Program-made: the position numbers and the translations under genes
NCBI GenBank assembly: GCA_022828105.1
Contig: JAJEJC010000006.1
Location: 1 to 64,000 of the forward strand
Source: Dehalococcoidia bacterium
GTDB lineage: Bacteria > Chloroflexota > Dehalococcoidia > Bin125
Direction of reading: 5' to 3'
DNA length: 64,000 nucleotides
The notes under the pieces: model-generated
The model's database searches: none
What the model was told of the DNA's origin: nothing
What the model saw: the letters and a program-made list of their open reading frames with translations, nothing else
Shown: positions 1-64,000 of the stretch, piece after piece
How the letters are laid out: every line of letters begins with the position of its first letter
Position numbering within the stretch: position 1 is the stretch's first letter

Positions 1-9
1 TTCCGATCT
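1..9. other. Probable Illumina adapter remnant at contig edge
   Basis: The first nine bases, TTCCGATCT, are identical to the 3' end of the standard Illumina adapters and are followed directly by repeat sequence. This suggests that the window begins at an assembly end with untrimmed adapter. A chance match is possible at nine bases. Confidence 0.55.
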
Positions 10-47
10 CTCCCGGGGGGAGTTGTCACGTCGTGACAGCGGGGGGC
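10..47 (+). repeat. Partial copy of the C/G-rich double-hairpin intergenic repeat
   Basis: This is a truncated copy of the repeat family seen around 3.2, 5.1 and 39.3 kb. A CTCCC/GGGGGGAG hairpin is followed by the inner hairpin TGTCAC-GTC-GTGACA and a CGGGGGGC tail. The inner stem is fully paired although its bases differ from the TGTCCC-GTA-GGGACA form. Confidence 0.7.
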
Positions 48-99
48 GCCCCGAATGGTGCCCCAACGTAATCTCTCACGCCTCGACCCCCAAACCCTC

Positions 100-125
100 T
101 TGACTGGGGGGGGGGGGGGTATAGG
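100..125 (+). promoter_or_regulatory. Candidate promoter with a G14 spacer tract
   Basis: TTGACT (100-105) is separated from TATAGG (120-125) by an uninterrupted run of 14 G (106-119). The spacer is three bases short of the usual 17, so length changes in the tract could alter promoter strength. The -10-like hexamer lacks the final T. The same bases could also be the remains of a CCCTC/GGGGG hairpin repeat, and the contig edge makes the tract length unreliable. Confidence 0.35.
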
Positions 126-200
126 ACGCTTTCCTTTGTCAGCTGTGTGGTCGGCAAGGGTTGCCGACGCTCTCCTGATTCCCGTGGAAAGGGAGTAGAC

Positions 201-2363
201 ATGATTGGAACCCTTGCGCGAAAGCGCACCAACTGGGCGGCCCTGGCAGTACTCGCCGCGCTGGTCGCTGCGATGTTCGTCGCCTTGCAGTCGGCCTCAG
301 CGGCTGGTTGTGTGACAAACCCGAACATCGTGCTAGGCACAGGTGACACCTGTGAAGTCGTGCACGACGGGTTTGAGTCCGCTGAATCAAGTGACACCGC
401 AGTAGCTACTGTTACCGCCACTCCGGACGCAGATGCGACAAACGACATTCCTGACGGCCAGGTGACGATCACTGCCGTCACAATCGGTACGGCAACCATC
501 ACGCTCCGGGACAATGGAGTAGACGACACCGCGAACAACGCGGACGACGTGACCGTCGAATACGAGGTCACGGTTGCCGGCTTCGCCATCTCTGCACTCG
601 CAGTCAAGGGCGATAGCGACAACGTGGTCAGCGCGGGTCCGCAGGTTACAGTCACTGCGAAGCTGCGTTCTGCAGTGGGGACTTCGGCCGTTCGACTAAC
701 GGTTCCCACCACTGGTCTGTCGATTCACGACCCGGGCGCCACTGACGCAGCTACGGACGACTCGACGACGCAGACACAGACGAAGACCGTTACGGCTGCT
801 GGAACGCAAACCCTTGAGTTCATCGTGAACACAGCGGGCGCACCGGCTGGAGACTACGCTCTCACCTTCACCGCTGATCAGGACGGCAACTTCGCCACCA
901 GGGATGGTGCGACTGAGGCTGCCAAGCAGGCGACTCAAGCGTTGACGCTCACCATTGGCGATCCGGGCATGGGTTTGGCCTCGGCGACTCTGTCGCTTGG
1001 TAACAGCGCGGAAGACCTCCCTTACACCGACGCTAACGAGGCGGTGCCCGAGACCGGCTCGGCTGCTGCCGCTGGCGGCAGCATCAACCTCGTGGTTGAA
1101 GCGTTCGACTCTCTGGGCGGCAAGGCCAACAGCAGCGCCGTCAACCAAATCATCGTGATCGCTCCCGGCGGCACGATTACCAGTACGCACGACACTGGAG
1201 CCAACGACACGAGCGGCAATGACATCACCGCTGGTGGCAGCTCGAGTGCGACACTGAGCGAAGTTGACGCCGACACATCCTCCGCGGACGACGTGGGTGA
1301 CGTTGGCCAGCGAACCGTCATCACTGTGAGCAAGGCTGACAGTAAGCCGGGCACGGTCACGGTCTACGCGATTGTGAGTGGCCCAGGCGGCGCGGCTCGC
1401 ACCGAGGATGTCACCCTGACCTTCGCCGGTCAGGCAGCCTCAATGAGCATCGCCGATGCGTCGGAATCTCTGCTCAGCGTCAATACCCTTGGCGACAACC
1501 CTGAGACTGATGCTGTCGAAGAAGACTTCGTCATCAAGGACACCATCAAGCTCGTGGTGACCGCCGAGGACGCGGGCGGCAACACGACCGCTCCGCCGAC
1601 CAGCAATGTGTCGATCGTGATCACCGATCCCGATGGCAAGCGCCAGGGCACCTCGGTGATTGGCCGCAGCCAGCCGACCAAGGTTGGTCCCAGGTACCTG
1701 ATCACGCTGACCGGTAATGGCACAGCGACCGCGCCGCTCAAGGCCGGTAACTGGACTCTCATTGCTACCAGCGGCAAGCTCGAAGCGACCGCTACGTTTG
1801 CAGTCGCCGGCCCGCCGGCCGACGTGGCGGTCTCCGCCAGCCAGACCAGCAGCGACACCATTGGTGACGTGATCACCGTGACCGCCAGCGTGACCGACAA
1901 GGACGGCAACACCGTCTCCGACGGCACCACGGTTTCGTTCTCCGCCTCGACCGGCACCGGTCTTGCGGCGATCGGCACTGGTCACAGTGGCAAGGCATCC
2001 AAGAACGGTGAAGCTTCGGTCAAGTACGCCGTCGTTGGCGCCGGTAACTCGGTCGTCAGCGCGACCGCTGGCGACGCCACTGGCGTGGTCGTGATCGTCA
2101 GCACCGCCGGCACCGCCGCCGCCGAGGCCGAGGAAGTCGGCATTAGCTGCCTCAGCAGACTTTCGAGTCACTCGGTCTGGACGTGCGAGACCGGCGCGAA
2201 CGCGTCCGACATCTTCGCTGCATTGGCATCGCGCGACGCCTCGGCGCTGTGGCTGCACAACGGCTCGAGGTGGGTCCGCTACGCGACCCGCGACGGCGAA
2301 GAGCTCCCGGGTTCGACCGACTTCGAGATTCGCCAGCACGACAACCTGTACATCAGCTACTAG
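201..2363 (+). CDS. Exported Ig-like (invasin/BIg-type) surface protein
   Basis: This 720-residue protein starts at ATG 201, seven bases after a GGGAG ribosome site; an upstream in-frame GTG at 147 has no such support. Residues 1-34 form a signal peptide ending ASA/AGC. The body is a series of Thr/Ser/Asp-rich beta-sandwich repeats. The clearest, about residues 540-632, resembles a bacterial Ig-like (Big_1) domain with a DKDGNTVSDGT stretch. The last 75 residues form a separate module with VWTC, ALWLHNGSRW and DNLYISY, similar in style to modules near the start of the protein at 23581. It is probably an S-layer or adhesive cell-envelope protein, acidic and low in Lys. It is followed by a hairpin and a second cell-surface gene. 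The exact ligand is unknown. Confidence 0.8.
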   Translation: MIGTLARKRTNWAALAVLAALVAAMFVALQSASAAGCVTNPNIVLGTGDTCEVVHDGFESAESSDTAVATVTATPDADATNDIPDGQVTITAVTIGTATITLRDNGVDDTANNADDVTVEYEVTVAGFAISALAVKGDSDNVVSAGPQVTVTAKLRSAVGTSAVRLTVPTTGLSIHDPGATDAATDDSTTQTQTKTVTAAGTQTLEFIVNTAGAPAGDYALTFTADQDGNFATRDGATEAAKQATQALTLTIGDPGMGLASATLSLGNSAEDLPYTDANEAVPETGSAAAAGGSINLVVEAFDSLGGKANSSAVNQIIVIAPGGTITSTHDTGANDTSGNDITAGGSSSATLSEVDADTSSADDVGDVGQRTVITVSKADSKPGTVTVYAIVSGPGGAARTEDVTLTFAGQAASMSIADASESLLSVNTLGDNPETDAVEEDFVIKDTIKLVVTAEDAGGNTTAPPTSNVSIVITDPDGKRQGTSVIGRSQPTKVGPRYLITLTGNGTATAPLKAGNWTLIATSGKLEATATFAVAGPPADVAVSASQTSSDTIGDVITVTASVTDKDGNTVSDGTTVSFSASTGTGLAAIGTGHSGKASKNGEASVKYAVVGAGNSVVSATAGDATGVVVIVSTAGTAAAEAEEVGISCLSRLSSHSVWTCETGANASDIFAALASRDASALWLHNGSRWVRYATRDGEELPGSTDFEIRQHDNLYISY

Positions 2364-2376
2364 CGCAAGCTGGCAG

Positions 2377-2417
2377 GTCCCCATCCCTCCCGCTCCGGCG
2401 GGAGGGAGCGGGGGACC
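2377..2417 (+). terminator. Intercistronic hairpin (attenuator or weak terminator)
   Basis: An outer stem GGTCCCC/GGGGACC encloses an inner 9-bp stem CCCTCCCGC/GCGGGAGGG with a TCCG loop. No T-run follows, so it may lower rather than stop transcription into the small gene at 2453, or protect the upstream message. Confidence 0.5.
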
Positions 2418-2452
2418 GCTGATGAGCACAGCACCTGGGAAAGGACGCTGAA

Positions 2453-3022
2453 ATGCTTACGAATGGAATGTCGAGGGCCATCGCGGTCGTGCTGGGTTTG
2501 ACCCTGGCCGCAGCCACGCTGGTCTCGATCTCCGCACAGGGCGGCCCGCCGCACTACTACTACGGCACGGACGCCATGGCCGGCGACATGATCGAACTGA
2601 TCGCAGGCGGCGAGACCGTCGGAAGCGACACGGCAGACGCCAACGGCGGCTGGTCAATCCAGGCCGACGTCGATCCCGACGACGCATCGTTCACCGTCAA
2701 TGGCGCCGCCGCCACGCACGAGTTCATGGACGCCGGCGAGGGCGCGAGCCAGGTCTCGCTGACCGTCGCCGCCTCCGAGGACTCCATGGGTGAGGACTCG
2801 ATGGGCGAGGACTCCATGGGTGAGGACTCGATGGGCGAGGACGCCATGGGTGAGGGCGAAGAGCTCTCGCTCGACGAGGACGACAACGGCTTCCCGGGAA
2901 CGGGTAGCGGCGGTCTCGCCGGCAACGGCGGCGTTTCGGCCGGCCTGATTGGCCTGCTGATCGCGCTGGCCGCGGTTTCGGTGACTGGTCTCGGTCTGCG
3001 CCGGATGCGCAACCGCGCTTAA
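2453..3022 (+). CDS. Small cell-surface protein with FPGTG sorting-like C-terminus
   Basis: This 189-residue protein has an N-terminal signal sequence (about residues 1-29). A globular acidic domain follows, with GGWSIQADVDP typical of secreted beta folds. Next comes an acidic tandem repeat of EDSMG units (about 109-133). The C-terminus carries FPGTG at 147-151, a hydrophobic segment (about 162-181) and the basic tail RRMRNR. That order resembles an LPXTG cell-wall sorting signal with Phe in place of Leu; no sortase gene lies in the window. An AAAGGA ribosome site precedes ATG 2453. It follows the Ig-like surface protein and is probably co-expressed with it. It may equally be a plain C-terminally membrane-anchored protein. 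Confidence 0.75.
   Translation: MLTNGMSRAIAVVLGLTLAAATLVSISAQGGPPHYYYGTDAMAGDMIELIAGGETVGSDTADANGGWSIQADVDPDDASFTVNGAAATHEFMDAGEGASQVSLTVAASEDSMGEDSMGEDSMGEDSMGEDAMGEGEELSLDEDDNGFPGTGSGGLAGNGGVSAGLIGLLIALAAVSVTGLGLRRMRNRA
2777..2851 (+). repeat. 15-bp in-frame tandem repeat (five copies)
   Basis: Five 15-bp units coding for EDSMG-like pentapeptides, starting from GAGGACTCCATGGGT. Units alternate between two synonymous versions, giving a 30-bp higher-order period. Loss or gain of copies would keep the reading frame and change only linker length. Confidence 0.9.
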
Positions 3023-3075
3023 GCCCTTTCGCGCGGAAGCGATGCCTGACCGGCATCGGCCGAGTAACGGCACGG

Positions 3076-3103
3076 AGAGGCGGGGTCGTACGGCCCCGTC
3101 TCT
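3076..3103 (+). terminator. Rho-independent-type terminator after the surface-protein genes
   Basis: A 12-bp stem, AGAGGCGGGGTC with GGCCCCGTCTCT, closes on a GTAC loop 50 bp after the stop of the 189-residue gene. It is followed by TCGCGTCCCC rather than a clean T-run. Its location supports termination of the two-gene surface unit. Confidence 0.6.
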
Positions 3104-3170
3104 TCGCGTCCCCAGCTTCCCGCCCCCCACCCCAAAAGTCATCACCCCAACGTAAATCCCCATTTCCCCT

Positions 3171-3289
3171 CTCCCCCCGCGCAAGCGGGGGGAGATGTCC
3201 CGTAGGGACAGAGGGGGGCACGCCGACGTCGCGCGAGCGGAGCCCCCCTCTGCCTTCGGCATCTCCCCCCGCCTCACGGCGGGGGGAGA
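3171..3289. repeat. Full-length inverted double-hairpin repeat (copy 1)
   Basis: The left arm is a CTCCCCCCGC/GCGGGGGGAG hairpin plus inner hairpin TGTCCC-GTA-GGGACA and AGAGGGGGGC. A core containing GTCGCGCGAGCGGA follows. The right arm is the inverted GCCCCCCTCTGCC-TTC-GGCA form plus another large hairpin. Reading frames through it (for example SRRDRGG) are by-products of the repeat. Confidence 0.85.
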
Positions 3290-3303
3290 AGGGACACAGA
3301 GGC

Positions 3304-3341
3304 GGCATCTCCCCCCACCTGACGGCGGGGGGAGAGGGGAA
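3304..3341. repeat. Partial arm of the double-hairpin repeat
   Basis: This copy holds GGCATCTCCCCCC followed by GGCGGGGGGAGAGGGG. It is only the outer hairpin and the edge of the inner one, inserted between two full copies. Confidence 0.7.
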
Positions 3342-3351
3342 GCGCCTGCCT

Positions 3352-3467
3352 CTCCCCCCTTCCGGGGGGGAGATGTCCCGTAGGGACAGAGGGGGTTCCC
3401 CCCACGTCGCGCGAGCGGAGCCCCCCTCTGCCTTCGGCATCTCCCTCCGCCTCGCGGCGGGGGGAGA
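3352..3467. repeat. Full-length inverted double-hairpin repeat (copy 2)
   Basis: Same architecture as 3171-3289, with a shortened left outer hairpin, inner stem TGTCCC-GTA-GGGACA, the conserved GTCGCGCGAGCGGA core and an inverted TGCC-TTC-GGCA right arm ending in a large C/G hairpin. Confidence 0.85.
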
Positions 3468-3521
3468 AGGGAAGTGTGTGCAGCACCTCCGACGCCTGTG
3501 GGCGGGGGGAGAGGGGAAATC

Positions 3522-3567
3522 TCTCCCCCCTCCAGGGGGGAGTTGTCACGTAGGGACAGAGGGGGGC
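3522..3567 (+). repeat. Solo arm of the double-hairpin repeat
   Basis: A CTCCCCCC/GGGGGGAG hairpin, then TTGTCACGTAGGGACA, then GAGGGGGGCTC. The inner stem has one A/G mismatch, intermediate between the TCCC/GGGA and TCAC/GTGA paired forms. It abuts the 3' end of the small gene at 3572. Confidence 0.8.
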
Positions 3568-3571
3568 TCCC

Positions 3572-3769
3572 TCAGGGCTTGCAGCCCATTGCCAACAGCT
3601 CCTTGCGCAGATCGTTGATTCGGTCGTAGATCTGGCGCAGTTCGGGATTGGGACGGCCTAGCGGGCCGTCGCCAGGTTGCGGCGGCAGCTTGCCGGGCAT
3701 GTCGTCGGCGAGCTTGTTCAGTCGGGCGCGCTCGGCGCGCATTTCTTCGCAGCGTGCGTCGTCTGCCAT
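3572..3769 (-). CDS. Small hypothetical protein, probable coiled coil
   Basis: This 65-residue, charged protein has an N-terminal helix rich in Arg/Glu/Leu (about 5-25), a Pro/Gly-rich turn (26-42) and a second helix with QIYDRINDLRKELL (46-60), suggesting a helical hairpin. It lies four bases after the stop of the gene ending at 3774, so the two are probably translated from one message. Its stop codon is next to a solo repeat arm. No family is recognised. Confidence 0.55.
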   Translation of the reverse strand: MADDARCEEMRAERARLNKLADDMPGKLPPQPGDGPLGRPNPELRQIYDRINDLRKELLAMGCKP

Positions 3770-3773
3770 GTCG

Positions 3774-4061
3774 TTACTCCTGCTTGACTCTTGCTCGATG
3801 CGCCCGATCCAGCGCCTCCGCCTCGGCCCGGGACAACGCCGTCCGCGCGCTCAAGACCAGTCCGAGCGCGCGCGCCTCGCGGGCGACTCGAAAGAGCGAC
3901 ACGTCGTCGGGCGTCTCGATGGTCAGCGAGAGGCCGTGGTCGACTTGCAGCGCCTGCAAGACCTGTCCGCCTGTGCGTTGGACCAGCCCGTCCAGCTCGT
4001 CCAGCGCCTGATCCAGCGGCATTTCGGCGTCCCATTGGGCTTCGCAGAGATAGAGCGGCAT
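3774..4061 (-). CDS. Hypothetical 95-residue protein
   Basis: The start chosen is ATG 4061, giving MPLYLCEAQWDAEM. A longer reading starting at 4169 would run into the divergent dehydrogenase gene and adds a Met/Pro-rich stretch without sense. The short beta-alpha layout, with LYLCEAQWD at the start, TGGQVLQALQVDHGLSLTIE in the middle and a C-terminal basic helix, is in the style of small ferredoxin-like stand-alone proteins. No catalytic motif is visible. It is the first gene of a two-gene unit with the 65-residue gene and is transcribed away from the 4105 dehydrogenase. Confidence 0.55.
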   Translation of the reverse strand: MPLYLCEAQWDAEMPLDQALDELDGLVQRTGGQVLQALQVDHGLSLTIETPDDVSLFRVAREARALGLVLSARTALSRAEAEALDRAHRARVKQE

Positions 4062-4104
4062 GGTCGTATCGTAATCGCAGCACACGGGTACGAGGGGAAC
4101 ACAC

Positions 4105-5001
4105 ATGGCAGACATGGAACGGATCGGATTCATCGGGCTCGGCATCATGGGCGTGCCCATGGTGGGCAATCTGATCGAGGCGGGCTATGCGCCGACCGTC
4201 TGGAACCGCTCCCAGCCCGGCATCGACGCCTGCGTCGCGCTCGGCGCATCCGCCGCCGATTCGCCGCTCGCCGCGGCCCGGGCCTCGGACATCCTGATCA
4301 CGATCGTGACCGACTCGCCCGATGTCGAGGATGTGCTGGTCGGCCGCGACGACGCGGCGATCCACGGGCTCGCCGAGGGCGCGGTCGTGATCGACATGTC
4401 GACGATTTCCCCGGCCGTCACCCGCGAGCTCGCCGCGCAACTGTCGGCGCGCGGTGTGGCGATGCTCGACGCACCGGTCTCCGGCGGCGACACGGGCGCG
4501 AAGGCGGGCACGCTCTCGATCATGGTCGGCGGCGAGGCGGACGTGCTCGAGCGTTGCCGTCCCGTGCTCGAGGCGATGGGATCGACGATCACGCACTGCG
4601 GACCGAGCGGCGCAGGTCAGACGGTCAAGCTCTGCAACCAGGTCGCCATCGCCGGCGCGCTGCTCGGCGTCTGCGAGGCGCTTTCGCTGGCGCAGAAGTC
4701 GGGCGTTGACCAGGAGCGGATGCTGGCCGCGATCTCGGCCGGCGCGGCGGGAAGCTGGCAGCTCTCGAACCTGGGACCAAAGATCGCCGTCGAGGACTAC
4801 GCGCCCGGCTTCATGGTGCGGCTGATGCAGAAGGACCTGCGTCTGGCGTTGGAAGCGGGCGCGGACGTGTTGCAGCCGCTGCCCAACACCTCGCTGGTGC
4901 AGCAGCTCTATCACCAGCTCCAGGCCTCCGGTCTCGGCGACGAGGGCACGCAGGCGCTGGCCAGAGTCGTCTCGGGCTTGGGCCAGCCCATCTCGCGCTA
5001 A
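4105..5001 (+). CDS. NAD(P)-dependent 3-hydroxyisobutyrate dehydrogenase family protein
   Basis: This 298-residue beta-hydroxyacid dehydrogenase should oxidise a 3-hydroxy acid, or reduce the matching semialdehyde, with NAD(P). The nucleotide-binding glycine motif GLGIMG is at 11-16. DAPVSGG at 122-128 is the substrate-binding signature, and the catalytic lysine is K175 in GQTVKLCNQ. Length and order match the GarR/MmsB/GLYR family, so tartronate semialdehyde, succinic semialdehyde or 3-hydroxyisobutyrate are all possible substrates. ATG 4105 follows GAGGGG at good spacing. It stands alone, divergent from the 4061 gene, and is followed by a full repeat element. Confidence 0.88.
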   Translation: MADMERIGFIGLGIMGVPMVGNLIEAGYAPTVWNRSQPGIDACVALGASAADSPLAAARASDILITIVTDSPDVEDVLVGRDDAAIHGLAEGAVVIDMSTISPAVTRELAAQLSARGVAMLDAPVSGGDTGAKAGTLSIMVGGEADVLERCRPVLEAMGSTITHCGPSGAGQTVKLCNQVAIAGALLGVCEALSLAQKSGVDQERMLAAISAGAAGSWQLSNLGPKIAVEDYAPGFMVRLMQKDLRLALEAGADVLQPLPNTSLVQQLYHQLQASGLGDEGTQALARVVSGLGQPISR

Positions 5002-5030
5002 CCCGCCCCGTATCAGGCTGCTCATAAACT

Positions 5031-5150
5031 CTCCCCCCGCCCAAGCGGGGGGAGATGTCCCGTAGGGACAGAGGGGGGCACTCCCTACGCAGCGCGAACG
5101 GAGCCCCCCTCTGCCTGCGGCATCTCCCCCCGCCTGAGGGCGGGGGGAGA
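5031..5150. repeat. Full-length inverted double-hairpin repeat (copy 3)
   Basis: A 120-bp element between convergent genes. The left arm has CTCCCCCCGC/GCGGGGGGAG and TGTCCC-GTA-GGGACA; the core is CAGCGCGAACGGA; the inverted right arm has TGCC-TGC-GGCA and a second large hairpin. Its position after two converging genes would suit a bidirectional terminator role. Confidence 0.85.
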
Positions 5151-5186
5151 GGGAAAGCCGCGCGTGTCGCGTTTCTCAGCGGCCTG

Positions 5187-5627
5187 CTAGTGCGAGTGCA
5201 TCTCGCCGATCGTCTCGTCGGCGTGGGCCAGGCGCTCGGCGACGTGCTGCAGCATCGCCCAGAGCACCGTCGCGGTCGCGCTGTCCGCGAACGAGTTGCG
5301 CAGGATCTGCAGGCACTCGGTGTCTTCCTTGGCGACCACCGTGGCCGAACGCGGGCGTCCCAGCAGCAGCGCCATCTCGCCGAAGAAGTCTCCCTCGCCG
5401 AACGACGCCAGTAACGTCTGGTCGTCCGAATCGTAGGCCTGATAGACATCAACCGAGCCGCTGCGAATGATGTGCAGCGTGGTGCCCAGATCGCCCTCGC
5501 GATCGATCACCTGCCCCGCCCGGTAGTCCTGGATCTGGACCCAGCCGGCGATCTCGTGCAACTCGTCGCGGTCGACGCGAGAGAAGAGCGAAGTGTTGGC
5601 GAGCATGTCTTCGATCGAAGTTGGCAT
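5187..5627 (-). CDS. Stand-alone cyclic-nucleotide-binding (CNB) domain protein
   Basis: This 146-residue protein starts at ATG 5627, seven bases after GGGGAGG. A Crp/PKA-type beta-roll spans about residues 12-115, with the phosphate-binding cassette FGEMALLLGRPRSA at 82-95, including the conserved Glu and Arg. A C-terminal helix follows, but there is no DNA-binding helix-turn-helix, so this is not a full Crp-type regulator. Such stand-alone sensors usually act by protein contact or as ligand buffers. It is a single minus-strand gene with a repeat element just downstream. Ligand identity (cAMP, cGMP or none) cannot be read from the sequence. Confidence 0.8.
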   Translation of the reverse strand: MPTSIEDMLANTSLFSRVDRDELHEIAGWVQIQDYRAGQVIDREGDLGTTLHIIRSGSVDVYQAYDSDDQTLLASFGEGDFFGEMALLLGRPRSATVVAKEDTECLQILRNSFADSATATVLWAMLQHVAERLAHADETIGEMHSH

Positions 5628-5809
5628 CTGAGCCTCCCCAGCTTCGTGACCTGCCGCTCCGGGTGCGGGCGCAGATCGTACGCGCTTCCTCTGCAAGATA
5701 GCGGTTGCCTCGTCCGCTGCCCCGATCACGCCCAATCTGCACTCGTCCGAAGGGTATGGCGCGTCACACAGGCCATGCTGCGACGCTCAGTCGGCCCATC
5801 ACGACCCAG

Positions 5810-7105
5810 TTAGCTCAGTCCGTCGCGGAAGTCGGGATGTGCGATGGCGCGCAGCGCACTCGCCCGATCGCCGAGCGTCCGTCCGGCCAGTTCCGCCATC
5901 CCAAACTCGGTCACGATCCGGTCGGCCAACGTGCGGGGTGTGGTCACCACTGCTTCCGTGTCCAGGTGGCGGACAATCCGCGAGACCTTGCCTCGCGCCG
6001 CCGTCGACGGCATAGCGACGACCGAGATGCCGCCGTTGAGCATCGCCCCGGCTGCGAAGTCCGGCTGACCTCCCGGTCCGGAAATCTGCCGGGCGCCGAG
6101 CGACTCGGCATTGATCGTTCCGTCCAGCGCGACCTGCACCGCGGAGTTGATGCCGACGAAGTTGTGCTGCTGAGCCAGCACCTCGAGCGAGTGCGTGTAC
6201 CCGGCCGGCGCCATGCACACGCTCGGATTGCGGTCCAGCCAGTGAAAGAACTCGGCGCTGCCGGCCGCCTCGGTGGTGATGATCAGTTCCGGCGCGCTCG
6301 TCTTGTGCGCGCCGGTCAATGCGCCGCTGGCCAGCATGCCCATGACTCCGTCTGAGATCAAGCCGGAGTGAATGCCCAGGTCGCGTCGATCACCCAGCAT
6401 CCCCATGATCGCTTCGGGCACGCCGCCGATCCCGAATTGCAGCGTCGCTCCGTCCGTGACCAGCTCCGCGACCGTCGAGGCAATCTCGCGTTCCAGCGCG
6501 CCCGGCTCCGACCGCCGCAACTCCAGCACCGTGCTCTCCAGCGGAACCAGCCAGTCGATATCCTCCCGTCGCAGTTCCGCCGCGCCGAAGGTGTAGGGCA
6601 GATTCCGATTGACCTGTGCAATCACCAACGGCGCGGTCCGCACCACATCGACGATCCCGCCCACCGACGTTCCCAGCGAGTACATCCCCTCAGGCCCCGG
6701 CTCCGACACCTGGATCAACACCGCGTCGGCCGGCATCGCGCCGTCGGGCCGGAAGAGTCCCGGCACCTGCGCGTATGTCGCAGGAATGTGCTCAAGCGCG
6801 CCCGCGGCCTCGACATCGCGCAGCGGTCCGCTGGTCTGATAGGTCGAGAAGCGAAAAGGCGCGTGAGGGTGATCAAGCGGCGCGACATGCTCGAAGAGGT
6901 TGCCCGTGGCAATCTCGATCTCGGCCCAGCCGTGGCGCAGCTCGTCGAGCGCCGTCATGAGTCCAACCGGCGTCGCCGACATCGGCGGCACGACCACGCG
7001 AGCGCCGTCGGGAATCTGCCGCAGCGCCTGCTCGGCGGAGCCGTCCCGCGTCGGCCGCGCCGCCGATCGGGGCGGGAGGTATTGGTCGAAGTCCACCGGG
7101 CTCAT
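5810..7105 (-). CDS. Acetyl-CoA hydrolase / 4-hydroxybutyrate CoA-transferase family protein
   Basis: This 431-residue member of the class-I CoA-transferase fold family moves CoA between acyl groups or hydrolyses acyl-CoA. The family's central QFGIGGVPEAI stretch (223-233) and C-terminal GINSAVQVALDGTINAESLG region (about 318-337) are present. Family members normally have a catalytic glutamate in an IH(T/S)E(M/L)xxDG motif. Here that motif reads LGIHSGLISDG (243-253), with Gly248 at the Glu position, so normal glutamyl-CoA chemistry is in doubt. A GGAGA site precedes ATG 7105. It lies downstream of the alcohol dehydrogenase, but a strong terminator separates them. Confidence 0.8.
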   Translation of the reverse strand: MSPVDFDQYLPPRSAARPTRDGSAEQALRQIPDGARVVVPPMSATPVGLMTALDELRHGWAEIEIATGNLFEHVAPLDHPHAPFRFSTYQTSGPLRDVEAAGALEHIPATYAQVPGLFRPDGAMPADAVLIQVSEPGPEGMYSLGTSVGGIVDVVRTAPLVIAQVNRNLPYTFGAAELRREDIDWLVPLESTVLELRRSEPGALEREIASTVAELVTDGATLQFGIGGVPEAIMGMLGDRRDLGIHSGLISDGVMGMLASGALTGAHKTSAPELIITTEAAGSAEFFHWLDRNPSVCMAPAGYTHSLEVLAQQHNFVGINSAVQVALDGTINAESLGARQISGPGGQPDFAAGAMLNGGISVVAMPSTAARGKVSRIVRHLDTEAVVTTPRTLADRIVTEFGMAELAGRTLGDRASALRAIAHPDFRDGLS

Positions 7106-7154
7106 ACGCTGCGTCTCCGATCACCAGTGATCATCTATGCCGACGAAACGCGAA

Positions 7155-7184
7155 ACGCGCCGTCCGAGCAATCGGACGGCGCGT
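7155..7184 (-). terminator. Strong terminator for the alcohol dehydrogenase gene
   Basis: A 13-bp perfect stem, ACGCGCCGTCCGA with TCGGACGGCGCGT, closes on a four-base loop. On the minus strand it is followed by TTTCGCGTTTCG. It sits 31 bp after the stop of the alcohol dehydrogenase, so the CoA-transferase gene needs its own promoter or relies on readthrough. Confidence 0.8.
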
Positions 7185-7215
7185 CTGCGTCTCGCCGCTG
7201 TGGGCAACGAGTGAG

Positions 7216-8331
7216 CTATGGCTGCGAAATGTCGAGCACGCCGCGCGCGACCTCGCCGGCCTGCATGGCGCGGAAGGCCTCATTGATCTCGCCGAGCCCG
7301 AAGCGCTTCGAGACCAGGCCCGAGAGGTCGAGCTTGCCCTGGCGGTAGAGATCAAGCAGCTTCGGCATGTGCTCGCGGAAGCGGGTCGAGCCGTACATGC
7401 AGCCGATCGCCTTCTTCTCCTGCAAGAACTCGGGTCCGGGCAGCGCGACCTCGGAACCCAGTGGCATCATCCCGACGATGCAGGCGGTGCCGCCGGCGCG
7501 GACCATGTCCCAGGCCTGGCGCGCCGCGTGCACGTTGCCGATCGCCTCGAACGCAATCTCGACGCCCATGCCCTGGGTCAACTCCTGGACCGCCTCGACC
7601 GCATCCACTTCCGACGCGTTGATTCGGTCGGTCGCCCCGAATTGCTCGGCGAAGTCGAGCTTGTTGTCGAGGATGTCGACCGCGATAATCCGGCTCGCAC
7701 CGGCGATCTTGCAGCCCTGAATCACGTTCAGGCCGACGCCGCCGCAGCCGATCACGGCTACGATCGATCCGCCCGGCACCTTGGCCGTGTAGAGCGCCGC
7801 GCCGACGCCGGTCATCACGCCGCAGCCGACCAGCGCCGCCTCGGCCGGCGGAATGTCCTCGGGAATCTTCAGCACGCCCGACTGTGTCGTCAGCATGTAC
7901 TCGCCGAATGAGCCGACCGAGGCCATCTGCACGACCGGGCGTCCGTCCCAGTTGAGGCGGTCGCGCGCGAGCGCGGCGCCGGCCGGGTCGGGGCAAAGGT
8001 TCGGTTCCCCGCGCAGACACCAGTAGCAGTCGCCGCAGTACGGGCGGAAGGACATGATCACGTTGTCGCCGGGCTGGACGTAGGTCACGTCGTCGCCGAC
8101 TGTCTCGACCACGCCGGCCGCCTCGTGTCCCAGCACCGCCGGCAGGCCGCCGAAGGCCGCCGCCCACTTGCCGTCGACAAAGTGCAGGTCGCTGTGGCAG
8201 ACGCCCGAGGTCGTGGTGCGCACGAGGACTTCGCCAGGTTGCGGGTCGCGCACGTTGATGTCGTGCACCTCAAGCACCGAACGGTCGCCGTCCTTCTCCT
8301 GGTTGGCCGGATCAAAAATGGCAGCCTTCAT
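7216..8331 (-). CDS. Zinc-dependent alcohol dehydrogenase (class III-like MDR family)
   Basis: This 371-residue medium-chain dehydrogenase oxidises an alcohol or thiol-hemiacetal with NAD(P). Catalytic zinc ligands are C45, H69 (in GHEAAG) and C170. The structural zinc site is C99, C102, C105 and C113. The cofactor motif GCGGVG lies at 195-200. The pattern fits S-(hydroxymethyl)thiol dehydrogenases and the NDMA-dependent actinobacterial/Chloroflexi alcohol dehydrogenases; the substrate is unproven. ATG 8331 follows GGAAGGA and is preferred over the longer reading from 8370. The gene ends at a strong terminator and is probably monocistronic. Confidence 0.88.
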   Translation of the reverse strand: MKAAIFDPANQEKDGDRSVLEVHDINVRDPQPGEVLVRTTTSGVCHSDLHFVDGKWAAAFGGLPAVLGHEAAGVVETVGDDVTYVQPGDNVIMSFRPYCGDCYWCLRGEPNLCPDPAGAALARDRLNWDGRPVVQMASVGSFGEYMLTTQSGVLKIPEDIPPAEAALVGCGVMTGVGAALYTAKVPGGSIVAVIGCGGVGLNVIQGCKIAGASRIIAVDILDNKLDFAEQFGATDRINASEVDAVEAVQELTQGMGVEIAFEAIGNVHAARQAWDMVRAGGTACIVGMMPLGSEVALPGPEFLQEKKAIGCMYGSTRFREHMPKLLDLYRQGKLDLSGLVSKRFGLGEINEAFRAMQAGEVARGVLDISQP

Positions 8332-8440
8332 ATTGGGTCCTTCCCAGGGATTTCGTTCCAATCGCCGCACTCTCCGGCGCGGCCACGCCCCATGTTAGGC
8401 GAGCCTGATCCGGCGAACAACACGCCTGAGCCGCGGGTCC

Positions 8441-8785
8441 CTAGCCCGGCGGCAGCAAGCCAAACAACCGCCGCTTCTTCGCCGGCGGCTGGCGGCGTTC
8501 CTGCACCTGCTGAGCCGCGAGCTGGACCAGTTCCAGCATTCCCCGCGCCGACCAGCGATCCTGCTCCAGCCAGGCGGCCAACTTCGCGTCGGCGACGGCG
8601 ACATTGCCGTCGATCCGGCGCTGATGAAATCGCTCAAGCCGCCGCACGATCCGGTACGCCGTCAGCGAGAACTTGACCATTGCCACGAGAAACACGAATG
8701 CCACCAACGCTGCCCCGATCCCGGCCAGCACCAGCACCGCGTCGCGCAACTCAGCAAGGTCGTCGAAGACTGCCAACTCGACCAT
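8441..8785 (-). CDS. Small single-pass membrane protein
   Basis: This 114-residue protein has one transmembrane helix (about 16-40, with VLAGIGAALVAFVFLVAMV). A basic juxtamembrane segment with a predicted helix follows (RIVRRLERFHQRR), then a glutamine-rich helix and a basic Pro/Lys tail. No known family is recognised. It is divergent from the 36-residue membrane peptide at 8814, with only 28 bases between the starts, so the two share a control region. Function unknown; a scaffold or signalling role is only a guess. Confidence 0.55.
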   Translation of the reverse strand: MVELAVFDDLAELRDAVLVLAGIGAALVAFVFLVAMVKFSLTAYRIVRRLERFHQRRIDGNVAVADAKLAAWLEQDRWSARGMLELVQLAAQQVQERRQPPAKKRRLFGLLPPG

Positions 8786-8813
8786 CGGTTACCCTGTCTC
8801 CCGGAGGCCGACG

Positions 8814-8924
8814 ATGCCCAAGCGAGGACCCGCCGAGAGTCTGATCCTGTTCCAACTGCTGCTTGGCGCCGGTTTCCTCGCCATGGTCGTCTGGACCATC
8901 CTCGCCTGGGCCGGCGCGTTCTAA
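8814..8924 (+). CDS. Tiny membrane protein (36 residues)
   Basis: ATG 8814 follows a perfect GGAGG at 8802-8806. The peptide begins with the polar, basic MPKRGPAES and then carries one strong transmembrane segment, about residues 10-33, with WTILAWAGAF at the end. Its composition and ribosome site argue for a real gene despite its length. It is divergent from the 114-residue membrane protein and converges with the acyl-CoA dehydrogenase 18 bases later. No homologue is recognised; small single-helix proteins of this size are often subunits of respiratory or transport complexes. Confidence 0.5.
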   Translation: MPKRGPAESLILFQLLLGAGFLAMVVWTILAWAGAF

Positions 8925-8941
8925 GCGCCGCCGCCTCGCGC

Positions 8942-10108
8942 CTATGCGAAGTATCGACCCTGGATGTTGCGCGCGATCACCATCCGCTGGATCTGATTGG
9001 CGCCCTCGAAGATCTGGAAGATCTTGGCGTCCCGCATCCACTTCTCCAGCGGCAGCTCCCGCATGAAGCCGACACCGCCGCAGACCTGAACCGCGTCCGT
9101 CGTCACCTTCATCGCCATGTCCGAAGCGAACGTCTTCGCCTTGCTTGCCTCCTCCAGATCGAACGGCTGATTCGAGGCCGCCATTTCGCCCGCTCGCCAG
9201 GTGAGCAGTCGCGCGGCGTCAATTGCGATGTCCATATCGGCCAGCATGAAGCCGACGCCCTGGTGTTCGATCAGCGGACGGCTCATCGTCTTGCGCTCGC
9301 GAGCGTAGTCGGCCGCGTACTCGAACGAGGCACGGGCCAAACCGACCGCGAAGGCGCCAATCCAGGGGCGAGTCGCCGCGAGTGTGCCCAGCGCGCCGCG
9401 ACCGCCCGAACGGAAATCGGGGTCCGGGTCGCCGAGCCGATTCTCCAGCGGGATGCGCACATCGTCGAATGCCAGGTCGGCGGTGTGCGAGGCGCGGATG
9501 CCCATTTTGTCCCACTTCTTGATCTGGCTGAACCCCTCCGCCTCCTTGGGCACCACAAACGCCGACACATCGCGCCAGCCCTCAGAGTCGGATTCCCGCG
9601 CGAAGACCACGGTGATGTCGGCGATCCCGCCTCCGGTGATGAAGCGTTTCGTCCCGTTGAGCACGTACTCGTCGCCGTCGCGCGTGGCCCGCGTCTTGAT
9701 CATCGCCGCGTCCGAGCCGGCGTCCGGCTCGGTCAGCGCCAGCGCGCCCAGCCGCAGCTTGCCGTCCTCGGCGGTGCACTCGGGAATCCAGCGCTCGTTC
9801 TGTTCCGGCGTGCCGATCACCGAAATGGCGGTCGCCGCCAATCCCGAGACCTGCGTGCCCAGCGCGATCCCGGCGCAGCCCCAGCTCAACTCCTCCGCCG
9901 TGATCATCGCGGTGATGCCCGGCTCGGCCGACAGTCCGCCCAGCGGAACGCCCGTCAACCCGATCGCGGCCGCCTTCTCGGCGACGTCCCAGGCATACTC
10001 ATCGCGCTCGTCGTATTCCATGGCGACGGGCCGCACTTCGCTCTTGGCGAATTCGTGCGCCGTCTGCTGGACCATGCGGTCGGCCTCGGAAAGCTGGAAT
10101 GTCGTCAT
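8942..10108 (-). CDS. Acyl-CoA dehydrogenase
   Basis: This 388-residue FAD enzyme introduces the alpha-beta double bond into an acyl-CoA. The N-terminal helical domain is followed by the FAD/substrate segment ALTEPDAGSDAA, then KRFITGGGIAD and the C-terminal helical domain. The catalytic base is Glu368 in IFEGANQIQR, matching the medium/short-chain type. It is the third gene of a minus-strand unit: enoyl-CoA hydratase, DUF2277, acyl-CoA dehydrogenase. Its ATG overlaps the DUF2277 stop by four bases, which suggests translational coupling. Together with the hydratase it gives two consecutive beta-oxidation steps. Chain-length preference cannot be read by eye. Confidence 0.93.
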   Translation of the reverse strand: MTTFQLSEADRMVQQTAHEFAKSEVRPVAMEYDERDEYAWDVAEKAAAIGLTGVPLGGLSAEPGITAMITAEELSWGCAGIALGTQVSGLAATAISVIGTPEQNERWIPECTAEDGKLRLGALALTEPDAGSDAAMIKTRATRDGDEYVLNGTKRFITGGGIADITVVFARESDSEGWRDVSAFVVPKEAEGFSQIKKWDKMGIRASHTADLAFDDVRIPLENRLGDPDPDFRSGGRGALGTLAATRPWIGAFAVGLARASFEYAADYARERKTMSRPLIEHQGVGFMLADMDIAIDAARLLTWRAGEMAASNQPFDLEEASKAKTFASDMAMKVTTDAVQVCGGVGFMRELPLEKWMRDAKIFQIFEGANQIQRMVIARNIQGRYFA

Positions 10109-10380
10109 CGTCGGGTTCGCCTCGCCTGAATCTGTCGGACCGGATGTGTTGAGCTTACGGCGGGTTGCGATGCGCGCTGTTGCAGGGGCGGCAACCGGTT
10201 GAGCAACCGCGCCGTCGCGAACGCGATCTCGTCCACTGCCTGCTCAAACGCTTCCTCATTCTTGGCCGAAGGCCGCGGCATCCCGCTGACCTTGCGGACG
10301 TACTGACGCGCCGCCTCCCGCACCTCCACGGCGCCGGCCGGACCCTCAGGCAAGCGCAATCGCTTGATCGATCTACACAT
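10105..10380 (-). CDS. DUF2277 family protein
   Basis: This 91-residue protein begins MCRSIKRLR and contains REAARQYVRKVSG and NEEAFEQAVDEIAFAT, the conserved DUF2277 features: an N-terminal MCRxIK, then a three-helix domain. The second of two adjacent ATG codons (10380) is chosen because the family begins at MCR. The C-terminal 25 residues are a basic extension not typical of the family. It is tightly packed between the enoyl-CoA hydratase (ten bases upstream) and the acyl-CoA dehydrogenase (four-base overlap). The biochemical role of the family is unknown; the context suggests a link to acyl-CoA metabolism. Confidence 0.8.
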   Translation of the reverse strand: MCRSIKRLRLPEGPAGAVEVREAARQYVRKVSGMPRPSAKNEEAFEQAVDEIAFATARLLNRLPPLQQRASQPAVSSTHPVRQIQARRTRR

Positions 10381-10389
10381 CATTGAATC

Positions 10390-11241
10390 CTAGAAGCCGG
10401 TGAACCTGGGATCGCGCCGCTCGACGAAGGACTGCACGCCTTCGATCCGGTCGAACGAGTTCTGCACCAGCGGCAGCACGCCGCCGGAGAGTTCGAGCGC
10501 CGACTCGTAGTCGAGATTCGCCGTCCGGTAAGCCATCAGCTTGCCCACCTTCTGACCGATTGGCGGACCGTTTTCGACTTCCTGGGCGAACTCGCGGAGC
10601 TGCTCCTGGAAGTCTTCCGGCTCGACGAGGTAGTTGCTGACGCCTGCCTCGTGACCCTCTTCGGCGCTCATGAAGCGGCCGGTGAACATCAACTCCATCG
10701 CCTTGCGCCAGCCGATGATCTTGGGAATCGCCCAGAAGCCTCCCAGGTCCGCGTACAGCCCGCGCTTCACGTAGGCGACCTGGTAGCGGGCGTTCTTGGA
10801 CGCCACGAGCAGGTCGGCCAGGCAGGCCATGTCGAATCCCGCGCCGACGCAGGCGCCGTTGACGCCCGCAATCACAGGAATGTCCAACCGCCGCAGCTCC
10901 GCAAACGTCTTCGTCTCGTAGCGGAAGTTGAGCCGCTGACCCTCGTTGTCGGGATACCCCTCCGGCGCGGGGTTGCCGACCAACGGGTCGGGATTGTCGT
11001 CCCAGAAGTCGATCCCCCGAGCGCCGCCGCCATGATCCATTCCCGCGCAGAATCCGCGGCCCTTGCCCGTGATCACCAGCACCCGCGCCGTCCGGTCCAT
11101 GCGGATCCTGTACAGCGCGTCGAGCATCTCCGAGAGCATCGGAAAGGTCAGCGCGTTCAGCTTCTCCGGGCGGTTGAACTCCATCCAGATCGTGCCCTCC
11201 AGAGCGCCGGTGCGCTCCACGGTGATGAACTCATAAGCCAT
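10390..11241 (-). CDS. Enoyl-CoA hydratase/isomerase family protein
   Basis: This 283-residue crotonase-fold enzyme probably hydrates an enoyl-CoA. The first oxyanion-hole segment is GRGFCAGMD and the second is NGACVGAGFDMACLADL; the C-terminal trimerisation helices follow. An insertion after the first segment (roughly residues 72-105, rich in Gly, Asp and Pro) makes it about 25 residues longer than typical hydratases and may shape the substrate pocket. It leads the minus-strand unit with DUF2277 and acyl-CoA dehydrogenase and lies 28 bases after the LLM gene. Isomerase or dehalogenase activity within the crotonase superfamily cannot be excluded. Confidence 0.88.
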   Translation of the reverse strand: MAYEFITVERTGALEGTIWMEFNRPEKLNALTFPMLSEMLDALYRIRMDRTARVLVITGKGRGFCAGMDHGGGARGIDFWDDNPDPLVGNPAPEGYPDNEGQRLNFRYETKTFAELRRLDIPVIAGVNGACVGAGFDMACLADLLVASKNARYQVAYVKRGLYADLGGFWAIPKIIGWRKAMELMFTGRFMSAEEGHEAGVSNYLVEPEDFQEQLREFAQEVENGPPIGQKVGKLMAYRTANLDYESALELSGGVLPLVQNSFDRIEGVQSFVERRDPRFTGF

Positions 11242-11269
11242 GTGATTGCTCCCTCTGGTCGTGGTCGGG

Positions 11270-12289
11270 TTACTGGAAGTGCGGCATCACGTCGTTGGTG
11301 AAGCGCACGAAGGAATCGTGCGAGAAGGGCGAGGCGATCAGGTAGTCGAGGTCGATCGTCTCGCGCAGTTCCTCGATCTGGTCGATCACCTTCGACGCGC
11401 TGCCGTGGATCACCACCTGGTTGGCATAGCGATCGATACGGTCGTCGACCGATAGCTGCCGTGCCGGGCTGGAGTTGCCGCTGACCTTGTCGTTGGCGTA
11501 GGAGCCAATCGTCCACTGAGCGCCGTTGATCGCGATCTGCTCTGCTTCCTCGTCGGTCTCAGCGACGGCGATCAGCCGCGCCATCGGGATGACTCGGTTG
11601 TCGGTCGAGTGACCATGCTTGTCCAGCGCCTTGAAGTAGTTGCGTCGTTTGTCGCCCAACTCCTGATGCGTGGCGTGAGGGTCCATCAGGATCGAGTAGC
11701 CCTGCTTCGCCGACCAGTCGATCGCATCGGGTCCACCCGCGGCGACCCAGAATGGTGGCGTTGGCTGCTGATGCGGCTTGGGCAGCACCTCGATCTCGTC
11801 GAAGTCGAAGTAGTCGCCGTGCCAGGTGATCCGCTCCTGCCGCCAGGCCTCGAGCACCACCTGCACCGACTCGCGGAATCGCGGATACGATTCCTTGAAC
11901 TCGACCCCGAAGACGCGAAACTCCGTCCGGTCGAACCCGCGTCCCGCGCCCCAGTTGACGCGTCCACCGGAGAGGATGTCGAGCAGCGCCACCTCCTCCG
12001 CGATCCGCAGCGGGTGATAGAACGAGGCCAGCGTCACCGCTGTGCCGATCCGGATGTGCTTGGTCCGTCCCGCCACATGCATGCCCATCAGGTGAACCGA
12101 GGGACAGACCGAGTACGTGGAAAAGTGGTGCTCGGCCAGCCAGACGCAGTCGTAGCCGCTCTCGTCCATGATGTCGATCCGGTTGAGCGCACGCTCATAC
12201 ACGGTCGGCAGCGGCACGCGGCGTCCCGGCCAACTGAAGAACTGCAAGACGCCAAACTGCATCGGGTCGCCATTGACGGACATGCGCAC
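11270..12289 (-). CDS. LLM-class flavin-dependent oxidoreductase
   Basis: This luciferase-like TIM-barrel protein (up to 339 residues) should bind reduced FMN or F420. Seen in the sequence are WLAEHHFSTYSVCPS near the N-terminus, VALLDILSGGRVNWGAGRGF, and a C-terminal half with DQIEELRETIDLDYLIASPF. This layout is that of bacterial luciferase-family monooxygenases acting on small organic substrates. Three closely placed starts exist (12289, 12283, 12262), none with a clear ribosome site. It precedes the enoyl-CoA hydratase unit on the same strand and is one of five LLM genes in the window. The substrate is unknown. Confidence 0.85.
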   Translation of the reverse strand: MRMSVNGDPMQFGVLQFFSWPGRRVPLPTVYERALNRIDIMDESGYDCVWLAEHHFSTYSVCPSVHLMGMHVAGRTKHIRIGTAVTLASFYHPLRIAEEVALLDILSGGRVNWGAGRGFDRTEFRVFGVEFKESYPRFRESVQVVLEAWRQERITWHGDYFDFDEIEVLPKPHQQPTPPFWVAAGGPDAIDWSAKQGYSILMDPHATHQELGDKRRNYFKALDKHGHSTDNRVIPMARLIAVAETDEEAEQIAINGAQWTIGSYANDKVSGNSSPARQLSVDDRIDRYANQVVIHGSASKVIDQIEELRETIDLDYLIASPFSHDSFVRFTNDVMPHFQ

Positions 12290-12313
12290 AGAGTAACGCC
12301 ATGCCCGACCGTC

Positions 12314-13327
12314 TCAGGCCTCCCGCTTGCGCCGCACCGTCACACCCGACAGCGTCTCCAGCACCACCCGATTGCCCAGCAGCGCCGTCACGTCCGACTG
12401 GTCGTAGGCAGGCGCGACCTCGACCACATCCATACCCAACAGATTCGACTCCATGCCGATCCGCCGCACCGCGTCGAGTAACTGCCGCGACGTCAAACCG
12501 CCCGACTCCGGCGTTCCTGTGCCCGGCGCCATGCCCGGATCGACCACGTCCACATCGACCGAGAGGAACACGCCGTCGCAATCGTCGGCAGCCAGTGCCA
12601 GCGCCTCCGTCAGGCACGCGTCGAGCCCGCGTTCGACGACCTCCGTCATCTCGTACCAGCGCATCCGCTGGTCCGCCATCCACTCCAGGATCGGCGGATC
12701 CGGCCAGTAGCCGCGCAACCCGATTTGCAGGAACCGATCGCCGCGGATCGCGCCGCTCATGATCAGCCGCCGCATCGGCGTGCCGTGACCCCACAGGCCG
12801 CCTTCCGAGTCGCCCGTGTCGGCATGCGCGTCGAAGTGGATTAGCGCCAGTCGGCCGAATCCGTGGTGCTTGGCAACCCCCTGCGCCGTCGCGTACGTGA
12901 TCGTGTGATCGCCACCCAGCACGACCGGGATCGCGCCCGCCGCCGACACCTGGCGGCAAGCCTCCATCAACCGTGACAGCCCGCCCTCGCTGTCGAGCTG
13001 GGGCATGTTGACATCGCCGACATCGACCACGCCCAGCTCGCCCAGCGGATCGACTCGCAGCGCGAGGTGCGGCCGGTAGCCGCTGTGCGGCAGATAGTCG
13101 GTTCCGCGAATCGCCTGCGGACCGAAGCGCGCCCCGGGCCGATAGCTCGTCCCCGCGTCGAACGGCGCGCCGACGATCACCGCCTGTGCCCCGGTCAGCG
13201 ACTCCGGCTCTCGCAGGCTCGCGTGCGGCACGCCCAGGTAGGTGTGTCCCGGCCCGTAGCGGTTCGGCGGCCGGTGTTTGCCGTGCGCATCGGCGTACGA
13301 GCCGGGAAGATCGCGTTGGTCGGACAT
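12314..13327 (-). CDS. Agmatinase/arginase-family ureohydrolase
   Basis: This 337-residue binuclear manganese hydrolase cleaves a guanidino group to urea. Metal ligands are visible: H141 in GGDHT, D166, H168 and D170 in FDAHAD, and D258 and D260 in SVDVDVVDP. GTGTPESGG follows. The PFDAGTSYRPGARFGP segment (about 55-70) is typical of agmatinases, so agmatine is the first guess; other guanidino acids are possible. ATG 13327 gives MSDQRDLPGS. A much longer reading reaching 14239 is only an antisense shadow of the NuoEF-like gene. It is divergent from that gene and 24 bases ahead of the LLM gene. Confidence 0.85.
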   Translation of the reverse strand: MSDQRDLPGSYADAHGKHRPPNRYGPGHTYLGVPHASLREPESLTGAQAVIVGAPFDAGTSYRPGARFGPQAIRGTDYLPHSGYRPHLALRVDPLGELGVVDVGDVNMPQLDSEGGLSRLMEACRQVSAAGAIPVVLGGDHTITYATAQGVAKHHGFGRLALIHFDAHADTGDSEGGLWGHGTPMRRLIMSGAIRGDRFLQIGLRGYWPDPPILEWMADQRMRWYEMTEVVERGLDACLTEALALAADDCDGVFLSVDVDVVDPGMAPGTGTPESGGLTSRQLLDAVRRIGMESNLLGMDVVEVAPAYDQSDVTALLGNRVVLETLSGVTVRRKREA

Positions 13328-13414
13328 CGGTCGCCTGCGCCTCCGCTGCTTACCAGGGCGGTACGTAGAATGGTATCCAGCGCGTCCCAGGGGTGAGGAA
13401 AGGCAGGGTCGGCG

Positions 13415-14986
<1,572 letters not shown>

Positions 14987-14998
14987 CCCGCACGTGAC

Positions 14999-17398
14999 TC
15001 AGTCGTCCGTCGACGTGAACCCGCCCCGAGCGATCAACAGCGGCGCCGTCGGCACATCCGACGTGATCTCCAGCGCGTACAACTCTGCGATCTGCTCGTC
15101 GTCGTAGCCCAACTCGGCCAGCACCTCGTGGTTGTGTTCGGCGAACCGCGGCGCGGCGCGCCGAATCGACGGCTCGGTGCGGCTGAATCGCCAGGGCCAA
15201 CTCGGATACGGATACACGCCGATCACCGAGTGGTTGACCCAGCGGTAGAAGCCCCGCTCATGGATGTGCGGATCGTGAAGCACCTGCCAGTTCGCCAGGA
15301 TCGGCGCGGCCGACACGCCCGCCCGCTGCAGTTCCCAGGCAGCCTCGTATTGTTCCCGTTCGCTCGACCACGCCTCGATCGCCAGGTCCAACTCATCGTG
15401 CCGTGCCGTCCGGCCCGCAAGCGTCGAAAGTTCCGAGTCGGCCAGCAGGTCGTCGCGGCCCAGAAGCTGACATAACGACGCCCACTCGTCGCCGCTCTGC
15501 ACCGACACCGCGATCCACGAATCCTCGCCCGCGGCCCGGTACGCGCCCTGCGGCGCGAAGCGCGCGTCCCGATTGCCCTGCGGCCGCCGCACCTCGCCGC
15601 TCGTCTGGTAGGCCATCAACGACTCGAAGAAGTACGCTGCCCCGGCCTCATTCAGCGCCACGTCGATGTACTGACCCGCGCCGGTCTCGTCGCGGTGCTC
15701 CAGCGCCGCCAGGATCGCCACCGTCGCGTGATTGCCCGAGACCGGGTCCGCGTAGAACAGCGGCGTCCGACGCACCTGGCTGGGTTCGTATCCTGTCACC
15801 GAGGCCAGTCCCGACGACGCCTCGATGTTCGATCCGTACGCCGACCAGTCGCGCCACGGTCCGGTCGCCCCGAAGCCCGACATCGACACGTACACGATCC
15901 GCTCGTTTGCTTCGCGCACCGTTTCGTAGTCCAGGCCCAGGTTGGGCATCACGCGGGCCGAGTTGTTCTCCACGAACACGTCCGCCTCGCGCATCAGCTC
16001 CATGAAGATCTGCTTGCCTTCATCCGCCGAGAGGTCCACGATCAAATCGCGCTTGTTGCGATTGAGCAGATTGAAGTACATCGCTCGGTCGTAGGGATAC
16101 TTCTGCGGGTCCTGGGTCGGTCCGGGCATGAACAGCGCCCGCGTCGCCGGACGCGCCGCCCACTCCAGCTTGACTACGTCCGCGCCCAGGTCGCCCAGGT
16201 GCCGACCCACGATCGGCCCGGCCCAGTTGCTCGTCAGCTCCACCACCCGCATCCCGGCAAGCGGCAGATCCGTCGTCGCCATCGCCGGCGGCGGACTCGG
16301 CGCGGGCGTATCGGCGAACTCCACCGACAGCGTCTCCGTGTGCTCACCTAGCGCCGGCGCCGGGCCGCGCCGCTGGGCCGGTGTCGACGACATCAGGTAA
16401 GCAGGACCGGGGAAACGCAGGTCGCCCCACTCGGCGTCTTCGCCCTGCTCCCACCAGCCGCGCGCGGCGAGCTGGATGTTCTCGTCCAGACCCTGCGCGT
16501 CCAGCACCGGCGTACACGCGATCCGCAGCTCCTGGGCCAGCGTCGCCACCTCGACCGAGTCGTGATCCTGCGCCCAGACCTCCACGTCCGCGTAGAGCTG
16601 GGCAAGCTGTCCACGCCACTCGTCGAGATTCGTGATCTCGACCGACTCCATCCGCTCCGGCTGACCGATGAGCAGGAAGATGTTCGGGTTCGGCACCGCG
16701 CGCATGAACAGCGACCAGCCGTCCCGCGTCTTGGTGAAGTCGTGCGGCACCCGGTTCAGCGGCAGCCCGCTCGCGATCCAGGACGAGACCAGCCAGGCGT
16801 GCGCCGACAAATTCGCCTCCAACGCCGAGATCTCGACCGTCTGCCCATGACCCGAACGCCGCCGTTCGCGAATCGCGGTCAGCGCCGCCATCGCCGCATG
16901 CACGCCGGCGTGCAACTCCGACTGCCCGCCGGGCAGCATCAACGGCGCGCCCTCGGGATCGCCGGTGAAGTTCATGTAACCGCCCATCGCCCAGGTGGCG
17001 ATGTCCGATCCGCGCCAGCCGGCGTAGGGCCCTTCCGATCCCCAGGGCGACATCTCCACCCGCACCAGGCGTTCCGGCAGCGTGGTAGGCAACTCGGAGC
17101 GCCAATGCGATTCCTCGTCCAGAATCACGATGTCCGCTGTTCGTGAGAGACCCCGCAGCAACCGCCTTGCCGATTCCGCGTCGGACGGCGCCGCTGACTC
17201 CTTGCCGCTGCTCAGATGCGCCCACGGCCCGCCCCAGGCGCGGCCCTCCGCTGCCCAGTTCCGCAAGTCGGAGCCCTCAGGCGGCTCCAAAACAATCACG
17301 CGAGCGCCGAGATCGGCCAGCAGCTTGGAGCAGTACGCCCCGCCCAGGCCGGAACTCAGATCAACGACGAGCAATCCGTCCAGTGCGCCAGTGCTCAT
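14999..17398 (-). CDS. Fused tandem CaiB/BaiF CoA-transferase
   Basis: This 799-residue protein contains two type-III CoA-transferase units (about 1-355 and 378-799) joined by a Pro-rich linker. Type-III enzymes move CoA between carboxylates through an aspartyl-CoA intermediate. The C-terminal unit keeps the aspartate (D551 in FYADPVSGNH). At the matching place the N-terminal unit has GGQSELHAG (157-165), without Asp. The fusion therefore looks like a covalent pseudo-dimer with one active and one structural or binding half, comparable with two-subunit enzymes such as BbsEF. The substrate is unknown. It converges with the NuoEF-like gene (12 bases) and follows the kinase-like gene on the same strand. 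Confidence 0.85.
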   Translation of the reverse strand: MSTGALDGLLVVDLSSGLGGAYCSKLLADLGARVIVLEPPEGSDLRNWAAEGRAWGGPWAHLSSGKESAAPSDAESARRLLRGLSRTADIVILDEESHWRSELPTTLPERLVRVEMSPWGSEGPYAGWRGSDIATWAMGGYMNFTGDPEGAPLMLPGGQSELHAGVHAAMAALTAIRERRRSGHGQTVEISALEANLSAHAWLVSSWIASGLPLNRVPHDFTKTRDGWSLFMRAVPNPNIFLLIGQPERMESVEITNLDEWRGQLAQLYADVEVWAQDHDSVEVATLAQELRIACTPVLDAQGLDENIQLAARGWWEQGEDAEWGDLRFPGPAYLMSSTPAQRRGPAPALGEHTETLSVEFADTPAPSPPPAMATTDLPLAGMRVVELTSNWAGPIVGRHLGDLGADVVKLEWAARPATRALFMPGPTQDPQKYPYDRAMYFNLLNRNKRDLIVDLSADEGKQIFMELMREADVFVENNSARVMPNLGLDYETVREANERIVYVSMSGFGATGPWRDWSAYGSNIEASSGLASVTGYEPSQVRRTPLFYADPVSGNHATVAILAALEHRDETGAGQYIDVALNEAGAAYFFESLMAYQTSGEVRRPQGNRDARFAPQGAYRAAGEDSWIAVSVQSGDEWASLCQLLGRDDLLADSELSTLAGRTARHDELDLAIEAWSSEREQYEAAWELQRAGVSAAPILANWQVLHDPHIHERGFYRWVNHSVIGVYPYPSWPWRFSRTEPSIRRAAPRFAEHNHEVLAELGYDDEQIAELYALEITSDVPTAPLLIARGGFTSTDD

Positions 17399-17411
17399 TT
17401 CGGCAATCCTC

Positions 17412-18167
17412 TCAGACCAGCGGCCAGGGATACGACCGCCGCCCCGCCGGCGGCTCCGGCAGCCGGCCGCTCTCCAGCACCCGCGCCGCGCGCAGGCGCA
17501 GCACCTCGATTTCGCCTTCGCTGAGCAGACCCGTCAGCGCCGCCGCCGCGTCGCCCTCGCTCTCCAGTCTGGGAATCAGGCGTTCCACATCCTCCAGCAA
17601 GGCCGAGTCAATCGCATCCCCCGCATAGTCCCAGATCACCGTGCGCAGCTTCTCGTCCTGGTGAAACGACAGCCCGTTGTCGATCCCCCACAACTGGTCG
17701 CCATCGCCTTTGAGAATGTGCCCGCCCTTGCGGTCGGCGTTGTTCGACAGCCAGTCGAACAACGCGAATCGCCGCATGAGATCGGCGTACTCCTCGCGCA
17801 GCTCGAAGAAGGTGCAGCTGTAGTCCGTGGGGATGTACGCCTGCAGCGAACCGATCCCGTACTCCATGCCCTGCTCGCGCTCGACCGTCGGGGGGATCAG
17901 GTCCCAGCCCAGCGCCGACGACAGTCGGTACGCCGCGACCTCGCGCCGGTACAGGTTGGGTGGAAAGTCCCACAGCGGGTTCTCGCCCTTGCCCGGCTTG
18001 TAGATCGCGTAGCCGGGTGTCGATGCCTCATCGTGCCGGAGTTCCAGCAGAAACACGTAGTTCGAGGCGTAGGGCACCCTCGCCCCATCCGTCACCGCCG
18101 ACGAGGACAGCCATACAGGCACGCGCTCGTCCAGCGGATCCCACGACTGCTCGGGAAAGCGCTCCAT
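17412..18167 (-). CDS. PI3/4-kinase-like (SCO1664-type) protein
   Basis: The 251-residue form starts at ATG 18167. A TTG at 18209 overlapping the MOSC stop is an alternative and would add 14 residues. Seen are YAIYKPGKGENPLWDFP (nucleotide-binding lysine region), REVAAYRLSSALGWDLIPPT, NNADRKGGHIL (catalytic-loop-like) and WGIDNGLSFH (metal-binding-like). This order matches the small kinase-fold family typified by SCO1664 in actinobacteria, distantly related to phosphatidylinositol kinases and HipA. Its substrate is not known. It is tightly coupled to the upstream MOSC gene and lies 13 bases before the fused CoA-transferase, implying one minus-strand unit. Confidence 0.75.
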   Translation of the reverse strand: MERFPEQSWDPLDERVPVWLSSSAVTDGARVPYASNYVFLLELRHDEASTPGYAIYKPGKGENPLWDFPPNLYRREVAAYRLSSALGWDLIPPTVEREQGMEYGIGSLQAYIPTDYSCTFFELREEYADLMRRFALFDWLSNNADRKGGHILKGDGDQLWGIDNGLSFHQDEKLRTVIWDYAGDAIDSALLEDVERLIPRLESEGDAAAALTGLLSEGEIEVLRLRAARVLESGRLPEPPAGRRSYPWPLV

Positions 18168-18205
18168 GGCCGCAATCGTACGCGATGAGTCGGTCCGTCC
18201 GGACC

Positions 18206-18985
18206 TCAATCCGCGATGACGATCTTGTCCCCCACCCGCACCTCGCCGCCGGTCACCACGTTCGCCTCAACGCCGAAGTCGAGATGTCCGTACTCGGCAT
18301 TCAGCACCTTCATCAGGTCCATATCGCGGCCGTCACCGCTCGGCGAGGCATTGACTGCGTTGCAGCGTTGGATCGGCGCCGTCACGTCGATCTCCACCGA
18401 CTCGCCGATTCGCAGTCGCTTGCCCACCCAGTCGAACTCGCCCCATTGATCGAGACCGTCGACCGAGAAGTTGAGCCGGAAGCGCCGCATGTCGACCTCG
18501 ACGCCCGCCTTGGCGGACAGATCCGCCAGCGAGGCCAGCCCGCCCAGCGATATCTGGGTCGGGCCGCGATCGGTGAAGCGCGAATCGCCGTCGCCCAGCA
18601 ACCGCAGCGGCTCGCGCTCGGGACGCCCGCGCAGCGGATTCTCGGGCAAGCCGAGCACCACGTCGGTCATCCACTCGGCGAGTTCAAGCCGCGCCGGGGC
18701 ATCGTCCACGTGTGCGGACTTCGTCTGTCCCTTGACCGTGACCGAGAGCACCCGCGCCTCAGGATCCCAACCCGACTCGATCCAGGCCAGGTACGGCGTG
18801 TTGAGCATTGTTACCGAATGCCGCTTGGAGACCCAGCCAACCGAACCCGAAGGCTCCGCATTGCCAAAGGCAAAGATGAACGCCCGATCCCCCACCACCG
18901 ACTCACCCGGCCGCAGCTCCAGCGACCTCATCGAGTGCGTCGTCATCCCCTTCACGGGGTAGGTGTAGCAATCGGCGATCTGCAT
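18206..18985 (-). CDS. MOSC-domain protein (YcbX/MOCOS-like)
   Basis: This 259-residue protein has an MOSC N-terminal beta-barrel part (IADCYTYPVKGM, VVGDRAFIF) and a C-terminal MOSC domain with the conserved cysteine C208 in PIQRCNAVNA. Family members bind molybdenum cofactor through this cysteine and take part in sulfuration or in reduction of N-hydroxylated compounds (YcbX, mARC). No molybdoenzyme gene lies nearby, so the partner is unknown. It is upstream of, and possibly overlapping, the kinase-like gene; the membrane protein gene ending at 19027 lies 41 bases further upstream on the same strand. Confidence 0.85.
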   Translation of the reverse strand: MQIADCYTYPVKGMTTHSMRSLELRPGESVVGDRAFIFAFGNAEPSGSVGWVSKRHSVTMLNTPYLAWIESGWDPEARVLSVTVKGQTKSAHVDDAPARLELAEWMTDVVLGLPENPLRGRPEREPLRLLGDGDSRFTDRGPTQISLGGLASLADLSAKAGVEVDMRRFRLNFSVDGLDQWGEFDWVGKRLRIGESVEIDVTAPIQRCNAVNASPSGDGRDMDLMKVLNAEYGHLDFGVEANVVTGGEVRVGDKIVIAD

Positions 18986-19026
18986 GTCGGCTCCTTGTAT
19001 CTACAGGGTATCCAATCCCTTTGAAC

Positions 19027-19725
19027 TCATTCTCCAAGTCGGCGCAGCTCGATGTATTCACCGTCCCTGTCGCCATACAGACCGTTGACTCGGATCGACC
19101 CTCCTCCGATGTAGCTCGCGGCTCTCCAAAAGCTCCCATCGGGCATCTCAAAGACAGTGTCCGCTAGATCTTCCTCTGAATCGCTGTCGCCAACACCCTT
19201 TAGCGGTGGAGTGCTAGTTGATAAGTCCATCATCTTGGCAACCCTTATGTGTCTACGGGGCGTAAGGCTCGCAAAGTCCCTTTGCCGACCGCCGTAGGTC
19301 TGTTCAATGTTCTTGAGGTGTCCGGCTACTTGATCGAGGTGTTTGTTGGTCTTCTGCAGTTCTTCCTGCAGCTCATGTTTCTTGAAGAAGTGTGGGTCCC
19401 GACCGGAGGAGTAGAGCATCCGTACCATCCAGGAGAATGCCTCGCCGCGGTCGCCATTCGACAGCGACCTGCCGAACAAGCGCCATACAATCCGCTCAAC
19501 TAGGAATGAGGCTAGGATGTCGAGCGCCCAGCCTGACAGTCGGTATGCGCCCAGTGCGATCGCTGCAAGAACCACACCTCCTGCTGCTTCCCCATCAGGG
19601 GCAAGTTTGCTCAGCCCGTAGGCCGAGAAGCCGACCGCTGGCAACCAGCAGGCAGCAACCAAATGCAAGCGCCAAGTTGTCAGTAGTGCCTTCCCTTGTG
19701 CTCTTGCTCTGTCGATTCGAGACAT
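19027..19725 (-). CDS. Two-helix membrane protein with coiled coil, hypothetical
   Basis: This 232-residue protein has a basic N-terminus and two transmembrane helices (about 20-42 and 48-70). A heptad-rich helix follows (KKHELQEELQKTNKHLDQVA, about 112-132). The C-terminal beta-rich segment contains VFEMPDGSFWRAASYIGGG and VNGLYGDRDGEYIELR. The base composition is less GC-rich than in its neighbours, which may mark acquired DNA. No family is recognised. A GGGAG lies about 12 bases before ATG 19725. It is probably its own transcription unit, or the first gene ahead of MOSC. Confidence 0.6.
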   Translation of the reverse strand: MSRIDRARAQGKALLTTWRLHLVAACWLPAVGFSAYGLSKLAPDGEAAGGVVLAAIALGAYRLSGWALDILASFLVERIVWRLFGRSLSNGDRGEAFSWMVRMLYSSGRDPHFFKKHELQEELQKTNKHLDQVAGHLKNIEQTYGGRQRDFASLTPRRHIRVAKMMDLSTSTPPLKGVGDSDSEEDLADTVFEMPDGSFWRAASYIGGGSIRVNGLYGDRDGEYIELRRLGE

Positions 19726-19855
19726 GGCTCACGACTCCCGTCACCCATAGAGATCATAGGCGAACATGTGAGTCGGATCAGCGGAGTATGCACTTTCCAT
19801 CGAGTGGCAGTGGGCAATGTGTAAGGTGTGGACAATAGCGCATCAACCGGCAGGG

Positions 19856-22435
19856 TCAGACCGTCTGCGCCGCCGCAAACGCCCGACATGCGCGCGCGCG
19901 TTTGGCTTCGTCGACTGCTTCGCGAAGCTGTCTCGCCAGCACCGGCTGATCTGTGCCCAGACGCCCGAGGATTGCCTCGGAGCGCTCGATCACCTGATCC
20001 GACGGGTCCATCTGGGCCGGATACAGCGCGCCGAAGAAGCGCGAGGCGTACTCCTTGTCCTTCTTCTCGAACACGCCCTCGATCTCGTCGAAGAAGCGGT
20101 CGATGTAGGGCGCGAGCAACGCCGCCTGCGGCCTCCACCAGAACCCGTGCATTGACGCCGTCTGCATCTGCAGCGATATGTCCGTGTCCTCCTGGTACCG
20201 AGCCCAGGCTTCGGACTTGACCGCGGCGTCGGCTCGCGACGTGCGAATTTGCTCGGCGGCGCGCCGTCCCCGGTCGGAGCCGTCGCGCTCGAGCTCCGCT
20301 TCCAGCCGCTCGAATCCGCCTGCGACGTCGTACGCGGTCGCCTTGGCAATCAGCGACCAGCGCATGTCCTGGTCGAGTTCATAGCCGTCGATTCCGGTGC
20401 CGTGGTCGACCAGCGCCAGCGCCTCGGCGATGTGATCGACGTTCTGTGCCGAACTCAGCATCACGCGAGACCACATGATACGGAAATCGGTCTCAGAGGT
20501 AGCGAAGAGCTGTTCGCGGGCGAAGGCATACAGTCCGGCGGCGCTCACCAGCCGCAGATCGTCGGGCAGGTAGGAGCCGACTGCGTGCAGCGCGTTGTAA
20601 GCGACCGTCTGGGCAATCTCCAGCGTGCCTTCCGAGGCCAGCTTTGCGGTCGCCAGCGACGCATAATCCGCCGCAGAGAACTGCTGGTCGCGCACCATGT
20701 CCCACAACGTGTGCCAGAGCAGCAGGCGCTGGAAGCCGTCCGGGAACCGATCCAGCTCATCGCGCACGAACTCCAGCGTCTGCTCGTCCAGCGCAATCTT
20801 GGCGAAGGCGTGGTCGTCGTGATTGGGGAAGACCGCCGCCGGCGCGGGCATGCCTGACAACTCCTCAATGACGGTCGATGCGCCGTCGATGTCTACCGGC
20901 TGCGCATCCCGAAGTTGCGGCCCCGCATCCGAGCGGTCGTAGACCGCGATCTCGGTGCGGTGCGGACGCAGCGTCGGATGCTCGGCCGGCGCCGACTGCT
21001 GGATCGTGAACGAGTTGACCGACCCTTCCGCCACCTCCCACTGCGGCGCGATCGTGTTGACTCCCGCCGACTCCAGCCACAACTCCGACCAGCGCCCCAG
21101 TTCTCGTCCCGAGCCGCGCTCCAGCGCCGCCAGGAACTCGCTCAAGGTCGTGTTGCCCCAGGCGTGGGTGCGGAAGTAGTCTCGCATCCCGTCGCGGAAG
21201 CCGTCCGCACCGATGAACGCTACGAGTTGCTTCAGTACCGCCGCGCCCTTGCCGTAGGTGATCCCGTCGAAGTTCAGGAACGTCGCGTCCGTGTCAGGCA
21301 CCTCGCCCGCGATCGGATGCGTGGTCGGCAACTGATCCTGCTCGTAGGCCCAGGCCTTCATCCGCGCATGGAACGCTGACCAGGCGCTCTCCGACCAGCG
21401 CGTTGCGTGCTCCATCGCCAGGTAGGCCATGTAGGTCGCAAACGACTCGTTGAGCCACAGATCGTTCCACCAACGCATCGTCACCAGGTCGCCGAACCAC
21501 ATGTGCGCCATCTCGTGCAGCACCACCTCGGCCCGGTTCAACCGCTGAATCTCCGTCGGCGGGTCGCGGAAGATCATCCGCTCCGAGAACGTGATGCAAC
21601 CCACGTTCTCCATCGCCCCCATGTTGAACTCCGGCACAAACACCTGGTCGTACTTGTCAAACGGGTAGCGGAAGTCGAAGAACTCCGAGAAGAACGTCAA
21701 CCCATTCCGCGTCACCTGGAAGAACTCGTCCGGGTCGAAGTACGGCGCAATCGACTCGCGGCAGAGCACGCCCAGCGATGTCTCGCCCGCCGCATCCGAC
21801 CACGTGTCCTCGTAGCGCTTGTACGGCCCCGCGATGAACGCAAACAGGTACGTCGAAATCCGCGGCGTCTCGGTGAAGGTATGCGTCGTCCGACCGTCCC
21901 CGGCGTCCGACGACGAGATCACCGGATAGTTCGCCGCCACTTCCCACTCCGATGGCGCTGTCACCGTCAGGTCCAGCGACGCCTTGATGTCGGGCTGGTC
22001 GAAACAGGGCAGCAGCCGGTGCGCGTCGTACGGCTCGAAGTGCGTGTACAGGTATTCCTCGCCGTCCTCGGGATCGACAAACTGGTGCAGCCCCGCGCCG
22101 ATGTGGTCGTACTCGTTCGTGTACGCAATCTCGACCGTGTTCTCGGTCCCCAGCGCCGACCCCTCCAGATACAGCCGGTTGCGTTCGTGCCTCACCTCGA
22201 CCAACGAGCCGTTCACCGTCAGCGAATCAATCGACCTGGACGTGCAATCCAGGAACGTCCCTGCCGACGGATCGGCCAGCGTGAACCGCACCGCAACGGT
22301 TCCCTGATACGTCGGAGCGCCCTTCGTCAAACTCAGCGAAAGCGAGTACTCCACGTCCGAGACCTGCCCGGCCCGCTCCTGAGCCTCAACTTCCGTCAGC
22401 ACATTCAGCGTCTCCGCCGTCGACCCATTCGCCAT
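19856..22435 (-). CDS. pepN: Aminopeptidase N (M1 family)
   Basis: This 859-residue zinc aminopeptidase removes N-terminal residues from peptides. The exopeptidase motif GAMEN is at 273-277. The zinc motif HEMAH is at 307-311 (H307, E308, H311) and the third ligand Glu330 lies in LWLNE. The long C-terminal helical region (about 520-859) is of the ERAP1-like type found in actinobacterial and Chloroflexi PepN. ATG 22435 follows AGAGGA; the upstream in-frame extension reads through a repeat element and is rejected. No signal peptide is seen, so it is cytoplasmic and probably serves general peptide turnover. It appears monocistronic and is divergent from the gene at 22692. Confidence 0.93.
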   Translation of the reverse strand: MANGSTAETLNVLTEVEAQERAGQVSDVEYSLSLSLTKGAPTYQGTVAVRFTLADPSAGTFLDCTSRSIDSLTVNGSLVEVRHERNRLYLEGSALGTENTVEIAYTNEYDHIGAGLHQFVDPEDGEEYLYTHFEPYDAHRLLPCFDQPDIKASLDLTVTAPSEWEVAANYPVISSSDAGDGRTTHTFTETPRISTYLFAFIAGPYKRYEDTWSDAAGETSLGVLCRESIAPYFDPDEFFQVTRNGLTFFSEFFDFRYPFDKYDQVFVPEFNMGAMENVGCITFSERMIFRDPPTEIQRLNRAEVVLHEMAHMWFGDLVTMRWWNDLWLNESFATYMAYLAMEHATRWSESAWSAFHARMKAWAYEQDQLPTTHPIAGEVPDTDATFLNFDGITYGKGAAVLKQLVAFIGADGFRDGMRDYFRTHAWGNTTLSEFLAALERGSGRELGRWSELWLESAGVNTIAPQWEVAEGSVNSFTIQQSAPAEHPTLRPHRTEIAVYDRSDAGPQLRDAQPVDIDGASTVIEELSGMPAPAAVFPNHDDHAFAKIALDEQTLEFVRDELDRFPDGFQRLLLWHTLWDMVRDQQFSAADYASLATAKLASEGTLEIAQTVAYNALHAVGSYLPDDLRLVSAAGLYAFAREQLFATSETDFRIMWSRVMLSSAQNVDHIAEALALVDHGTGIDGYELDQDMRWSLIAKATAYDVAGGFERLEAELERDGSDRGRRAAEQIRTSRADAAVKSEAWARYQEDTDISLQMQTASMHGFWWRPQAALLAPYIDRFFDEIEGVFEKKDKEYASRFFGALYPAQMDPSDQVIERSEAILGRLGTDQPVLARQLREAVDEAKRARACRAFAAAQTV

Positions 22436-22533
22436 CGAAATCCTCTTTCCCAACTCCCCCGCCGGGATCAGGGAGAGATGCTGCGTCTTGCTGCTCTCCG
22501 TCCGCTCAACGAGGAGACACCGCGCCTCTCTTC

Positions 22534-22580
22534 TCTCCTCCCGCGAAGCGGGCGGAGATGCCGAAGGCAGAGGGAGGCTC
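22534..22580 (+). repeat. Solo arm of the double-hairpin repeat (degenerate)
   Basis: A CTCCTCCCGC/GCGGGCGGAG hairpin, then TGCC-GAA-GGCA and GAGGGAGGC. It lies between the divergent pepN and alpha/beta hydrolase starts. Substitutions in the outer hairpin break some pairs. Confidence 0.75.
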
Positions 22581-22691
22581 CGCCCCCGCTCCATAGCTGC
22601 GAGCCTACCAGCGCCGAACGTCGAATCCCGCTGCCTTACCATGCCGCACGACGACGCAGATCACGCGACGAAGCATGAGAGGCCCGCCAGC

Positions 22692-23456
22692 ATGACCAAC
22701 GGCTACAGCGAATCCATCATCGAGGTCGCCGGCCTCCCGATCCAGGTCCGACGCGGCGGTGACGGACCTACAGTCCTCGTCCTCCACCACGAGACCGGTA
22801 ATCCGGGCTGGCTCGAGTTCCACAACGCGCTCTCCGCGCGCCGCGATGTCATCCTGCCCACGCTGCCCGGCTGGGACGGGACGGAGCGCGGCGACTGGAT
22901 GCGCAGCGTTCGCGACATCGCCGCCGTCTGCGCACTCCTGCTCGACGAACTCGGCGTCGCCGACGTGACCGTGGTCGGACTCGGCTTCGGCGGCTACGTC
23001 GCCGCCGAGATGGCCACCGCCAACCAGTCTCGCCTCGACCGCCTCGTGCTCGTCAACGCCATGGGTCTGCAGCCCGAGGACGGCGACATCCGCGACCAGT
23101 TCCTTGAGGCCCACGCCGACTACGTCAAGTCCTGCTTCGCCGATCCCGCCAACTTCACCGCTCTCTACGGCGAGGAAGTCTCCACCGAGCAACTCGTCGC
23201 CTGGGACGCCAACCGCGAGATGACCGCCCGCACCGCCTGGAAGCCCTTCCTCTACAGCCAGACGCTGCCCCACCTGCTGCGCAACGTCAACACGCCCACC
23301 AAAGTCATCCGAGGCAGCGAAGACTCCGTCGTCCCCACTACCGTCGCCAACCAGTTCGTCGAACTCTTGGGTGATGCCGAACTGATCGAGATCAACGGCG
23401 GCCACCACCTGGAGTCGGATGCGGCAGAGTCGTTGGCCGAGGCGATCGTTGGCTAG
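22692..23456 (+). CDS. Alpha/beta-hydrolase-fold protein lacking the serine nucleophile
   Basis: The 254-residue protein starts at ATG 22692, after GAGAGG; an upstream ATG at 22641 is possible. The alpha/beta-hydrolase core is clear: VLVLHHETGNPGW (oxyanion region), the nucleophile elbow, the acid in RGSEDSVVP and the histidine in INGGHHLES. The elbow, however, reads VGLGFGG (95-101), with Gly98 where Ser, Asp or Cys is normally found. The codon is GGC, so a single base change from AGC could explain it. The protein may be a non-hydrolytic member (binding, lyase or cofactor-free chemistry) or inactive. It lies upstream of the secreted modular protein. Confidence 0.8.
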   Translation: MTNGYSESIIEVAGLPIQVRRGGDGPTVLVLHHETGNPGWLEFHNALSARRDVILPTLPGWDGTERGDWMRSVRDIAAVCALLLDELGVADVTVVGLGFGGYVAAEMATANQSRLDRLVLVNAMGLQPEDGDIRDQFLEAHADYVKSCFADPANFTALYGEEVSTEQLVAWDANREMTARTAWKPFLYSQTLPHLLRNVNTPTKVIRGSEDSVVPTTVANQFVELLGDAELIEINGGHHLESDAAESLAEAIVG

Positions 23457-23580
23457 CCCGATGCTCAGGCGGGCCGTTGCCGCCGTCGCCCGACGCAGTG
23501 TCAAGCTGTGCTGCAAGGGCGGTCCCCGCGTTGACCTATTGGATGTCAATCGGAACAGCTATGTGTATCTTCCTACAGGC

Positions 23581-26500
23581 ATGTCACACGACGATCACAT
23601 AACTCGACACATTTCCTTCGTGTGGTCGCTCGGCATAGGCGTCGTGCTCTTGCTGGTAGTCGGCTCCGCCGTCACTTCGGCGGATGAGGACATTGATCAG
23701 CCCGAGACGGTCACAACTACCCTCCATCCGGGCGACAACTTCGTCGGATGGGTTGATGAGTCGTTATCGCTAGACGAGCTCCTGGTCCAACTGCCCGGAA
23801 TCGAACGGATCTCTACTTGGGACGCGGTTGACCAGCGCGAGGTCTCGGCGACCCTGGAGGCGAACGGCCGCTGGGCAGGGACACTGCAAGCGCTGGAGCC
23901 GGGCGCAGCCTACGTCGTTCGACTCGGTGGAGATTCGCCGATCGAGTGGACACGACCCATCGTGCCAGCCGCCGGCCTGGTCGAGCTGCGCACAGGGGTG
24001 AATTGGGCCGCATGGCTGGGTCCAGACGACTGGAAGATCACGGATGTCGCCAAGGGGATCGGCAAGTTTCTGTCCGAGATTCGGCTGGGCGATCACGTCT
24101 ACGAACATGCGAATCCCGAGACGGCGGAGGACTGGCCAACGGTGTCGCGCGGCGACGCGCTGCTGGTCACCGTCAGCCGAGGCGTTAACTGGCTCCAGCC
24201 GACCTACGTGCTACCCCAGCTGATCTATGCAGGAAGCGTCGCTCAAGGGATCCGAAGTGATGCAGAGCGCGACTTGGACGCCACTCTTGCGTACGTAACC
24301 GAGGTGTTCGGCGTGCAAGCAGATCCGTACATCCTGGTCGGACTCATACCGGGCGACGCCCGTTCGATGTTCAATGAACTGGAACGACTGGGTTGGAACT
24401 GGGAACTGGAAGCTGTTCGCACCTGGTACGAGCAGGCTGGTGGGTTCGGTTCGGCCACACTCATGTTCATCAAAGCACCCTTCTGGGAGGGGGACGTTGG
24501 GGGAGGATTCGCGTGCGGTCGCCAGGTGCTCTTGGAGGAGTATTTTCACGCTGTCCAGCAGCAGATAGAGCGCGGCAGCGGCGACCAACCGCCTACTTGG
24601 TTCATTGAAGGATCTGCTGCATGGATCCGGGCCGACCTCAGGGAGCGCGATCGCTCGGAGCTAACGTTGAGCCAAGAGTTACTGCGCATTCGAAACCGGG
24701 CTCCTCACGCACCGTTACTCGAAGAGATCGAAGAACGCAATCAAGCCTGGCAATACTCATTAGGATTAAGTGCGGTCGCCCTGCTTGTGCAGCGCGCCGG
24801 AGCACCATCGATGCTGGACTTCTTTCGCGCACTTGCACCAGGAAGAACCGGACTCAACGGACAATGGAAGTCTCAGCTCACCTGGCAAGGCGCCTTCGCG
24901 GCAGCCTACGACATATCCGTTGAAGAGTTCTACGCCGAGTTTGAGGCGCACATGCGCAAATCGCGTGGGAACTTCTCACGACGGGCCCAACCGCATGAGG
25001 CAACGCTGAAGGGCACAGTGACCGATGCAAATGGCATGCCCCGTAGGAGCGTTTTGTTGAGTGCCATTGAGTTTGAGAACGGTCAACGAACTCCCTATGG
25101 ATATGTCCTTGCTAGGGCGGACGACGAAGGGAAGTTCACCCTGTTTGTGAACAAGCAAGCTGACTATCGCATCGAAGTGCGGTTGTCCGACAACTACCAG
25201 TGCAGGTATTGGTGGACTTCCGAAGGGGACAATCGGGCGGAGTCAGAAGCAGACGCCGAGCTGATCGAGGTCGGAAACAACACTCCTCCGCCCCTGACGA
25301 TTACGGTGGATGGGGACGAATGCCGTTGGCGTATTGCCGGAGTGCTCACCGGTCCCGACGATGAGCCGCTGGCCGGCATTGAAGTCCAGGCACAGGGCGA
25401 TGGCCGCTCGATTTCCGCGAGAACCGAGTTCGACGGCTCATTTGAGCTTGTCACGTTGGCTCCGGGTACCCACCAACTTTCCGCCAACCTGGATGGCTGC
25501 CGGCTCTATTGGGGCGAGGAACACTCGACCGAGGCTCCGGATCAGGCCGGCGACATTCAGATCGTGGACCAGGATGTGACCGATATCCAGTTCACAGTGC
25601 CCGCGGATCTGTGTAGAAGAGTGATCCTCTCGGGACGGCTGCTCGATGCGAACAGCAATGGCATCGAGAAAGTGTGGGTTAACGCGAAAGCGGACGGCGA
25701 TCGCATTCGGGACCGAACTGATGCAAACGGCGGGTTCGAGATCACGCTGTCCGAACCAGGCGAGTATCGACTCTATGCGTTCCTTGATGGATGCCTTGTC
25801 TATCATCGAGAGGGCGCCGCGACAGGTTCTTTTGAAGAGCGAACACCAATTTCTGTCCCGGAACACGATGTCAGCGATATCGTCTTTCAGCTCCAGGACG
25901 CCATGTGCACCCTGCGAGTATCCGGGTCATTGTCGAATATGGACGGTACCCCGAAGTCCGGCGTCTACGTTCGCGCGGTGGACGGCCCCCTGCAAGGCGG
26001 AGACTGGCCGGCGGACGACGGATCATTCTCGTTTACCGTCCCCGTGTCCGGATCGTACAAGCTCAGCGTGACGATTGACGGCTGCGTGATCTACTACGGC
26101 GGGAACGGCGCGTCGGGCGGTGAGGGTCAGGCGCGTGCACTCAGCCTCCGCAGGTCGAGTATTGCCAATATCGATTTTGTTTTGCCGATCAAGCCGTGCT
26201 ACAAGATCGCTGGCGTGTTGCTTGACGCCGACGGGAACGGCCTCAACAACATAAGTGTCAATGCACAGGATGATGCTGGCCGGAATGTGGCTGATCGGAC
26301 AGCTGCAGATGGATCGTTCTCGATCAATGTGTCGAATCCCGGCTCCTATCGTGTGTATGAATGGGTTGATGGCTGTCTTGTCAATTACATGAGTGGAGGG
26401 GCTACTGGTTCTAGAGACCAAGCAACCCCCGTCGAGATAGCCGACTCCGATGTCACCGGTGTTCACTTCCAATTGGTAGAAGGATTGTGCGAGCAACGCG

Positions 26501-26796
26501 TATCAGGAGAGTTGCTCAATGCGGACGGCTCTCCCCGGTCGGGCCAGTGGGTCACCGCTTGGGGCAGTGCCGGGGCCGGAGGCGCATGGACAACAGTAGA
26601 CGGCTCATTCTCTTTCGCAGTGCCGTCCGAGGGTTCCTATCGATTGGCAACTTGGTTCGACGGCTGTCGGATCCTCTTTGGCAGCGAAGGACCCACGATC
26701 AGCCTGGATGATCCCAACCGAGTGCATGTCTCCGACGCCGACATCACCGGCATCGAGTTTCTCCTGCCCGAGGAACCGGCATCGTTCTGCGACTAG
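23581..26796 (+). CDS. Large secreted modular protein: degenerate metallopeptidase-like domain plus six Cys-paired repeats
   Basis: This 1071-residue protein has a signal peptide ending near TSA/DED (about residue 36). Two copies of a wall-associated module follow (HPGDNFVGW and RTGVNWAAW, about 45-210). A peptidase-MA-like domain has EEYFHAVQQQ (319-328) and WFIEGSAAW. The first zinc histidine of HEYFH is Glu319, so catalysis is doubtful. From about 475 to the end there are six carboxypeptidase-regulatory-like beta modules. Modules 2-6 start at Cys581, 678, 776, 873 and 970, a period of 97-98, and each has a second Cys in a DGC motif some 60 residues on. ATG 23581 has only a weak ribosome site. 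Likely an extracellular adhesin or binding protein. Confidence 0.78.
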   Translation: MSHDDHITRHISFVWSLGIGVVLLLVVGSAVTSADEDIDQPETVTTTLHPGDNFVGWVDESLSLDELLVQLPGIERISTWDAVDQREVSATLEANGRWAGTLQALEPGAAYVVRLGGDSPIEWTRPIVPAAGLVELRTGVNWAAWLGPDDWKITDVAKGIGKFLSEIRLGDHVYEHANPETAEDWPTVSRGDALLVTVSRGVNWLQPTYVLPQLIYAGSVAQGIRSDAERDLDATLAYVTEVFGVQADPYILVGLIPGDARSMFNELERLGWNWELEAVRTWYEQAGGFGSATLMFIKAPFWEGDVGGGFACGRQVLLEEYFHAVQQQIERGSGDQPPTWFIEGSAAWIRADLRERDRSELTLSQELLRIRNRAPHAPLLEEIEERNQAWQYSLGLSAVALLVQRAGAPSMLDFFRALAPGRTGLNGQWKSQLTWQGAFAAAYDISVEEFYAEFEAHMRKSRGNFSRRAQPHEATLKGTVTDANGMPRRSVLLSAIEFENGQRTPYGYVLARADDEGKFTLFVNKQADYRIEVRLSDNYQCRYWWTSEGDNRAESEADAELIEVGNNTPPPLTITVDGDECRWRIAGVLTGPDDEPLAGIEVQAQGDGRSISARTEFDGSFELVTLAPGTHQLSANLDGCRLYWGEEHSTEAPDQAGDIQIVDQDVTDIQFTVPADLCRRVILSGRLLDANSNGIEKVWVNAKADGDRIRDRTDANGGFEITLSEPGEYRLYAFLDGCLVYHREGAATGSFEERTPISVPEHDVSDIVFQLQDAMCTLRVSGSLSNMDGTPKSGVYVRAVDGPLQGGDWPADDGSFSFTVPVSGSYKLSVTIDGCVIYYGGNGASGGEGQARALSLRRSSIANIDFVLPIKPCYKIAGVLLDADGNGLNNISVNAQDDAGRNVADRTAADGSFSINVSNPGSYRVYEWVDGCLVNYMSGGATGSRDQATPVEIADSDVTGVHFQLVEGLCEQRVSGELLNADGSPRSGQWVTAWGSAGAGGAWTTVDGSFSFAVPSEGSYRLATWFDGCRILFGSEGPTISLDDPNRVHVSDADITGIEFLLPEEPASFCD

Positions 26797-26821
26797 GGCA
26801 CGTTTGGCCCCCGCGCTCTCA

Positions 26822-26842
26822 GTCCCCGATACACTCGGGGAC
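26822..26842 (+). terminator. Hairpin after the secreted modular protein gene
   Basis: An 8-bp perfect stem, GTCCCCGA/TCGGGGAC, with a TACAC loop, 26 bases past the stop. No T-run follows. The same 8-bp stem occurs in the 23S leader at 47882-47904, suggesting a recurrent terminator or processing hairpin in this genome. Confidence 0.5.
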
Positions 26843-26939
26843 CCGCTCGGATCCCCTCCGCAGACCACGACACAACGCCGAACGCATAGTCGTGTACTGT
26901 GACAAGAACATCTGTGCGGCTTAGGAAAGGGACACCGCC

Positions 26940-27203
26940 ATGCACATCACGCCCAGACGCCGACGCCGCGCCATGCGCGTCCACTACCTCACCCAGCGCT
27001 CCAAGTCCCAGAAGGACATTGCCCAACAGCGGCCCAACCAGCTTGAGCAGCACGACGAGGATTCGCAACACCGCATAAATCCTGCAGAAATCACGCCAAA
27101 ATCAACACAGATTGATCCCCCAAAACTCACGATCCCCAGCCCAGAGCAGCGAATCACCGCAAATCACCCCAATACAGAAAAAGTCCCCAACTTCGCGGCC
27201 TGA
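26940..27203 (+). CDS. Doubtful small basic ORF
   Basis: ATG 26940 is preceded by AGGAAAGG at nine bases, a good ribosome site, and the first third encodes the very basic MHITPRRRRRAMRVHYLTQR. The rest is Gln/Pro/Lys-rich and the DNA is more AT-rich than coding DNA here, so only the beginning may be translated. The roughly 490-base interval 26797-27288 otherwise holds only a terminator-like hairpin and presumably the promoter of the LLM gene. No family is recognised. Confidence 0.3.
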   Translation: MHITPRRRRRAMRVHYLTQRSKSQKDIAQQRPNQLEQHDEDSQHRINPAEITPKSTQIDPPKLTIPSPEQRITANHPNTEKVPNFAA

Positions 27204-27288
27204 CTCCGCTCCCCTCTCCCTCCAGCCGCCCCTCCACATGACCGTTAGACTGCGCACCGTCACCTCGACTCTGGAGAAGGGCCTTCCC

Positions 27289-28539
27289 ATGCACCTGATG
27301 TACTTCACCGAACAGCCGATGTCCGCCTACGACGAGCACGCTGCCGAGGAGGGCGTGACGGCGCTGCTCTTCTCCAACTCCAACTTCGACCCCGTCGCCG
27401 GCTCGCAGCTCTACAACGACCGCCTGACCGAGTACAAGCTGGCCGAGGAAGTCGGCGTCGACGGGATCATGCTCAACGAGCACCACAACGCGCCGTTCTG
27501 CATGCAGGCCAAGTGCAACATCTGGGCCTCCGTCCTCGCCGGCGCGACCGAGCGGGTCAAGATCGTCCTGCTCGGCAACCCGCTGCCGCTGGCCGACAAC
27601 CCGATCCGCCTCGCCGAAGAGCTGGCCATGATCGACATGATCTCCGGCGGACGGCTCGTCTCCGGATTCGTGCGCGGCGGCGGCACCGAGCAGCTCGCCA
27701 CGGGCGTCAACCCGGCCTACAACCGCGAGCGCTTCGAAGAAGCCCATGACCTGATCGTTGAGGCCTGGACCCGGCCCGGACCGTTCCGCTGGGAAGGCCG
27801 CCACTACCAGCACCGCGTCGTCAACCCCTGGGCCCTGCCGATGCAGCAGCCGCACCCGCGCATCTGGATCCCCGGCGTGCTCTCCCGCGAGACCGTCGTC
27901 TGGGCGGCCAAGCACCGCTACCCCTACATCGCGCTCAACACGACCATCGAGGCGACCAAGCGCATCTGGCAGACCTACGACGACGCAGCCCACGAGGTCG
28001 GCTACGACCCCGGTCCCGAGAACCGCGGCTACCTGCTCCGCGTCCACGTCGCCGACACGACCGAGAAGGCAATGCAGAACGCCTCGCAGTTCATGTGGAT
28101 GCAGGGCGAATTCACCGGACTCGCGCACCCGGTCTGGTCGAATCCGGCCGGCTACGCCTCGCCGCGTAACCGCGAAGCGCTGGTCGAAGTGATGAACGGC
28201 CGCCGGCCGCCGCCGCGCGCTCAATCCTTCGACAACCAGATCGAGAACATGCAGATCATCGCCGGCACCCCCGACGAGTGCATCCGCAAGCTGCGAACGA
28301 TCCTCGAAGAGACGCGGCCAGGCATCCTCGCCCTCTGGGGCAACGACGGCCGAGTCACGCACGAGGACTCGATGCGCTGCATCGAGTTGCTCGGTACCGA
28401 GGTCATGCCCGCTCTGCGCGACATGGGTGCCGAACTCGACCTCGACGGCCCCTTCGACTCAAACCCGCCGGTCAGCATCGCCTACGACGAAACCGCCCGG
28501 GCCCGCGCCGCCTCGTCAGCCGCCGCCTCCGGCGACTAA
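27289..28539 (+). CDS. LLM-class flavin-dependent monooxygenase
   Basis: This 416-residue luciferase-family protein starts at ATG 27289, after GGAGAAGGG. It shows MLNEHHNAPFCMQAKCNIW, PLPLADNPIRLAEELAMID, SGGRLVSGFVRGGGTEQL and a C-terminal GTPDECIRKL segment, as expected for a flavin-binding TIM barrel. It is longer than the other LLM proteins in the window and resembles long-chain alkanal or nitrilotriacetate-type monooxygenases. A C-terminal Ala/Ser-rich tail ends the protein. The substrate is unknown. It is followed by a solo repeat arm and the MBL-fold and alpha/beta-hydrolase genes on the same strand, a possible catabolic cluster. Confidence 0.85.
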   Translation: MHLMYFTEQPMSAYDEHAAEEGVTALLFSNSNFDPVAGSQLYNDRLTEYKLAEEVGVDGIMLNEHHNAPFCMQAKCNIWASVLAGATERVKIVLLGNPLPLADNPIRLAEELAMIDMISGGRLVSGFVRGGGTEQLATGVNPAYNRERFEEAHDLIVEAWTRPGPFRWEGRHYQHRVVNPWALPMQQPHPRIWIPGVLSRETVVWAAKHRYPYIALNTTIEATKRIWQTYDDAAHEVGYDPGPENRGYLLRVHVADTTEKAMQNASQFMWMQGEFTGLAHPVWSNPAGYASPRNREALVEVMNGRRPPPRAQSFDNQIENMQIIAGTPDECIRKLRTILEETRPGILALWGNDGRVTHEDSMRCIELLGTEVMPALRDMGAELDLDGPFDSNPPVSIAYDETARARAASSAAASGD

Positions 28540-28631
28540 CAGCGCACTTCTCCCCGCGCACCGCGGAAAGAGATGGTGAAACTCCTCACCAACTTCCCCG
28601 CAGTGCGGAGGGCGATGCCGATACTCCTTTC

Positions 28632-28680
28632 CCTCTCCCCCCGCTCTGCGGGGGGAGATGCCGAAGGCAGAGGGGGGCTC
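28632..28680 (+). repeat. Solo arm of the double-hairpin repeat
   Basis: CTCCCCCCGC/GCGGGGGGAG, then TGCC-GAA-GGCA and GAGGGGGGCTC. It lies between the LLM gene and the MBL-fold gene, in the same orientation as the solo copies at 42321 and 54364. Confidence 0.85.
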
Positions 28681-28726
28681 CCCGCTCTCCAACTGCTCCC
28701 CAACCCGAGACGAAAGACTCCTAGAA

Positions 28727-29500
28727 ATGGCTACCCTCGACATCCTGCTTCCGGGCTATTCGTTCGGCACCGATTCCGGCACGCCCGCCTTTTGCGCCGT
28801 CATCCTGGTCGAGTCCGACGGACGCCGCATCCTCGTCGACACCGCCCACGTCGGCCGCCGCGTGCAGCTCCAGGAACAGCTCGCCGCGCGCGGACTGACC
28901 GTCTCCGATATCGATCTCATCTTCATGACCCACGCGCACTGGGACCACGTGCAGAACTTCGACGCCTTCCCCGACGTCCCGATGGCGATCCACCCGCACG
29001 AGCGCAAGTACGCATCCGAGCCGCACGTCAACGACTGGGCCACGCCCCAGTGGACCGGCGCCGCTATCGAGACTCACCCGATGACCGAGGTCGACGAGGG
29101 CGACGAACTGGCCAAAGGCGTCAGGGTCATCCACCTGCCCGGCCACTCGCCGGGCAGCATCGGCCTGCTGGTCGAGACCGAAGCGGGCACCTGCGGACTG
29201 ACCGGCGACGCGATGCACACCGCTGCCGTCGGCAAGGCCGGACGCAGCCCGCTCGTCTTCTACAGCGAGTCCCAGGCCAACGAGTCCATCGCCCGCGTGA
29301 TGAGCATGTCCGACATCATTTATCCCGGCCACGATCGACCGTTCCGCATGGTTGACGGGGATCCTGAGTACGTCGAGGAGTACAAGCTCACGCTCAGCGG
29401 TGTGCAGCCCAACATGGAGGGCCTGACCTTCGCCGATCCGCCGACCGAACTCGTCACTTGGGTCATGCCCGGCATCGAGGACCAGCCCCAATACGACTAG
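28727..29500 (+). CDS. Metallo-beta-lactamase-fold hydrolase (lactonase-like)
   Basis: This 257-residue MBL-fold protein carries the zinc motif THAHWDH with H69, H71, D73 and H74, a further His in LPGHSPG, a bridging Asp in LTGDAMH and the last His in YPGHDRP. This complete set matches the N-acyl-homoserine-lactonase-like branch of the family, which opens lactones or hydrolyses related esters; the true substrate is not shown by sequence. ATG 28727 lacks a strong ribosome site. The stop overlaps the next hydrolase reading by about 40 bases, suggesting coupled expression. Confidence 0.85.
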   Translation: MATLDILLPGYSFGTDSGTPAFCAVILVESDGRRILVDTAHVGRRVQLQEQLAARGLTVSDIDLIFMTHAHWDHVQNFDAFPDVPMAIHPHERKYASEPHVNDWATPQWTGAAIETHPMTEVDEGDELAKGVRVIHLPGHSPGSIGLLVETEAGTCGLTGDAMHTAAVGKAGRSPLVFYSESQANESIARVMSMSDIIYPGHDRPFRMVDGDPEYVEEYKLTLSGVQPNMEGLTFADPPTELVTWVMPGIEDQPQYD

Positions 29501-30369
29501 CAATTGTCAATCGTCGCCGCGTTGCCTACGAAGTCGGCGGCGACCCCACCGACCGGCCGGTCCTGATCGTTCATGGCGCCTGGGGCGGCCCGTCGTCAAC
29601 GCTCTGGAACGGCCCCCGCCTGCGTTGGCAGGTCCCCACCGACGGCCTCAAGCTGATCAACTACGACCGCCGCTGCGCAGGCCTCTCCCATTACGACACG
29701 GATCCGTTCACCCTCGAAGACCTTGCTAACGACGCCGTCGACCTGCTCGACTACATGGGCATCGAGCAGTTTGCCGTGGTCGCCACCTCTGCCGGAGGTC
29801 CGATCGGCATCAGGCTGGCCATCGACCATCCCGAGCGAGTGGAATCGTTGGCGCTCCTCAACACCGGCGCCGCGCTGATGTCCATGTCGCCAAGCGGAGT
29901 AGACCGCAACGACCCGTTCGTCGCCGACCGCCTCGCAACCGTCGCCAGGCGCCTGGCGCTGCTCGATCTGTTGGAGCAGCGCGGGATTGAGGCTGCACTC
30001 GCCGCTTCGGAAGTCGAGTGGCGCTCGCCGCCCCAACCGCCCGAAGCCGACCCCGCGCTGCAGTCATTCAGAGACAACCGTCAGCACGCGCTGAGCAACC
30101 TCCCGCACACCGAGCTGGCCCGCCTCACGCTGGGAGCCTTGCGCAACATGAGCGCTCAGCGGGACGTAGACCTCAGCGACGACCTGCATCGGATTCAGTG
30201 CCCCGTCCTCATCGTCCACGGCGACGGTGACACGACCGTGCCATTCGCATTCGGCCAGGCGCTGGCATCCTCGATTCGCGGCGCAGACTTCATCCAGCTG
30301 CGCGGCGTCGGTCACGGGCTGATCGTCCACCCTGAAGCTCAACGCGCGACTGCGAAGTGGCTCAGCTGA
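29458..30369 (+). CDS. Alpha/beta hydrolase
   Basis: This alpha/beta-hydrolase is up to 303 residues long, with the oxyanion segment LIVHGAWGGPSS, NYDRRCAGLS, the nucleophile serine in VVATSAGGPIG, the acid in HGDGDTTVP and the histidine in RGVGHGL. It resembles proline-iminopeptidase and ester or lactone hydrolases. The annotated start is TTG 29458, overlapping the MBL-fold gene. The first well-conserved residues (VNRRRVAYEVGG) begin near 29511, so the true start may be a nearby non-ATG codon. It probably acts in the same pathway as the preceding LLM and MBL-fold enzymes. It converges with a CoA-transferase gene five bases away. Confidence 0.8.
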   Translation: MGHARHRGPAPIRLAIVNRRRVAYEVGGDPTDRPVLIVHGAWGGPSSTLWNGPRLRWQVPTDGLKLINYDRRCAGLSHYDTDPFTLEDLANDAVDLLDYMGIEQFAVVATSAGGPIGIRLAIDHPERVESLALLNTGAALMSMSPSGVDRNDPFVADRLATVARRLALLDLLEQRGIEAALAASEVEWRSPPQPPEADPALQSFRDNRQHALSNLPHTELARLTLGALRNMSAQRDVDLSDDLHRIQCPVLIVHGDGDTTVPFAFGQALASSIRGADFIQLRGVGHGLIVHPEAQRATAKWLS

Positions 30370-30374
30370 GCCAG

Positions 30375-31628
30375 CTACCCCAACTCCCCCAGCACCTCGT
30401 CGGTGTGCTCCCCGAGCAGCGGCGGGCGACGGGTGATGCCCCAACTCCCCTTTGTCAGTTGATACGGCGCTCCCGGATAGATCACCTCTCGGCCTAGCTC
30501 GGGATGCTCCACCTTGACCTGCATCCCCCGATCGACGAAGTGCGGATCCTCGAGCGCCTCCTCGGGGCTGTGAATCACGCCGACCTGGAAGCCGAAGTTC
30601 TGGGCCTTGGTGAAGAACTCGTAGGCCGTCAGTTTTGAGGCGAGCAGGTCGAACGCCTCGCGGCCCGCGCCGAAGATTGCCAGCAACTCCTCGTTGTTGC
30701 CGCTGAACACGTCTGCCAACGAGAAGCTCTCCAACTCTGCGCCGACCTGTAGCAGCGCTGCCTCCGGCAGCTCGTCCAGCAGATTCTCCGACTCCAACCA
30801 CTGGTAGACCAGACCAAACTCGCGCGGCCGCCGCGGCGGGATGCCCGTGTTCACGTAGCGGCCGTCGGCGCACTTGATCTGCGACGGCATTGACGGCGCA
30901 ACGCCCGCGTGACGCCCGGTCTGACGCTGCACGGTCGAGTGCGAGACCAGCCAGGAGTACGAACCCGCCTCGGTGGTCACGTTGACTGACCCGTTGATGT
31001 TGACGTTGATGTGCTGTCCCACGCTTGTTGCGTCGCGATGCAGCAGCGCCGTCAGGATCGACATGAAGGCGTAGTTGGAGCCCGTGTGGTACGCCTGCTG
31101 ACCACCGCCGCGGACCGGCGGCAGTGAGTGATCGTCGTAGCCGTTCATCCAGGCGAAGCCGCCGTTGGCCGCCAGCGTCAGGTCCGTATGCGGTTCGTCG
31201 TCTCGCGACGAGCCGAAGCCGAAGTTGGTGATTGTGCACCAGATCAAGCCGGGATTGTCGGTCATGATCTGGTGGTAGTCGAGGCCCAGGCGGCCGATCG
31301 GATCATAGGTGTCGGTGTCCAGAATCACGTCAGCCGACTCGACCAGCTTCATGAACGCGTCGGCGTTGGAGCGGTCGTCGAAGTCCATCACCACGCTGCG
31401 TTTCGACGTGTTGTAGTACCAGAAGAACAGCGATCTCTCGTGGTGCGGTTCGTCGTCGACGAACGGCTCATATTGCCTTGATGGATCGCCTTCGGGCGGC
31501 TCGATCTTGATCACGTCGGCGCCCATGTCCGCCATCAGCTTCATGCACCATGCGCCGCGCTCGTCGCCGATCTCCAGCACGCGCAGATCGTCCAGCGCCA
31601 TCATGCCCGGGTTCGGGTTGGTCGTCAT
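30375..31628 (-). CDS. CaiB/BaiF CoA-transferase subunit without catalytic Asp
   Basis: This 417-residue type-III CoA-transferase-fold protein has the N-terminal DLRVLEIGDERGAWCMKLMADMGADVIKIEPP segment split over residues 14-45, the family's central helix and a C-terminal LLGEHTDEVLGELG. In active members an Asp precedes (H/G)TG. Here the motif is YHTG with Tyr180, while the overlapping upstream partner has DHTG. It is therefore probably the non-catalytic subunit of a heteromeric enzyme, as in BbsEF. ATG 31628 overlaps the stop of the partner gene by four bases. The substrate acid is unknown. Confidence 0.83.
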   Translation of the reverse strand: MTTNPNPGMMALDDLRVLEIGDERGAWCMKLMADMGADVIKIEPPEGDPSRQYEPFVDDEPHHERSLFFWYYNTSKRSVVMDFDDRSNADAFMKLVESADVILDTDTYDPIGRLGLDYHQIMTDNPGLIWCTITNFGFGSSRDDEPHTDLTLAANGGFAWMNGYDDHSLPPVRGGGQQAYHTGSNYAFMSILTALLHRDATSVGQHINVNINGSVNVTTEAGSYSWLVSHSTVQRQTGRHAGVAPSMPSQIKCADGRYVNTGIPPRRPREFGLVYQWLESENLLDELPEAALLQVGAELESFSLADVFSGNNEELLAIFGAGREAFDLLASKLTAYEFFTKAQNFGFQVGVIHSPEEALEDPHFVDRGMQVKVEHPELGREVIYPGAPYQLTKGSWGITRRPPLLGEHTDEVLGELG

Positions 31629-32902
31629 CAGAGCACGCCCTCTTCGTACAATCCCGCGATTTCGGACTCGCTCAGGCCCAGCAGCTCGCCGTAGACGTAG
31701 TCGTTGTCCTCGCCCAGCACCGGCGCGCCGCGCGTCATCGACCAATCGGTCTTGGTGAAGCGCGCAGGAATCCCATCCACGCGCACCCGCCCCATTTCCG
31801 TCTGGCGGATTGTCGGCCAGAGCTTCGACTCGGCGGAGTTCACATCCTGGTCAATCCGCTGCTCCGGCGTCTGCACCGCGTTGGCCGGCACGCCTGCTTC
31901 ACGCAGCAGCTCCGCCGACTGGAACGGATCGCGCCGCATGCACCACTCGCCAATCTGCGAGTCAAGCTTGTCCTGCGCAGCCATCCGGCCGGCAAGCTGG
32001 CCGTAATCGTCGCTCGACGCCCACTCGCAACCGTCGGCGACGAGCACGTCGCGCAGCGCATGCCAGTCTTCGTCGTTGCGGCAGGCGATTGCGATCCAGG
32101 CCTCGTCGAACGATCCTGGAACTGGCTTCGCCGCGTAGATGTTGTGCGGCGCCATTGCCGGATGGAGCGAGTGGTTGGCGTCGGGATATCCCTCGCGGCG
32201 CAATGGACGCCCGTTGACCGTGTAGTCGAGCAGTACCGGACCGTTCAGCGTCAAGGCCGCTTCGGTCGCTGCGACATCCACGTACTGACCCTCGCCGGTG
32301 CGGTTGCGATGGTGGATCGCCAGCATGATCGCCATCGCCATGAAGTAGGCGCCGGTGTGGTCCATGTAGGAGTAGCCCCAGCCGGCGGGCGGCTGATCGG
32401 GAATCGCCGACGACATCGTCAGCCCGCTAGTCGCCTGCACGATCGGGCCCCAGGTCTTGAACTTCTCGTACGGTCCCGAGTGCCCGAAGCCGCAGTTGGA
32501 GATGTAGATGATGTCATCCTTCAGCTCCTTCAGCCGGTCGTAGTCGTAGCCCCAGGATCGCAACACGCCCGAGGAGAAATTCTCCGTCACGCAGTCCGAA
32601 ATCCCCACCAGCCGCTCGAACAGCTCGCGGCCCTTCTCCGTCTTGATGTTCAGCGTGATCCCCAGCTTGCCCACGTTGTGGTTGTTGAACGGCCCGCCCA
32701 GCTCCGGACCGCGCCGGTCGTCGACATAGGGCGGCATCCCGCGCAGGATGTCCCAGCGGCCGTGGTTGGTCGGGTCCTCGATCCGGATCACTTCTGCGCC
32801 GAAGGCGGCCATGAACTTGGTCGCGCCGGCGCCTGCAAGCTGACCGGTGAAATCGCAGATGCGCAAGTGCGAAAGCGCCTTGCTCTTGACGTGATGGGGC
32901 AT
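31628..32902 (-). CDS. CaiB/BaiF CoA-transferase, catalytic subunit
   Basis: This 424-residue type-III CoA-transferase has the N-terminal Rossmann part SHLRICDFTGQLAGAG, an inner domain and the candidate catalytic aspartate D181 in YMDHTGAYF. ATG 32902 follows GGAGGAG and begins MPHHVKSK. It is the first gene of a two-gene unit whose stop and next start overlap (ATGA), so equal synthesis of both chains is expected. The pair would form the interlocked dimer typical of the family, with one active centre per heterodimer. It is divergent from the SDR gene, with about 85 bases between starts. The substrate is not predictable. Confidence 0.86.
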   Translation of the reverse strand: MPHHVKSKALSHLRICDFTGQLAGAGATKFMAAFGAEVIRIEDPTNHGRWDILRGMPPYVDDRRGPELGGPFNNHNVGKLGITLNIKTEKGRELFERLVGISDCVTENFSSGVLRSWGYDYDRLKELKDDIIYISNCGFGHSGPYEKFKTWGPIVQATSGLTMSSAIPDQPPAGWGYSYMDHTGAYFMAMAIMLAIHHRNRTGEGQYVDVAATEAALTLNGPVLLDYTVNGRPLRREGYPDANHSLHPAMAPHNIYAAKPVPGSFDEAWIAIACRNDEDWHALRDVLVADGCEWASSDDYGQLAGRMAAQDKLDSQIGEWCMRRDPFQSAELLREAGVPANAVQTPEQRIDQDVNSAESKLWPTIRQTEMGRVRVDGIPARFTKTDWSMTRGAPVLGEDNDYVYGELLGLSESEIAGLYEEGVL

Positions 32903-32986
32903 AGCCACACTCCTCCGGCGCAAGTCTATATGGCGGATATGCTGAGGCTCACGCCAATCGATCAGACAACTTGAGGAACGTCAACC

Positions 32987-33760
32987 ATGGCCAAAGTCGC
33001 ATTCATCACCGGCGCCAGCCGAGGCATCGGCAAACAACTCGCACAGGACTTCGCCATCGCCGGCTACGACATCGCCGCCGTCGCCCGCTCCACCGCCGAC
33101 ACGCCGACCAAGCTGCCCGGCACGGTCAACGAGACCGCGCAGCTGGTCGAAGACGCGGGACAGCAGTGCCTGCCGATCGGGGCAAACCTGGCCAACGTCG
33201 AGGACCTCGACAAGGCGGTCGCCGAGACCTACGACCGCTTTGGGCGGATCGACGTGCTGATCAACAACGCCGCCATCGCACCGCCCGGCAAGGCGCTCGA
33301 GTCGGGCCGCCACCTCTGGGGTCTGGCCGTCGAGATCAACGTCAACGCGCCCTTCTACCTGACTCATGCCGTCGCGCCGAAGATGGCCGAAGCCGACGGC
33401 GGCGCGGTGATTAACATCGGCTCGGGCGCGGCGGTCAGCCCCGACTTTGGCCGCGCCAGCTACACCACCACCAAGCGCGCCCTCGAAGCGATGTCCGAGT
33501 CGCTCGCTAGCGACCTCAAGGGCGCCGGCGTGTCCGTCAACTGCCTTCGGCTGGAACTCTCGGTCTGGAGCGAGGGTTACGCCTTCACGCTCGGCGAGCG
33601 GGCCAAGGAGATGGACTTCGAGGACCCGATCATCATGTCCGACGCCTGCCTCTGGATGGTCGCCCAGGGGCCCGACTGGACCGGCCGCATCGTCACCATC
33701 GCCGACCTGCGTAAGTATGGCGCCGTCCGCCCGCGCACCCGCAAGGCATTCGACGAGTAG
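32987..33760 (+). CDS. Short-chain dehydrogenase/reductase
   Basis: This 257-residue SDR has the cofactor motif TGASRGIG at 8-15, NNAAI at 93-97 and the catalytic Ser146, Tyr159 and Lys163 (SYTTTKRAL). A GAGGA ribosome site precedes ATG 32987. SDRs reduce ketones or oxidise alcohols with NAD(P). The segment after the active site is unusual for the classical group and ends in a basic tail (KYGAVRPRTRKAFDE). It is divergent from the CoA-transferase pair, which suggests a shared control region and possibly a shared pathway. It converges with the dimethylformamidase-like gene. Confidence 0.88.
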   Translation: MAKVAFITGASRGIGKQLAQDFAIAGYDIAAVARSTADTPTKLPGTVNETAQLVEDAGQQCLPIGANLANVEDLDKAVAETYDRFGRIDVLINNAAIAPPGKALESGRHLWGLAVEINVNAPFYLTHAVAPKMAEADGGAVINIGSGAAVSPDFGRASYTTTKRALEAMSESLASDLKGAGVSVNCLRLELSVWSEGYAFTLGERAKEMDFEDPIIMSDACLWMVAQGPDWTGRIVTIADLRKYGAVRPRTRKAFDE

Positions 33761-33791
33761 GCCATTCTGCTCGGCGTCAGACGTCATGCCG

Positions 33792-36050
33792 CTAATCGAA
33801 CGGCGTCGGATCCAGGAATCGGTCGAGCACGTTCCGCGTCAGACGCGAGACGTTGTTGTCGTGATCGTTGTGGAACAGGGCAGAGCTCCAGCCGATCGAC
33901 CCAGTTGAGAACACGGCCCCGCCCCGCGGCGTCTCGAAGAAGACCACATCGGCGTGTACCTGGGGATCGTCCTGTCCGCCGATTGAAAGCAGCATGTGAC
34001 CGATGTCCTCGTTGACCCGAATGTAGGCATCCGTGTGTTGCTCCGAGGTCGCAACGACCAGCGCGTGCGGCGGCGTCCCATAGGCGCGGCTGGCCGAGTC
34101 CAGCTCCAGGCCGGCGGCGCCGTTGCCGATCAGTCCAAAGTCGCCGATGATCTCGTCGTCGATGTCCGCAAAGATGAATGCGGCGCGCGGGTCGTGGCTG
34201 TCGGCGGTGCGGCGGAAGTAGGAGGAGTGGTCGAAGCCCTGGGCGATGAAGCCGTTGCCGACCAGTGACTGCGGCGTGCGTCCGGCGCGCCACCAGAGGC
34301 CGCCGTACTCGCCCGTGAAGGCCATGTAGTACTCGCCCGGCTCGCTGGCCCAGGAGCGCGATCCATCCTCGGTCCGGCGCATCTCCATCGCGCCCGGTTT
34401 GTCGTCGCGGTAGGCGACGCGCCAGTAGAAGCCGTTGCCGCCCATGTACATCAGCCGTCCGCCGCGCTGGGTAAAGGCGTGCACGGCGTCCCACATCGGC
34501 GTGGAGTAGTACTCGGGATGGCTGCAGGTCATCACGCAGGAATAGCGTTCCAGCAGCGAGACGCCGTCCTGGTGCATGTCTTCGTCCGTGATCACGTCGA
34601 AGGCGATCTCCTGCGCTTCGAGCCACTCGACGATATGCATGTCGGCGCTGAGCTGCCAGAGCCAGGGATGCGTCGGGCGGATGTTGATCAGCGGTCGCAA
34701 CCGGGATGAGTAGCAGACGCCCGTGCCGTCGTTGTGATCGTCGTACATCGAGTTGCCGTACTCGGGGTGGTCGTTGAGATAGCGCATCTCCGGAGAGATC
34801 ACGGCGAGGTGGTTGGACAGCAGCTCGTTGCCGGTCTCCATTCCGCCTCGCGCGTTGCCGTAGGCCATGTAGCTGGCCGTCGGGATCAGCAGCGCCAGCG
34901 ACGCCCCGGGCCGATCTCCCGCATCACCGCGCCCATTGAGTTCGCGCGGCGGCCGCACGACGAACGTGATGTGGTCTTCCTGGTCGCCCGACCTGAGCCG
35001 CGCCGCGTAGAGTCCGCTGGGCGTGTCTGCGGGGACTTCAAGCTCGAAGTCGGCGTCCCATTCGCAGTCGTAGAGCGAGTCGTCGAGGAAGTGGATCGCG
35101 GCGTACTGGTCCGGCGCGTGCGTGAAGCTCAACTCGCTGCCGCTCCAGTTCGATCCGCGTACGGCGCGGATCGGCAGGTTGATCAGCCGTCCGTTGGCTC
35201 GATTGGGCGAGATATCGATGATGTCGTCGGTCTCGAACGCCTGGCCGAAGTCCCAGGCCGCGCAGATGTCGGAACGCAGCGAGGGAGGGACCGGGCCGTA
35301 TCGCAGCGTTTCCAACTCGCCCGGTTCGAGAGCGCGCGAGGCGACGACCGGCCGCTCGATCCGGCCGTTGAAGATCATCTCGCCGACCGGCTTGCCCCGC
35401 GCCTCTTCGCGACTGGCCGCCGCGATCAGCAGCGGCGCGCCGCAACCGACCGCTGCGGTTCCGTCGCTGCTGTGGCTTGACTCGCCGCTCGACGTGTCGC
35501 GGGCGTAGGAATCCAGCAGTCGTTGGCGCAGATGCACTTCCCCGTTGGCGGCGTCGTACGTGGCATTGACCAGGTACCACTCGCGAGCGACGAGCGGTCG
35601 GCCCAGGGCGAACTCGCGGATGCCTCCGTCGCCGTCGCCGAGTTGCAGGACCAACCCGTGGGCGGGATCGGTCCAGAGGGCGAAGCCGCGGCCGGCGTCG
35701 ATATCCATCTTGGAGATGATGCAGGCGCGGCGCAGTCCGGGCAGGGTGGGAAAGATCGAGGCCTGGAGGGAGAGGCTGCTCAACCCGTCAAACGCGGGTC
35801 CATGCGGGACCACGGCGTAGGAGCCGTAGTAGGTCTCCTGGACGCGACCCGGATACTCGCCGCTGACGGAGGTTGGCAACAGTTCGTCGCGGTAGCCGGG
35901 TCCGCCGGGCTGGTGATCACCCGAGATCAGGCGGACGATGTCGGCCTGATAGCGGTCGACGCCCGGTTCGCAGCTCACCATGAAGCGGATGCGTTCGCCG
36001 GGAGCGACGCTGATCTCGTCGCTGTAACCCGCGATCTTCTTTTCGAGCAT
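33792..36050 (-). CDS. N,N-dimethylformamidase-like large subunit
   Basis: This 752-residue protein has the length and architecture of the DMFase heavy chain: an N-terminal beta domain with SVAPGERIRFMVSC, a LamG-like concanavalin domain (about 95-260), and a C-terminal class-I-glutaminase-like alpha/beta domain. Known DMFase uses a mononuclear iron held by two tyrosines and a glutamate. Tyr-rich loops fitting this are present (SYMAYGNA, HPEYGNSMY, SHPEYYST), but exact ligands cannot be assigned by eye. GAGGGAAG precedes ATG 36050, 22 bases after a small-subunit gene. The likely role is hydrolysis of a small amide to amine and acid. Confidence 0.75.
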   Translation of the reverse strand: MLEKKIAGYSDEISVAPGERIRFMVSCEPGVDRYQADIVRLISGDHQPGGPGYRDELLPTSVSGEYPGRVQETYYGSYAVVPHGPAFDGLSSLSLQASIFPTLPGLRRACIISKMDIDAGRGFALWTDPAHGLVLQLGDGDGGIREFALGRPLVAREWYLVNATYDAANGEVHLRQRLLDSYARDTSSGESSHSSDGTAAVGCGAPLLIAAASREEARGKPVGEMIFNGRIERPVVASRALEPGELETLRYGPVPPSLRSDICAAWDFGQAFETDDIIDISPNRANGRLINLPIRAVRGSNWSGSELSFTHAPDQYAAIHFLDDSLYDCEWDADFELEVPADTPSGLYAARLRSGDQEDHITFVVRPPRELNGRGDAGDRPGASLALLIPTASYMAYGNARGGMETGNELLSNHLAVISPEMRYLNDHPEYGNSMYDDHNDGTGVCYSSRLRPLINIRPTHPWLWQLSADMHIVEWLEAQEIAFDVITDEDMHQDGVSLLERYSCVMTCSHPEYYSTPMWDAVHAFTQRGGRLMYMGGNGFYWRVAYRDDKPGAMEMRRTEDGSRSWASEPGEYYMAFTGEYGGLWWRAGRTPQSLVGNGFIAQGFDHSSYFRRTADSHDPRAAFIFADIDDEIIGDFGLIGNGAAGLELDSASRAYGTPPHALVVATSEQHTDAYIRVNEDIGHMLLSIGGQDDPQVHADVVFFETPRGGAVFSTGSIGWSSALFHNDHDNNVSRLTRNVLDRFLDPTPFD

Positions 36051-36072
36051 GGCTTCTTCCCTCGGCGTGGGC

Positions 36073-36387
36073 TCAGTCGAGTACGAGTGGAGATCCGGTG
36101 ATCAGTTCCCAGCGCATTCTGAAGACGGCTCGCTCGGCGTCTTCGATGGACGTGAAGACCTGGTCTTCGAGCACAGTGAGATCGACGCCGCGCTGTCCGG
36201 AGAGCTGGGCCAGACCCCACTCCTGATAGGGCACGCGCGTGACAAGCACATAGCGGCCGGCCGCCTCGGTGTCGCGCATGCGAGTGACGATGCGCTGCAG
36301 CGCCGCGCTGTGCGGACCCATGGGGTTGGCCATGAACTCGCGGGCGAGATCGGTTCGGCTTGGATCGATCGGGTACTGAGATGGCAT
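36073..36387 (-). CDS. Putative small subunit of the DMFase-like enzyme
   Basis: This 104-residue protein is directly upstream of the large-subunit gene. It has an N-terminal helix (SRTDLAREFMANPMG, then SAALQRIVTRMR) and a beta-rich C-terminal half (RYVLVTRVPYQEWGLAQL, TVLEDQVFTSIEDAERAVF). DMFase is built of heavy and light chains, with the light-chain gene first; gene order, spacing and size agree, though the known light chain is about 30 residues longer. Similarity to the light chain itself was judged only from context. The ribosome site at ATG 36387 is weak. Confidence 0.6.
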   Translation of the reverse strand: MPSQYPIDPSRTDLAREFMANPMGPHSAALQRIVTRMRDTEAAGRYVLVTRVPYQEWGLAQLSGQRGVDLTVLEDQVFTSIEDAERAVFRMRWELITGSPLVLD

Positions 36388-36531
36388 CGACGCCCCCGGC
36401 CTGTCGCGGGCTCAGGCTAGGCGCAGCGAAAAAGGGATGCAATCCGAGGGCCCGCTGGCGGCTCGGAGCGCGGACTAGACTGAGCGCGCCGCTCGCGCAT
36501 TGGTGGACGGATTGCGACGGAGCGTTCGTCG

Positions 36532-36744
36532 ATGGGCTTCTCCATGCACCCCCAATTTCTCAATCAGCATCGGGCCGAGGACGGCTGCGGCGGCTGCTGG
36601 CGGTCGTTTCCGCGTATGTGTCGGTGCGGCGGACAGATCCACGCGGAACGCGGGGACGAGAACGATGCCGGCGATGTCTGGCTGATGCGCTGGTGCTCGC
36701 AATGCGGAATCGACTGGGACGAGCCGATCCGGGCCAAGACATAG
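36532..36744 (+). CDS. Small zinc-ribbon-like protein
   Basis: This 70-residue protein has three cysteine pairs, C19/C22, C30/C32 and C55/C58, in the style of zinc ribbons or rubredoxin-like knuckles, and an acidic loop between the second and third pair. ATG 36532 follows GGAG at nine bases; a second ATG at 36544 is possible. No enzyme motif is present. It is divergent from the DMFase-like operon and converges with the HAD gene 20 bases on. It may bind zinc or nucleic acid; function unknown. Confidence 0.6.
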   Translation: MGFSMHPQFLNQHRAEDGCGGCWRSFPRMCRCGGQIHAERGDENDAGDVWLMRWCSQCGIDWDEPIRAKT

Positions 36745-36763
36745 CCGACGTAGCTGAGGGTGT

Positions 36764-37117
36764 TCAGGAATCGGGCTGAAAGTGCGGATGCGCCACGGCC
36801 TCGTCGGGCCAGAGGAAGTCGAAGCCGGCCTTGAGCGCGTACTGCCGATCGAGGTCTTCGCGGTCGCCGATGTGCAGGTACACGTCGGCCTCGAACTGTG
36901 CTTTCACGTCGGGCAGCATGTGCTTGCCGACGACGAAATCGACCTCGATGTCGTGCGCCGCCCAGATCGCTCGTTGGCCGCTCAACGTGCGATCGGAACA
37001 ACTGCCGATCAGGAAATCCTTGTCGCGAACGAGGCGGACCATGTCCATCGTCAAGGGTCCGGGTGGATCCCCGACCTCCAGCGTGCCGTCGATGTCGAAG
37101 CTGATCAAAACCGTCAC
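36764..37117 (-). CDS. Small HAD-like phosphatase domain protein
   Basis: This 117-residue protein shows the four HAD motifs in miniature: FDIDGT with D8 and D10, GSCSDRT (motif II), VGKHML (lysine, motif III) and IGDREDLD (motif IV). No cap domain fits in this length, so it resembles the C0 subfamily. It would dephosphorylate an unknown small molecule or act as a binding protein. It lies 26 bases downstream of the thiolase-like gene on the same strand, probably in one unit with DUF35 and thiolase. Confidence 0.75.
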   Translation of the reverse strand: MTVLISFDIDGTLEVGDPPGPLTMDMVRLVRDKDFLIGSCSDRTLSGQRAIWAAHDIEVDFVVGKHMLPDVKAQFEADVYLHIGDREDLDRQYALKAGFDFLWPDEAVAHPHFQPDS

Positions 37118-37143
37118 GATGCCCCCCTTCAGCCTTCCGCAGC

Positions 37144-38466
37144 CTAGTCGGGGCTCGCGCTCCAGACGGTGAAGTTGCCTCCGAGCGGCATCGGGCCGCC
37201 GGACACGGCGACCTCCGGCTTGACGCCGGTGACCTGCCTCGCTCCGGCGCGGCCCTGCAGCTGTTGGATGCAGTCGGTATGCATCCAGACCCGGCTGCGG
37301 CCGCTGCCGACGTTGCCGCCGCTGGGCGAGACCGGGTTCGGCCCTTCGATGCTGATGTCGGTCTGGTAGAAGTCCAGCGCCTCGCCGAACTTGATCCCGC
37401 GGTAGCCCAGGCCCTCCAGGTGGAACTGATGGAAGAGCGAGAACCCGTCGTACATGTTCTGGAAGGAGAGATCGTCGGCGCTGATTCCAGCGCCCTCATA
37501 GATCTTGCGGCCGGTGCGCGCCGTGTCGGCTTCGACTTCGTCGAGCGTCGGCACCAGGCTGCGCGGTCGGGTGTTGCTGGAGGCGTGATTGAGGATGTAG
37601 ACCGGGTTCTGCTTCATATCCTGCGCGCGTTCGGCGGTCGAGAAGAGGTATGCGCCCGACATCATGATCGGAATGTCGTTGTCGAACAGATTGGCCGGCT
37701 TGGCGATCCAGCGCGAGGCGAGATAGTCCTCCGGCAGCAGTTCCTCGGGCCGATGCTGCGCCCAGTAGCCCTCGGGGAACATCAGACCGTTGCGGCGCGA
37801 GTTCTCCATGAACGGCGCCATCATCTCGTGCGACTTGCCGTACTTGCGGCAATACTCCGCGAACTGCAAGGCCGTGCTGTACGAGGCGGGACCGCCCCAG
37901 AGCTGCGTGATCGCCGGAGTGCCGGGAATGGCGTCGCCGGCGTTCGCGCCGCCCTGGTAGTAGCGACCCTCGAAGTTGTGCCAGCTTTTGACGACCAAAC
38001 AGGTATGAGCCAGCCCGTCGCCGACGGCCTGGGCAGTCACGTTGAGCGCGTTCGACATGCAGCCGGGGCCGTACATCGTGAATTGGACGTTGGTCAACTC
38101 GGGCATGTTGGCCAGCAGCCACTCGGCGCTGAGCTTGGCGATGCCGTCGAGCGGGTCGTCCGTCTGGTTGAAGCTCTCGATCACGTCCATCGGCAGCGGC
38201 TTGCCCGCCTCCCAGAATGCGCCGGTCGTGGTGACCGGGACGACGACCAGGCCGTCGATCTGATCCGGCGCGACGCCGGCGTCGGTGATCGCCTTGCGCA
38301 GCGCGTCGATCGTGATCGCGCCGACGCAGGTTTCGGGGCGTCCGTCCCAGCGGCGGGAGGTCGGCGCGTGGCCGACCCCGACCGCGGCGACCTTGCCGCG
38401 GTGTTCCCAGACGCCGAGTCCTTCGTCGTGGCGGTAGATCGCATCGGGTGCGGTTGGTGTGGTCAT
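37144..38466 (-). CDS. Thiolase-like protein (SCP-x/Ltp2 type, DUF35-partnered)
   Basis: This 440-residue thiolase-fold protein has a cysteine at the nucleophile-like position, C136 in MYGPGCMSNALN. At the C-terminus a glycine loop GGNVGSGRSRVW stands where true thiolases have a histidine motif, so a lyase or aldolase role like that of steroid side-chain Ltp2 enzymes is as likely as thiolysis. The partner DUF35 gene lies 42 bases upstream, the usual arrangement. ATG 38466 begins MTTPTAPDAIY. Together they would release a short acyl-CoA or aldehyde from a CoA thioester. Confidence 0.82.
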   Translation of the reverse strand: MTTPTAPDAIYRHDEGLGVWEHRGKVAAVGVGHAPTSRRWDGRPETCVGAITIDALRKAITDAGVAPDQIDGLVVVPVTTTGAFWEAGKPLPMDVIESFNQTDDPLDGIAKLSAEWLLANMPELTNVQFTMYGPGCMSNALNVTAQAVGDGLAHTCLVVKSWHNFEGRYYQGGANAGDAIPGTPAITQLWGGPASYSTALQFAEYCRKYGKSHEMMAPFMENSRRNGLMFPEGYWAQHRPEELLPEDYLASRWIAKPANLFDNDIPIMMSGAYLFSTAERAQDMKQNPVYILNHASSNTRPRSLVPTLDEVEADTARTGRKIYEGAGISADDLSFQNMYDGFSLFHQFHLEGLGYRGIKFGEALDFYQTDISIEGPNPVSPSGGNVGSGRSRVWMHTDCIQQLQGRAGARQVTGVKPEVAVSGGPMPLGGNFTVWSASPD

Positions 38467-38508
38467 GGCGTCTACTCCCTGCCGGACAGGCCAGTCTGTG
38501 GATCGGAA

Positions 38509-38922
38509 TCAGTCGGCGATCACTCGCCACTCGGGCACGAGCTGGCCGTTGGCCGAAGGTTCGAAGATCACCTCGACGGCCGCGCCGACCGGCACTTCGT
38601 CGACCGGCACGCCGGGCAGGTGCGAGTACATCTGGATGCCCGGGTCGTCGTCCAACGTGATCACGGCGAGGTTGAACGGCTGATCCTGCTGCAATAGCCG
38701 CACCGGACAATCGTGCACGACGCCGTAGTTGTAGATCCTGCCGCGGCCGCTGACCTGCTTCCATTCGAGTTCCCCGCCGTCGTCGCAATCGCGGCAGGTG
38801 TTGGACGGCGGATGTTGCAGTCGATCGCAGTCGACGCAGTTCTGGATCACCAACCGCCGTTCGTTGGCGGCGTCCCAGAAGGGCTGACTGAGTGCGTCCG
38901 GCTCGACCCCTTGCTTGGCCAT
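38509..38922 (-). CDS. DUF35 zinc-ribbon/OB-fold protein
   Basis: This 137-residue protein has a four-cysteine zinc ribbon (C29, C32, C43, C46) followed by an OB fold beginning GRGRIYNYGVVHD and ending LVPEWRVIAD. DUF35 proteins bind CoA-linked ligands and pair with thiolase-like enzymes, as ChsH2/DUF35 domains do with Ltp2. It is the first gene of the minus-strand unit DUF35, thiolase, HAD. It is preceded by a roughly 520-base gene-free stretch that contains hairpins and repeats. Confidence 0.88.
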   Translation of the reverse strand: MAKQGVEPDALSQPFWDAANERRLVIQNCVDCDRLQHPPSNTCRDCDDGGELEWKQVSGRGRIYNYGVVHDCPVRLLQQDQPFNLAVITLDDDPGIQMYSHLPGVPVDEVPVGAAVEVIFEPSANGQLVPEWRVIAD

Positions 38923-39117
38923 CGGTTCCCCCTTGTCGCACCATCATGCAGTCGCTGGACGCGTTGCACGACAGTCTGCGGCTCAGGGTCAGGATACAAA
39001 CCTGGGCAGGCGGGACTCGATCAGGTCAGGGCGGAGAGTTCAGGCGCGAGCGGCGGCCCAGCCGCGACGTGATCACGGACGGGAGACCGTCCGGTCTGCC
39101 TGACGCCCGGTAGTCCC

Positions 39118-39154
39118 GAACTGCCCGATCCTCTGGGGGAGGATCGGGCAGTTC
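39118..39154. terminator. Long 16-bp hairpin terminator
   Basis: A perfect 16-bp stem, GAACTGCCCGATCCTC with GAGGATCGGGCAGTTC, and a TGGGG loop; TTCGTCCCCC follows on the plus side. A 7-bp GAGA-loop hairpin lies just before it (39076-39093) and two more short hairpins just after (39180-39230). No gene uses this stretch. It most probably ends minus-strand transcription from the LLM gene at 39444 before the DUF35 unit. Confidence 0.6.
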
Positions 39155-39242
39155 TTCGTCCCCCGCGCCCGAGCAGGCCCCTGAGTGAACCAGGGGCTGG
39201 GACCCCAGTTCCTGCTTCACGCAGGAACCCGCTCGGTTCCCC

Positions 39243-39362
39243 TCTCCCCCCGCGCGAGCGGGGGGAGATGTCACGTAGTGACAGAGGGGGGCACGCCCCA
39301 CGTCGCGCGAGCAGCCCCCCCTCTGCCTTCGGCATCTCCCCCCGCCGTCAGGCGGGGGGAGA
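39243..39362. repeat. Full-length inverted double-hairpin repeat (copy 4)
   Basis: CTCCCCCCGC/GCGGGGGGAG, inner stem TGTCAC-GTA-GTGACA, the conserved GTCGCGCGAGC core, and an inverted TGCC-TTC-GGCA arm with a second large hairpin. The inner stem differs from copies 1-3 at two paired positions but stays fully paired. Confidence 0.88.
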
Positions 39363-39378
39363 TGGGAATTCGCGATCG

Positions 39379-39412
39379 CATCTCACCCCGCCGTCAGGCG
39401 GGCGGGAGTGAA
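39379..39412. repeat. Degenerate repeat arm
   Basis: CATCTCACCCCGCC and GGCGGGCGGGAGTGA form an imperfect hairpin related to the outer hairpin of the repeat family. It lies between copy 4 and the 3' end of the LLM gene. Confidence 0.6.
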
Positions 39413-39443
39413 ATGCGCGGGGCGATCCCCTCTCCGCCGGGCG

Positions 39444-40325
39444 CTAGTCCAGCAGCTCGTCGGCGAGCTGGGCCAGCTCCTCGAGTGCGCCGCCCTCGCT
39501 GTTGCTTCGCAGCCAGATCGTCGCGCGGTCGGCTCCCGCTTCGGCGAGGGCGTCGACGGCTTCGCGCGTGCGGTACTGGCGGGGACCGCCGAAGGCCAGG
39601 ACCTGGATCGATGCGGGGTCGCGGCCGGCGGCCTCGGCCAGGTCGTTGAGTTCCCTGCGGCCTCGTTCGATCTCCTCGCGGCCAACGAAGTTTGCATGGT
39701 TCGTGGACACGATGGTGGCGGCGCGAGCGGGCATCCAGCCGTCGCCGTATTCCACAACCCGCTTGAGCACGTTCTTGGCGGTCCCGCCGAGAAACACCGG
39801 CGGATAGGGCTTCTGAGCCGGCTTGGGGAACAGCTTGACCGGTGGGAAGTCGTAGTAGGTTCCGTGGTACTCCGCCTCGTCCTGGGTCCAGAGCTGCTTC
39901 ATCGCCAGCATCGCGTCACGCGTCTGGGTCCAGCGGTGGTCGAAATCGGCGCCCATGATCTCCTGCTGTTCTCGGAGTCCGCCGGCGCCGATGCCGAAGA
40001 TGAATCGTCCGCGCGAGAACTGATCCAGGCTGGCTACCTTCTTGGCCAGGTGGAACGGGTTGTGTTCGGGTACCAGGCAGACGCCGGTACCGATCTTGAT
40101 CCGGGTGGTGACGGCCGACGCCCGGGACAAGGCCACGAACGGGTCCGTAACCGCGCTGGAGTCTATCCCGCTGATCGTGTCTGTGGGGAAGTCGCGGTCC
40201 GCCTCGACCGGGATGATCGGAAGCTCCGGCACCCAGAACGACTCGAACCCGAGTTCCTCGGCCCGCTTGGCCAACACGGCCGGGTCAATCGCCGCATTCG
40301 TCCAGGTGAAGATGCCAACGTCCAT
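39444..40325 (-). CDS. LLM-class (F420-type) oxidoreductase
   Basis: This 293-residue luciferase-family protein starts at ATG 40325 after GGAGGG. It contains ELGFESFWVPELPIIP, HNPFHLAKKVASLDQFSRGR, FGIGAGGLREQQEIMG and the C-terminal YGDGWMPARA. These features match the F420-dependent LLM group (TIGR03619-like) better than FMN monooxygenases, but cofactor choice needs biochemistry. It is a single gene between tRNA-Glu and a hairpin/repeat region. The longer reading from 40370 lacks a ribosome site. Confidence 0.85.
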   Translation of the reverse strand: MDVGIFTWTNAAIDPAVLAKRAEELGFESFWVPELPIIPVEADRDFPTDTISGIDSSAVTDPFVALSRASAVTTRIKIGTGVCLVPEHNPFHLAKKVASLDQFSRGRFIFGIGAGGLREQQEIMGADFDHRWTQTRDAMLAMKQLWTQDEAEYHGTYYDFPPVKLFPKPAQKPYPPVFLGGTAKNVLKRVVEYGDGWMPARAATIVSTNHANFVGREEIERGRRELNDLAEAAGRDPASIQVLAFGGPRQYRTREAVDALAEAGADRATIWLRSNSEGGALEELAQLADELLD

Positions 40326-40427
40326 GACGCCCTCCAACCGGCTCCGAGTCTCGCAGACCCGGCTCGCCACCGCTCAACGTACGTCGAACGGAGAGGTCGA
40401 CTCAACGGTTCTTGCTTTTGGGAAGAT

Positions 40428-40503
40428 TGGTGGCCCCAACGGGATTCGAACCCGTGCTACCAGCTTGAAAGGCTGGCGTCCTAGGCCTCTAGACGATAGG
40501 GCC
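40428..40503 (-). tRNA. tRNA-Glu (TTC anticodon)
   Basis: The 76-nt gene includes the encoded CCA. The acceptor stem starts GGCCCTA, the D arm has TCGTCTAGAGGCC, the anticodon loop CTTTCAA carries UUC, and the T arm is CGGGTTCGAATCCCG. All stems pair well. It is followed on the minus strand by the LLM gene, 100 bases away. Confidence 0.97.
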
Positions 40504-40550
40504 GACCGACTCTCAGCTTACACCGCGACCATCGCGCTGCCGCCGACCGG

Positions 40551-41747
40551 CTAGCGTCCTGTCAACTCCGACATCGCCGCCGCGAAGCCCGGCGCGGCGC
40601 CTTCAAGCTCCCGTTGTTCGACGCAGTATGAGATGCGGAAGTAGCCCTCCATGCCGAAGCCGCGACCGGGCACGACGAGCACCCCGTGCCGCTGCAGTGC
40701 GGCGACCAACTCAAGCTCGTCCGGCACCGGCGACCTGGGGAACATGTAGAACGCGCCCTCCGGCTTGCGCACCTGGTAGCCCGCCGCACTCAGCACGCCG
40801 TACAGGTAGTCCCGCTTGCGCCGATAGTCCGATGTGTCGATCGTCACGCGTTGCAGCTGACGCACCACGTGCTGCATGATCGCCGGCGCGTTGACGAATC
40901 CCAGCACGCGGTTGCAAAAGATCAGCGCGTCCAGCAATGTCTTCCCGTGGTCCGTAGCTGCATACTCGGGATGCACCGCGATGTAGCCAATCCGCTCGCC
41001 GGGCAGCGCCAGGTCCTTGGCGTGCGAGGTGACCGTGAGCGTGCGCTCGTAGGCGAGCTGCGGGAACGGATAGACCTGCTCATCGAACAGGATCTTGCGA
41101 TACGGCTCGTCGCTGACCAGGAAAATCTCGGTACTGAACTCCGCCGACTTGGCGTCGAGCAACCGCGCCAGACTCTCGATGAACGAGGCCGGATACATCA
41201 CGCCGGACGGGTTGTTCGGCGAGTTGACGATCACGACCCTGGTGCGAGCAGAAAGGCGGGACTCCAACTCGGCGAGATTGGGGATGAAGTCGTCGTCGCA
41301 GCCAACGACGACCGGAGTGGCGCCGTGATTGGTCGCGTAGAAGAAGTACTCGCCAAAGTACGGGGCGAGGATGACCACCTCGTCGCCGCGATCGCACAGC
41401 GAGTGGATGATCACGTTGAGTCCCGCCGCCGCTCCAACCGTCATCACGATGGCGTTGGCTCCGTAGGCCAATCCGGTCTCCTCAATGAGCGCATCGGCGA
41501 CGGCCTGACGGGTCTTGACGTAGCCGGCGTTGGGCATGTAGCGGTGCGATCCCGGCGCGTCGCTGGCGGCGATGCGGCGCAACTCGTCGAAGAACTCCGG
41601 CGGCGGCTCGGTGATCGGATTGCCGAGCGAGAGGTCGAAGACGTTCTCGGCGCCGCGCTCCTGGCGCAACTCAATCCCCAGCTCGAACATCCGCCGGATC
41701 CAGGAGCTGTCTTCCATCCCCCGCTGAACCTCGGCCGCGATCACCAT
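40551..41747 (-). CDS. PLP-dependent class I/II aminotransferase
   Basis: This 398-residue fold-type-I aminotransferase has the PLP lysine K244 in TSHAKDLALPGERIGY, the aspartate D213 in SDEPY and the asparagine in NSPNNPSG. The N-terminal GNPITEPPPEF and HRYMPNAGY are as in aspartate/aromatic aminotransferases. GGTGGAG precedes ATG 41747. It stands between arsenate reductase and tRNA-Glu. The amino-acid substrate is not decided by sequence; an aspartate- or alanine-type enzyme is the first guess. Confidence 0.88.
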   Translation of the reverse strand: MVIAAEVQRGMEDSSWIRRMFELGIELRQERGAENVFDLSLGNPITEPPPEFFDELRRIAASDAPGSHRYMPNAGYVKTRQAVADALIEETGLAYGANAIVMTVGAAAGLNVIIHSLCDRGDEVVILAPYFGEYFFYATNHGATPVVVGCDDDFIPNLAELESRLSARTRVVIVNSPNNPSGVMYPASFIESLARLLDAKSAEFSTEIFLVSDEPYRKILFDEQVYPFPQLAYERTLTVTSHAKDLALPGERIGYIAVHPEYAATDHGKTLLDALIFCNRVLGFVNAPAIMQHVVRQLQRVTIDTSDYRRKRDYLYGVLSAAGYQVRKPEGAFYMFPRSPVPDELELVAALQRHGVLVVPGRGFGMEGYFRISYCVEQRELEGAAPGFAAAMSELTGR

Positions 41748-41805
41748 GCTCGCTCCACCTCTCACATCATGTCACGTCATGCCGATGTTGGACGCTGTGA
41801 GCAGG

Positions 41806-42234
41806 CTACCGTAGCTCCCGTTCGAGCAAGCCGCGCGAGAAGTCGGCGATTTCGTCGCGAATTCTTCGGAACACGGCCGTCAACTCCGACTCGCTCAACT
41901 CCGGATAGTCCGGGTCCTCGAACGAGTGGTGCAGCGTGCGGCGCGCGCCGGGAAAGACGGGACAGGACTCGCGGGCCGCGTCGCAGACCGTCAGCACCAG
42001 GTCGAACTCGTCCTCCAGGTAGCGGTCGACGTGATCCGACGTGTGCTCGGAGATGTCGATCCCCGCTTCTGTCATCACCCGGATCGCCAGCGGATGCACG
42101 CCCTTGGGCTCGGTCCCAGCGCTGGCCAACTCAACGCGGCCTCCGCCCAGGTGTCGTAACCAGCCGTGCGCCATTTGCGAGCGGGCCCGGTTCCCGGTGC
42201 AGATCACGAGTATGCGAAACGGAGGATCTGACAT
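41806..42234 (-). CDS. arsC: Thioredoxin-coupled arsenate reductase / low-Mr phosphatase fold
   Basis: This 142-residue protein has the P-loop CTGNRARS with nucleophile C12. The C84/C91 pair in TVCDAARESCPV matches the redox relay of thioredoxin-type ArsC (Cys10/82/89 in the Staphylococcus enzyme). It should reduce arsenate to arsenite. No arsenite pump or ArsR gene is next to it. It lies about 60 bases upstream of the aminotransferase on the same strand and is divergent from TrkH. Confidence 0.88.
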   Translation of the reverse strand: MSDPPFRILVICTGNRARSQMAHGWLRHLGGGRVELASAGTEPKGVHPLAIRVMTEAGIDISEHTSDHVDRYLEDEFDLVLTVCDAARESCPVFPGARRTLHHSFEDPDYPELSESELTAVFRRIRDEIADFSRGLLERELR

Positions 42235-42320
42235 GATCTGAAGCCTATTCGGTCAGATTCGCTCCTACGCCCCATATCTCTCCCATCGCTCCGCCCGACG
42301 AAATGCCGCGCTCCTCCCTC

Positions 42321-42370
42321 TCTCCCCCCGCTTCGAGCGGGGGGGGAGATGCCGAAGGCAGAGGGGGGCT
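42321..42370 (+). repeat. Solo arm of the double-hairpin repeat
   Basis: CTCCCCCCGC with GCGGGGGGGGAG (an extended G8 run), then TGCC-GAA-GGCA and GAGGGGGGCTC. It is located in the arsC/trkH divergent intergenic region, 90 bases before trkH. Confidence 0.85.
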
Positions 42371-42459
42371 CCCCTGGCAGATTGACTACGCGATCGCTTA
42401 TGACTCGCCGAATTCCGGCGCTCACCAGAGGCATACACTCCGACTTGGGAGGGTGGTGG

Positions 42460-43884
42460 ATGAGCGAACAACGCGGATATCGCCGACGTCCGGGCGATGT
42501 CGTGCTGCGGCGGGTACGCCTGCAGCCGGAGCGAGTCAGCGGGGCGCCTCGACGCCGTCTGCGCCTGACTCCGCGCTCCTGGATGGTGGTGGTGCTATTC
42601 GGCCTCGTGATGCTGCTCGGCGGGGCGCTGCTGCACCTGCCGAGCGCTTCCGCTTCGGGCGAGTCGATTCCCTTCCTCGACGCGCTGTACACCTCGGTCT
42701 CGGCGGTCAGCGTGACCGGATTGACCCGATTCGACACCGAGGAGACGTTCTCGCACTTCGGCGAGTTCGTGACGCTGGCGCTGTTCCAGTTGGGCGGCCT
42801 GGGCGTGACGATGTACGCCGGGGTCTTGATCATGCTCGCCGGACAGCGGCTGGGCATGCGCGGTCGGCAGTTCTTCGGCATCGAACTGATGACCACCGGC
42901 GTCGACGGCTCCGGCGCGTCGGTGCTGCTGCGCAGGGTGATGGTCTACACGGCCGTCATTGAGCTCGTCACCCTCCTGTTGCTCTTGCCCTGGTTCCTGA
43001 TCGAGCGGCCGGGCGATATCTCTCACGAGCGAGCGGTGTGGTTTTCGATTTATCACGCGATTTCGGCCTTCAACAACGCGGGCTTCGATCTGATGGGCGG
43101 GAGCAACAGCTTTGTCGGACAGGCGAATCAGGCCTGGCCGGTGCTGGTGATGGGAGTCTCCGCGTTCCTCGGTTCGCTGTCGTTCCTGACGGTGTTCAAC
43201 CTGCGCCTGCCGAGGCGGCGCTGGAGCCTCGACACCCGGCTCGTGGTCACCGGCATGGGTCTCCTGCTGATTGTGGGAATGGCGTTCTTCCTGATCGCCG
43301 ATTGGTCACGCTTGTTCGCCGACCAGAGCGCCGGTTCCAGGGTCATCAACTCGTTCTTCCTCTCCGTGAACCGCACAACCGGCATGACGACCGTGCCGCT
43401 GGAACAGGCGAGCGACGACACGTCACTGGTGATGATCATCCTGATGTTCATCGGCGGCGCGTCGACGTCGACGGCCTCAGGCATCAAGATCGGATCGTTC
43501 ATGGTCGTGACGTTCGGGGTGATCTCGGCGCTGACCGGATCAGCGCGCGTGGTCGCCTTCGGCCGCGAGATTCCCGGATCAGTCCTGCTGCGGGCCAACG
43601 CCCTGGTGCTAATCGCGCTGGGAGGCTACGTGTTCGGTTTGCTGTTCTTCATCGCCGTCGATCCCCACATTGCGGTGCTGCCGGCGGCGTTCGACGTGAT
43701 GTCGGCGCTGGCCAACTGCGGCTGGACACAGGGAGCGTCGCAATCCGCGACGCAGGCGGGAGCGAATATCCTGATCCTGATGATGTTCGTGGGCCGGCTC
43801 GGGCCGCTGGTGATCACCAGCCTGATTCCCGATCGCCCGCGCGAACGCTACCGCTTCCCCAGCGAAGCGGTGCGAATCGGTTAG
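42460..43884 (+). CDS. trkH: Potassium uptake channel protein TrkH/KtrB
   Basis: This 474-residue integral membrane protein has the four-fold M1-P-M2 repeat of SKT channels. Filter-like segments are SVSAVSVTGLT, AISAFNNAGFD, SVNRTTGMTT and VMSALANCGWT, each with the conserved Gly. GASTSTASGIKIGS marks the third-repeat gating region. ATG 42460 follows GGGAGGG; the longer reading from 42349 translates the repeat arm and is rejected. It imports potassium together with the TrkA/KtrA ring encoded nine bases downstream. Confidence 0.93.
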   Translation: MSEQRGYRRRPGDVVLRRVRLQPERVSGAPRRRLRLTPRSWMVVVLFGLVMLLGGALLHLPSASASGESIPFLDALYTSVSAVSVTGLTRFDTEETFSHFGEFVTLALFQLGGLGVTMYAGVLIMLAGQRLGMRGRQFFGIELMTTGVDGSGASVLLRRVMVYTAVIELVTLLLLLPWFLIERPGDISHERAVWFSIYHAISAFNNAGFDLMGGSNSFVGQANQAWPVLVMGVSAFLGSLSFLTVFNLRLPRRRWSLDTRLVVTGMGLLLIVGMAFFLIADWSRLFADQSAGSRVINSFFLSVNRTTGMTTVPLEQASDDTSLVMIILMFIGGASTSTASGIKIGSFMVVTFGVISALTGSARVVAFGREIPGSVLLRANALVLIALGGYVFGLLFFIAVDPHIAVLPAAFDVMSALANCGWTQGASQSATQAGANILILMMFVGRLGPLVITSLIPDRPRERYRFPSEAVRIG

Positions 43885-43892
43885 GAGCCGAC

Positions 43893-44537
43893 ATGCAGGT
43901 GGCGGTGCTGGGACTGGGACGCTTTGGGTCGCACCTGGCCGAGACGCTGGACGACCTGGGCCACGACGTGCTGGCCATCGATCTGGATGAGGGCAACGTC
44001 CACGACATGGCGGCCAAGGTCGCTGACGCGCGGATCGCCGACATCACCGACATCGACGCGCTGCGCGCGCTGGCACTGGCCGACATCGAAGTAGCGGTCG
44101 TCGCCACCGCGGACCTCGAGGCCTCGGTGCTCGCGATGATGAACCTGCAGCAGCTCGAGGTGCGGATGGTCTACGCAAAGGCCTCCACAGACCGACACGA
44201 ACGCATCCTGCGCCTGCTCGGCGCGCACCGGGTGATCCGCCCCGAGCGAGACGGCGCCGAGCGCTTCGCCCACATCATCCAGGTCGCGCTGGCGACCGAC
44301 TTCCTGCCTCTTACGGCGACCTACGGCATCGGCGTGTTTCCGATCCCGGCGACCTGGGTCGGCCAAACCGTGGAGTGGGCGCTCGAACGCGCCGGAGAGC
44401 GGAGACTGTTCGCGATCGTCCGCGGCGACGAAGTGCTGCTCAATCCGGTCATGTCGGAGCAGGTGCTTGTCGGCGACCGGTTTGTCTTCTCTGCACGGGA
44501 CGAAGAGCTGGGTCGCCCGCTGGACGGTCGGGGCTAG
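43893..44537 (+). CDS. trkA: Potassium uptake regulatory protein TrkA/KtrA (RCK)
   Basis: This 214-residue protein has an RCK_N Rossmann domain starting MQVAVLGLGRFGS (GxGxxG at 7-12) and a C-terminal TrkA_C domain (about 135-214). It binds nucleotides (ATP/ADP or NAD) and gates TrkH. AGGAG precedes ATG 43893, and the gene is co-transcribed with trkH. The single-RCK length matches KtrA rather than the double-RCK enterobacterial TrkA. It is followed by a bidirectional terminator shared with the rRNA unit. Confidence 0.93.
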   Translation: MQVAVLGLGRFGSHLAETLDDLGHDVLAIDLDEGNVHDMAAKVADARIADITDIDALRALALADIEVAVVATADLEASVLAMMNLQQLEVRMVYAKASTDRHERILRLLGAHRVIRPERDGAERFAHIIQVALATDFLPLTATYGIGVFPIPATWVGQTVEWALERAGERRLFAIVRGDEVLLNPVMSEQVLVGDRFVFSARDEELGRPLDGRG

Positions 44538-44557
44538 CACTTCCCCACAGGACGCGA

Positions 44558-44586
44558 ACACGGCCGATGCTGGGCATCGGCCGTGT
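44558..44586. terminator. Bidirectional terminator between trkA and the 23S/tRNA unit
   Basis: A perfect 13-bp stem, ACACGGCCGATGC with GCATCGGCCGTGT, and a TGG loop, 21 bases after the trkA stop and 10 bases past the tRNA-fMet 3' end. TGTGTG follows on the plus side and TCGCGTCC on the minus side. Its place between converging units supports use in both directions. Confidence 0.78.
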
Positions 44587-44595
44587 GTGTGCGCG

Positions 44596-44670
44596 TGGTA
44601 GCGGGAGTGGGATTCGAACCCACGACCTCCAGGTTATGAGCCTGACGAGCTACCGCTGCTCTATCCCGCA
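44596..44670 (-). tRNA. Initiator tRNA-fMet (CAT anticodon)
   Basis: The 75-nt gene includes the encoded CCA. The acceptor stem has a U1-U72 mismatch, the initiator hallmark of no Watson-Crick pair at 1:72. The D stem has A11:U24, also initiator-like. The anticodon loop CTCATAA carries CAU. The anticodon stem has AGG/CCU instead of the usual three G-C pairs, a variant also known in some alphaproteobacteria. It lies 120 bases downstream of the 23S gene in the same orientation with no promoter visible between them, so it is probably co-transcribed. Confidence 0.95.
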
Positions 44671-44789
44671 ACGCGGGAGATAGTGAGGAGATGCGTACGC
44701 GTGTTGTCTGACGCTGCAAAGAGCTGCCTGACGCCTGGCGGTCGCGGCTGCGCAAGATTGCGACAGCATGCTGCGCGTGGCGTAGGGCA

Positions 44790-47781
<2,992 letters not shown>

Positions 47782-48169
47782 TGCGCTACGCCACGCGCAT
47801 GCACTGCTGACCGGGAGCCAGTCCCCAGGGTAAGTTGCACACCCCAGGGCTCCCCGTCGCGCCGCGCGCCGCGCTCTTCAAGTCCCCGAGGCAAAGTCGG
47901 GGACCGGCCCCCGCGCAAGGCGGAGACCAACGCAGTCATCTCTGCATGTCGTCAGAACCACACACGTACCTCCCGCGCGCTTCCGGCTGCGCAAGCAACC
48001 GTCCGCCGCGAGAGTTTCCCGCAGCCCCCCTTGATGTCTTGGACCGGGCCTTGGCGACCCGTTCCAGAGGGGATGCTGTGGACGCATCTCATCACTATGT
48101 CCCTTGTGAAGGCGCATCCCGCCGTCGGTCGCCCCGACGCATTGCGGGGACACTGGAAAGCAGGGTGCA
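47782..48169 (-). other. 23S pre-rRNA leader with RNase III-type processing stalk
   Basis: This gene-free stretch of about 390 bases lies between promoter and 23S. The last 25 bases before the 23S (GCGCGTGGCGTAG and GCAGG, near 47782-47800) pair with the 3' flank at 44766-44789 over 13 plus 10 base pairs with one mismatch, extending the terminal helix. An 8-bp hairpin GTCCCCGA/TCGGGGAC lies at 47882-47904, and a GGCTGCG/CGCAGCC stem spans about 47990-48032. No 16S, 5S or tRNA was found in it. Confidence 0.75.
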
Positions 48170-48176
48170 AGAAGCA

Positions 48177-48206
48177 ATCTTAGCCAGCCCGCTCAGCCGA
48201 TGTCAA
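48177..48206 (-). promoter_or_regulatory. Sigma-70-type promoter of the 23S unit
   Basis: Read on the minus strand: a perfect -35 TTGACA (48201-48206), an 18-base spacer, and TAAGAT (48177-48182) as -10. Transcription should start near 48169. This is the best promoter match noticed in the window and lies 63 bases past the stop of the DUF169 gene, so the 23S is transcribed independently of any 16S. Confidence 0.85.
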
Positions 48207-48268
48207 CAAGCGCTTTACACAGCCCGGGCCGCTGGTCGAGGATCCCGAAGATCCCGACTGACCACCCG

Positions 48269-49093
48269 CTAGAACCGGTCCTGGTACGACCTCGCCAACG
48301 ACTCTGACGGATCCGCCTGGATGCCCAGCGGCGGAATCGGATACCGCAAACCGTTTCTCGACAGCTTGTCCAGACCGTCGAGCAGCTTGGGCAGATACCT
48401 CGGAGGAATCGCCATCAGCAGTTCGTCGTCCTGGACGCCGCCGAAACGGCGCTCCGCGTAGCAGGGAATGCTCAGCGACGGCTCGCCCGTGCGCAGCGCC
48501 CGGCCCCAGCTATCGGCGCAAGCAGACTCGCCGACCGAGGCGAACTCGAACTTCTTGAAGCCCGAGAACTGCAGCCCGTTGATCAGGATGATCATCTGTC
48601 CCGGCGTGCCGTAGAGCAGCACCACGTCGGGCGGATCCAACCTGCCGGTCGCGATCGGCGAGAGCGCCAGCGCGGCGTAGCGGCCGTGCGGCAGCACGTC
48701 CATCGCCTGCTGATGCAGGATCGAGTCCTCGTCGGTCTCGAACCAGACATTGGTCATCGTCGTGCGCAACCGCCACTCGCCGTCGTCCTCATTGGGATGC
48801 AGACCCACCGGCGCGCCGCACTGCGCCCCGATCAGGTCGTCCATCGTCACACCCAGCGTGAAGTTGAGCCAACGCGCCTGCGCCACAAGCTGATCGAGCG
48901 CGTACTTGGTCTGCGGACGCCGCACGCGCTCCACGGCCAGCATCTCGTCGACCGTCTCGAACATCTTCATCCCAACCGGCGTCGCGGTCAGGCGCAGATA
49001 TCGCTGTAATCCGGCGACAATCGCGGGCCAGTCGTAGCTGTCCGGCTCGGGCGGGGCATCGGCGGCGACTCCAACTGCGGGTGCGGTGGTCAT
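48269..49093 (-). CDS. DUF169 family protein
   Basis: This 274-residue protein shows the DUF169 features: LTATPVGMKMFE near the N-terminus, a cysteine-bearing segment LIGAQCGAP, a central LLYGTPGQMIILINGLQFS, and C-terminal SVGESACADSW and PSLSIPCYAERRFGGV. The family is widespread in anaerobes and Chloroflexi and has no settled function; the three conserved Cys may bind metal or ligand. A GGAG site precedes ATG 49093. It is divergent from the CoA-transferase gene at 49246 and ends just before the 23S promoter. Confidence 0.82.
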   Translation of the reverse strand: MTTAPAVGVAADAPPEPDSYDWPAIVAGLQRYLRLTATPVGMKMFETVDEMLAVERVRRPQTKYALDQLVAQARWLNFTLGVTMDDLIGAQCGAPVGLHPNEDDGEWRLRTTMTNVWFETDEDSILHQQAMDVLPHGRYAALALSPIATGRLDPPDVVLLYGTPGQMIILINGLQFSGFKKFEFASVGESACADSWGRALRTGEPSLSIPCYAERRFGGVQDDELLMAIPPRYLPKLLDGLDKLSRNGLRYPIPPLGIQADPSESLARSYQDRF

Positions 49094-49245
49094 GGTTCAG
49101 CTCCATCAGGATCATGTGATCGTGCGCTCTGGATTGAAGGCATGGTACGGCCACGCGTCCCCCTGCGAGCCGCCTGGCTATGGGCTGTTCCCTCCGTTGG
49201 CTATCGTGCAGACATTGCCTGCGTTCGAACCGGAAGGAACTCACC

Positions 49246-50466
49246 ATGCCTGCACTCGACGGACTCCGAGTCCTCGACATGACCCAATACGAGGCGGGGA
49301 CCTCCTGCACTCAGGCTCTCGCCTGGGCCGGGGCCGACGTGGTCAAGATCGAGCAGCCCGGCGTCGGCGACCCCGGCCGTGGCGTCGGCGACGGCAGCGA
49401 AGCCGACTCCAACTACTTCATCCAGTGGAACTCCAACAAGCGCTCCGTGACCATCAACCTGCGCGACGAGCGCGGCAAGGCGTTGCTCTTCGAGATGCTG
49501 CCCCATTACGACGTCTTCGTCGAGAACTACGGCCCCGGCGTGATGGAGAAGCTGGGCCTGACCTACGAGGCGCTCAAGGAAGTCCAGCCCAGCATCATCT
49601 ACGCCCGACTCAAGGGCTTCGGACTCTCCGGACCCTTCTCCAACTACAAGAGCTTCGACCCGGTCGCCCAGAACGCCGCCGGCGCATTCTCCGTCACCGG
49701 CGAGCACGACGGTCCGCCCATGCGTCCCGGCGCTTGCGTCGGCGACAGCGGCACCGGCATGCAGCTCGCCTTCGCCATCACCTCCGCCTACGTCCAGAAG
49801 CTGCGCACCGGCGAGGGACAGCACATCGAGATCTCGATGCAGGAGGCGATGACCTACTACGTCCGCACCCCGCTCGCCGGAACCCAGAGTTGGGGTGAGG
49901 TCGCCGCCGAGCGGCGCGGCAACGGCTGGTACGGCCCCACCGACCTCTACCCCTGCAAGCCCATGCCCGGCTCCAACGGCGCAAACGACTACGTCTACGT
50001 CATCGCCCTCACCTCGCGCATGTGGGACACCTTCTGCGCCGCCATGGGCCGCCCCGACATGGTCGTCGACCCGCGATTCGCCGACGAGCAGGCGCGCATC
50101 GAGCACAACGACGAACTCAAGGCCGAAATCCGCGCCTGGACGATGCAGCACACCAAGTGGGAGGCGATGGACATCCTCGGCAGCGCCGGCGTGCCCTGCT
50201 CGGCCACCCATGACACCTACGACCTGTTCCACAACCCGCACTTCGAGGAGCGCGGCTTCATCCAGGACATCGAGCACCCCCAGCACGGCCCAATCCGGCT
50301 GCTCGGCTGGGCGCCGATCATGGAGAAGAGCGAAGTCCCGATGAAAGCCGCCCCGCTGCTGGGCGAGCACACGCAGGAAGTGTTGTGCGACGACCTCGGC
50401 ATCGCAGGCGAAGAGTTCGCCCGGCTCGAAGCCGAAGGCATCGTCAGCGCACGAAACGGCCGCTAA
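49246..50466 (+). CDS. CaiB/BaiF CoA-transferase (copy A)
   Basis: This 406-residue type-III CoA-transferase has the N-terminal LDGLRVLDMTQYEAGTSCTQ and the catalytic Asp167 in VGDSGTG, as in formyl-CoA transferase. It ends with a LLGEHTQEVL segment typical of the family. GGAAGGA precedes ATG 49246. It is closely similar over its whole length to the gene at 53120; the two flank the tandem solute-binding-protein gene. The carboxylic acid activated is unknown. Confidence 0.9.
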   Translation: MPALDGLRVLDMTQYEAGTSCTQALAWAGADVVKIEQPGVGDPGRGVGDGSEADSNYFIQWNSNKRSVTINLRDERGKALLFEMLPHYDVFVENYGPGVMEKLGLTYEALKEVQPSIIYARLKGFGLSGPFSNYKSFDPVAQNAAGAFSVTGEHDGPPMRPGACVGDSGTGMQLAFAITSAYVQKLRTGEGQHIEISMQEAMTYYVRTPLAGTQSWGEVAAERRGNGWYGPTDLYPCKPMPGSNGANDYVYVIALTSRMWDTFCAAMGRPDMVVDPRFADEQARIEHNDELKAEIRAWTMQHTKWEAMDILGSAGVPCSATHDTYDLFHNPHFEERGFIQDIEHPQHGPIRLLGWAPIMEKSEVPMKAAPLLGEHTQEVLCDDLGIAGEEFARLEAEGIVSARNGR

Positions 50467-50575
50467 CTGGACCAAGAGTCGGACTGCGCTTGCGAGGACC
50501 GCAGGTATGCTGCGCGTCACTGACCTTTGAACGGTTCGAACGATCTGTGGTGTCTGCAGCATGTGAGGAAATCCA

Positions 50576-53002
50576 ATGCGCCCGTCCTTCCGTATCCCCC
50601 CCCCCCCGCAGTCAATGACGGTCGCCGCGCTCGCGCTGGCCGTGGCTGTGACCGCTCTGATCAGCGTGCTGGCCTCCAGCAATGCCAGCGCGCACCCGGG
50701 ATCCGAAGACCCATCGGTCCGCGTCGCCGCGCTCAAGAGCGACGACGGGACGGTGCGGGTCAGCGTGCAGACGCTCGGAGCCGACGGCGAGTGGGGCGAG
50801 CGGATGCTGCCGACCAGGCGAGTAGTCCCGACTGATTCGCCGGTCGATACCTGGCTGCGCAGTTCACAGGTCGACATCGGCAGCGGCGGCGACCCGGCCC
50901 CGCTGTTCTGCGTGGTTGCCCATGGCGCGCCCGACGACCGATTCTGGGTCAAATTCCGCGCGTACCTGTACCAGTCCGCATCCTTGACCGACACCAACCT
51001 GCGCTTTGAGACGTACCTGGACGGCGCCGATCAGGCCGCCGCGCTCGAGCGCTGCCTCGCCGACGGCGCCGCCGTCGTCGCCTCGACCCTGGCCAGTCCC
51101 GACGCCGTACGCGAGACGCTGCTACAGGCCCGCGAGGCGGAGGTGCGAGTCGTCACCTTCAACGCCGGTGTCGAGCACGCCGAAGGGGTCCGCTCGCAGG
51201 TCCACATCGCGCTCAACGACCGCGCCGCCGGAGAACTGGCCGGACGCCAATTCAATGAGAGCGGCATTACCGGTCAGGTCGGCTGCCTGATCCACGAGCA
51301 GGACAACCTCAGCCTCGAGCATCGCTGCGACGGGCTCGAGGCAATTTACGCAGGCGCGGGCGTGACGCGCATCCGGCTCGATGAAGTCGCCTCGCATCAG
51401 CAGCGCGCTCACGACGAATTCATCGCCATGCTTGGCGACAGATTGAGCGACGAGCAGGGGCCGCGATACGACGCCGTGCTCACGCTCAGCGCGGACTCCA
51501 TGCAGTTCGCACTCACAGCCATTCAGCGTCTCGACGGCGGAGCCGGCGATCTGCGCCTTGCTTCGGTCGGCGCTTCCCGCGAAGACCTGGCAGACTTCCC
51601 CGACGCGCTGCTTGAGCAACACCTGGACGTGTTGATCAGCGACAGCGTCGAGACCCAGGGATTCTTCGTCGCCAGCGCAATGCAGCTCGCCTACAACCTG
51701 CACCACGCGGTCTACATCAATCAACCGCAGCTCTGGCTGGCCGATCCTGCGCTGGTTGGCCAGGACGCCACGGGAGGCAACGCCGCCACTGCCGCCTCCG
51801 CTTCGCTCGAACGGCTGATCGAACAGTCCAACGCGATCGATACCCAGCACGACGGCGTCAAGGTCCGAGTCTCCGCGCTCAGGCGTGCCGACGGCTCGAT
51901 CGTCTTTGCAGTCCAGACTCTGCAAGCCGACGGCAGTTGGAGCGAACCGCAGTTGCCTCAGCGCCGTGTCGTCGCGGCCGACGCGCCGAGCGGCGTCTGG
52001 CTGCTGAGCTCCGAGGTTGCACTTCCCAGCGCCGATGCAGCAGAGGAGCCGCTCTTCTGCGTGGTGGCGCACGGCTCCAAGCAGGACCGCTACTGGCAAG
52101 TCGCCCGCGCCTACATGCACATCTCCGCCCACCTTGCCGACACTAACTACCGCTACGAGTCCCATCTCGACGGCGCAGACCAGGCGGCCGCGATCGACCG
52201 GTGCAGCGCCGACGGCGCCGCCGTGATCGCCTCCACCCTCGCCGATCCCGAGGCGGTGACCGATTCGCTCCTGGCCGCAAAGGCGGCAGGCGCGAGGATC
52301 GTCACCTTCAACTCCGGCGCGAGCTTCGCCGAGGCCGCCGGTTCTGAGATTCACGTCGCGCTGGACGACCGCGAGGCGGGCGTCAGAGCCGCCCAGCGGA
52401 TCAGCCAGCTCGGCGTCACGGGTCCGATCGCTTGCGTCATGCATGAGCAGGGCAACGTCGGACTGGAGGAGCGCTGCGAGGGACTGGAAGCGTCCTACCA
52501 GGGCGCGAGCGTGCGTCGGCTGCACCTGACCGAGGGTGCGACGGACGAGCAGGTCGTCGAAGAACTGATCGCCAAGCTGACCGATCCCGAATGGTCCGAT
52601 GTTGAGATGGCGATGACGCTCAACGCGAACACGCTGTTCAATGCGCTGGACGCCTTCGACCAAATCTACGCCGCGGACAACGATCGCACGATCCGAATCC
52701 TGCCGATCGGATCGCACGTCGATCTCAGGCTGACGGACCTCGCCGCCAGGCAGCGCCACATGGCGTCGCTCTTCAACGACAGCGTGGAGTCGCAGGGCTT
52801 CCTCGTCCTCAGCGCCATGCAGTTTGTCCACAACCGTCACACGCCGCCCGAACTGGTCGGCAGCCCGCAACTCTGGCTGGCCACGCCGTTCGCGCTCAAC
52901 GCTTCCAGGGCGCAAACCGACGTGGAACGGACGCGGATGATCGTGCAAACGCTCCTGCGCTACGTCGCCGAGGCCGCTGCCGACGACGAAGACGTCGATT
53001 AG
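50576..53002 (+). CDS. Exported tandem solute-binding protein (two type-1 periplasmic-binding folds)
   Basis: This 808-residue protein starts at ATG 50576 with GAGGA six bases upstream. Codons 7-11 lie in a run of 12 C. A signal peptide follows, ending ASA/HPG (about residue 39) and lacking a lipobox Cys. The mature part is a tandem duplication (about 45-400 and 425-790). Each copy has a short beta prefix (VSVQTLGADG; FAVQTLQADG), then LFCVVAHG, YLDGADQAA or HLDGADQAA, DGAAVVAST and VTFNAG or VTFNSG. It resembles sugar-binding or BMP-type proteins. No ABC permease is adjacent, so it may act as a free sensor or scavenger. A re-start at Met14 (50615) has no ribosome site. Confidence 0.78.
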   Translation: MRPSFRIPPPPQSMTVAALALAVAVTALISVLASSNASAHPGSEDPSVRVAALKSDDGTVRVSVQTLGADGEWGERMLPTRRVVPTDSPVDTWLRSSQVDIGSGGDPAPLFCVVAHGAPDDRFWVKFRAYLYQSASLTDTNLRFETYLDGADQAAALERCLADGAAVVASTLASPDAVRETLLQAREAEVRVVTFNAGVEHAEGVRSQVHIALNDRAAGELAGRQFNESGITGQVGCLIHEQDNLSLEHRCDGLEAIYAGAGVTRIRLDEVASHQQRAHDEFIAMLGDRLSDEQGPRYDAVLTLSADSMQFALTAIQRLDGGAGDLRLASVGASREDLADFPDALLEQHLDVLISDSVETQGFFVASAMQLAYNLHHAVYINQPQLWLADPALVGQDATGGNAATAASASLERLIEQSNAIDTQHDGVKVRVSALRRADGSIVFAVQTLQADGSWSEPQLPQRRVVAADAPSGVWLLSSEVALPSADAAEEPLFCVVAHGSKQDRYWQVARAYMHISAHLADTNYRYESHLDGADQAAAIDRCSADGAAVIASTLADPEAVTDSLLAAKAAGARIVTFNSGASFAEAAGSEIHVALDDREAGVRAAQRISQLGVTGPIACVMHEQGNVGLEERCEGLEASYQGASVRRLHLTEGATDEQVVEELIAKLTDPEWSDVEMAMTLNANTLFNALDAFDQIYAADNDRTIRILPIGSHVDLRLTDLAARQRHMASLFNDSVESQGFLVLSAMQFVHNRHTPPELVGSPQLWLATPFALNASRAQTDVERTRMIVQTLLRYVAEAAADDEDVD
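50596..50607 (+). repeat. C12 homopolymer inside the 5' coding end
   Basis: Twelve consecutive C between CGTAT and GCAG, covering part of codons 7-11 (Ile-Pro-Pro-Pro-Pro) ahead of the signal peptide. A change of one or two bases would shift the frame before the exported part is made, so the tract could act as an on/off switch. Sequencing or assembly error in its length is also possible. Confidence 0.8.
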
Positions 53003-53119
53003 GTCTCACCGCAGCCGCCGGTTCCGTTCGGCGGCTGTTAGTGGCGGTTCCCTATGATGATGGGGATTCGACCCCGTAACGGCGTCTGCCAGGCGCCGCG
53101 CCTGCAGGAGGACCTGACC

Positions 53120-54352
53120 ATGCCGGCTCTCGATGGAATGCGCATCCTGGACATGACCCAGTACGAGGCGGGCACGTCCTGCACGCAGGCGCTGGCTTGG
53201 CTGGGCGCTGACGTGGTCAAGGTCGAGCAGCCCGGCGTCGGCGATCCCGGTCGCGGCGTGCGCACCGGCACGCTCAACTCGCCCTACTTCATCAACTGGA
53301 ACTCCAACAAGCGCTCCGTCACGATCAACCTGCAGGACCCCAAGGGCCGCGAACTGCTGCTCGAAATGCTGCCGCACTACGACGTCTTCGTCGAGAACTA
53401 CGGCCCCGGCGTGATGGAGCGGCTCAACCTCACCTACGACGTGATGCAAGAGGTCAACCCCTCGATCATCTACGCCCGGCTCAAGGGCTTCGGACTCTCC
53501 GGCCCCTTCTCCGACTACAAGTGCTTCGACATGATCGCCCAGGCCGCCGCCGGCGCGTTCTCCGTCACCGGCGAGGCCGACGGCCCGCCGATGCTGCCCG
53601 GTTCGACCGTCGGCGACTCCGGCACCGGCGTCGAGCTGGCCCTCTCGATCACCGCCGCCTACGTGCAGCGGCAGCGCACCGGCGAGGGCCAGTTCATCGA
53701 GATCACGATGCAGGAGGCGATGACCTACTTCATGCGCACCCGCATCGCCTACGCCGAGTGGGGCGAAAAGGTCGCACCGCGTCGCGGCAACGCCGCCGGC
53801 GCGCCGACCGACCTTTACCCCTGCAAATCGACGCCCGACAGCGAAGCCCGCGGCGGCAACAACGACTGGGTTTACATCATGGTCGTGACCAGCCGCATGT
53901 GGGACACGCTGTGCGCCGCCATCGACCGGCCCGAGCTGCTCGTTGACCCGCGCTTCGAGGACATGTGGAAGCGCAACGAAAACGGCAAGGAGCTCTACGC
54001 CGAGATCGCCAAGTGGACCCGGACCAAGACCAAGTGGGAAGTGATGGAGTTCCTCGGCGAGGCGGGCGTGCCCTGCTCGGCCGTGCTCGACACCTACGAC
54101 CTCTTCCACAACCCGCACTTCGAGGAGCGCGGCTTCGTCCACGACCTCGAACACCCGGCCCACGGCAACATCCGACTGCTCGGCTGGGCGCCCAGGATGT
54201 CCAAGAGCGACGTCCCCATCGAGCGCGCCCCGCTGCTCGGCGAGCACACCGCCCAGGTCCTCTCCGACGACCTCGGCCTCTCGGCCGGAGACCTCCAGGA
54301 GATGGAAGCGGCCGGCATCATCGGCGGCGAACCCGTCTTCCCCGCCAAGTAG
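53120..54352 (+). CDS. CaiB/BaiF CoA-transferase (copy B)
   Basis: This 410-residue type-III CoA-transferase has N-terminal LDGMRILDMTQYEAGTSCTQ and catalytic Asp166 in VGDSGTG. It shares long identical stretches with copy A at 49246 (for example NYGPGVME, ARLKGFGLSGPFS, NPHFEERGF). GGAGG precedes ATG 53120. The pair probably arose by local duplication around the solute-binding-protein gene. Separate substrates or hetero-dimer formation are both possible, since each keeps the catalytic Asp. Confidence 0.9.
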   Translation: MPALDGMRILDMTQYEAGTSCTQALAWLGADVVKVEQPGVGDPGRGVRTGTLNSPYFINWNSNKRSVTINLQDPKGRELLLEMLPHYDVFVENYGPGVMERLNLTYDVMQEVNPSIIYARLKGFGLSGPFSDYKCFDMIAQAAAGAFSVTGEADGPPMLPGSTVGDSGTGVELALSITAAYVQRQRTGEGQFIEITMQEAMTYFMRTRIAYAEWGEKVAPRRGNAAGAPTDLYPCKSTPDSEARGGNNDWVYIMVVTSRMWDTLCAAIDRPELLVDPRFEDMWKRNENGKELYAEIAKWTRTKTKWEVMEFLGEAGVPCSAVLDTYDLFHNPHFEERGFVHDLEHPAHGNIRLLGWAPRMSKSDVPIERAPLLGEHTAQVLSDDLGLSAGDLQEMEAAGIIGGEPVFPAK

Positions 54353-54363
54353 TCCCCGCTCCC

Positions 54364-54410
54364 ATCTCCCCCCGCTCCGCGGGGGGAGATGCCGAAGGCA
54401 GAGGGGGCTT
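54364..54410 (+). repeat. Solo repeat arm immediately before a gene start
   Basis: CTCCCCCCGC/GCGGGGGGAG, TGCC-GAA-GGCA and GAGGGGGC, ending seven bases before ATG 54417. The terminal AGAGGGGG is the only ribosome-site-like sequence for the glycosylase gene. Confidence 0.85.
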
Positions 54411-54416
54411 CCCGCA

Positions 54417-54941
54417 ATGCCTCCCGACGACCGCCTCAACGGCCTCCCGCCAATCATCCCCGACGGCCCCATCCGAGCCCTGATCCTCGGCTCCTTCCCC
54501 AGCGTGCAATCGCTGGAGCACCAGCAGTACTACGCCCACCCCCAGAATTGGTTCTGGCGAGTCCTCCAGCACTGCGGCATCGTGGGCGACGCCCTCGCGC
54601 CCTATGACGACCGGGTCCGGCAGGTCCAATCCCACCAGATCGCCATCTGGGACCTCTACCAACAAGTCCGCCGCGAAGGATCCGGAGACGACAAGATCCG
54701 AGACGCCGTCCCCAATCCAATCGGCGAGTTGCTGGAGTCGAAGTCCCCGTTCCCCATCCTCCTCAACGGCCGCCGCCTCCGAGAATTCCGCCGAGCCTTC
54801 CCCAATCTCGAAGCAGACCCAATCCCCCTCCCCAGCACCAGCCCCCGCCCCCTCCACTGGAACACCGAGTTGTCGAGGTCAGCGGCGTTGACAGAGTGGC
54901 GTAACGCGCTGTCGCAGGGTCTAGATACCGTTGGTGAATAG
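54417..54941 (+). CDS. DNA-deoxyinosine glycosylase (UDG family 6-like)
   Basis: This 174-residue protein has the uracil-DNA-glycosylase fold signature ALILGSFPSVQSLE, then QQYYAHPQNWFW, whose Asn is the expected catalytic residue of hypoxanthine-DNA glycosylases. It ends LPSTSPRP, the LPSTSP motif of the family. It should remove hypoxanthine (deaminated adenine) from DNA. The repeat arm just upstream supplies AGAGGGGG as its ribosome site. No repair genes are adjacent. Confidence 0.82.
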   Translation: MPPDDRLNGLPPIIPDGPIRALILGSFPSVQSLEHQQYYAHPQNWFWRVLQHCGIVGDALAPYDDRVRQVQSHQIAIWDLYQQVRREGSGDDKIRDAVPNPIGELLESKSPFPILLNGRRLREFRRAFPNLEADPIPLPSTSPRPLHWNTELSRSAALTEWRNALSQGLDTVGE

Positions 54942-54968
54942 GCCGCGGAGTTCCATTTTCCCCAAGTC

Positions 54969-55000
54969 CGTCATTGCCGCGCTCTGCCGCGGCAATGACG
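54969..55000. repeat. Second-type palindrome (CGTCATT...AATGACG)
   Basis: A perfect 13-bp stem, CGTCATTGCCGCG with CGCGGCAATGACG, and a six-base loop, followed by related pieces (TGCCCC/GGGGCA near 55055-55080 and GCGGGTATGACG). It resembles the common CGTCATTCCCGCG REP-like palindromes and differs from the double-hairpin family. The stretch 54942-55195 contains no gene. Confidence 0.75.
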
Positions 55001-55195
55001 CTGTGCTCAGCACCGACGGCTGAGTTCGCCCCGGCGAGATACCTGCGGCCTGCCCCGCACTTGATACGGGGGCAAGCGCGGGTATGACGTTGGATGTTTG
55101 GGTGCGGGCATGACGGCGTGGTTGACTCCGAAGTAGCTCCACGCGGTGGTGACGGCGAAGTCGGCGGGTTGCACTCGGATTGACAATCGACCCAC

Positions 55196-56146
55196 TCACT
55201 GCGCACCACCCAGCTTCCCCACCAGCGACGCCACCATCGACATCATCGGTACCCCCACGCTCAGCTCACTCGCTCGCTGGACCGGCTGGCTGAAGATTGC
55301 GTCGAGCTCCAGCGGGCGGCCCTCGATGTAGTCGATCACGGTGCTGGGCCGATACGCCCCCATGCCGAGCGTCTGGGTGAGGAAGAGGCGGGCAATACGC
55401 GGGCCGTCGATCCGCGCCGTCTCACCGCGCGCCTCGAGGTCGGCATTGCCGGCGGCGACGACCTCGCGGATGATCTCGTGCGCGGCGTCGTAGAGCGGCG
55501 GGTCCTCGATCACCTGGTCGACAGGGACGCCGCCCGCGATCACGCAGAGGCCGTTGAAGGGGATGTTCCAGCACAACTTCTCCCAGCGCGCCTTGAGCAA
55601 GCTGGACTCGGGCCGGATCTCGACCTTGCTGCCCGCGAACAGGTCAACGCCGCTCTGCAGCTCGTCGGGATCGTCGCCATGGTGGCCGAGGTTGATCGCG
55701 CCGAACTCCTGGTGCAGGATCTGGCCCGGCTCACCGCGAATCACGCCGATGAACCCGAGCCCGCCGAACAGCGACGTGCCCACCGGCAACTGCGTCGCGA
55801 TCTCCTCGTCAACGCTGAGTCCATTCATGATCGCGAGCACGCGCGTGTCCTCCGAGAGCAGCGGCCCGACTAGTTCGGGGATCGCGGGAATCGCAGTCGC
55901 CTTGAGCCCAACCAGCACCCAGTCGACCGGACCGTGCGAGGCCAGCGCCTCGGGCGTGCGCTCGACCGTCGGCGAATCCAACGACAGGTCGCCGAGGTGG
56001 CTGGACAGGTGCAGCCCGCCCGCCTTGACCGCCTCGTAGTCGCGGCGCATCAGGAATCGGACGTCGTGGCCGATCTCGGCCAGGCGCATGCCGAAGTATC
56101 CGCCCACGGCGCCCGCGCCGACCACGGCGACTCGTTGGCGCTGCAT
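55196..56146 (-). CDS. Ketopantoate reductase family protein (PanE/ApbA)
   Basis: This 316-residue NADPH-dependent reductase has GAGAVGG at 10-16, the NGL segment, the catalytic lysine in RWEKLCWNIPFNGL and the acidic residue in the PLELDAIFSQP region. It may make pantoate for CoA synthesis. Divergent 2-dehydropantoate-reductase paralogues often act on other 2-oxo acids, and no other pan genes are nearby. It lies five bases after the stop of the sarcosine-oxidase-like gene on the same strand, so it belongs to the unit starting at the epoxide-hydrolase-like gene. Confidence 0.83.
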   Translation of the reverse strand: MQRQRVAVVGAGAVGGYFGMRLAEIGHDVRFLMRRDYEAVKAGGLHLSSHLGDLSLDSPTVERTPEALASHGPVDWVLVGLKATAIPAIPELVGPLLSEDTRVLAIMNGLSVDEEIATQLPVGTSLFGGLGFIGVIRGEPGQILHQEFGAINLGHHGDDPDELQSGVDLFAGSKVEIRPESSLLKARWEKLCWNIPFNGLCVIAGGVPVDQVIEDPPLYDAAHEIIREVVAAGNADLEARGETARIDGPRIARLFLTQTLGMGAYRPSTVIDYIEGRPLELDAIFSQPVQRASELSVGVPMMSMVASLVGKLGGAQ

Positions 56147-56150
56147 GCGG

Positions 56151-57329
56151 TCAGTCTCCGGCGGCCGTCAGCGGGGCGACGAAGCGGTCGACGCGGAACA
56201 GATCGAGGTTGTGCACGGTCCGGCGCTCCATGCTGAGGTCCGCCAACGCCTCGCCGATCGCCGGCGCGAACTTGAAGCCGTGGCCCGAGCAGGGGCTGGC
56301 GACGACGATGTTAGGCCGCTTGGGGTGGATGTCGATCAGGAAGTGGTGGTCCGGCGTGTGCGTGTACAGACACGTCTCGGCGCGCAGCAGCGTCCCGGCC
56401 ACGTCGGGGAAGGTGTTGGCGAGGAAGTCATTCACGCGGCGCTTGTCGAGCTCCGTGATCTCACGGTCGTAACCTGACGGATCGACCGTCTCCAGCGGCT
56501 GATGCAGTCCCAGCTTGAAACCCCTGCCGATGTCGGGGAAGCCGTAGGCCGTCTCGGTCTCGCTGCGCTCCCACATCCAGAACGGGATCGCGCCCTCCTG
56601 GAAGTGCTCGCGATTGGCGCGCGGCTCGAACCAGTACATCACTTGTCGGGTGACGTTGAGCGGCAGGTTGAGCTTGCCCAGCAGACCCGCGTTCCACGCG
56701 CCCGAGGTGACGACCATGCGCTCGGCCTCATACGTGCCGCGCGCAGTCTGAATCGTGATCGGCGACTCGACGTCGTCCATGTCGATCGGCAGCCAGCGGT
56801 CGACCGGCTCATCAAAGTGCAGGTCGGCTCCGTGCGCGGCGGCCTGTTCGAGCTGACCGTTGAGCGCCGTGTCGATGTCCAGCATCCCCGCCCGCTGCTC
56901 GAGCACGCCGACCAGGTCGTCTGTGACGTGGATGCCGGGATAGCGCCGGCGAATCTCCGCGGCGTCCATCTGCTCAACCGCGATGTCGTGCTCGCGGGCG
57001 CTGGCGATCACGCCGCGCACCATGTCATTGCCCTCGGGACCCAGAGAGAGCGCGCCGGTCTGCCTGAAGATCGGCTCGCCAACCGCGTCAGACAGTTCGT
57101 CCCACAGCTCGTACGCCCGCCGCACAAAGGGCACGTAGGACGGCCCCTCGGTGTACGCCTCGCGGATGCCTCGGCTGTCGCCGTGGGTCGAGCCAAACAC
57201 GTGCGGCGGCCGGAAGCGGTCAAAGCCAATCACTCGCTGTCCACGCCGAGCCAGATGCCAGGCTGCAGCGGATCCCATCGCTCCCAGCCCGACGACGGCT
57301 ACGTCATATCGATCTCGTGAAGACGTCAT
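56151..57329 (-). CDS. Monomeric sarcosine oxidase / N-methyltryptophan oxidase family FAD enzyme
   Basis: This 392-residue flavoprotein oxidase has the FAD motif GLGAMG near 14-19, HGDSRGIREAY near residue 50, and C320 in ETCLYTHTPDHHF, the cysteine that carries covalent FAD in monomeric sarcosine oxidases. It oxidises a secondary amine or N-methyl amino acid to imine with hydrogen peroxide. ATG 57329 follows GGGAGG and overlaps the DinB stop by four bases. The long upstream extension of this frame is only open reading on DinB antisense. Confidence 0.88.
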   Translation of the reverse strand: MTSSRDRYDVAVVGLGAMGSAAAWHLARRGQRVIGFDRFRPPHVFGSTHGDSRGIREAYTEGPSYVPFVRRAYELWDELSDAVGEPIFRQTGALSLGPEGNDMVRGVIASAREHDIAVEQMDAAEIRRRYPGIHVTDDLVGVLEQRAGMLDIDTALNGQLEQAAAHGADLHFDEPVDRWLPIDMDDVESPITIQTARGTYEAERMVVTSGAWNAGLLGKLNLPLNVTRQVMYWFEPRANREHFQEGAIPFWMWERSETETAYGFPDIGRGFKLGLHQPLETVDPSGYDREITELDKRRVNDFLANTFPDVAGTLLRAETCLYTHTPDHHFLIDIHPKRPNIVVASPCSGHGFKFAPAIGEALADLSMERRTVHNLDLFRVDRFVAPLTAAGD

Positions 57330-57778
57330 CCTGAACCTCCCGCCGCCGATCCCGCCTGCGACTTCATTTCCGACGCCACCTGCGACATCGAATTGTGCTC
57401 CCAGTAGAGCACGTGCTCGACATGCTCCCGGATTGACCACTCGTCGTTGGGCGCTCTGGCGTCGAGCAAGGCGTCGTCCATGTGCAGCAGTTGTCCGACC
57501 AGTTCGGCGCGTTGGAAGATCAAGTCTCGGGTCAGGTGCGAGAGCGGCGACTCCTGCATCTGCTTGGCTGTGTAGCGGGCGGTCGAGACCGCGCCGGCGT
57601 GCATCCGGTCGTGCTCGGCGTTGTGCACCAGCAGCCGCCGCACGCCGCCGTTCATGGCGCAACCGTGCTCGGTCGGGAAGCCCAGGTCCTCGTCCGAGAG
57701 CCCCGAGAGCTGCTCAATCGTCTCAGTCAGCTGCCGCAGCAGGCGCAGCGCCAGCTCGGTCGATTCATTCGTCGGCAT
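57326..57778 (-). CDS. DinB/YfiT-like four-helix protein
   Basis: This 150-residue protein has a helical bundle with His positions expected for a metal site (VHNAEHDRMHAG and SIREHVEHVLYWEHN). DinB-like proteins bind a divalent metal and often act as thiol S-transferases (mycothiol or bacillithiol) or hydrolases. GGAAGGAG precedes ATG 57778. Its stop overlaps the start of the sarcosine-oxidase-like gene, indicating coupling; a role in detoxifying products of that pathway is possible. Confidence 0.82.
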   Translation of the reverse strand: MPTNESTELALRLLRQLTETIEQLSGLSDEDLGFPTEHGCAMNGGVRRLLVHNAEHDRMHAGAVSTARYTAKQMQESPLSHLTRDLIFQRAELVGQLLHMDDALLDARAPNDEWSIREHVEHVLYWEHNSMSQVASEMKSQAGSAAGGSG

Positions 57779-57794
57779 CCTTGTCTCCTTCCAC

Positions 57795-58823
57795 TCACCG
57801 CGCCAGAAACTCAAGCAGCGTCCGATTCGTGAAGTCGGGCGCTTCCTCCGGGAAGAAGTGACCCGCGCCGGGCACGCCGACCGCGGTCAAGTCGGGGAAG
57901 TACATCGAGAACTGGTCGAAGAATGGATTGCCCGACGGCACGGCGGTCGACGCCGCATCTCCCGTCGTCAGTCGAGAGTTCCCGTACATCCACAGCGCCG
58001 GCTTGTCGAAGCGCTTGTGCCGGTCCTCGGGACCGTACTCCATGAACTCCCGGCCCCACGGATGGTCGTTCAAGCCCCGGCGCCAGACCTCGCCGACCAG
58101 GCTGCTGGTCAGACGCTCGCAACGGTACCCGCCGGCGACGTGCTCGTCGGCGTGCATCCGGTGGAAGGGCAGCGCGTGGCGGTAGTACGAGATCGCCGCC
58201 GCGTGCGAGTCGGGGTCCGAGAACGCCCGCTTGTAGACCTCGACATCCTCGTCCGTCGCCCAGCGATTCTGGGTCAGCCGCCGGCCGCTGACGTTCCAGG
58301 GCGAAGCGGGCCAGTCGGGCAGCTCGGGGTCCGACGCGCCGGTGAAGATCGTCTCGATGAACTGCTGGTGATACTCGGCGAAGAAGTGCTCGGGCAGGGG
58401 CCGCGCCTTGAACCAGAACCCGTGAATCGCGGCAGGCGTCCAGACTGTGCAGAGCGTGTCCATCAGCGCCGTCCGCGAGATTCGATCCTGGTAGTCGATC
58501 ACCACCTTGAAGCCGATGATCCCGCCCCAGTCGTGTCCGACCAGCACCGCCTCGTCAACATCGAAGTGATCGAGCACGCCGACCATGTCCGCCGCCAGCG
58601 TCGCTCGTGAGACCGGACCCGGCGGCTTGTCGGACTCGCCGTAGCCGCGCGTGTCGGGCACGATCACGCGGTATCCCGCATCAACCAGCGCCGGCACCTG
58701 GTGCCGCCATTCGTACGAGGTCTCGGGAAATCCATGGATCAGCAGCACCGGCGTCCCGTCCGACGGCCCGTCGGTCGTGACGCTAATCCGGATCCCGTTG
58801 GAATCAATACGCTGGGTCTCCAT
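57795..58823 (-). CDS. Epoxide-hydrolase-like alpha/beta hydrolase
   Basis: This 342-residue enzyme has the oxyanion motif HGFPETSYEW, with H30, the aspartate nucleophile D98 in VGHDWGG and the catalytic histidine in GAGHFFPEE near the C-terminus. An aspartate nucleophile with this context points to epoxide hydrolase, haloacetate or haloalkane dehalogenase relatives. The cap domain lies between about 130 and 250. GGAGG precedes ATG 58823. It leads the minus-strand unit epoxide hydrolase, DinB, amine oxidase, ketopantoate reductase-like. Confidence 0.87.
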   Translation of the reverse strand: METQRIDSNGIRISVTTDGPSDGTPVLLIHGFPETSYEWRHQVPALVDAGYRVIVPDTRGYGESDKPPGPVSRATLAADMVGVLDHFDVDEAVLVGHDWGGIIGFKVVIDYQDRISRTALMDTLCTVWTPAAIHGFWFKARPLPEHFFAEYHQQFIETIFTGASDPELPDWPASPWNVSGRRLTQNRWATDEDVEVYKRAFSDPDSHAAAISYYRHALPFHRMHADEHVAGGYRCERLTSSLVGEVWRRGLNDHPWGREFMEYGPEDRHKRFDKPALWMYGNSRLTTGDAASTAVPSGNPFFDQFSMYFPDLTAVGVPGAGHFFPEEAPDFTNRTLLEFLAR

Positions 58824-58885
58824 ACGCGCCTCCAATCACTCACCCGCGCAGGCTAGCGGGGTAGGACGTCGCCTACACTGGCCCC

Positions 58886-59248
58886 ATGACAACCGAGCAG
58901 GTCGTTCACTACCGAGATGTCAGCGCCGAGTACCTGAGTCACGCCCGCACGCTCCTCGCCGAAGGCGATCTCAAGCAAGCCTCCGAGAAAGCGTGGGGCG
59001 CGACGGCAGTGCTGGTCAAAGCGGCTGCGGAGTCACGTGGCTGGCAGCACCAAAGTCATCGGCGCCTGTGGCAGGCGCTCGGGCGTCTGGAAGATGAAAC
59101 CCAGGACAACGAGATGCGAGAGCAGTTCGGTCTCGCAGGTGAACTGCACACCAACTACTACGAAGAATGGCTCAACGAAGAAACGGTCGCGAGATACATG
59201 GCCGCAGTGGAACAGCTCGTGGCCAAGCTGGATCCGCTGTCGTCGTAA
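58886..59248 (+). CDS. PaREP1/HEPN-like helical protein
   Basis: This 120-residue all-helical protein contains EYLSHARTLLAEGDLKQASEKAW split over residues 15-37, the hallmark of PaREP1 and related HEPN-fold proteins, followed by AVLVKAAAESRGW and HTNYYEEWL. The usual RNase motif Rx4-6H of toxin HEPN proteins is not evident, and no nucleotidyltransferase antitoxin gene is adjacent, so toxin function is not supported. It is divergent from the epoxide-hydrolase-like gene with about 60 bases between starts. Confidence 0.7.
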   Translation: MTTEQVVHYRDVSAEYLSHARTLLAEGDLKQASEKAWGATAVLVKAAAESRGWQHQSHRRLWQALGRLEDETQDNEMREQFGLAGELHTNYYEEWLNEETVARYMAAVEQLVAKLDPLSS

Positions 59249-59262
59249 CGCGCCCCCTCCGT

Positions 59263-59287
59263 CATTCCCGCGCTCCGACGCGGTAAT
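59263..59287. repeat. Second-type palindrome, degenerate
   Basis: ATTCCCGCG and CGCGGTAAT pair with one mismatch and sit inside a CGTCATTCCCGCG sequence, related to the palindrome at 54969. It lies between converging genes and could end transcription. Confidence 0.6.
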
Positions 59288-59367
59288 CTCGCCCGCCGCC
59301 GCAAGTCAGTCAGGCCGTCAGAGTCATGCTGGGTGTCGGGTGGCCTGACCCCATGGAACCAGGACTC

Positions 59368-60345
59368 TCAGTCGAACGCCGACAGCACCTCGTTCACGAC
59401 GCGGTCGTACATCGACTGTTGGTCGTAGCCGACCAGCCGAAGCGTGATCGTGGTCGCTCCGGCGTCAACGTAGGACTGGATGTCGGCGACGCACTGCTCA
59501 GGAGACCCCATCGCGACCCAGAGGCCCAGCATCTCGTCCGAGTACTCGGTGTTGTAGTAGGCCTCGAGGTAGCGCCGCGACTCGTCCAGGGCCGCCTGCC
59601 GGTCCTCGTTGACGTTGATGTTGTAGTAGACGCAGACCTCAAAGTCGTCCGGCAGCTCACGGCCCTCCTCGCCGGCGTAGCGGCGGATATCGGCCATGTA
59701 CGCCTCGACGATGGAAGGCGGCTGGAAGGTCGTCATCCAGCCGTCGCCCAGGCGAGCCGTCCGACGCAGCCCCGCCTCGCGGTTGCGCTTCAGGTCCGGG
59801 CGCGGATTCGACGTCACCCAGATCGGGATCGGCCGCTGGACCGATCGCGGTTCGATGGTCACGTTGTCGAAGTCGTTGAACTCGCCGTGATAGGAGACGT
59901 TCTCCTCCGAGGTCAGCAGCCGCATTACCTCGATCGCCTCTTCCATCCGCTTCATCCGCGACTCGGGCGCGACACAGAAGGCGTCGAACTCGTGCAGCAT
60001 GTCGCCGCCGCCCGGCGCGGCCTGACCCATGCAGGCGGCGAAGATCGAGCGGCCGTTGGACATGAAGTCCAGCGACGCGTACTGGTAGGCGAGCAGCAGC
60101 GCGTCGCGCAGCGGCGTCGAGGCGAAGCAGGCCGGACCAATCCGTACCCGCTCGGTGACCACCGCCAGCGCCGACATCAAATTCAGCGCGTCCAGCCGCG
60201 GCTTCGCCAGGATCGAGTCGCCGACCCAGATGCTGTCCCAGCGCTCATCCGAGTCCGCCCGCTGCGCCAGCGCAATCATGTCCTCCAGCGTCGACGCCCC
60301 CGTCACCACGCCGCGATTCGAGAGTGTCAGTCCAAAGTTGACCAT
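59368..60345 (-). CDS. LLM-class flavin-dependent oxidoreductase (tandem copy 2)
   Basis: This 325-residue luciferase-family protein starts at ATG 60345 after GAGGAGG. It begins MVNFGLTLSNRGVVTG and contains WDSIWVGDSILAKPRLDALN, LLLAYQYASLDFMSNGR, SVQRPIPIWVTSNP and ARLGDGWMTT. It is a paralogue of the gene at 60469, same length and order, sharing about half of its residues by eye. A repeat arm separates the two. Cofactor is FMN or F420; substrate unknown. Confidence 0.86.
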   Translation of the reverse strand: MVNFGLTLSNRGVVTGASTLEDMIALAQRADSDERWDSIWVGDSILAKPRLDALNLMSALAVVTERVRIGPACFASTPLRDALLLAYQYASLDFMSNGRSIFAACMGQAAPGGGDMLHEFDAFCVAPESRMKRMEEAIEVMRLLTSEENVSYHGEFNDFDNVTIEPRSVQRPIPIWVTSNPRPDLKRNREAGLRRTARLGDGWMTTFQPPSIVEAYMADIRRYAGEEGRELPDDFEVCVYYNINVNEDRQAALDESRRYLEAYYNTEYSDEMLGLWVAMGSPEQCVADIQSYVDAGATTITLRLVGYDQQSMYDRVVNEVLSAFD

Positions 60346-60375
60346 GAGATGCCTCCTCTTGCGGAGGCAGGCTAC

Positions 60376-60423
60376 TCTCCTCTCCCCGCGCTCGGCGAGA
60401 GGAGATGCCGAAGGCAGAGGGGG
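60376..60423 (+). repeat. Solo arm of the double-hairpin repeat (degenerate)
   Basis: CTCCTCTCCCCGCG with CGGCGAGAGGAG, then TGCC-GAA-GGCA and GAGGGGG. It lies between the two tandem LLM genes, opposite in orientation to them, and is the most diverged solo copy. Confidence 0.75.
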
Positions 60424-60468
60424 CCGACCGCAACCTGCGAAGAGCAATCCAGCCTGATCCGCAAAGGC

Positions 60469-61428
60469 TCAAGCAAACGCCGGCAGCACGTCCTCCGAGA
60501 TTCGCTGGAACTGCGTGGTCTGGTCGCCTGAGCAGATGCGCAGCAGGACCGTCGTCGCGCCCGCATCGATGTACTGCTGGATGTCCTCGACCGCTCGCTC
60601 GGCCGGACCGTAAGAGCACCAGCGGCGCACGGCGGGTTCGGAGTGGTCGAGCATGTAGTAGTCGTCGAGGAACCGCTTGGCTTCGGCGTAGGCGGCGTCG
60701 CGGTCGTCGTCGATCATGACCGAGTGGAACGCGATCACGTCGAAGTCGTCCGGCAGCTCGCGGCCCGCTTCGTCCGCATAACGTCGGATGTCGGCGAGGT
60801 ACTCGCGCAGCAACTCCGGCGTCAGCCGGGTTGACATCCAGCCGTCGCCGAGCCGTGCCACGCGGCTCAGCCCGCGCTCACGGTTGCGCGCGTCGTTGGG
60901 ATTGGGATTGGAGACGACCAGGATCGGAATCGGCCGCTGCACCGAACGCGGTTCGATCGTCAGATCGTCGAAGTCGTGGTACGTGCCGTGGTACGAGGCG
61001 TGGTCTTCCGACGTCAGCAGGCGGATGATCTCGATCGCCTCTTCCATCCGCCCCGAGCGAGTGACCGGCGGCACGCAGAAGTGCTCGAACTCCGACGCGT
61101 CCGGCGCGCCCATGCAGGCGGCGAAGGTCAGCCGGCCGTTGGAAATCACGTCGATCGCGGCGAGCTGGTAGGCCAGCAGGATTGGCGGCCGCACCGGCGT
61201 CGTCGCGAAGCACCCAGGCCCAATCCGCACCCGCTCGGTCCGTGCCGCCAGCGCACTCATCAGCGACAGCGCATCCAGCCGAGGCTTGGCCGCAATCGAG
61301 TCCCCCACCCACACCGACGTCCACCGCTCGTCCGCATCAACCCGAGCCGTCAGCTCATACATCTCCTCCAGCGAAGAATCCCCAGTCACCACCCCACGGT
61401 TGGTCAGCGTCAGCCCAAAGTCAGTCAT
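60469..61428 (-). CDS. LLM-class flavin-dependent oxidoreductase (tandem copy 1)
   Basis: This 319-residue luciferase-family protein begins MTDFGLTLTNRGVVTG and contains WTSVWVGDSIAAKPRLDALS, LLAYQLAAIDVISNGRLT, SVQRPIPILVVSNP and ARLGDGWMST. Its close similarity to the downstream copy points to a tandem duplication followed by divergence, mainly in the region after residue 120, which shapes the substrate pocket. The ribosome site is weak. It follows the large FN3 protein gene on the same strand, 50 bases away. Confidence 0.86.
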   Translation of the reverse strand: MTDFGLTLTNRGVVTGDSSLEEMYELTARVDADERWTSVWVGDSIAAKPRLDALSLMSALAARTERVRIGPGCFATTPVRPPILLAYQLAAIDVISNGRLTFAACMGAPDASEFEHFCVPPVTRSGRMEEAIEIIRLLTSEDHASYHGTYHDFDDLTIEPRSVQRPIPILVVSNPNPNDARNRERGLSRVARLGDGWMSTRLTPELLREYLADIRRYADEAGRELPDDFDVIAFHSVMIDDDRDAAYAEAKRFLDDYYMLDHSEPAVRRWCSYGPAERAVEDIQQYIDAGATTVLLRICSGDQTTQFQRISEDVLPAFA

Positions 61429-61478
61429 AGCCCGCCTCCGTTCCTGGGAGTCAGGCTAACTGGGTGTCGCGGTCGCCC

Positions 61479-64000
61479 CTAATGACCGAGCTCGACGTAG
61501 TCATAGCCGTGAGGGCGTGCCTCCTCGCCCCGATCGAGGGGCGGGCTGACTAGTTCGACGCTGAGTTCCAGACCCTCTGGAATGTTGGAGAAGGGGACCG
61601 TTTCTCTCAAGTCGCCACTGGGCTCATAACGCTTCCACCATGAACGCCCCTCCGCCCGAAGACCAACGACGTAGGCCCAGGCATCGGGCTGGCGCTCCCA
61701 GCTCACGGTCACAGTCTCGCCGATGCGTTCCAGCTCCAGTCGTTGAGGCTCGCCAAGCGTCGTCACAGTCTGCGTCTTCGACCATTGCAAGTCTTCGAGT
61801 CTCCGGGACTCTTCATGCGGATCAACGCGAGCCAGTTGGTACTCATACCGCGTTGTCGGCTGCAACCCGCCCCAAGTTCCCCGGCAGCGCCAGTCGTGGT
61901 CACGCACCGGAGAGAAGTCTTCGACGTAGTTCCATTCGACATGTTCAGCGAAACGCCAGCGCAGCACAGCCGTGTATGGCCGGTATCGGCAATCCCAGCT
62001 CAACTGCACGTGATCGCGATGAACGCTACGCAAACCCAGACGGACAGGCCGTTCGCCAACATCCGGGTCAGCTCTAGGAACCCGGAGATTGTTGGTAGCG
62101 AGAGTATTCGCTGCGGTTTGTCCATTTGCATCCATAATCGACGCCTGAATCTCATACAGTCTGCCATCCGTACTGATTCGGCAGTCCACCTTGCTTGAAC
62201 CGAAGCGCCTATCAGTTTCGAAGCCCAACCTGTCACTGATTGACAAAGTGAACGGTGGCGCGCCACGATAAATCGACCATACCAACTCCAAATCAGTCGC
62301 TGCTCCGGTCAGGCAAGAAGAATCATTGTGTGACACCGAGAGTTCTAGCTCGAGTGGGCCGCGCACGTACCAATCCGGATAGCTGCTCCCGACCTCAAGT
62401 CCCTCCTCGGTCAGTGGAGCGACTCGCACTTGATATCGTCTATCGTTCTCCATGATCGGAATCTTCGCACTGGTCTGCAATCCCACGTCTATACCCTCTT
62501 CTCGCTTGTCGTCTCGGCTGACGTAGAGCCGGTAACCGACCACATCGCCACCGTGCTCAGGCGGATGCCAATGCACCACAATGTGAGTCCGCCCCTCGTC
62601 AACTTGGGAAATCCGTGCCGGGCGAGTTACGTTTGGGACATCGGCAGGTTCCGACCAGGGTGTCCAAGCACCGTCGCGCAAGAGCCGAACTCTCAGCGCT
62701 TCCGGCGCCTGGCCGTGCAGCGAAGTCAGGCTCGTTCTTCCGTATCGCTCCTCGCCAACATACCTCAAGTCGTTGTAGTACCACGACAATTCCGATAGGT
62801 CGGATCCTTGTTCGTCCCACTCGAATGCCCAAACGGCTGTGCTCCCTCTCTGATCCTGCCACCAACTCCACTCAGTGAAGCTTGGCGGCGCAGGAGGATC
62901 ACCCTCAATCGGAAGGTCAGGTGGATAGGTGCGCAACAGCACTACGGCCTCAGCGGAGCCGACAGGAAGCGTGCGCGTATTGACCGAGATGACGTACTGT
63001 CCACTGGACCAGTAGTACCGGAATGGCAAGAGCGCGTGTGATTGACCAGGCGACACAACCTCGCAACTACTGCCGTAACCATCTTGTGTGCTCGGGCGAA
63101 CACAAACTTCACTCTCGTATCGCGAACCAGTCTCAGGCGGCATCCAGGTGACCTCGATCTCCCTGTCGACGTAGGCGGCCTGGATATCGGTCGCGACTCG
63201 CGTCGGAGGCGACCATCCCTTGGGCGCCTCGTCCGTGCGCAGCTCAAACTCATTCTGTCTGGTAGGCCAACAGTAGGCTTGGTTCGTCGGAATCAAGCAC
63301 ACGTTCAGACCGTACAAGGTGTCTGGAAGCAAGTCGACGAAGCGGGACACGTACGGCGGACCATCAGCGACGACAATCCTCTTTGTTCTGTACCTCCCGC
63401 CGTCGACGACCCATAAGTCGGCTCGATACGTGAGACCACCCGGATGCGGACCCCAACGAATGGTGATGGTGTCGTGCGTCGCCTCTGCCTGCAACTCGTA
63501 GGGGTGCGCCGCCGTCGTCACCTGCGAAGCAGTCGACCACAGCAAGGACTGCGGAGCGTGCAGATCGAGGACATCGCGAAGCTGAGCCACCTGCAGTTCT
63601 CGACGCTCGCCGGTGTCTGGAGCATCGACCTGCCAGACATCGTGAAACCTGAAGAGGGGACCCTGCGTTCCGCGATGATGCTCGACAATCCACTCGCTGG
63701 CACCCTCGACGCGCCAACGAATGGCAAAGTCCTCGGTGCGTCGCTCGTACGGCAAGAATGGCACGCTCCATCTGGCCGACAGTTTCACATCCGATGCCCA
63801 ATCCACTTCACTGGTCACGCTGAGGTCAGTCGGAGCAGGCAAGGGCGGCACGAGCCGTACTTCGACGACCTTGTAGACCGAGGCGCCCGCACTGTCACGC
63901 ACATTGAGTGGGATGTATCGGGTACCCGCGCCTCTCGTCGATCCGAATGGCGAGCCGATCGTCGAGTCGTGGCAACGGATCAGGCCGGGATCGGTTCCCG
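61479..64000 (-). CDS. Multi-fibronectin-type-III secreted protein (5' end outside window)
   Basis: The minus-strand frame is open from the stop at 61479 through the window edge at 64000, so at least 840 residues are present and the start is missing; the GTG at 63902 is internal. The sequence is a chain of FN3-like beta sandwiches of about 90-100 residues: PAPTDLSVTSEVDWA, HPYELQAEATHDTITIRW, PTRVATDIQAAYVDREIEV, PARISQVDEGRTHIVVHW and VRLGLRSVHRDHVQLSW start successive modules. Paired Cys occur in several modules. It is probably an extracellular adhesive or substrate-binding protein. Codon use is less GC-rich than in its neighbours, as for the 23581 protein. Confidence 0.8.
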   Translation of the reverse strand, partial: GTDPGLIRCHDSTIGSPFGSTRGAGTRYIPLNVRDSAGASVYKVVEVRLVPPLPAPTDLSVTSEVDWASDVKLSARWSVPFLPYERRTEDFAIRWRVEGASEWIVEHHRGTQGPLFRFHDVWQVDAPDTGERRELQVAQLRDVLDLHAPQSLLWSTASQVTTAAHPYELQAEATHDTITIRWGPHPGGLTYRADLWVVDGGRYRTKRIVVADGPPYVSRFVDLLPDTLYGLNVCLIPTNQAYCWPTRQNEFELRTDEAPKGWSPPTRVATDIQAAYVDREIEVTWMPPETGSRYESEVCVRPSTQDGYGSSCEVVSPGQSHALLPFRYYWSSGQYVISVNTRTLPVGSAEAVVLLRTYPPDLPIEGDPPAPPSFTEWSWWQDQRGSTAVWAFEWDEQGSDLSELSWYYNDLRYVGEERYGRTSLTSLHGQAPEALRVRLLRDGAWTPWSEPADVPNVTRPARISQVDEGRTHIVVHWHPPEHGGDVVGYRLYVSRDDKREEGIDVGLQTSAKIPIMENDRRYQVRVAPLTEEGLEVGSSYPDWYVRGPLELELSVSHNDSSCLTGAATDLELVWSIYRGAPPFTLSISDRLGFETDRRFGSSKVDCRISTDGRLYEIQASIMDANGQTAANTLATNNLRVPRADPDVGERPVRLGLRSVHRDHVQLSWDCRYRPYTAVLRWRFAEHVEWNYVEDFSPVRDHDWRCRGTWGGLQPTTRYEYQLARVDPHEESRRLEDLQWSKTQTVTTLGEPQRLELERIGETVTVSWERQPDAWAYVVGLRAEGRSWWKRYEPSGDLRETVPFSNIPEGLELSVELVSPPLDRGEEARPHGYDYVELGH

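Follow-up and report, generated by a model that had tools for sequence, protein, structure and literature searches.

In the 64,000-nucleotide stretch of Dehalococcoidia DNA analysed here (hereafter the window), a run of 12 cytosines near the 5' end of the gene encoding an exported 808-residue binding protein is probably a working contingency (phase-variable) switch of that protein, a reading we hold with good confidence. The preliminary description of this DNA had placed the run in codons 7 to 11 of such a gene, and the sequence, the open reading frame and a Peripla_BP_4 match agree on this. According to the model we favor, replication slippage would cause the run to gain or lose C at high frequency; C9, C12 and C15 would represent the ON state, in which the signal peptide and the 808-aa binding protein are read in the frame of the start codon, and all other lengths would be OFF, with translation ending early, perhaps accompanied by a leaky restart at an ATGA in C11 and C14. 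With respect to this protein, a population would then comprise both ON and OFF cells, and C12 would be one of a genomic set of seven switches acting on surface proteins and R-M enzymes. That the run changes length in living cells, and that there is a benefit from switching the 808-aa protein, we infer.

The features of the locus are as follows.

50565 to 50569, plus strand: GAGGA, resembling a Shine-Dalgarno sequence, 6 nt upstream of the start codon (from sequence)
50576 to 53002, plus strand: gene of the 808-aa exported binding protein, ON at C12 (open reading frame, Peripla_BP_4, dN/dS)
50576 to 50692, plus strand: signal peptide, comprising the n-region MRPSFRIPPPPQSM, a hydrophobic core and ASA followed by HPG (by eye and hydropathy scan)
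50596 to 50607, plus strand: C12 tract, codons 7-11 (sequence, run scan, frame table)
50615 to 50618, plus strand: ATGA, in which codon 14, an in-frame ATG, shares bases with the TGA closing the C11/C14 frame, a possible restart (restart inferred)

From ATG 50576, the C12 tract is in frame, spanning the last base of codon 7, codons 8-10 and the first two bases of codon 11, and translation yields MRPSFRIPPPPQSMTVAALALAVAVTALISVLASSNASA followed by HPG, 808 residues in total, ending at 53002. A Pfam profile search matched Peripla_BP_4 along two stretches (E 1e-29), and the product looks like an exported protein with two periplasmic domains of the sugar-binding type. The tract falls within the n-region of the apparent signal peptide, which was called by eye and with a hydropathy scan. 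The gene is under purifying selection, as dN/dS against two orthologues is about 0.18-0.19, which argues that it is maintained by selection. The exported family to which the protein belongs shows strong local expansion, with 4-28 matches per genome across the genus.

When we recomputed the reading frame for runs of C8 to C16, the full frame (807-809 aa) was obtained at C9, C12 and C15, an early stop after 12-14 residues at C8, C11 and C14, and a later stop after 85-87 residues at C10, C13 and C16; by this table, the gain or loss of one unit from C12 is predicted to toggle expression of an otherwise intact gene. The earlier claim that slippage by one base would stop synthesis is correct as to loss of the 808-aa frame, but perhaps too strong for C11 and C14, for which the TGA at 50616-50618 overlaps the in-frame ATG at 50615-50617. 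Given this overlap, a restart at ATG 50615 is conceivable, possibly giving a shortened protein devoid of the charged n-region, and an in-frame ATG 3' of the tract could weaken the switch.

Long C/G runs are otherwise scarce in this genome. Over 2.74 Mb, 17 runs of at least 8 were seen vs. about 499 expected from composition, a depletion of about 30-fold, with the longest runs measuring 10, 10, 11, 12, 12, 14, 14, 14 and 15. Conditional on the 17 runs of at least 8, there were seven runs of at least 11 where 0.7 were expected (P 2e-6) and four of at least 14 where 0.03 were expected (P 2e-8); the tail of run lengths is well above geometric decay, and C12 is longer than chance would give. Base composition on its own would predict about 18 runs of at least 11, but this null is unsuitable here because it overpredicts the runs of at least 8 thirtyfold. 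Both runs of 10 (L034 near 7407 and L037 near 7659) were set aside because an interspersed palindromic repeat, CTCTGCCTTCGGCATCTCCCCCCGC...GCGGGGGGAG, contains them.

The seven tracts of 11-15 are found in R-M genes (n = 4), in a promoter spacer (n = 1) and in the 5' coding part of genes for exported proteins (n = 2), and, to judge from their positions, all seven sit where slippage would matter. The association with exported-protein genes that had been proposed earlier thus stands for the two coding tracts and the promoter tract, and confinement to such genes was rejected in view of the four R-M tracts. Two of the seven tract-bearing genes are out of frame as assembled. One of these, L031, encodes a secreted GmrSD_C-like protein with G14 right after the signal peptide; the other, L036 (5861-7515, minus strand), is a type III Mod gene (PADLOC MTase_III, E 3e-156) with a sense C11 at its 5' end, at which the N-terminal MPTLEFKGKQHIYAHH frame and the body are out of register. 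L036 thus combines a type III Mod gene with a frame-shifting repeat near its 5' end, the combination by which phasevarion MTases are recognized, and we regard it as a candidate phasevarion switch. In L032, a BsaWI-type restriction enzyme and an MTase meet at G12, followed by TAG GTG, probably a stop and then the MTase start. In L033, G15 separates the HEAT-like half from the MTase half of a type II MTase, with a CfrBI-type restriction enzyme downstream, and L035 encodes an Eco57I-like protein of 1003 aa (a weak match, E 0.001) with G14 in frame.

The promoter-spacer tract lies near the beginning of the window.

100 to 125, plus strand: TTGACT (100-105), G14 (106-119) and TATAGG (120-125), in promoter-spacer layout (from sequence)
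201 to 2363, plus strand: gene of a 720-aa exported protein starting at ATG 201, 3' of the G14 tract (no Pfam match)

The preliminary description had counted this G14 as a second long tract at the 5' end of an exported-protein gene; it does lie upstream of such a gene, but in the promoter spacer and not in codons, filling the whole interval between TTGACT and TATAGG and ending 81 bases before ATG 201. Orthologous promoters carry G16 in G013 and G17 in G008, with the promoter tract lying at -95 relative to the ATG in both species for which this was measured, and seven paralogous promoters have no tract. TTGAC-polyG-TATA as an order-wide promoter layout was rejected, since only the two orthologous promoters matched. 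Near-consensus -35/-10 spacers filled by poly-G of differing lengths were observed at window 100-125, L117, L099 and L136, the last of these (from G037, another family) reading TTGACA, G13 and TATAAT.

To place these tracts in a wider frame, tract loci were gathered from 15 genomes of the genus and one sister genus; after removal of those close to a contig end, to Ns or to another run, 51 clean tracts of at least 11 remained. Eighteen of them, vs. 1.2 expected, are followed within 150 nt by an N-terminal hydrophobic segment; such positions account for 2.3% of the same DNA (p ~5e-17, an approximate value because orthologues and paralogues were counted and the gene calls were home-made); these 18 represent about 15 independent tracts, one being from the sister genus. 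The scan for enrichment at the starts of exported-protein genes, as suggested in the preliminary description, hence revealed a non-random placement which, together with loss of the 808-aa frame upon one-base slippage, supports its contingency-switch reading. Among the tracts 5' of hydrophobic N-termini, 13 have C as the sense base, and the layout of the C12 gene, with prolines ahead of the signal core, is also present in L107, L112, L114, L115, L164, L165, L093 and L097. Some tract-bearing exported proteins contain fn3, LRR, Ig-like or animal-type haem-peroxidase domains, and relatives of the 808-aa protein in other genomes have tracts near their starts (L203, L163, L098). Across the genus, the tracts are enriched in surface-structure and R-M genes; the R-M siblings include the type III Mod L036, the type IIG/Eco57I-like L035 and L106, the C5 MTase L100 and type II MTases, and out-of-frame genes comprise L031, L036, L100 and L165.

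Sibling tracts also differ in length between species. The gene in which HEAT-like and MTase halves are joined via a poly-Gly tract has G15, G13, G9 and G14 in four species (L033; L227, L228, L229), covering all three frames. Because no ATG, GTG or TTG occurs between the tract and the conserved MTase start in G007 and G008, the HEAT and MTase halves in these two genomes are presumably translated as one fused product; the PADLOC profile aligned from its position 114. At the junction of the BsaWI-type restriction enzyme and its MTase (L182 1927-3648; L032; L094), the run is G12 in G000, G16 in G008 and G16 in G007, and the two genes form an in-frame 573-aa fusion in G007 but are split by TAG GTG in G000 and in G008; the length of the run could thus determine how restriction and modification are coupled. 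MAGs from different projects share sibling tracts along with their conserved flanks, and conserved flanks around a variable run are consistent with the pattern of a hypermutable tract, albeit without proving that populations switch.

On the G strand, GCTTCG[A/G] is seen upstream of many of the tracts, with its first base 23-30 nt from the run, and TA or a stop codon often comes directly after the run. Carriers of GCTTCG are unrelated genes (L032, L033, L093/L097, L098/L130, L100, L117, L175, L182), with a variant, GCCTCGA, at L103 and at window 94-100. With known homologues removed, GCTTCG is positioned at -28 to -25 in 7 of 41 tracts, vs. only 3-5 for the top-scoring 6-mer when all offsets were allowed in 200 random sets; chance co-occurrence with G-runs was rejected on this comparison, which corrects for all 6-mers and offsets. 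In addition, a pattern search of the genus gave 10 forward hits and none in the reversed control. Neither the coding strand nor the reading frame of the motif is constant, and the HEAT-MTase gene has it in different codons in G000 vs. G007; as it spans different genes, strands and codons, it appears to be a feature at the DNA level. A role for GCTTCG as a -35 element was not supported, as no consistent -10 was seen by eye at the right distance. By their sequence, many poly-G tracts of the genus are part of a composite element, GCTTCG[A/G], about 20 nt, G(9-18) and often TA. In the peroxiredoxin intergenic loci L098 (G008) and L130 (G012), the tract lies between inverted arms, GCTTCGA...TCGAAGC and CCGCTTCG...CGAAGCGG, and the arms have changed together between the two genomes. 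The presence of GCTTCG beside many tracts could point to a mechanism controlling tract mutability. That a sequence-specific DNA-binding protein at this site drives or limits changes in G-run length, as a guided contingency system, seems to us quite unlikely; if it were true, C12, which is without the GCTTCG element, would be of the ordinary kind.

Against the switch reading of C12 stand the orthologues, and also its lack of the GCTTCG element typical of many siblings. By tblastn, the 808-aa gene has orthologues in five species, each represented by a single genome, at 62-84% identity, and the tract is absent from all five, with short C-rich stretches at the same place; a conserved tract at this locus was accordingly rejected, and C12 appears to have arisen recently in this lineage, as would follow from orthologues without it. 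In the G004 orthologue (L041/L060), the signal-peptide region is out of frame with the rest in the absence of any homopolymer, reflecting a pseudogene or a sequence error. These tract-free orthologues are part of the reason why our confidence in the switch is not higher, and they lend themselves to the view that a C-rich ancestral stretch merely grew by slippage and drift, possibly mutable yet without selected switching, a mutational accident in a lineage with real switches elsewhere; the n-region of a signal peptide likely tolerates prolines as well. We nevertheless consider this view unlikely, because persistence of C12 by drift would be improbable in a genome that removes long C/G runs about 30-fold, and the same layout recurs independently in several genes and species. 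The genome has a MutS1-type repair gene, in view of which MutS loss was not supported as the cause of the tracts; repair of this type may also reduce slippage rates, which would count against a switch.

It is also conceivable that tract length mainly alters the amount or export of the protein in a graded manner, via the length of the n-region and the ATGA restart. The overlap of the C11/C14 TGA with an in-frame ATG would fit such tuning, as would siblings located ahead of the coding sequence, in 5' UTRs or promoters (L113, L119, L154 and window 106), where graded effects are likely; however, the restart product would have neither the positively charged n-region nor its own ribosome-binding site, and the C10 and C13 frames offer no such restart, making this account very improbable. 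An error of assembly or sequencing, whereby the run is spurious or of wrong length, deserves mention insofar as the contig ends of related MAGs do carry clusters of poly-G (L124, L167, L170, L172, L197-L199), which we excluded as artefacts, and window 1-9 reads TTCCGATCT, which resembles an Illumina adapter end left in the assembly. C12, however, is positioned 50.6 kb inside the contig, in unique coding sequence and in frame, and its siblings have conserved flanks in MAGs of different projects, rendering an artefact extremely improbable. We therefore retain the contingency switch as the preferred reading of C12.

Homopolymer phase variation is known mainly from cultured pathogens, and some relatives of this Dehalococcoidia genome are probably sponge-associated. 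A literature search, in which subscription journals were thinly covered, found no report of homopolymer phase variation in Chloroflexota or sponge symbionts; the mechanism and its targets are known, and the new element is the lineage, the uncultured Dehalococcoidia, apparently unreported in this respect. In these bacteria, the candidate switch set would act on exported proteins and R-M enzymes and, if this is true, cells within a natural population would differ in surface and methylation state, a heterogeneity hidden by bulk MAGs.

Promoter-spacer homopolymers act as switches in porA and opc of Neisseria; G14 between TTGACT and TATAGG in the window and G13 between TTGACA and TATAAT in L136 are alike in layout, albeit in different organisms and genes. 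We know of no layouts in the phasevarion literature that correspond to the poly-Gly HEAT-MTase fusion or to the tract at the junction of restriction enzyme and MTase. The tracts in L036, L035, L106, L100 and the type II MTases resemble those of phase-variable MTases and phasevarions (PMC7394358, PMC6265453, PMC4889913), a likeness taken from the genes, two of these siblings being out of frame as assembled. Homopolymers at the 5' ends of genes have been proposed as a general device in a paper whose text makes no mention of Chloroflexi or Dehalococcoides (PMC2831843), and the tracts described here have the same placement and would follow the same logic. The Campylobacter phasome consists of G/C homopolymers of at least 7, several per genome, in surface-related and R-M genes (PMC6321876), and it has in common with the present set the G/C tracts in surface and R-M genes whose length bears on frame or promoter spacing. 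In contrast to Campylobacter, the Dehalococcoidia tracts are longer (11-18) and few, their host is a high-GC uncultured member of the Chloroflexota, many of them form proline runs in signal-peptide n-regions and many are accompanied by GCTTCG, with switching being predicted.
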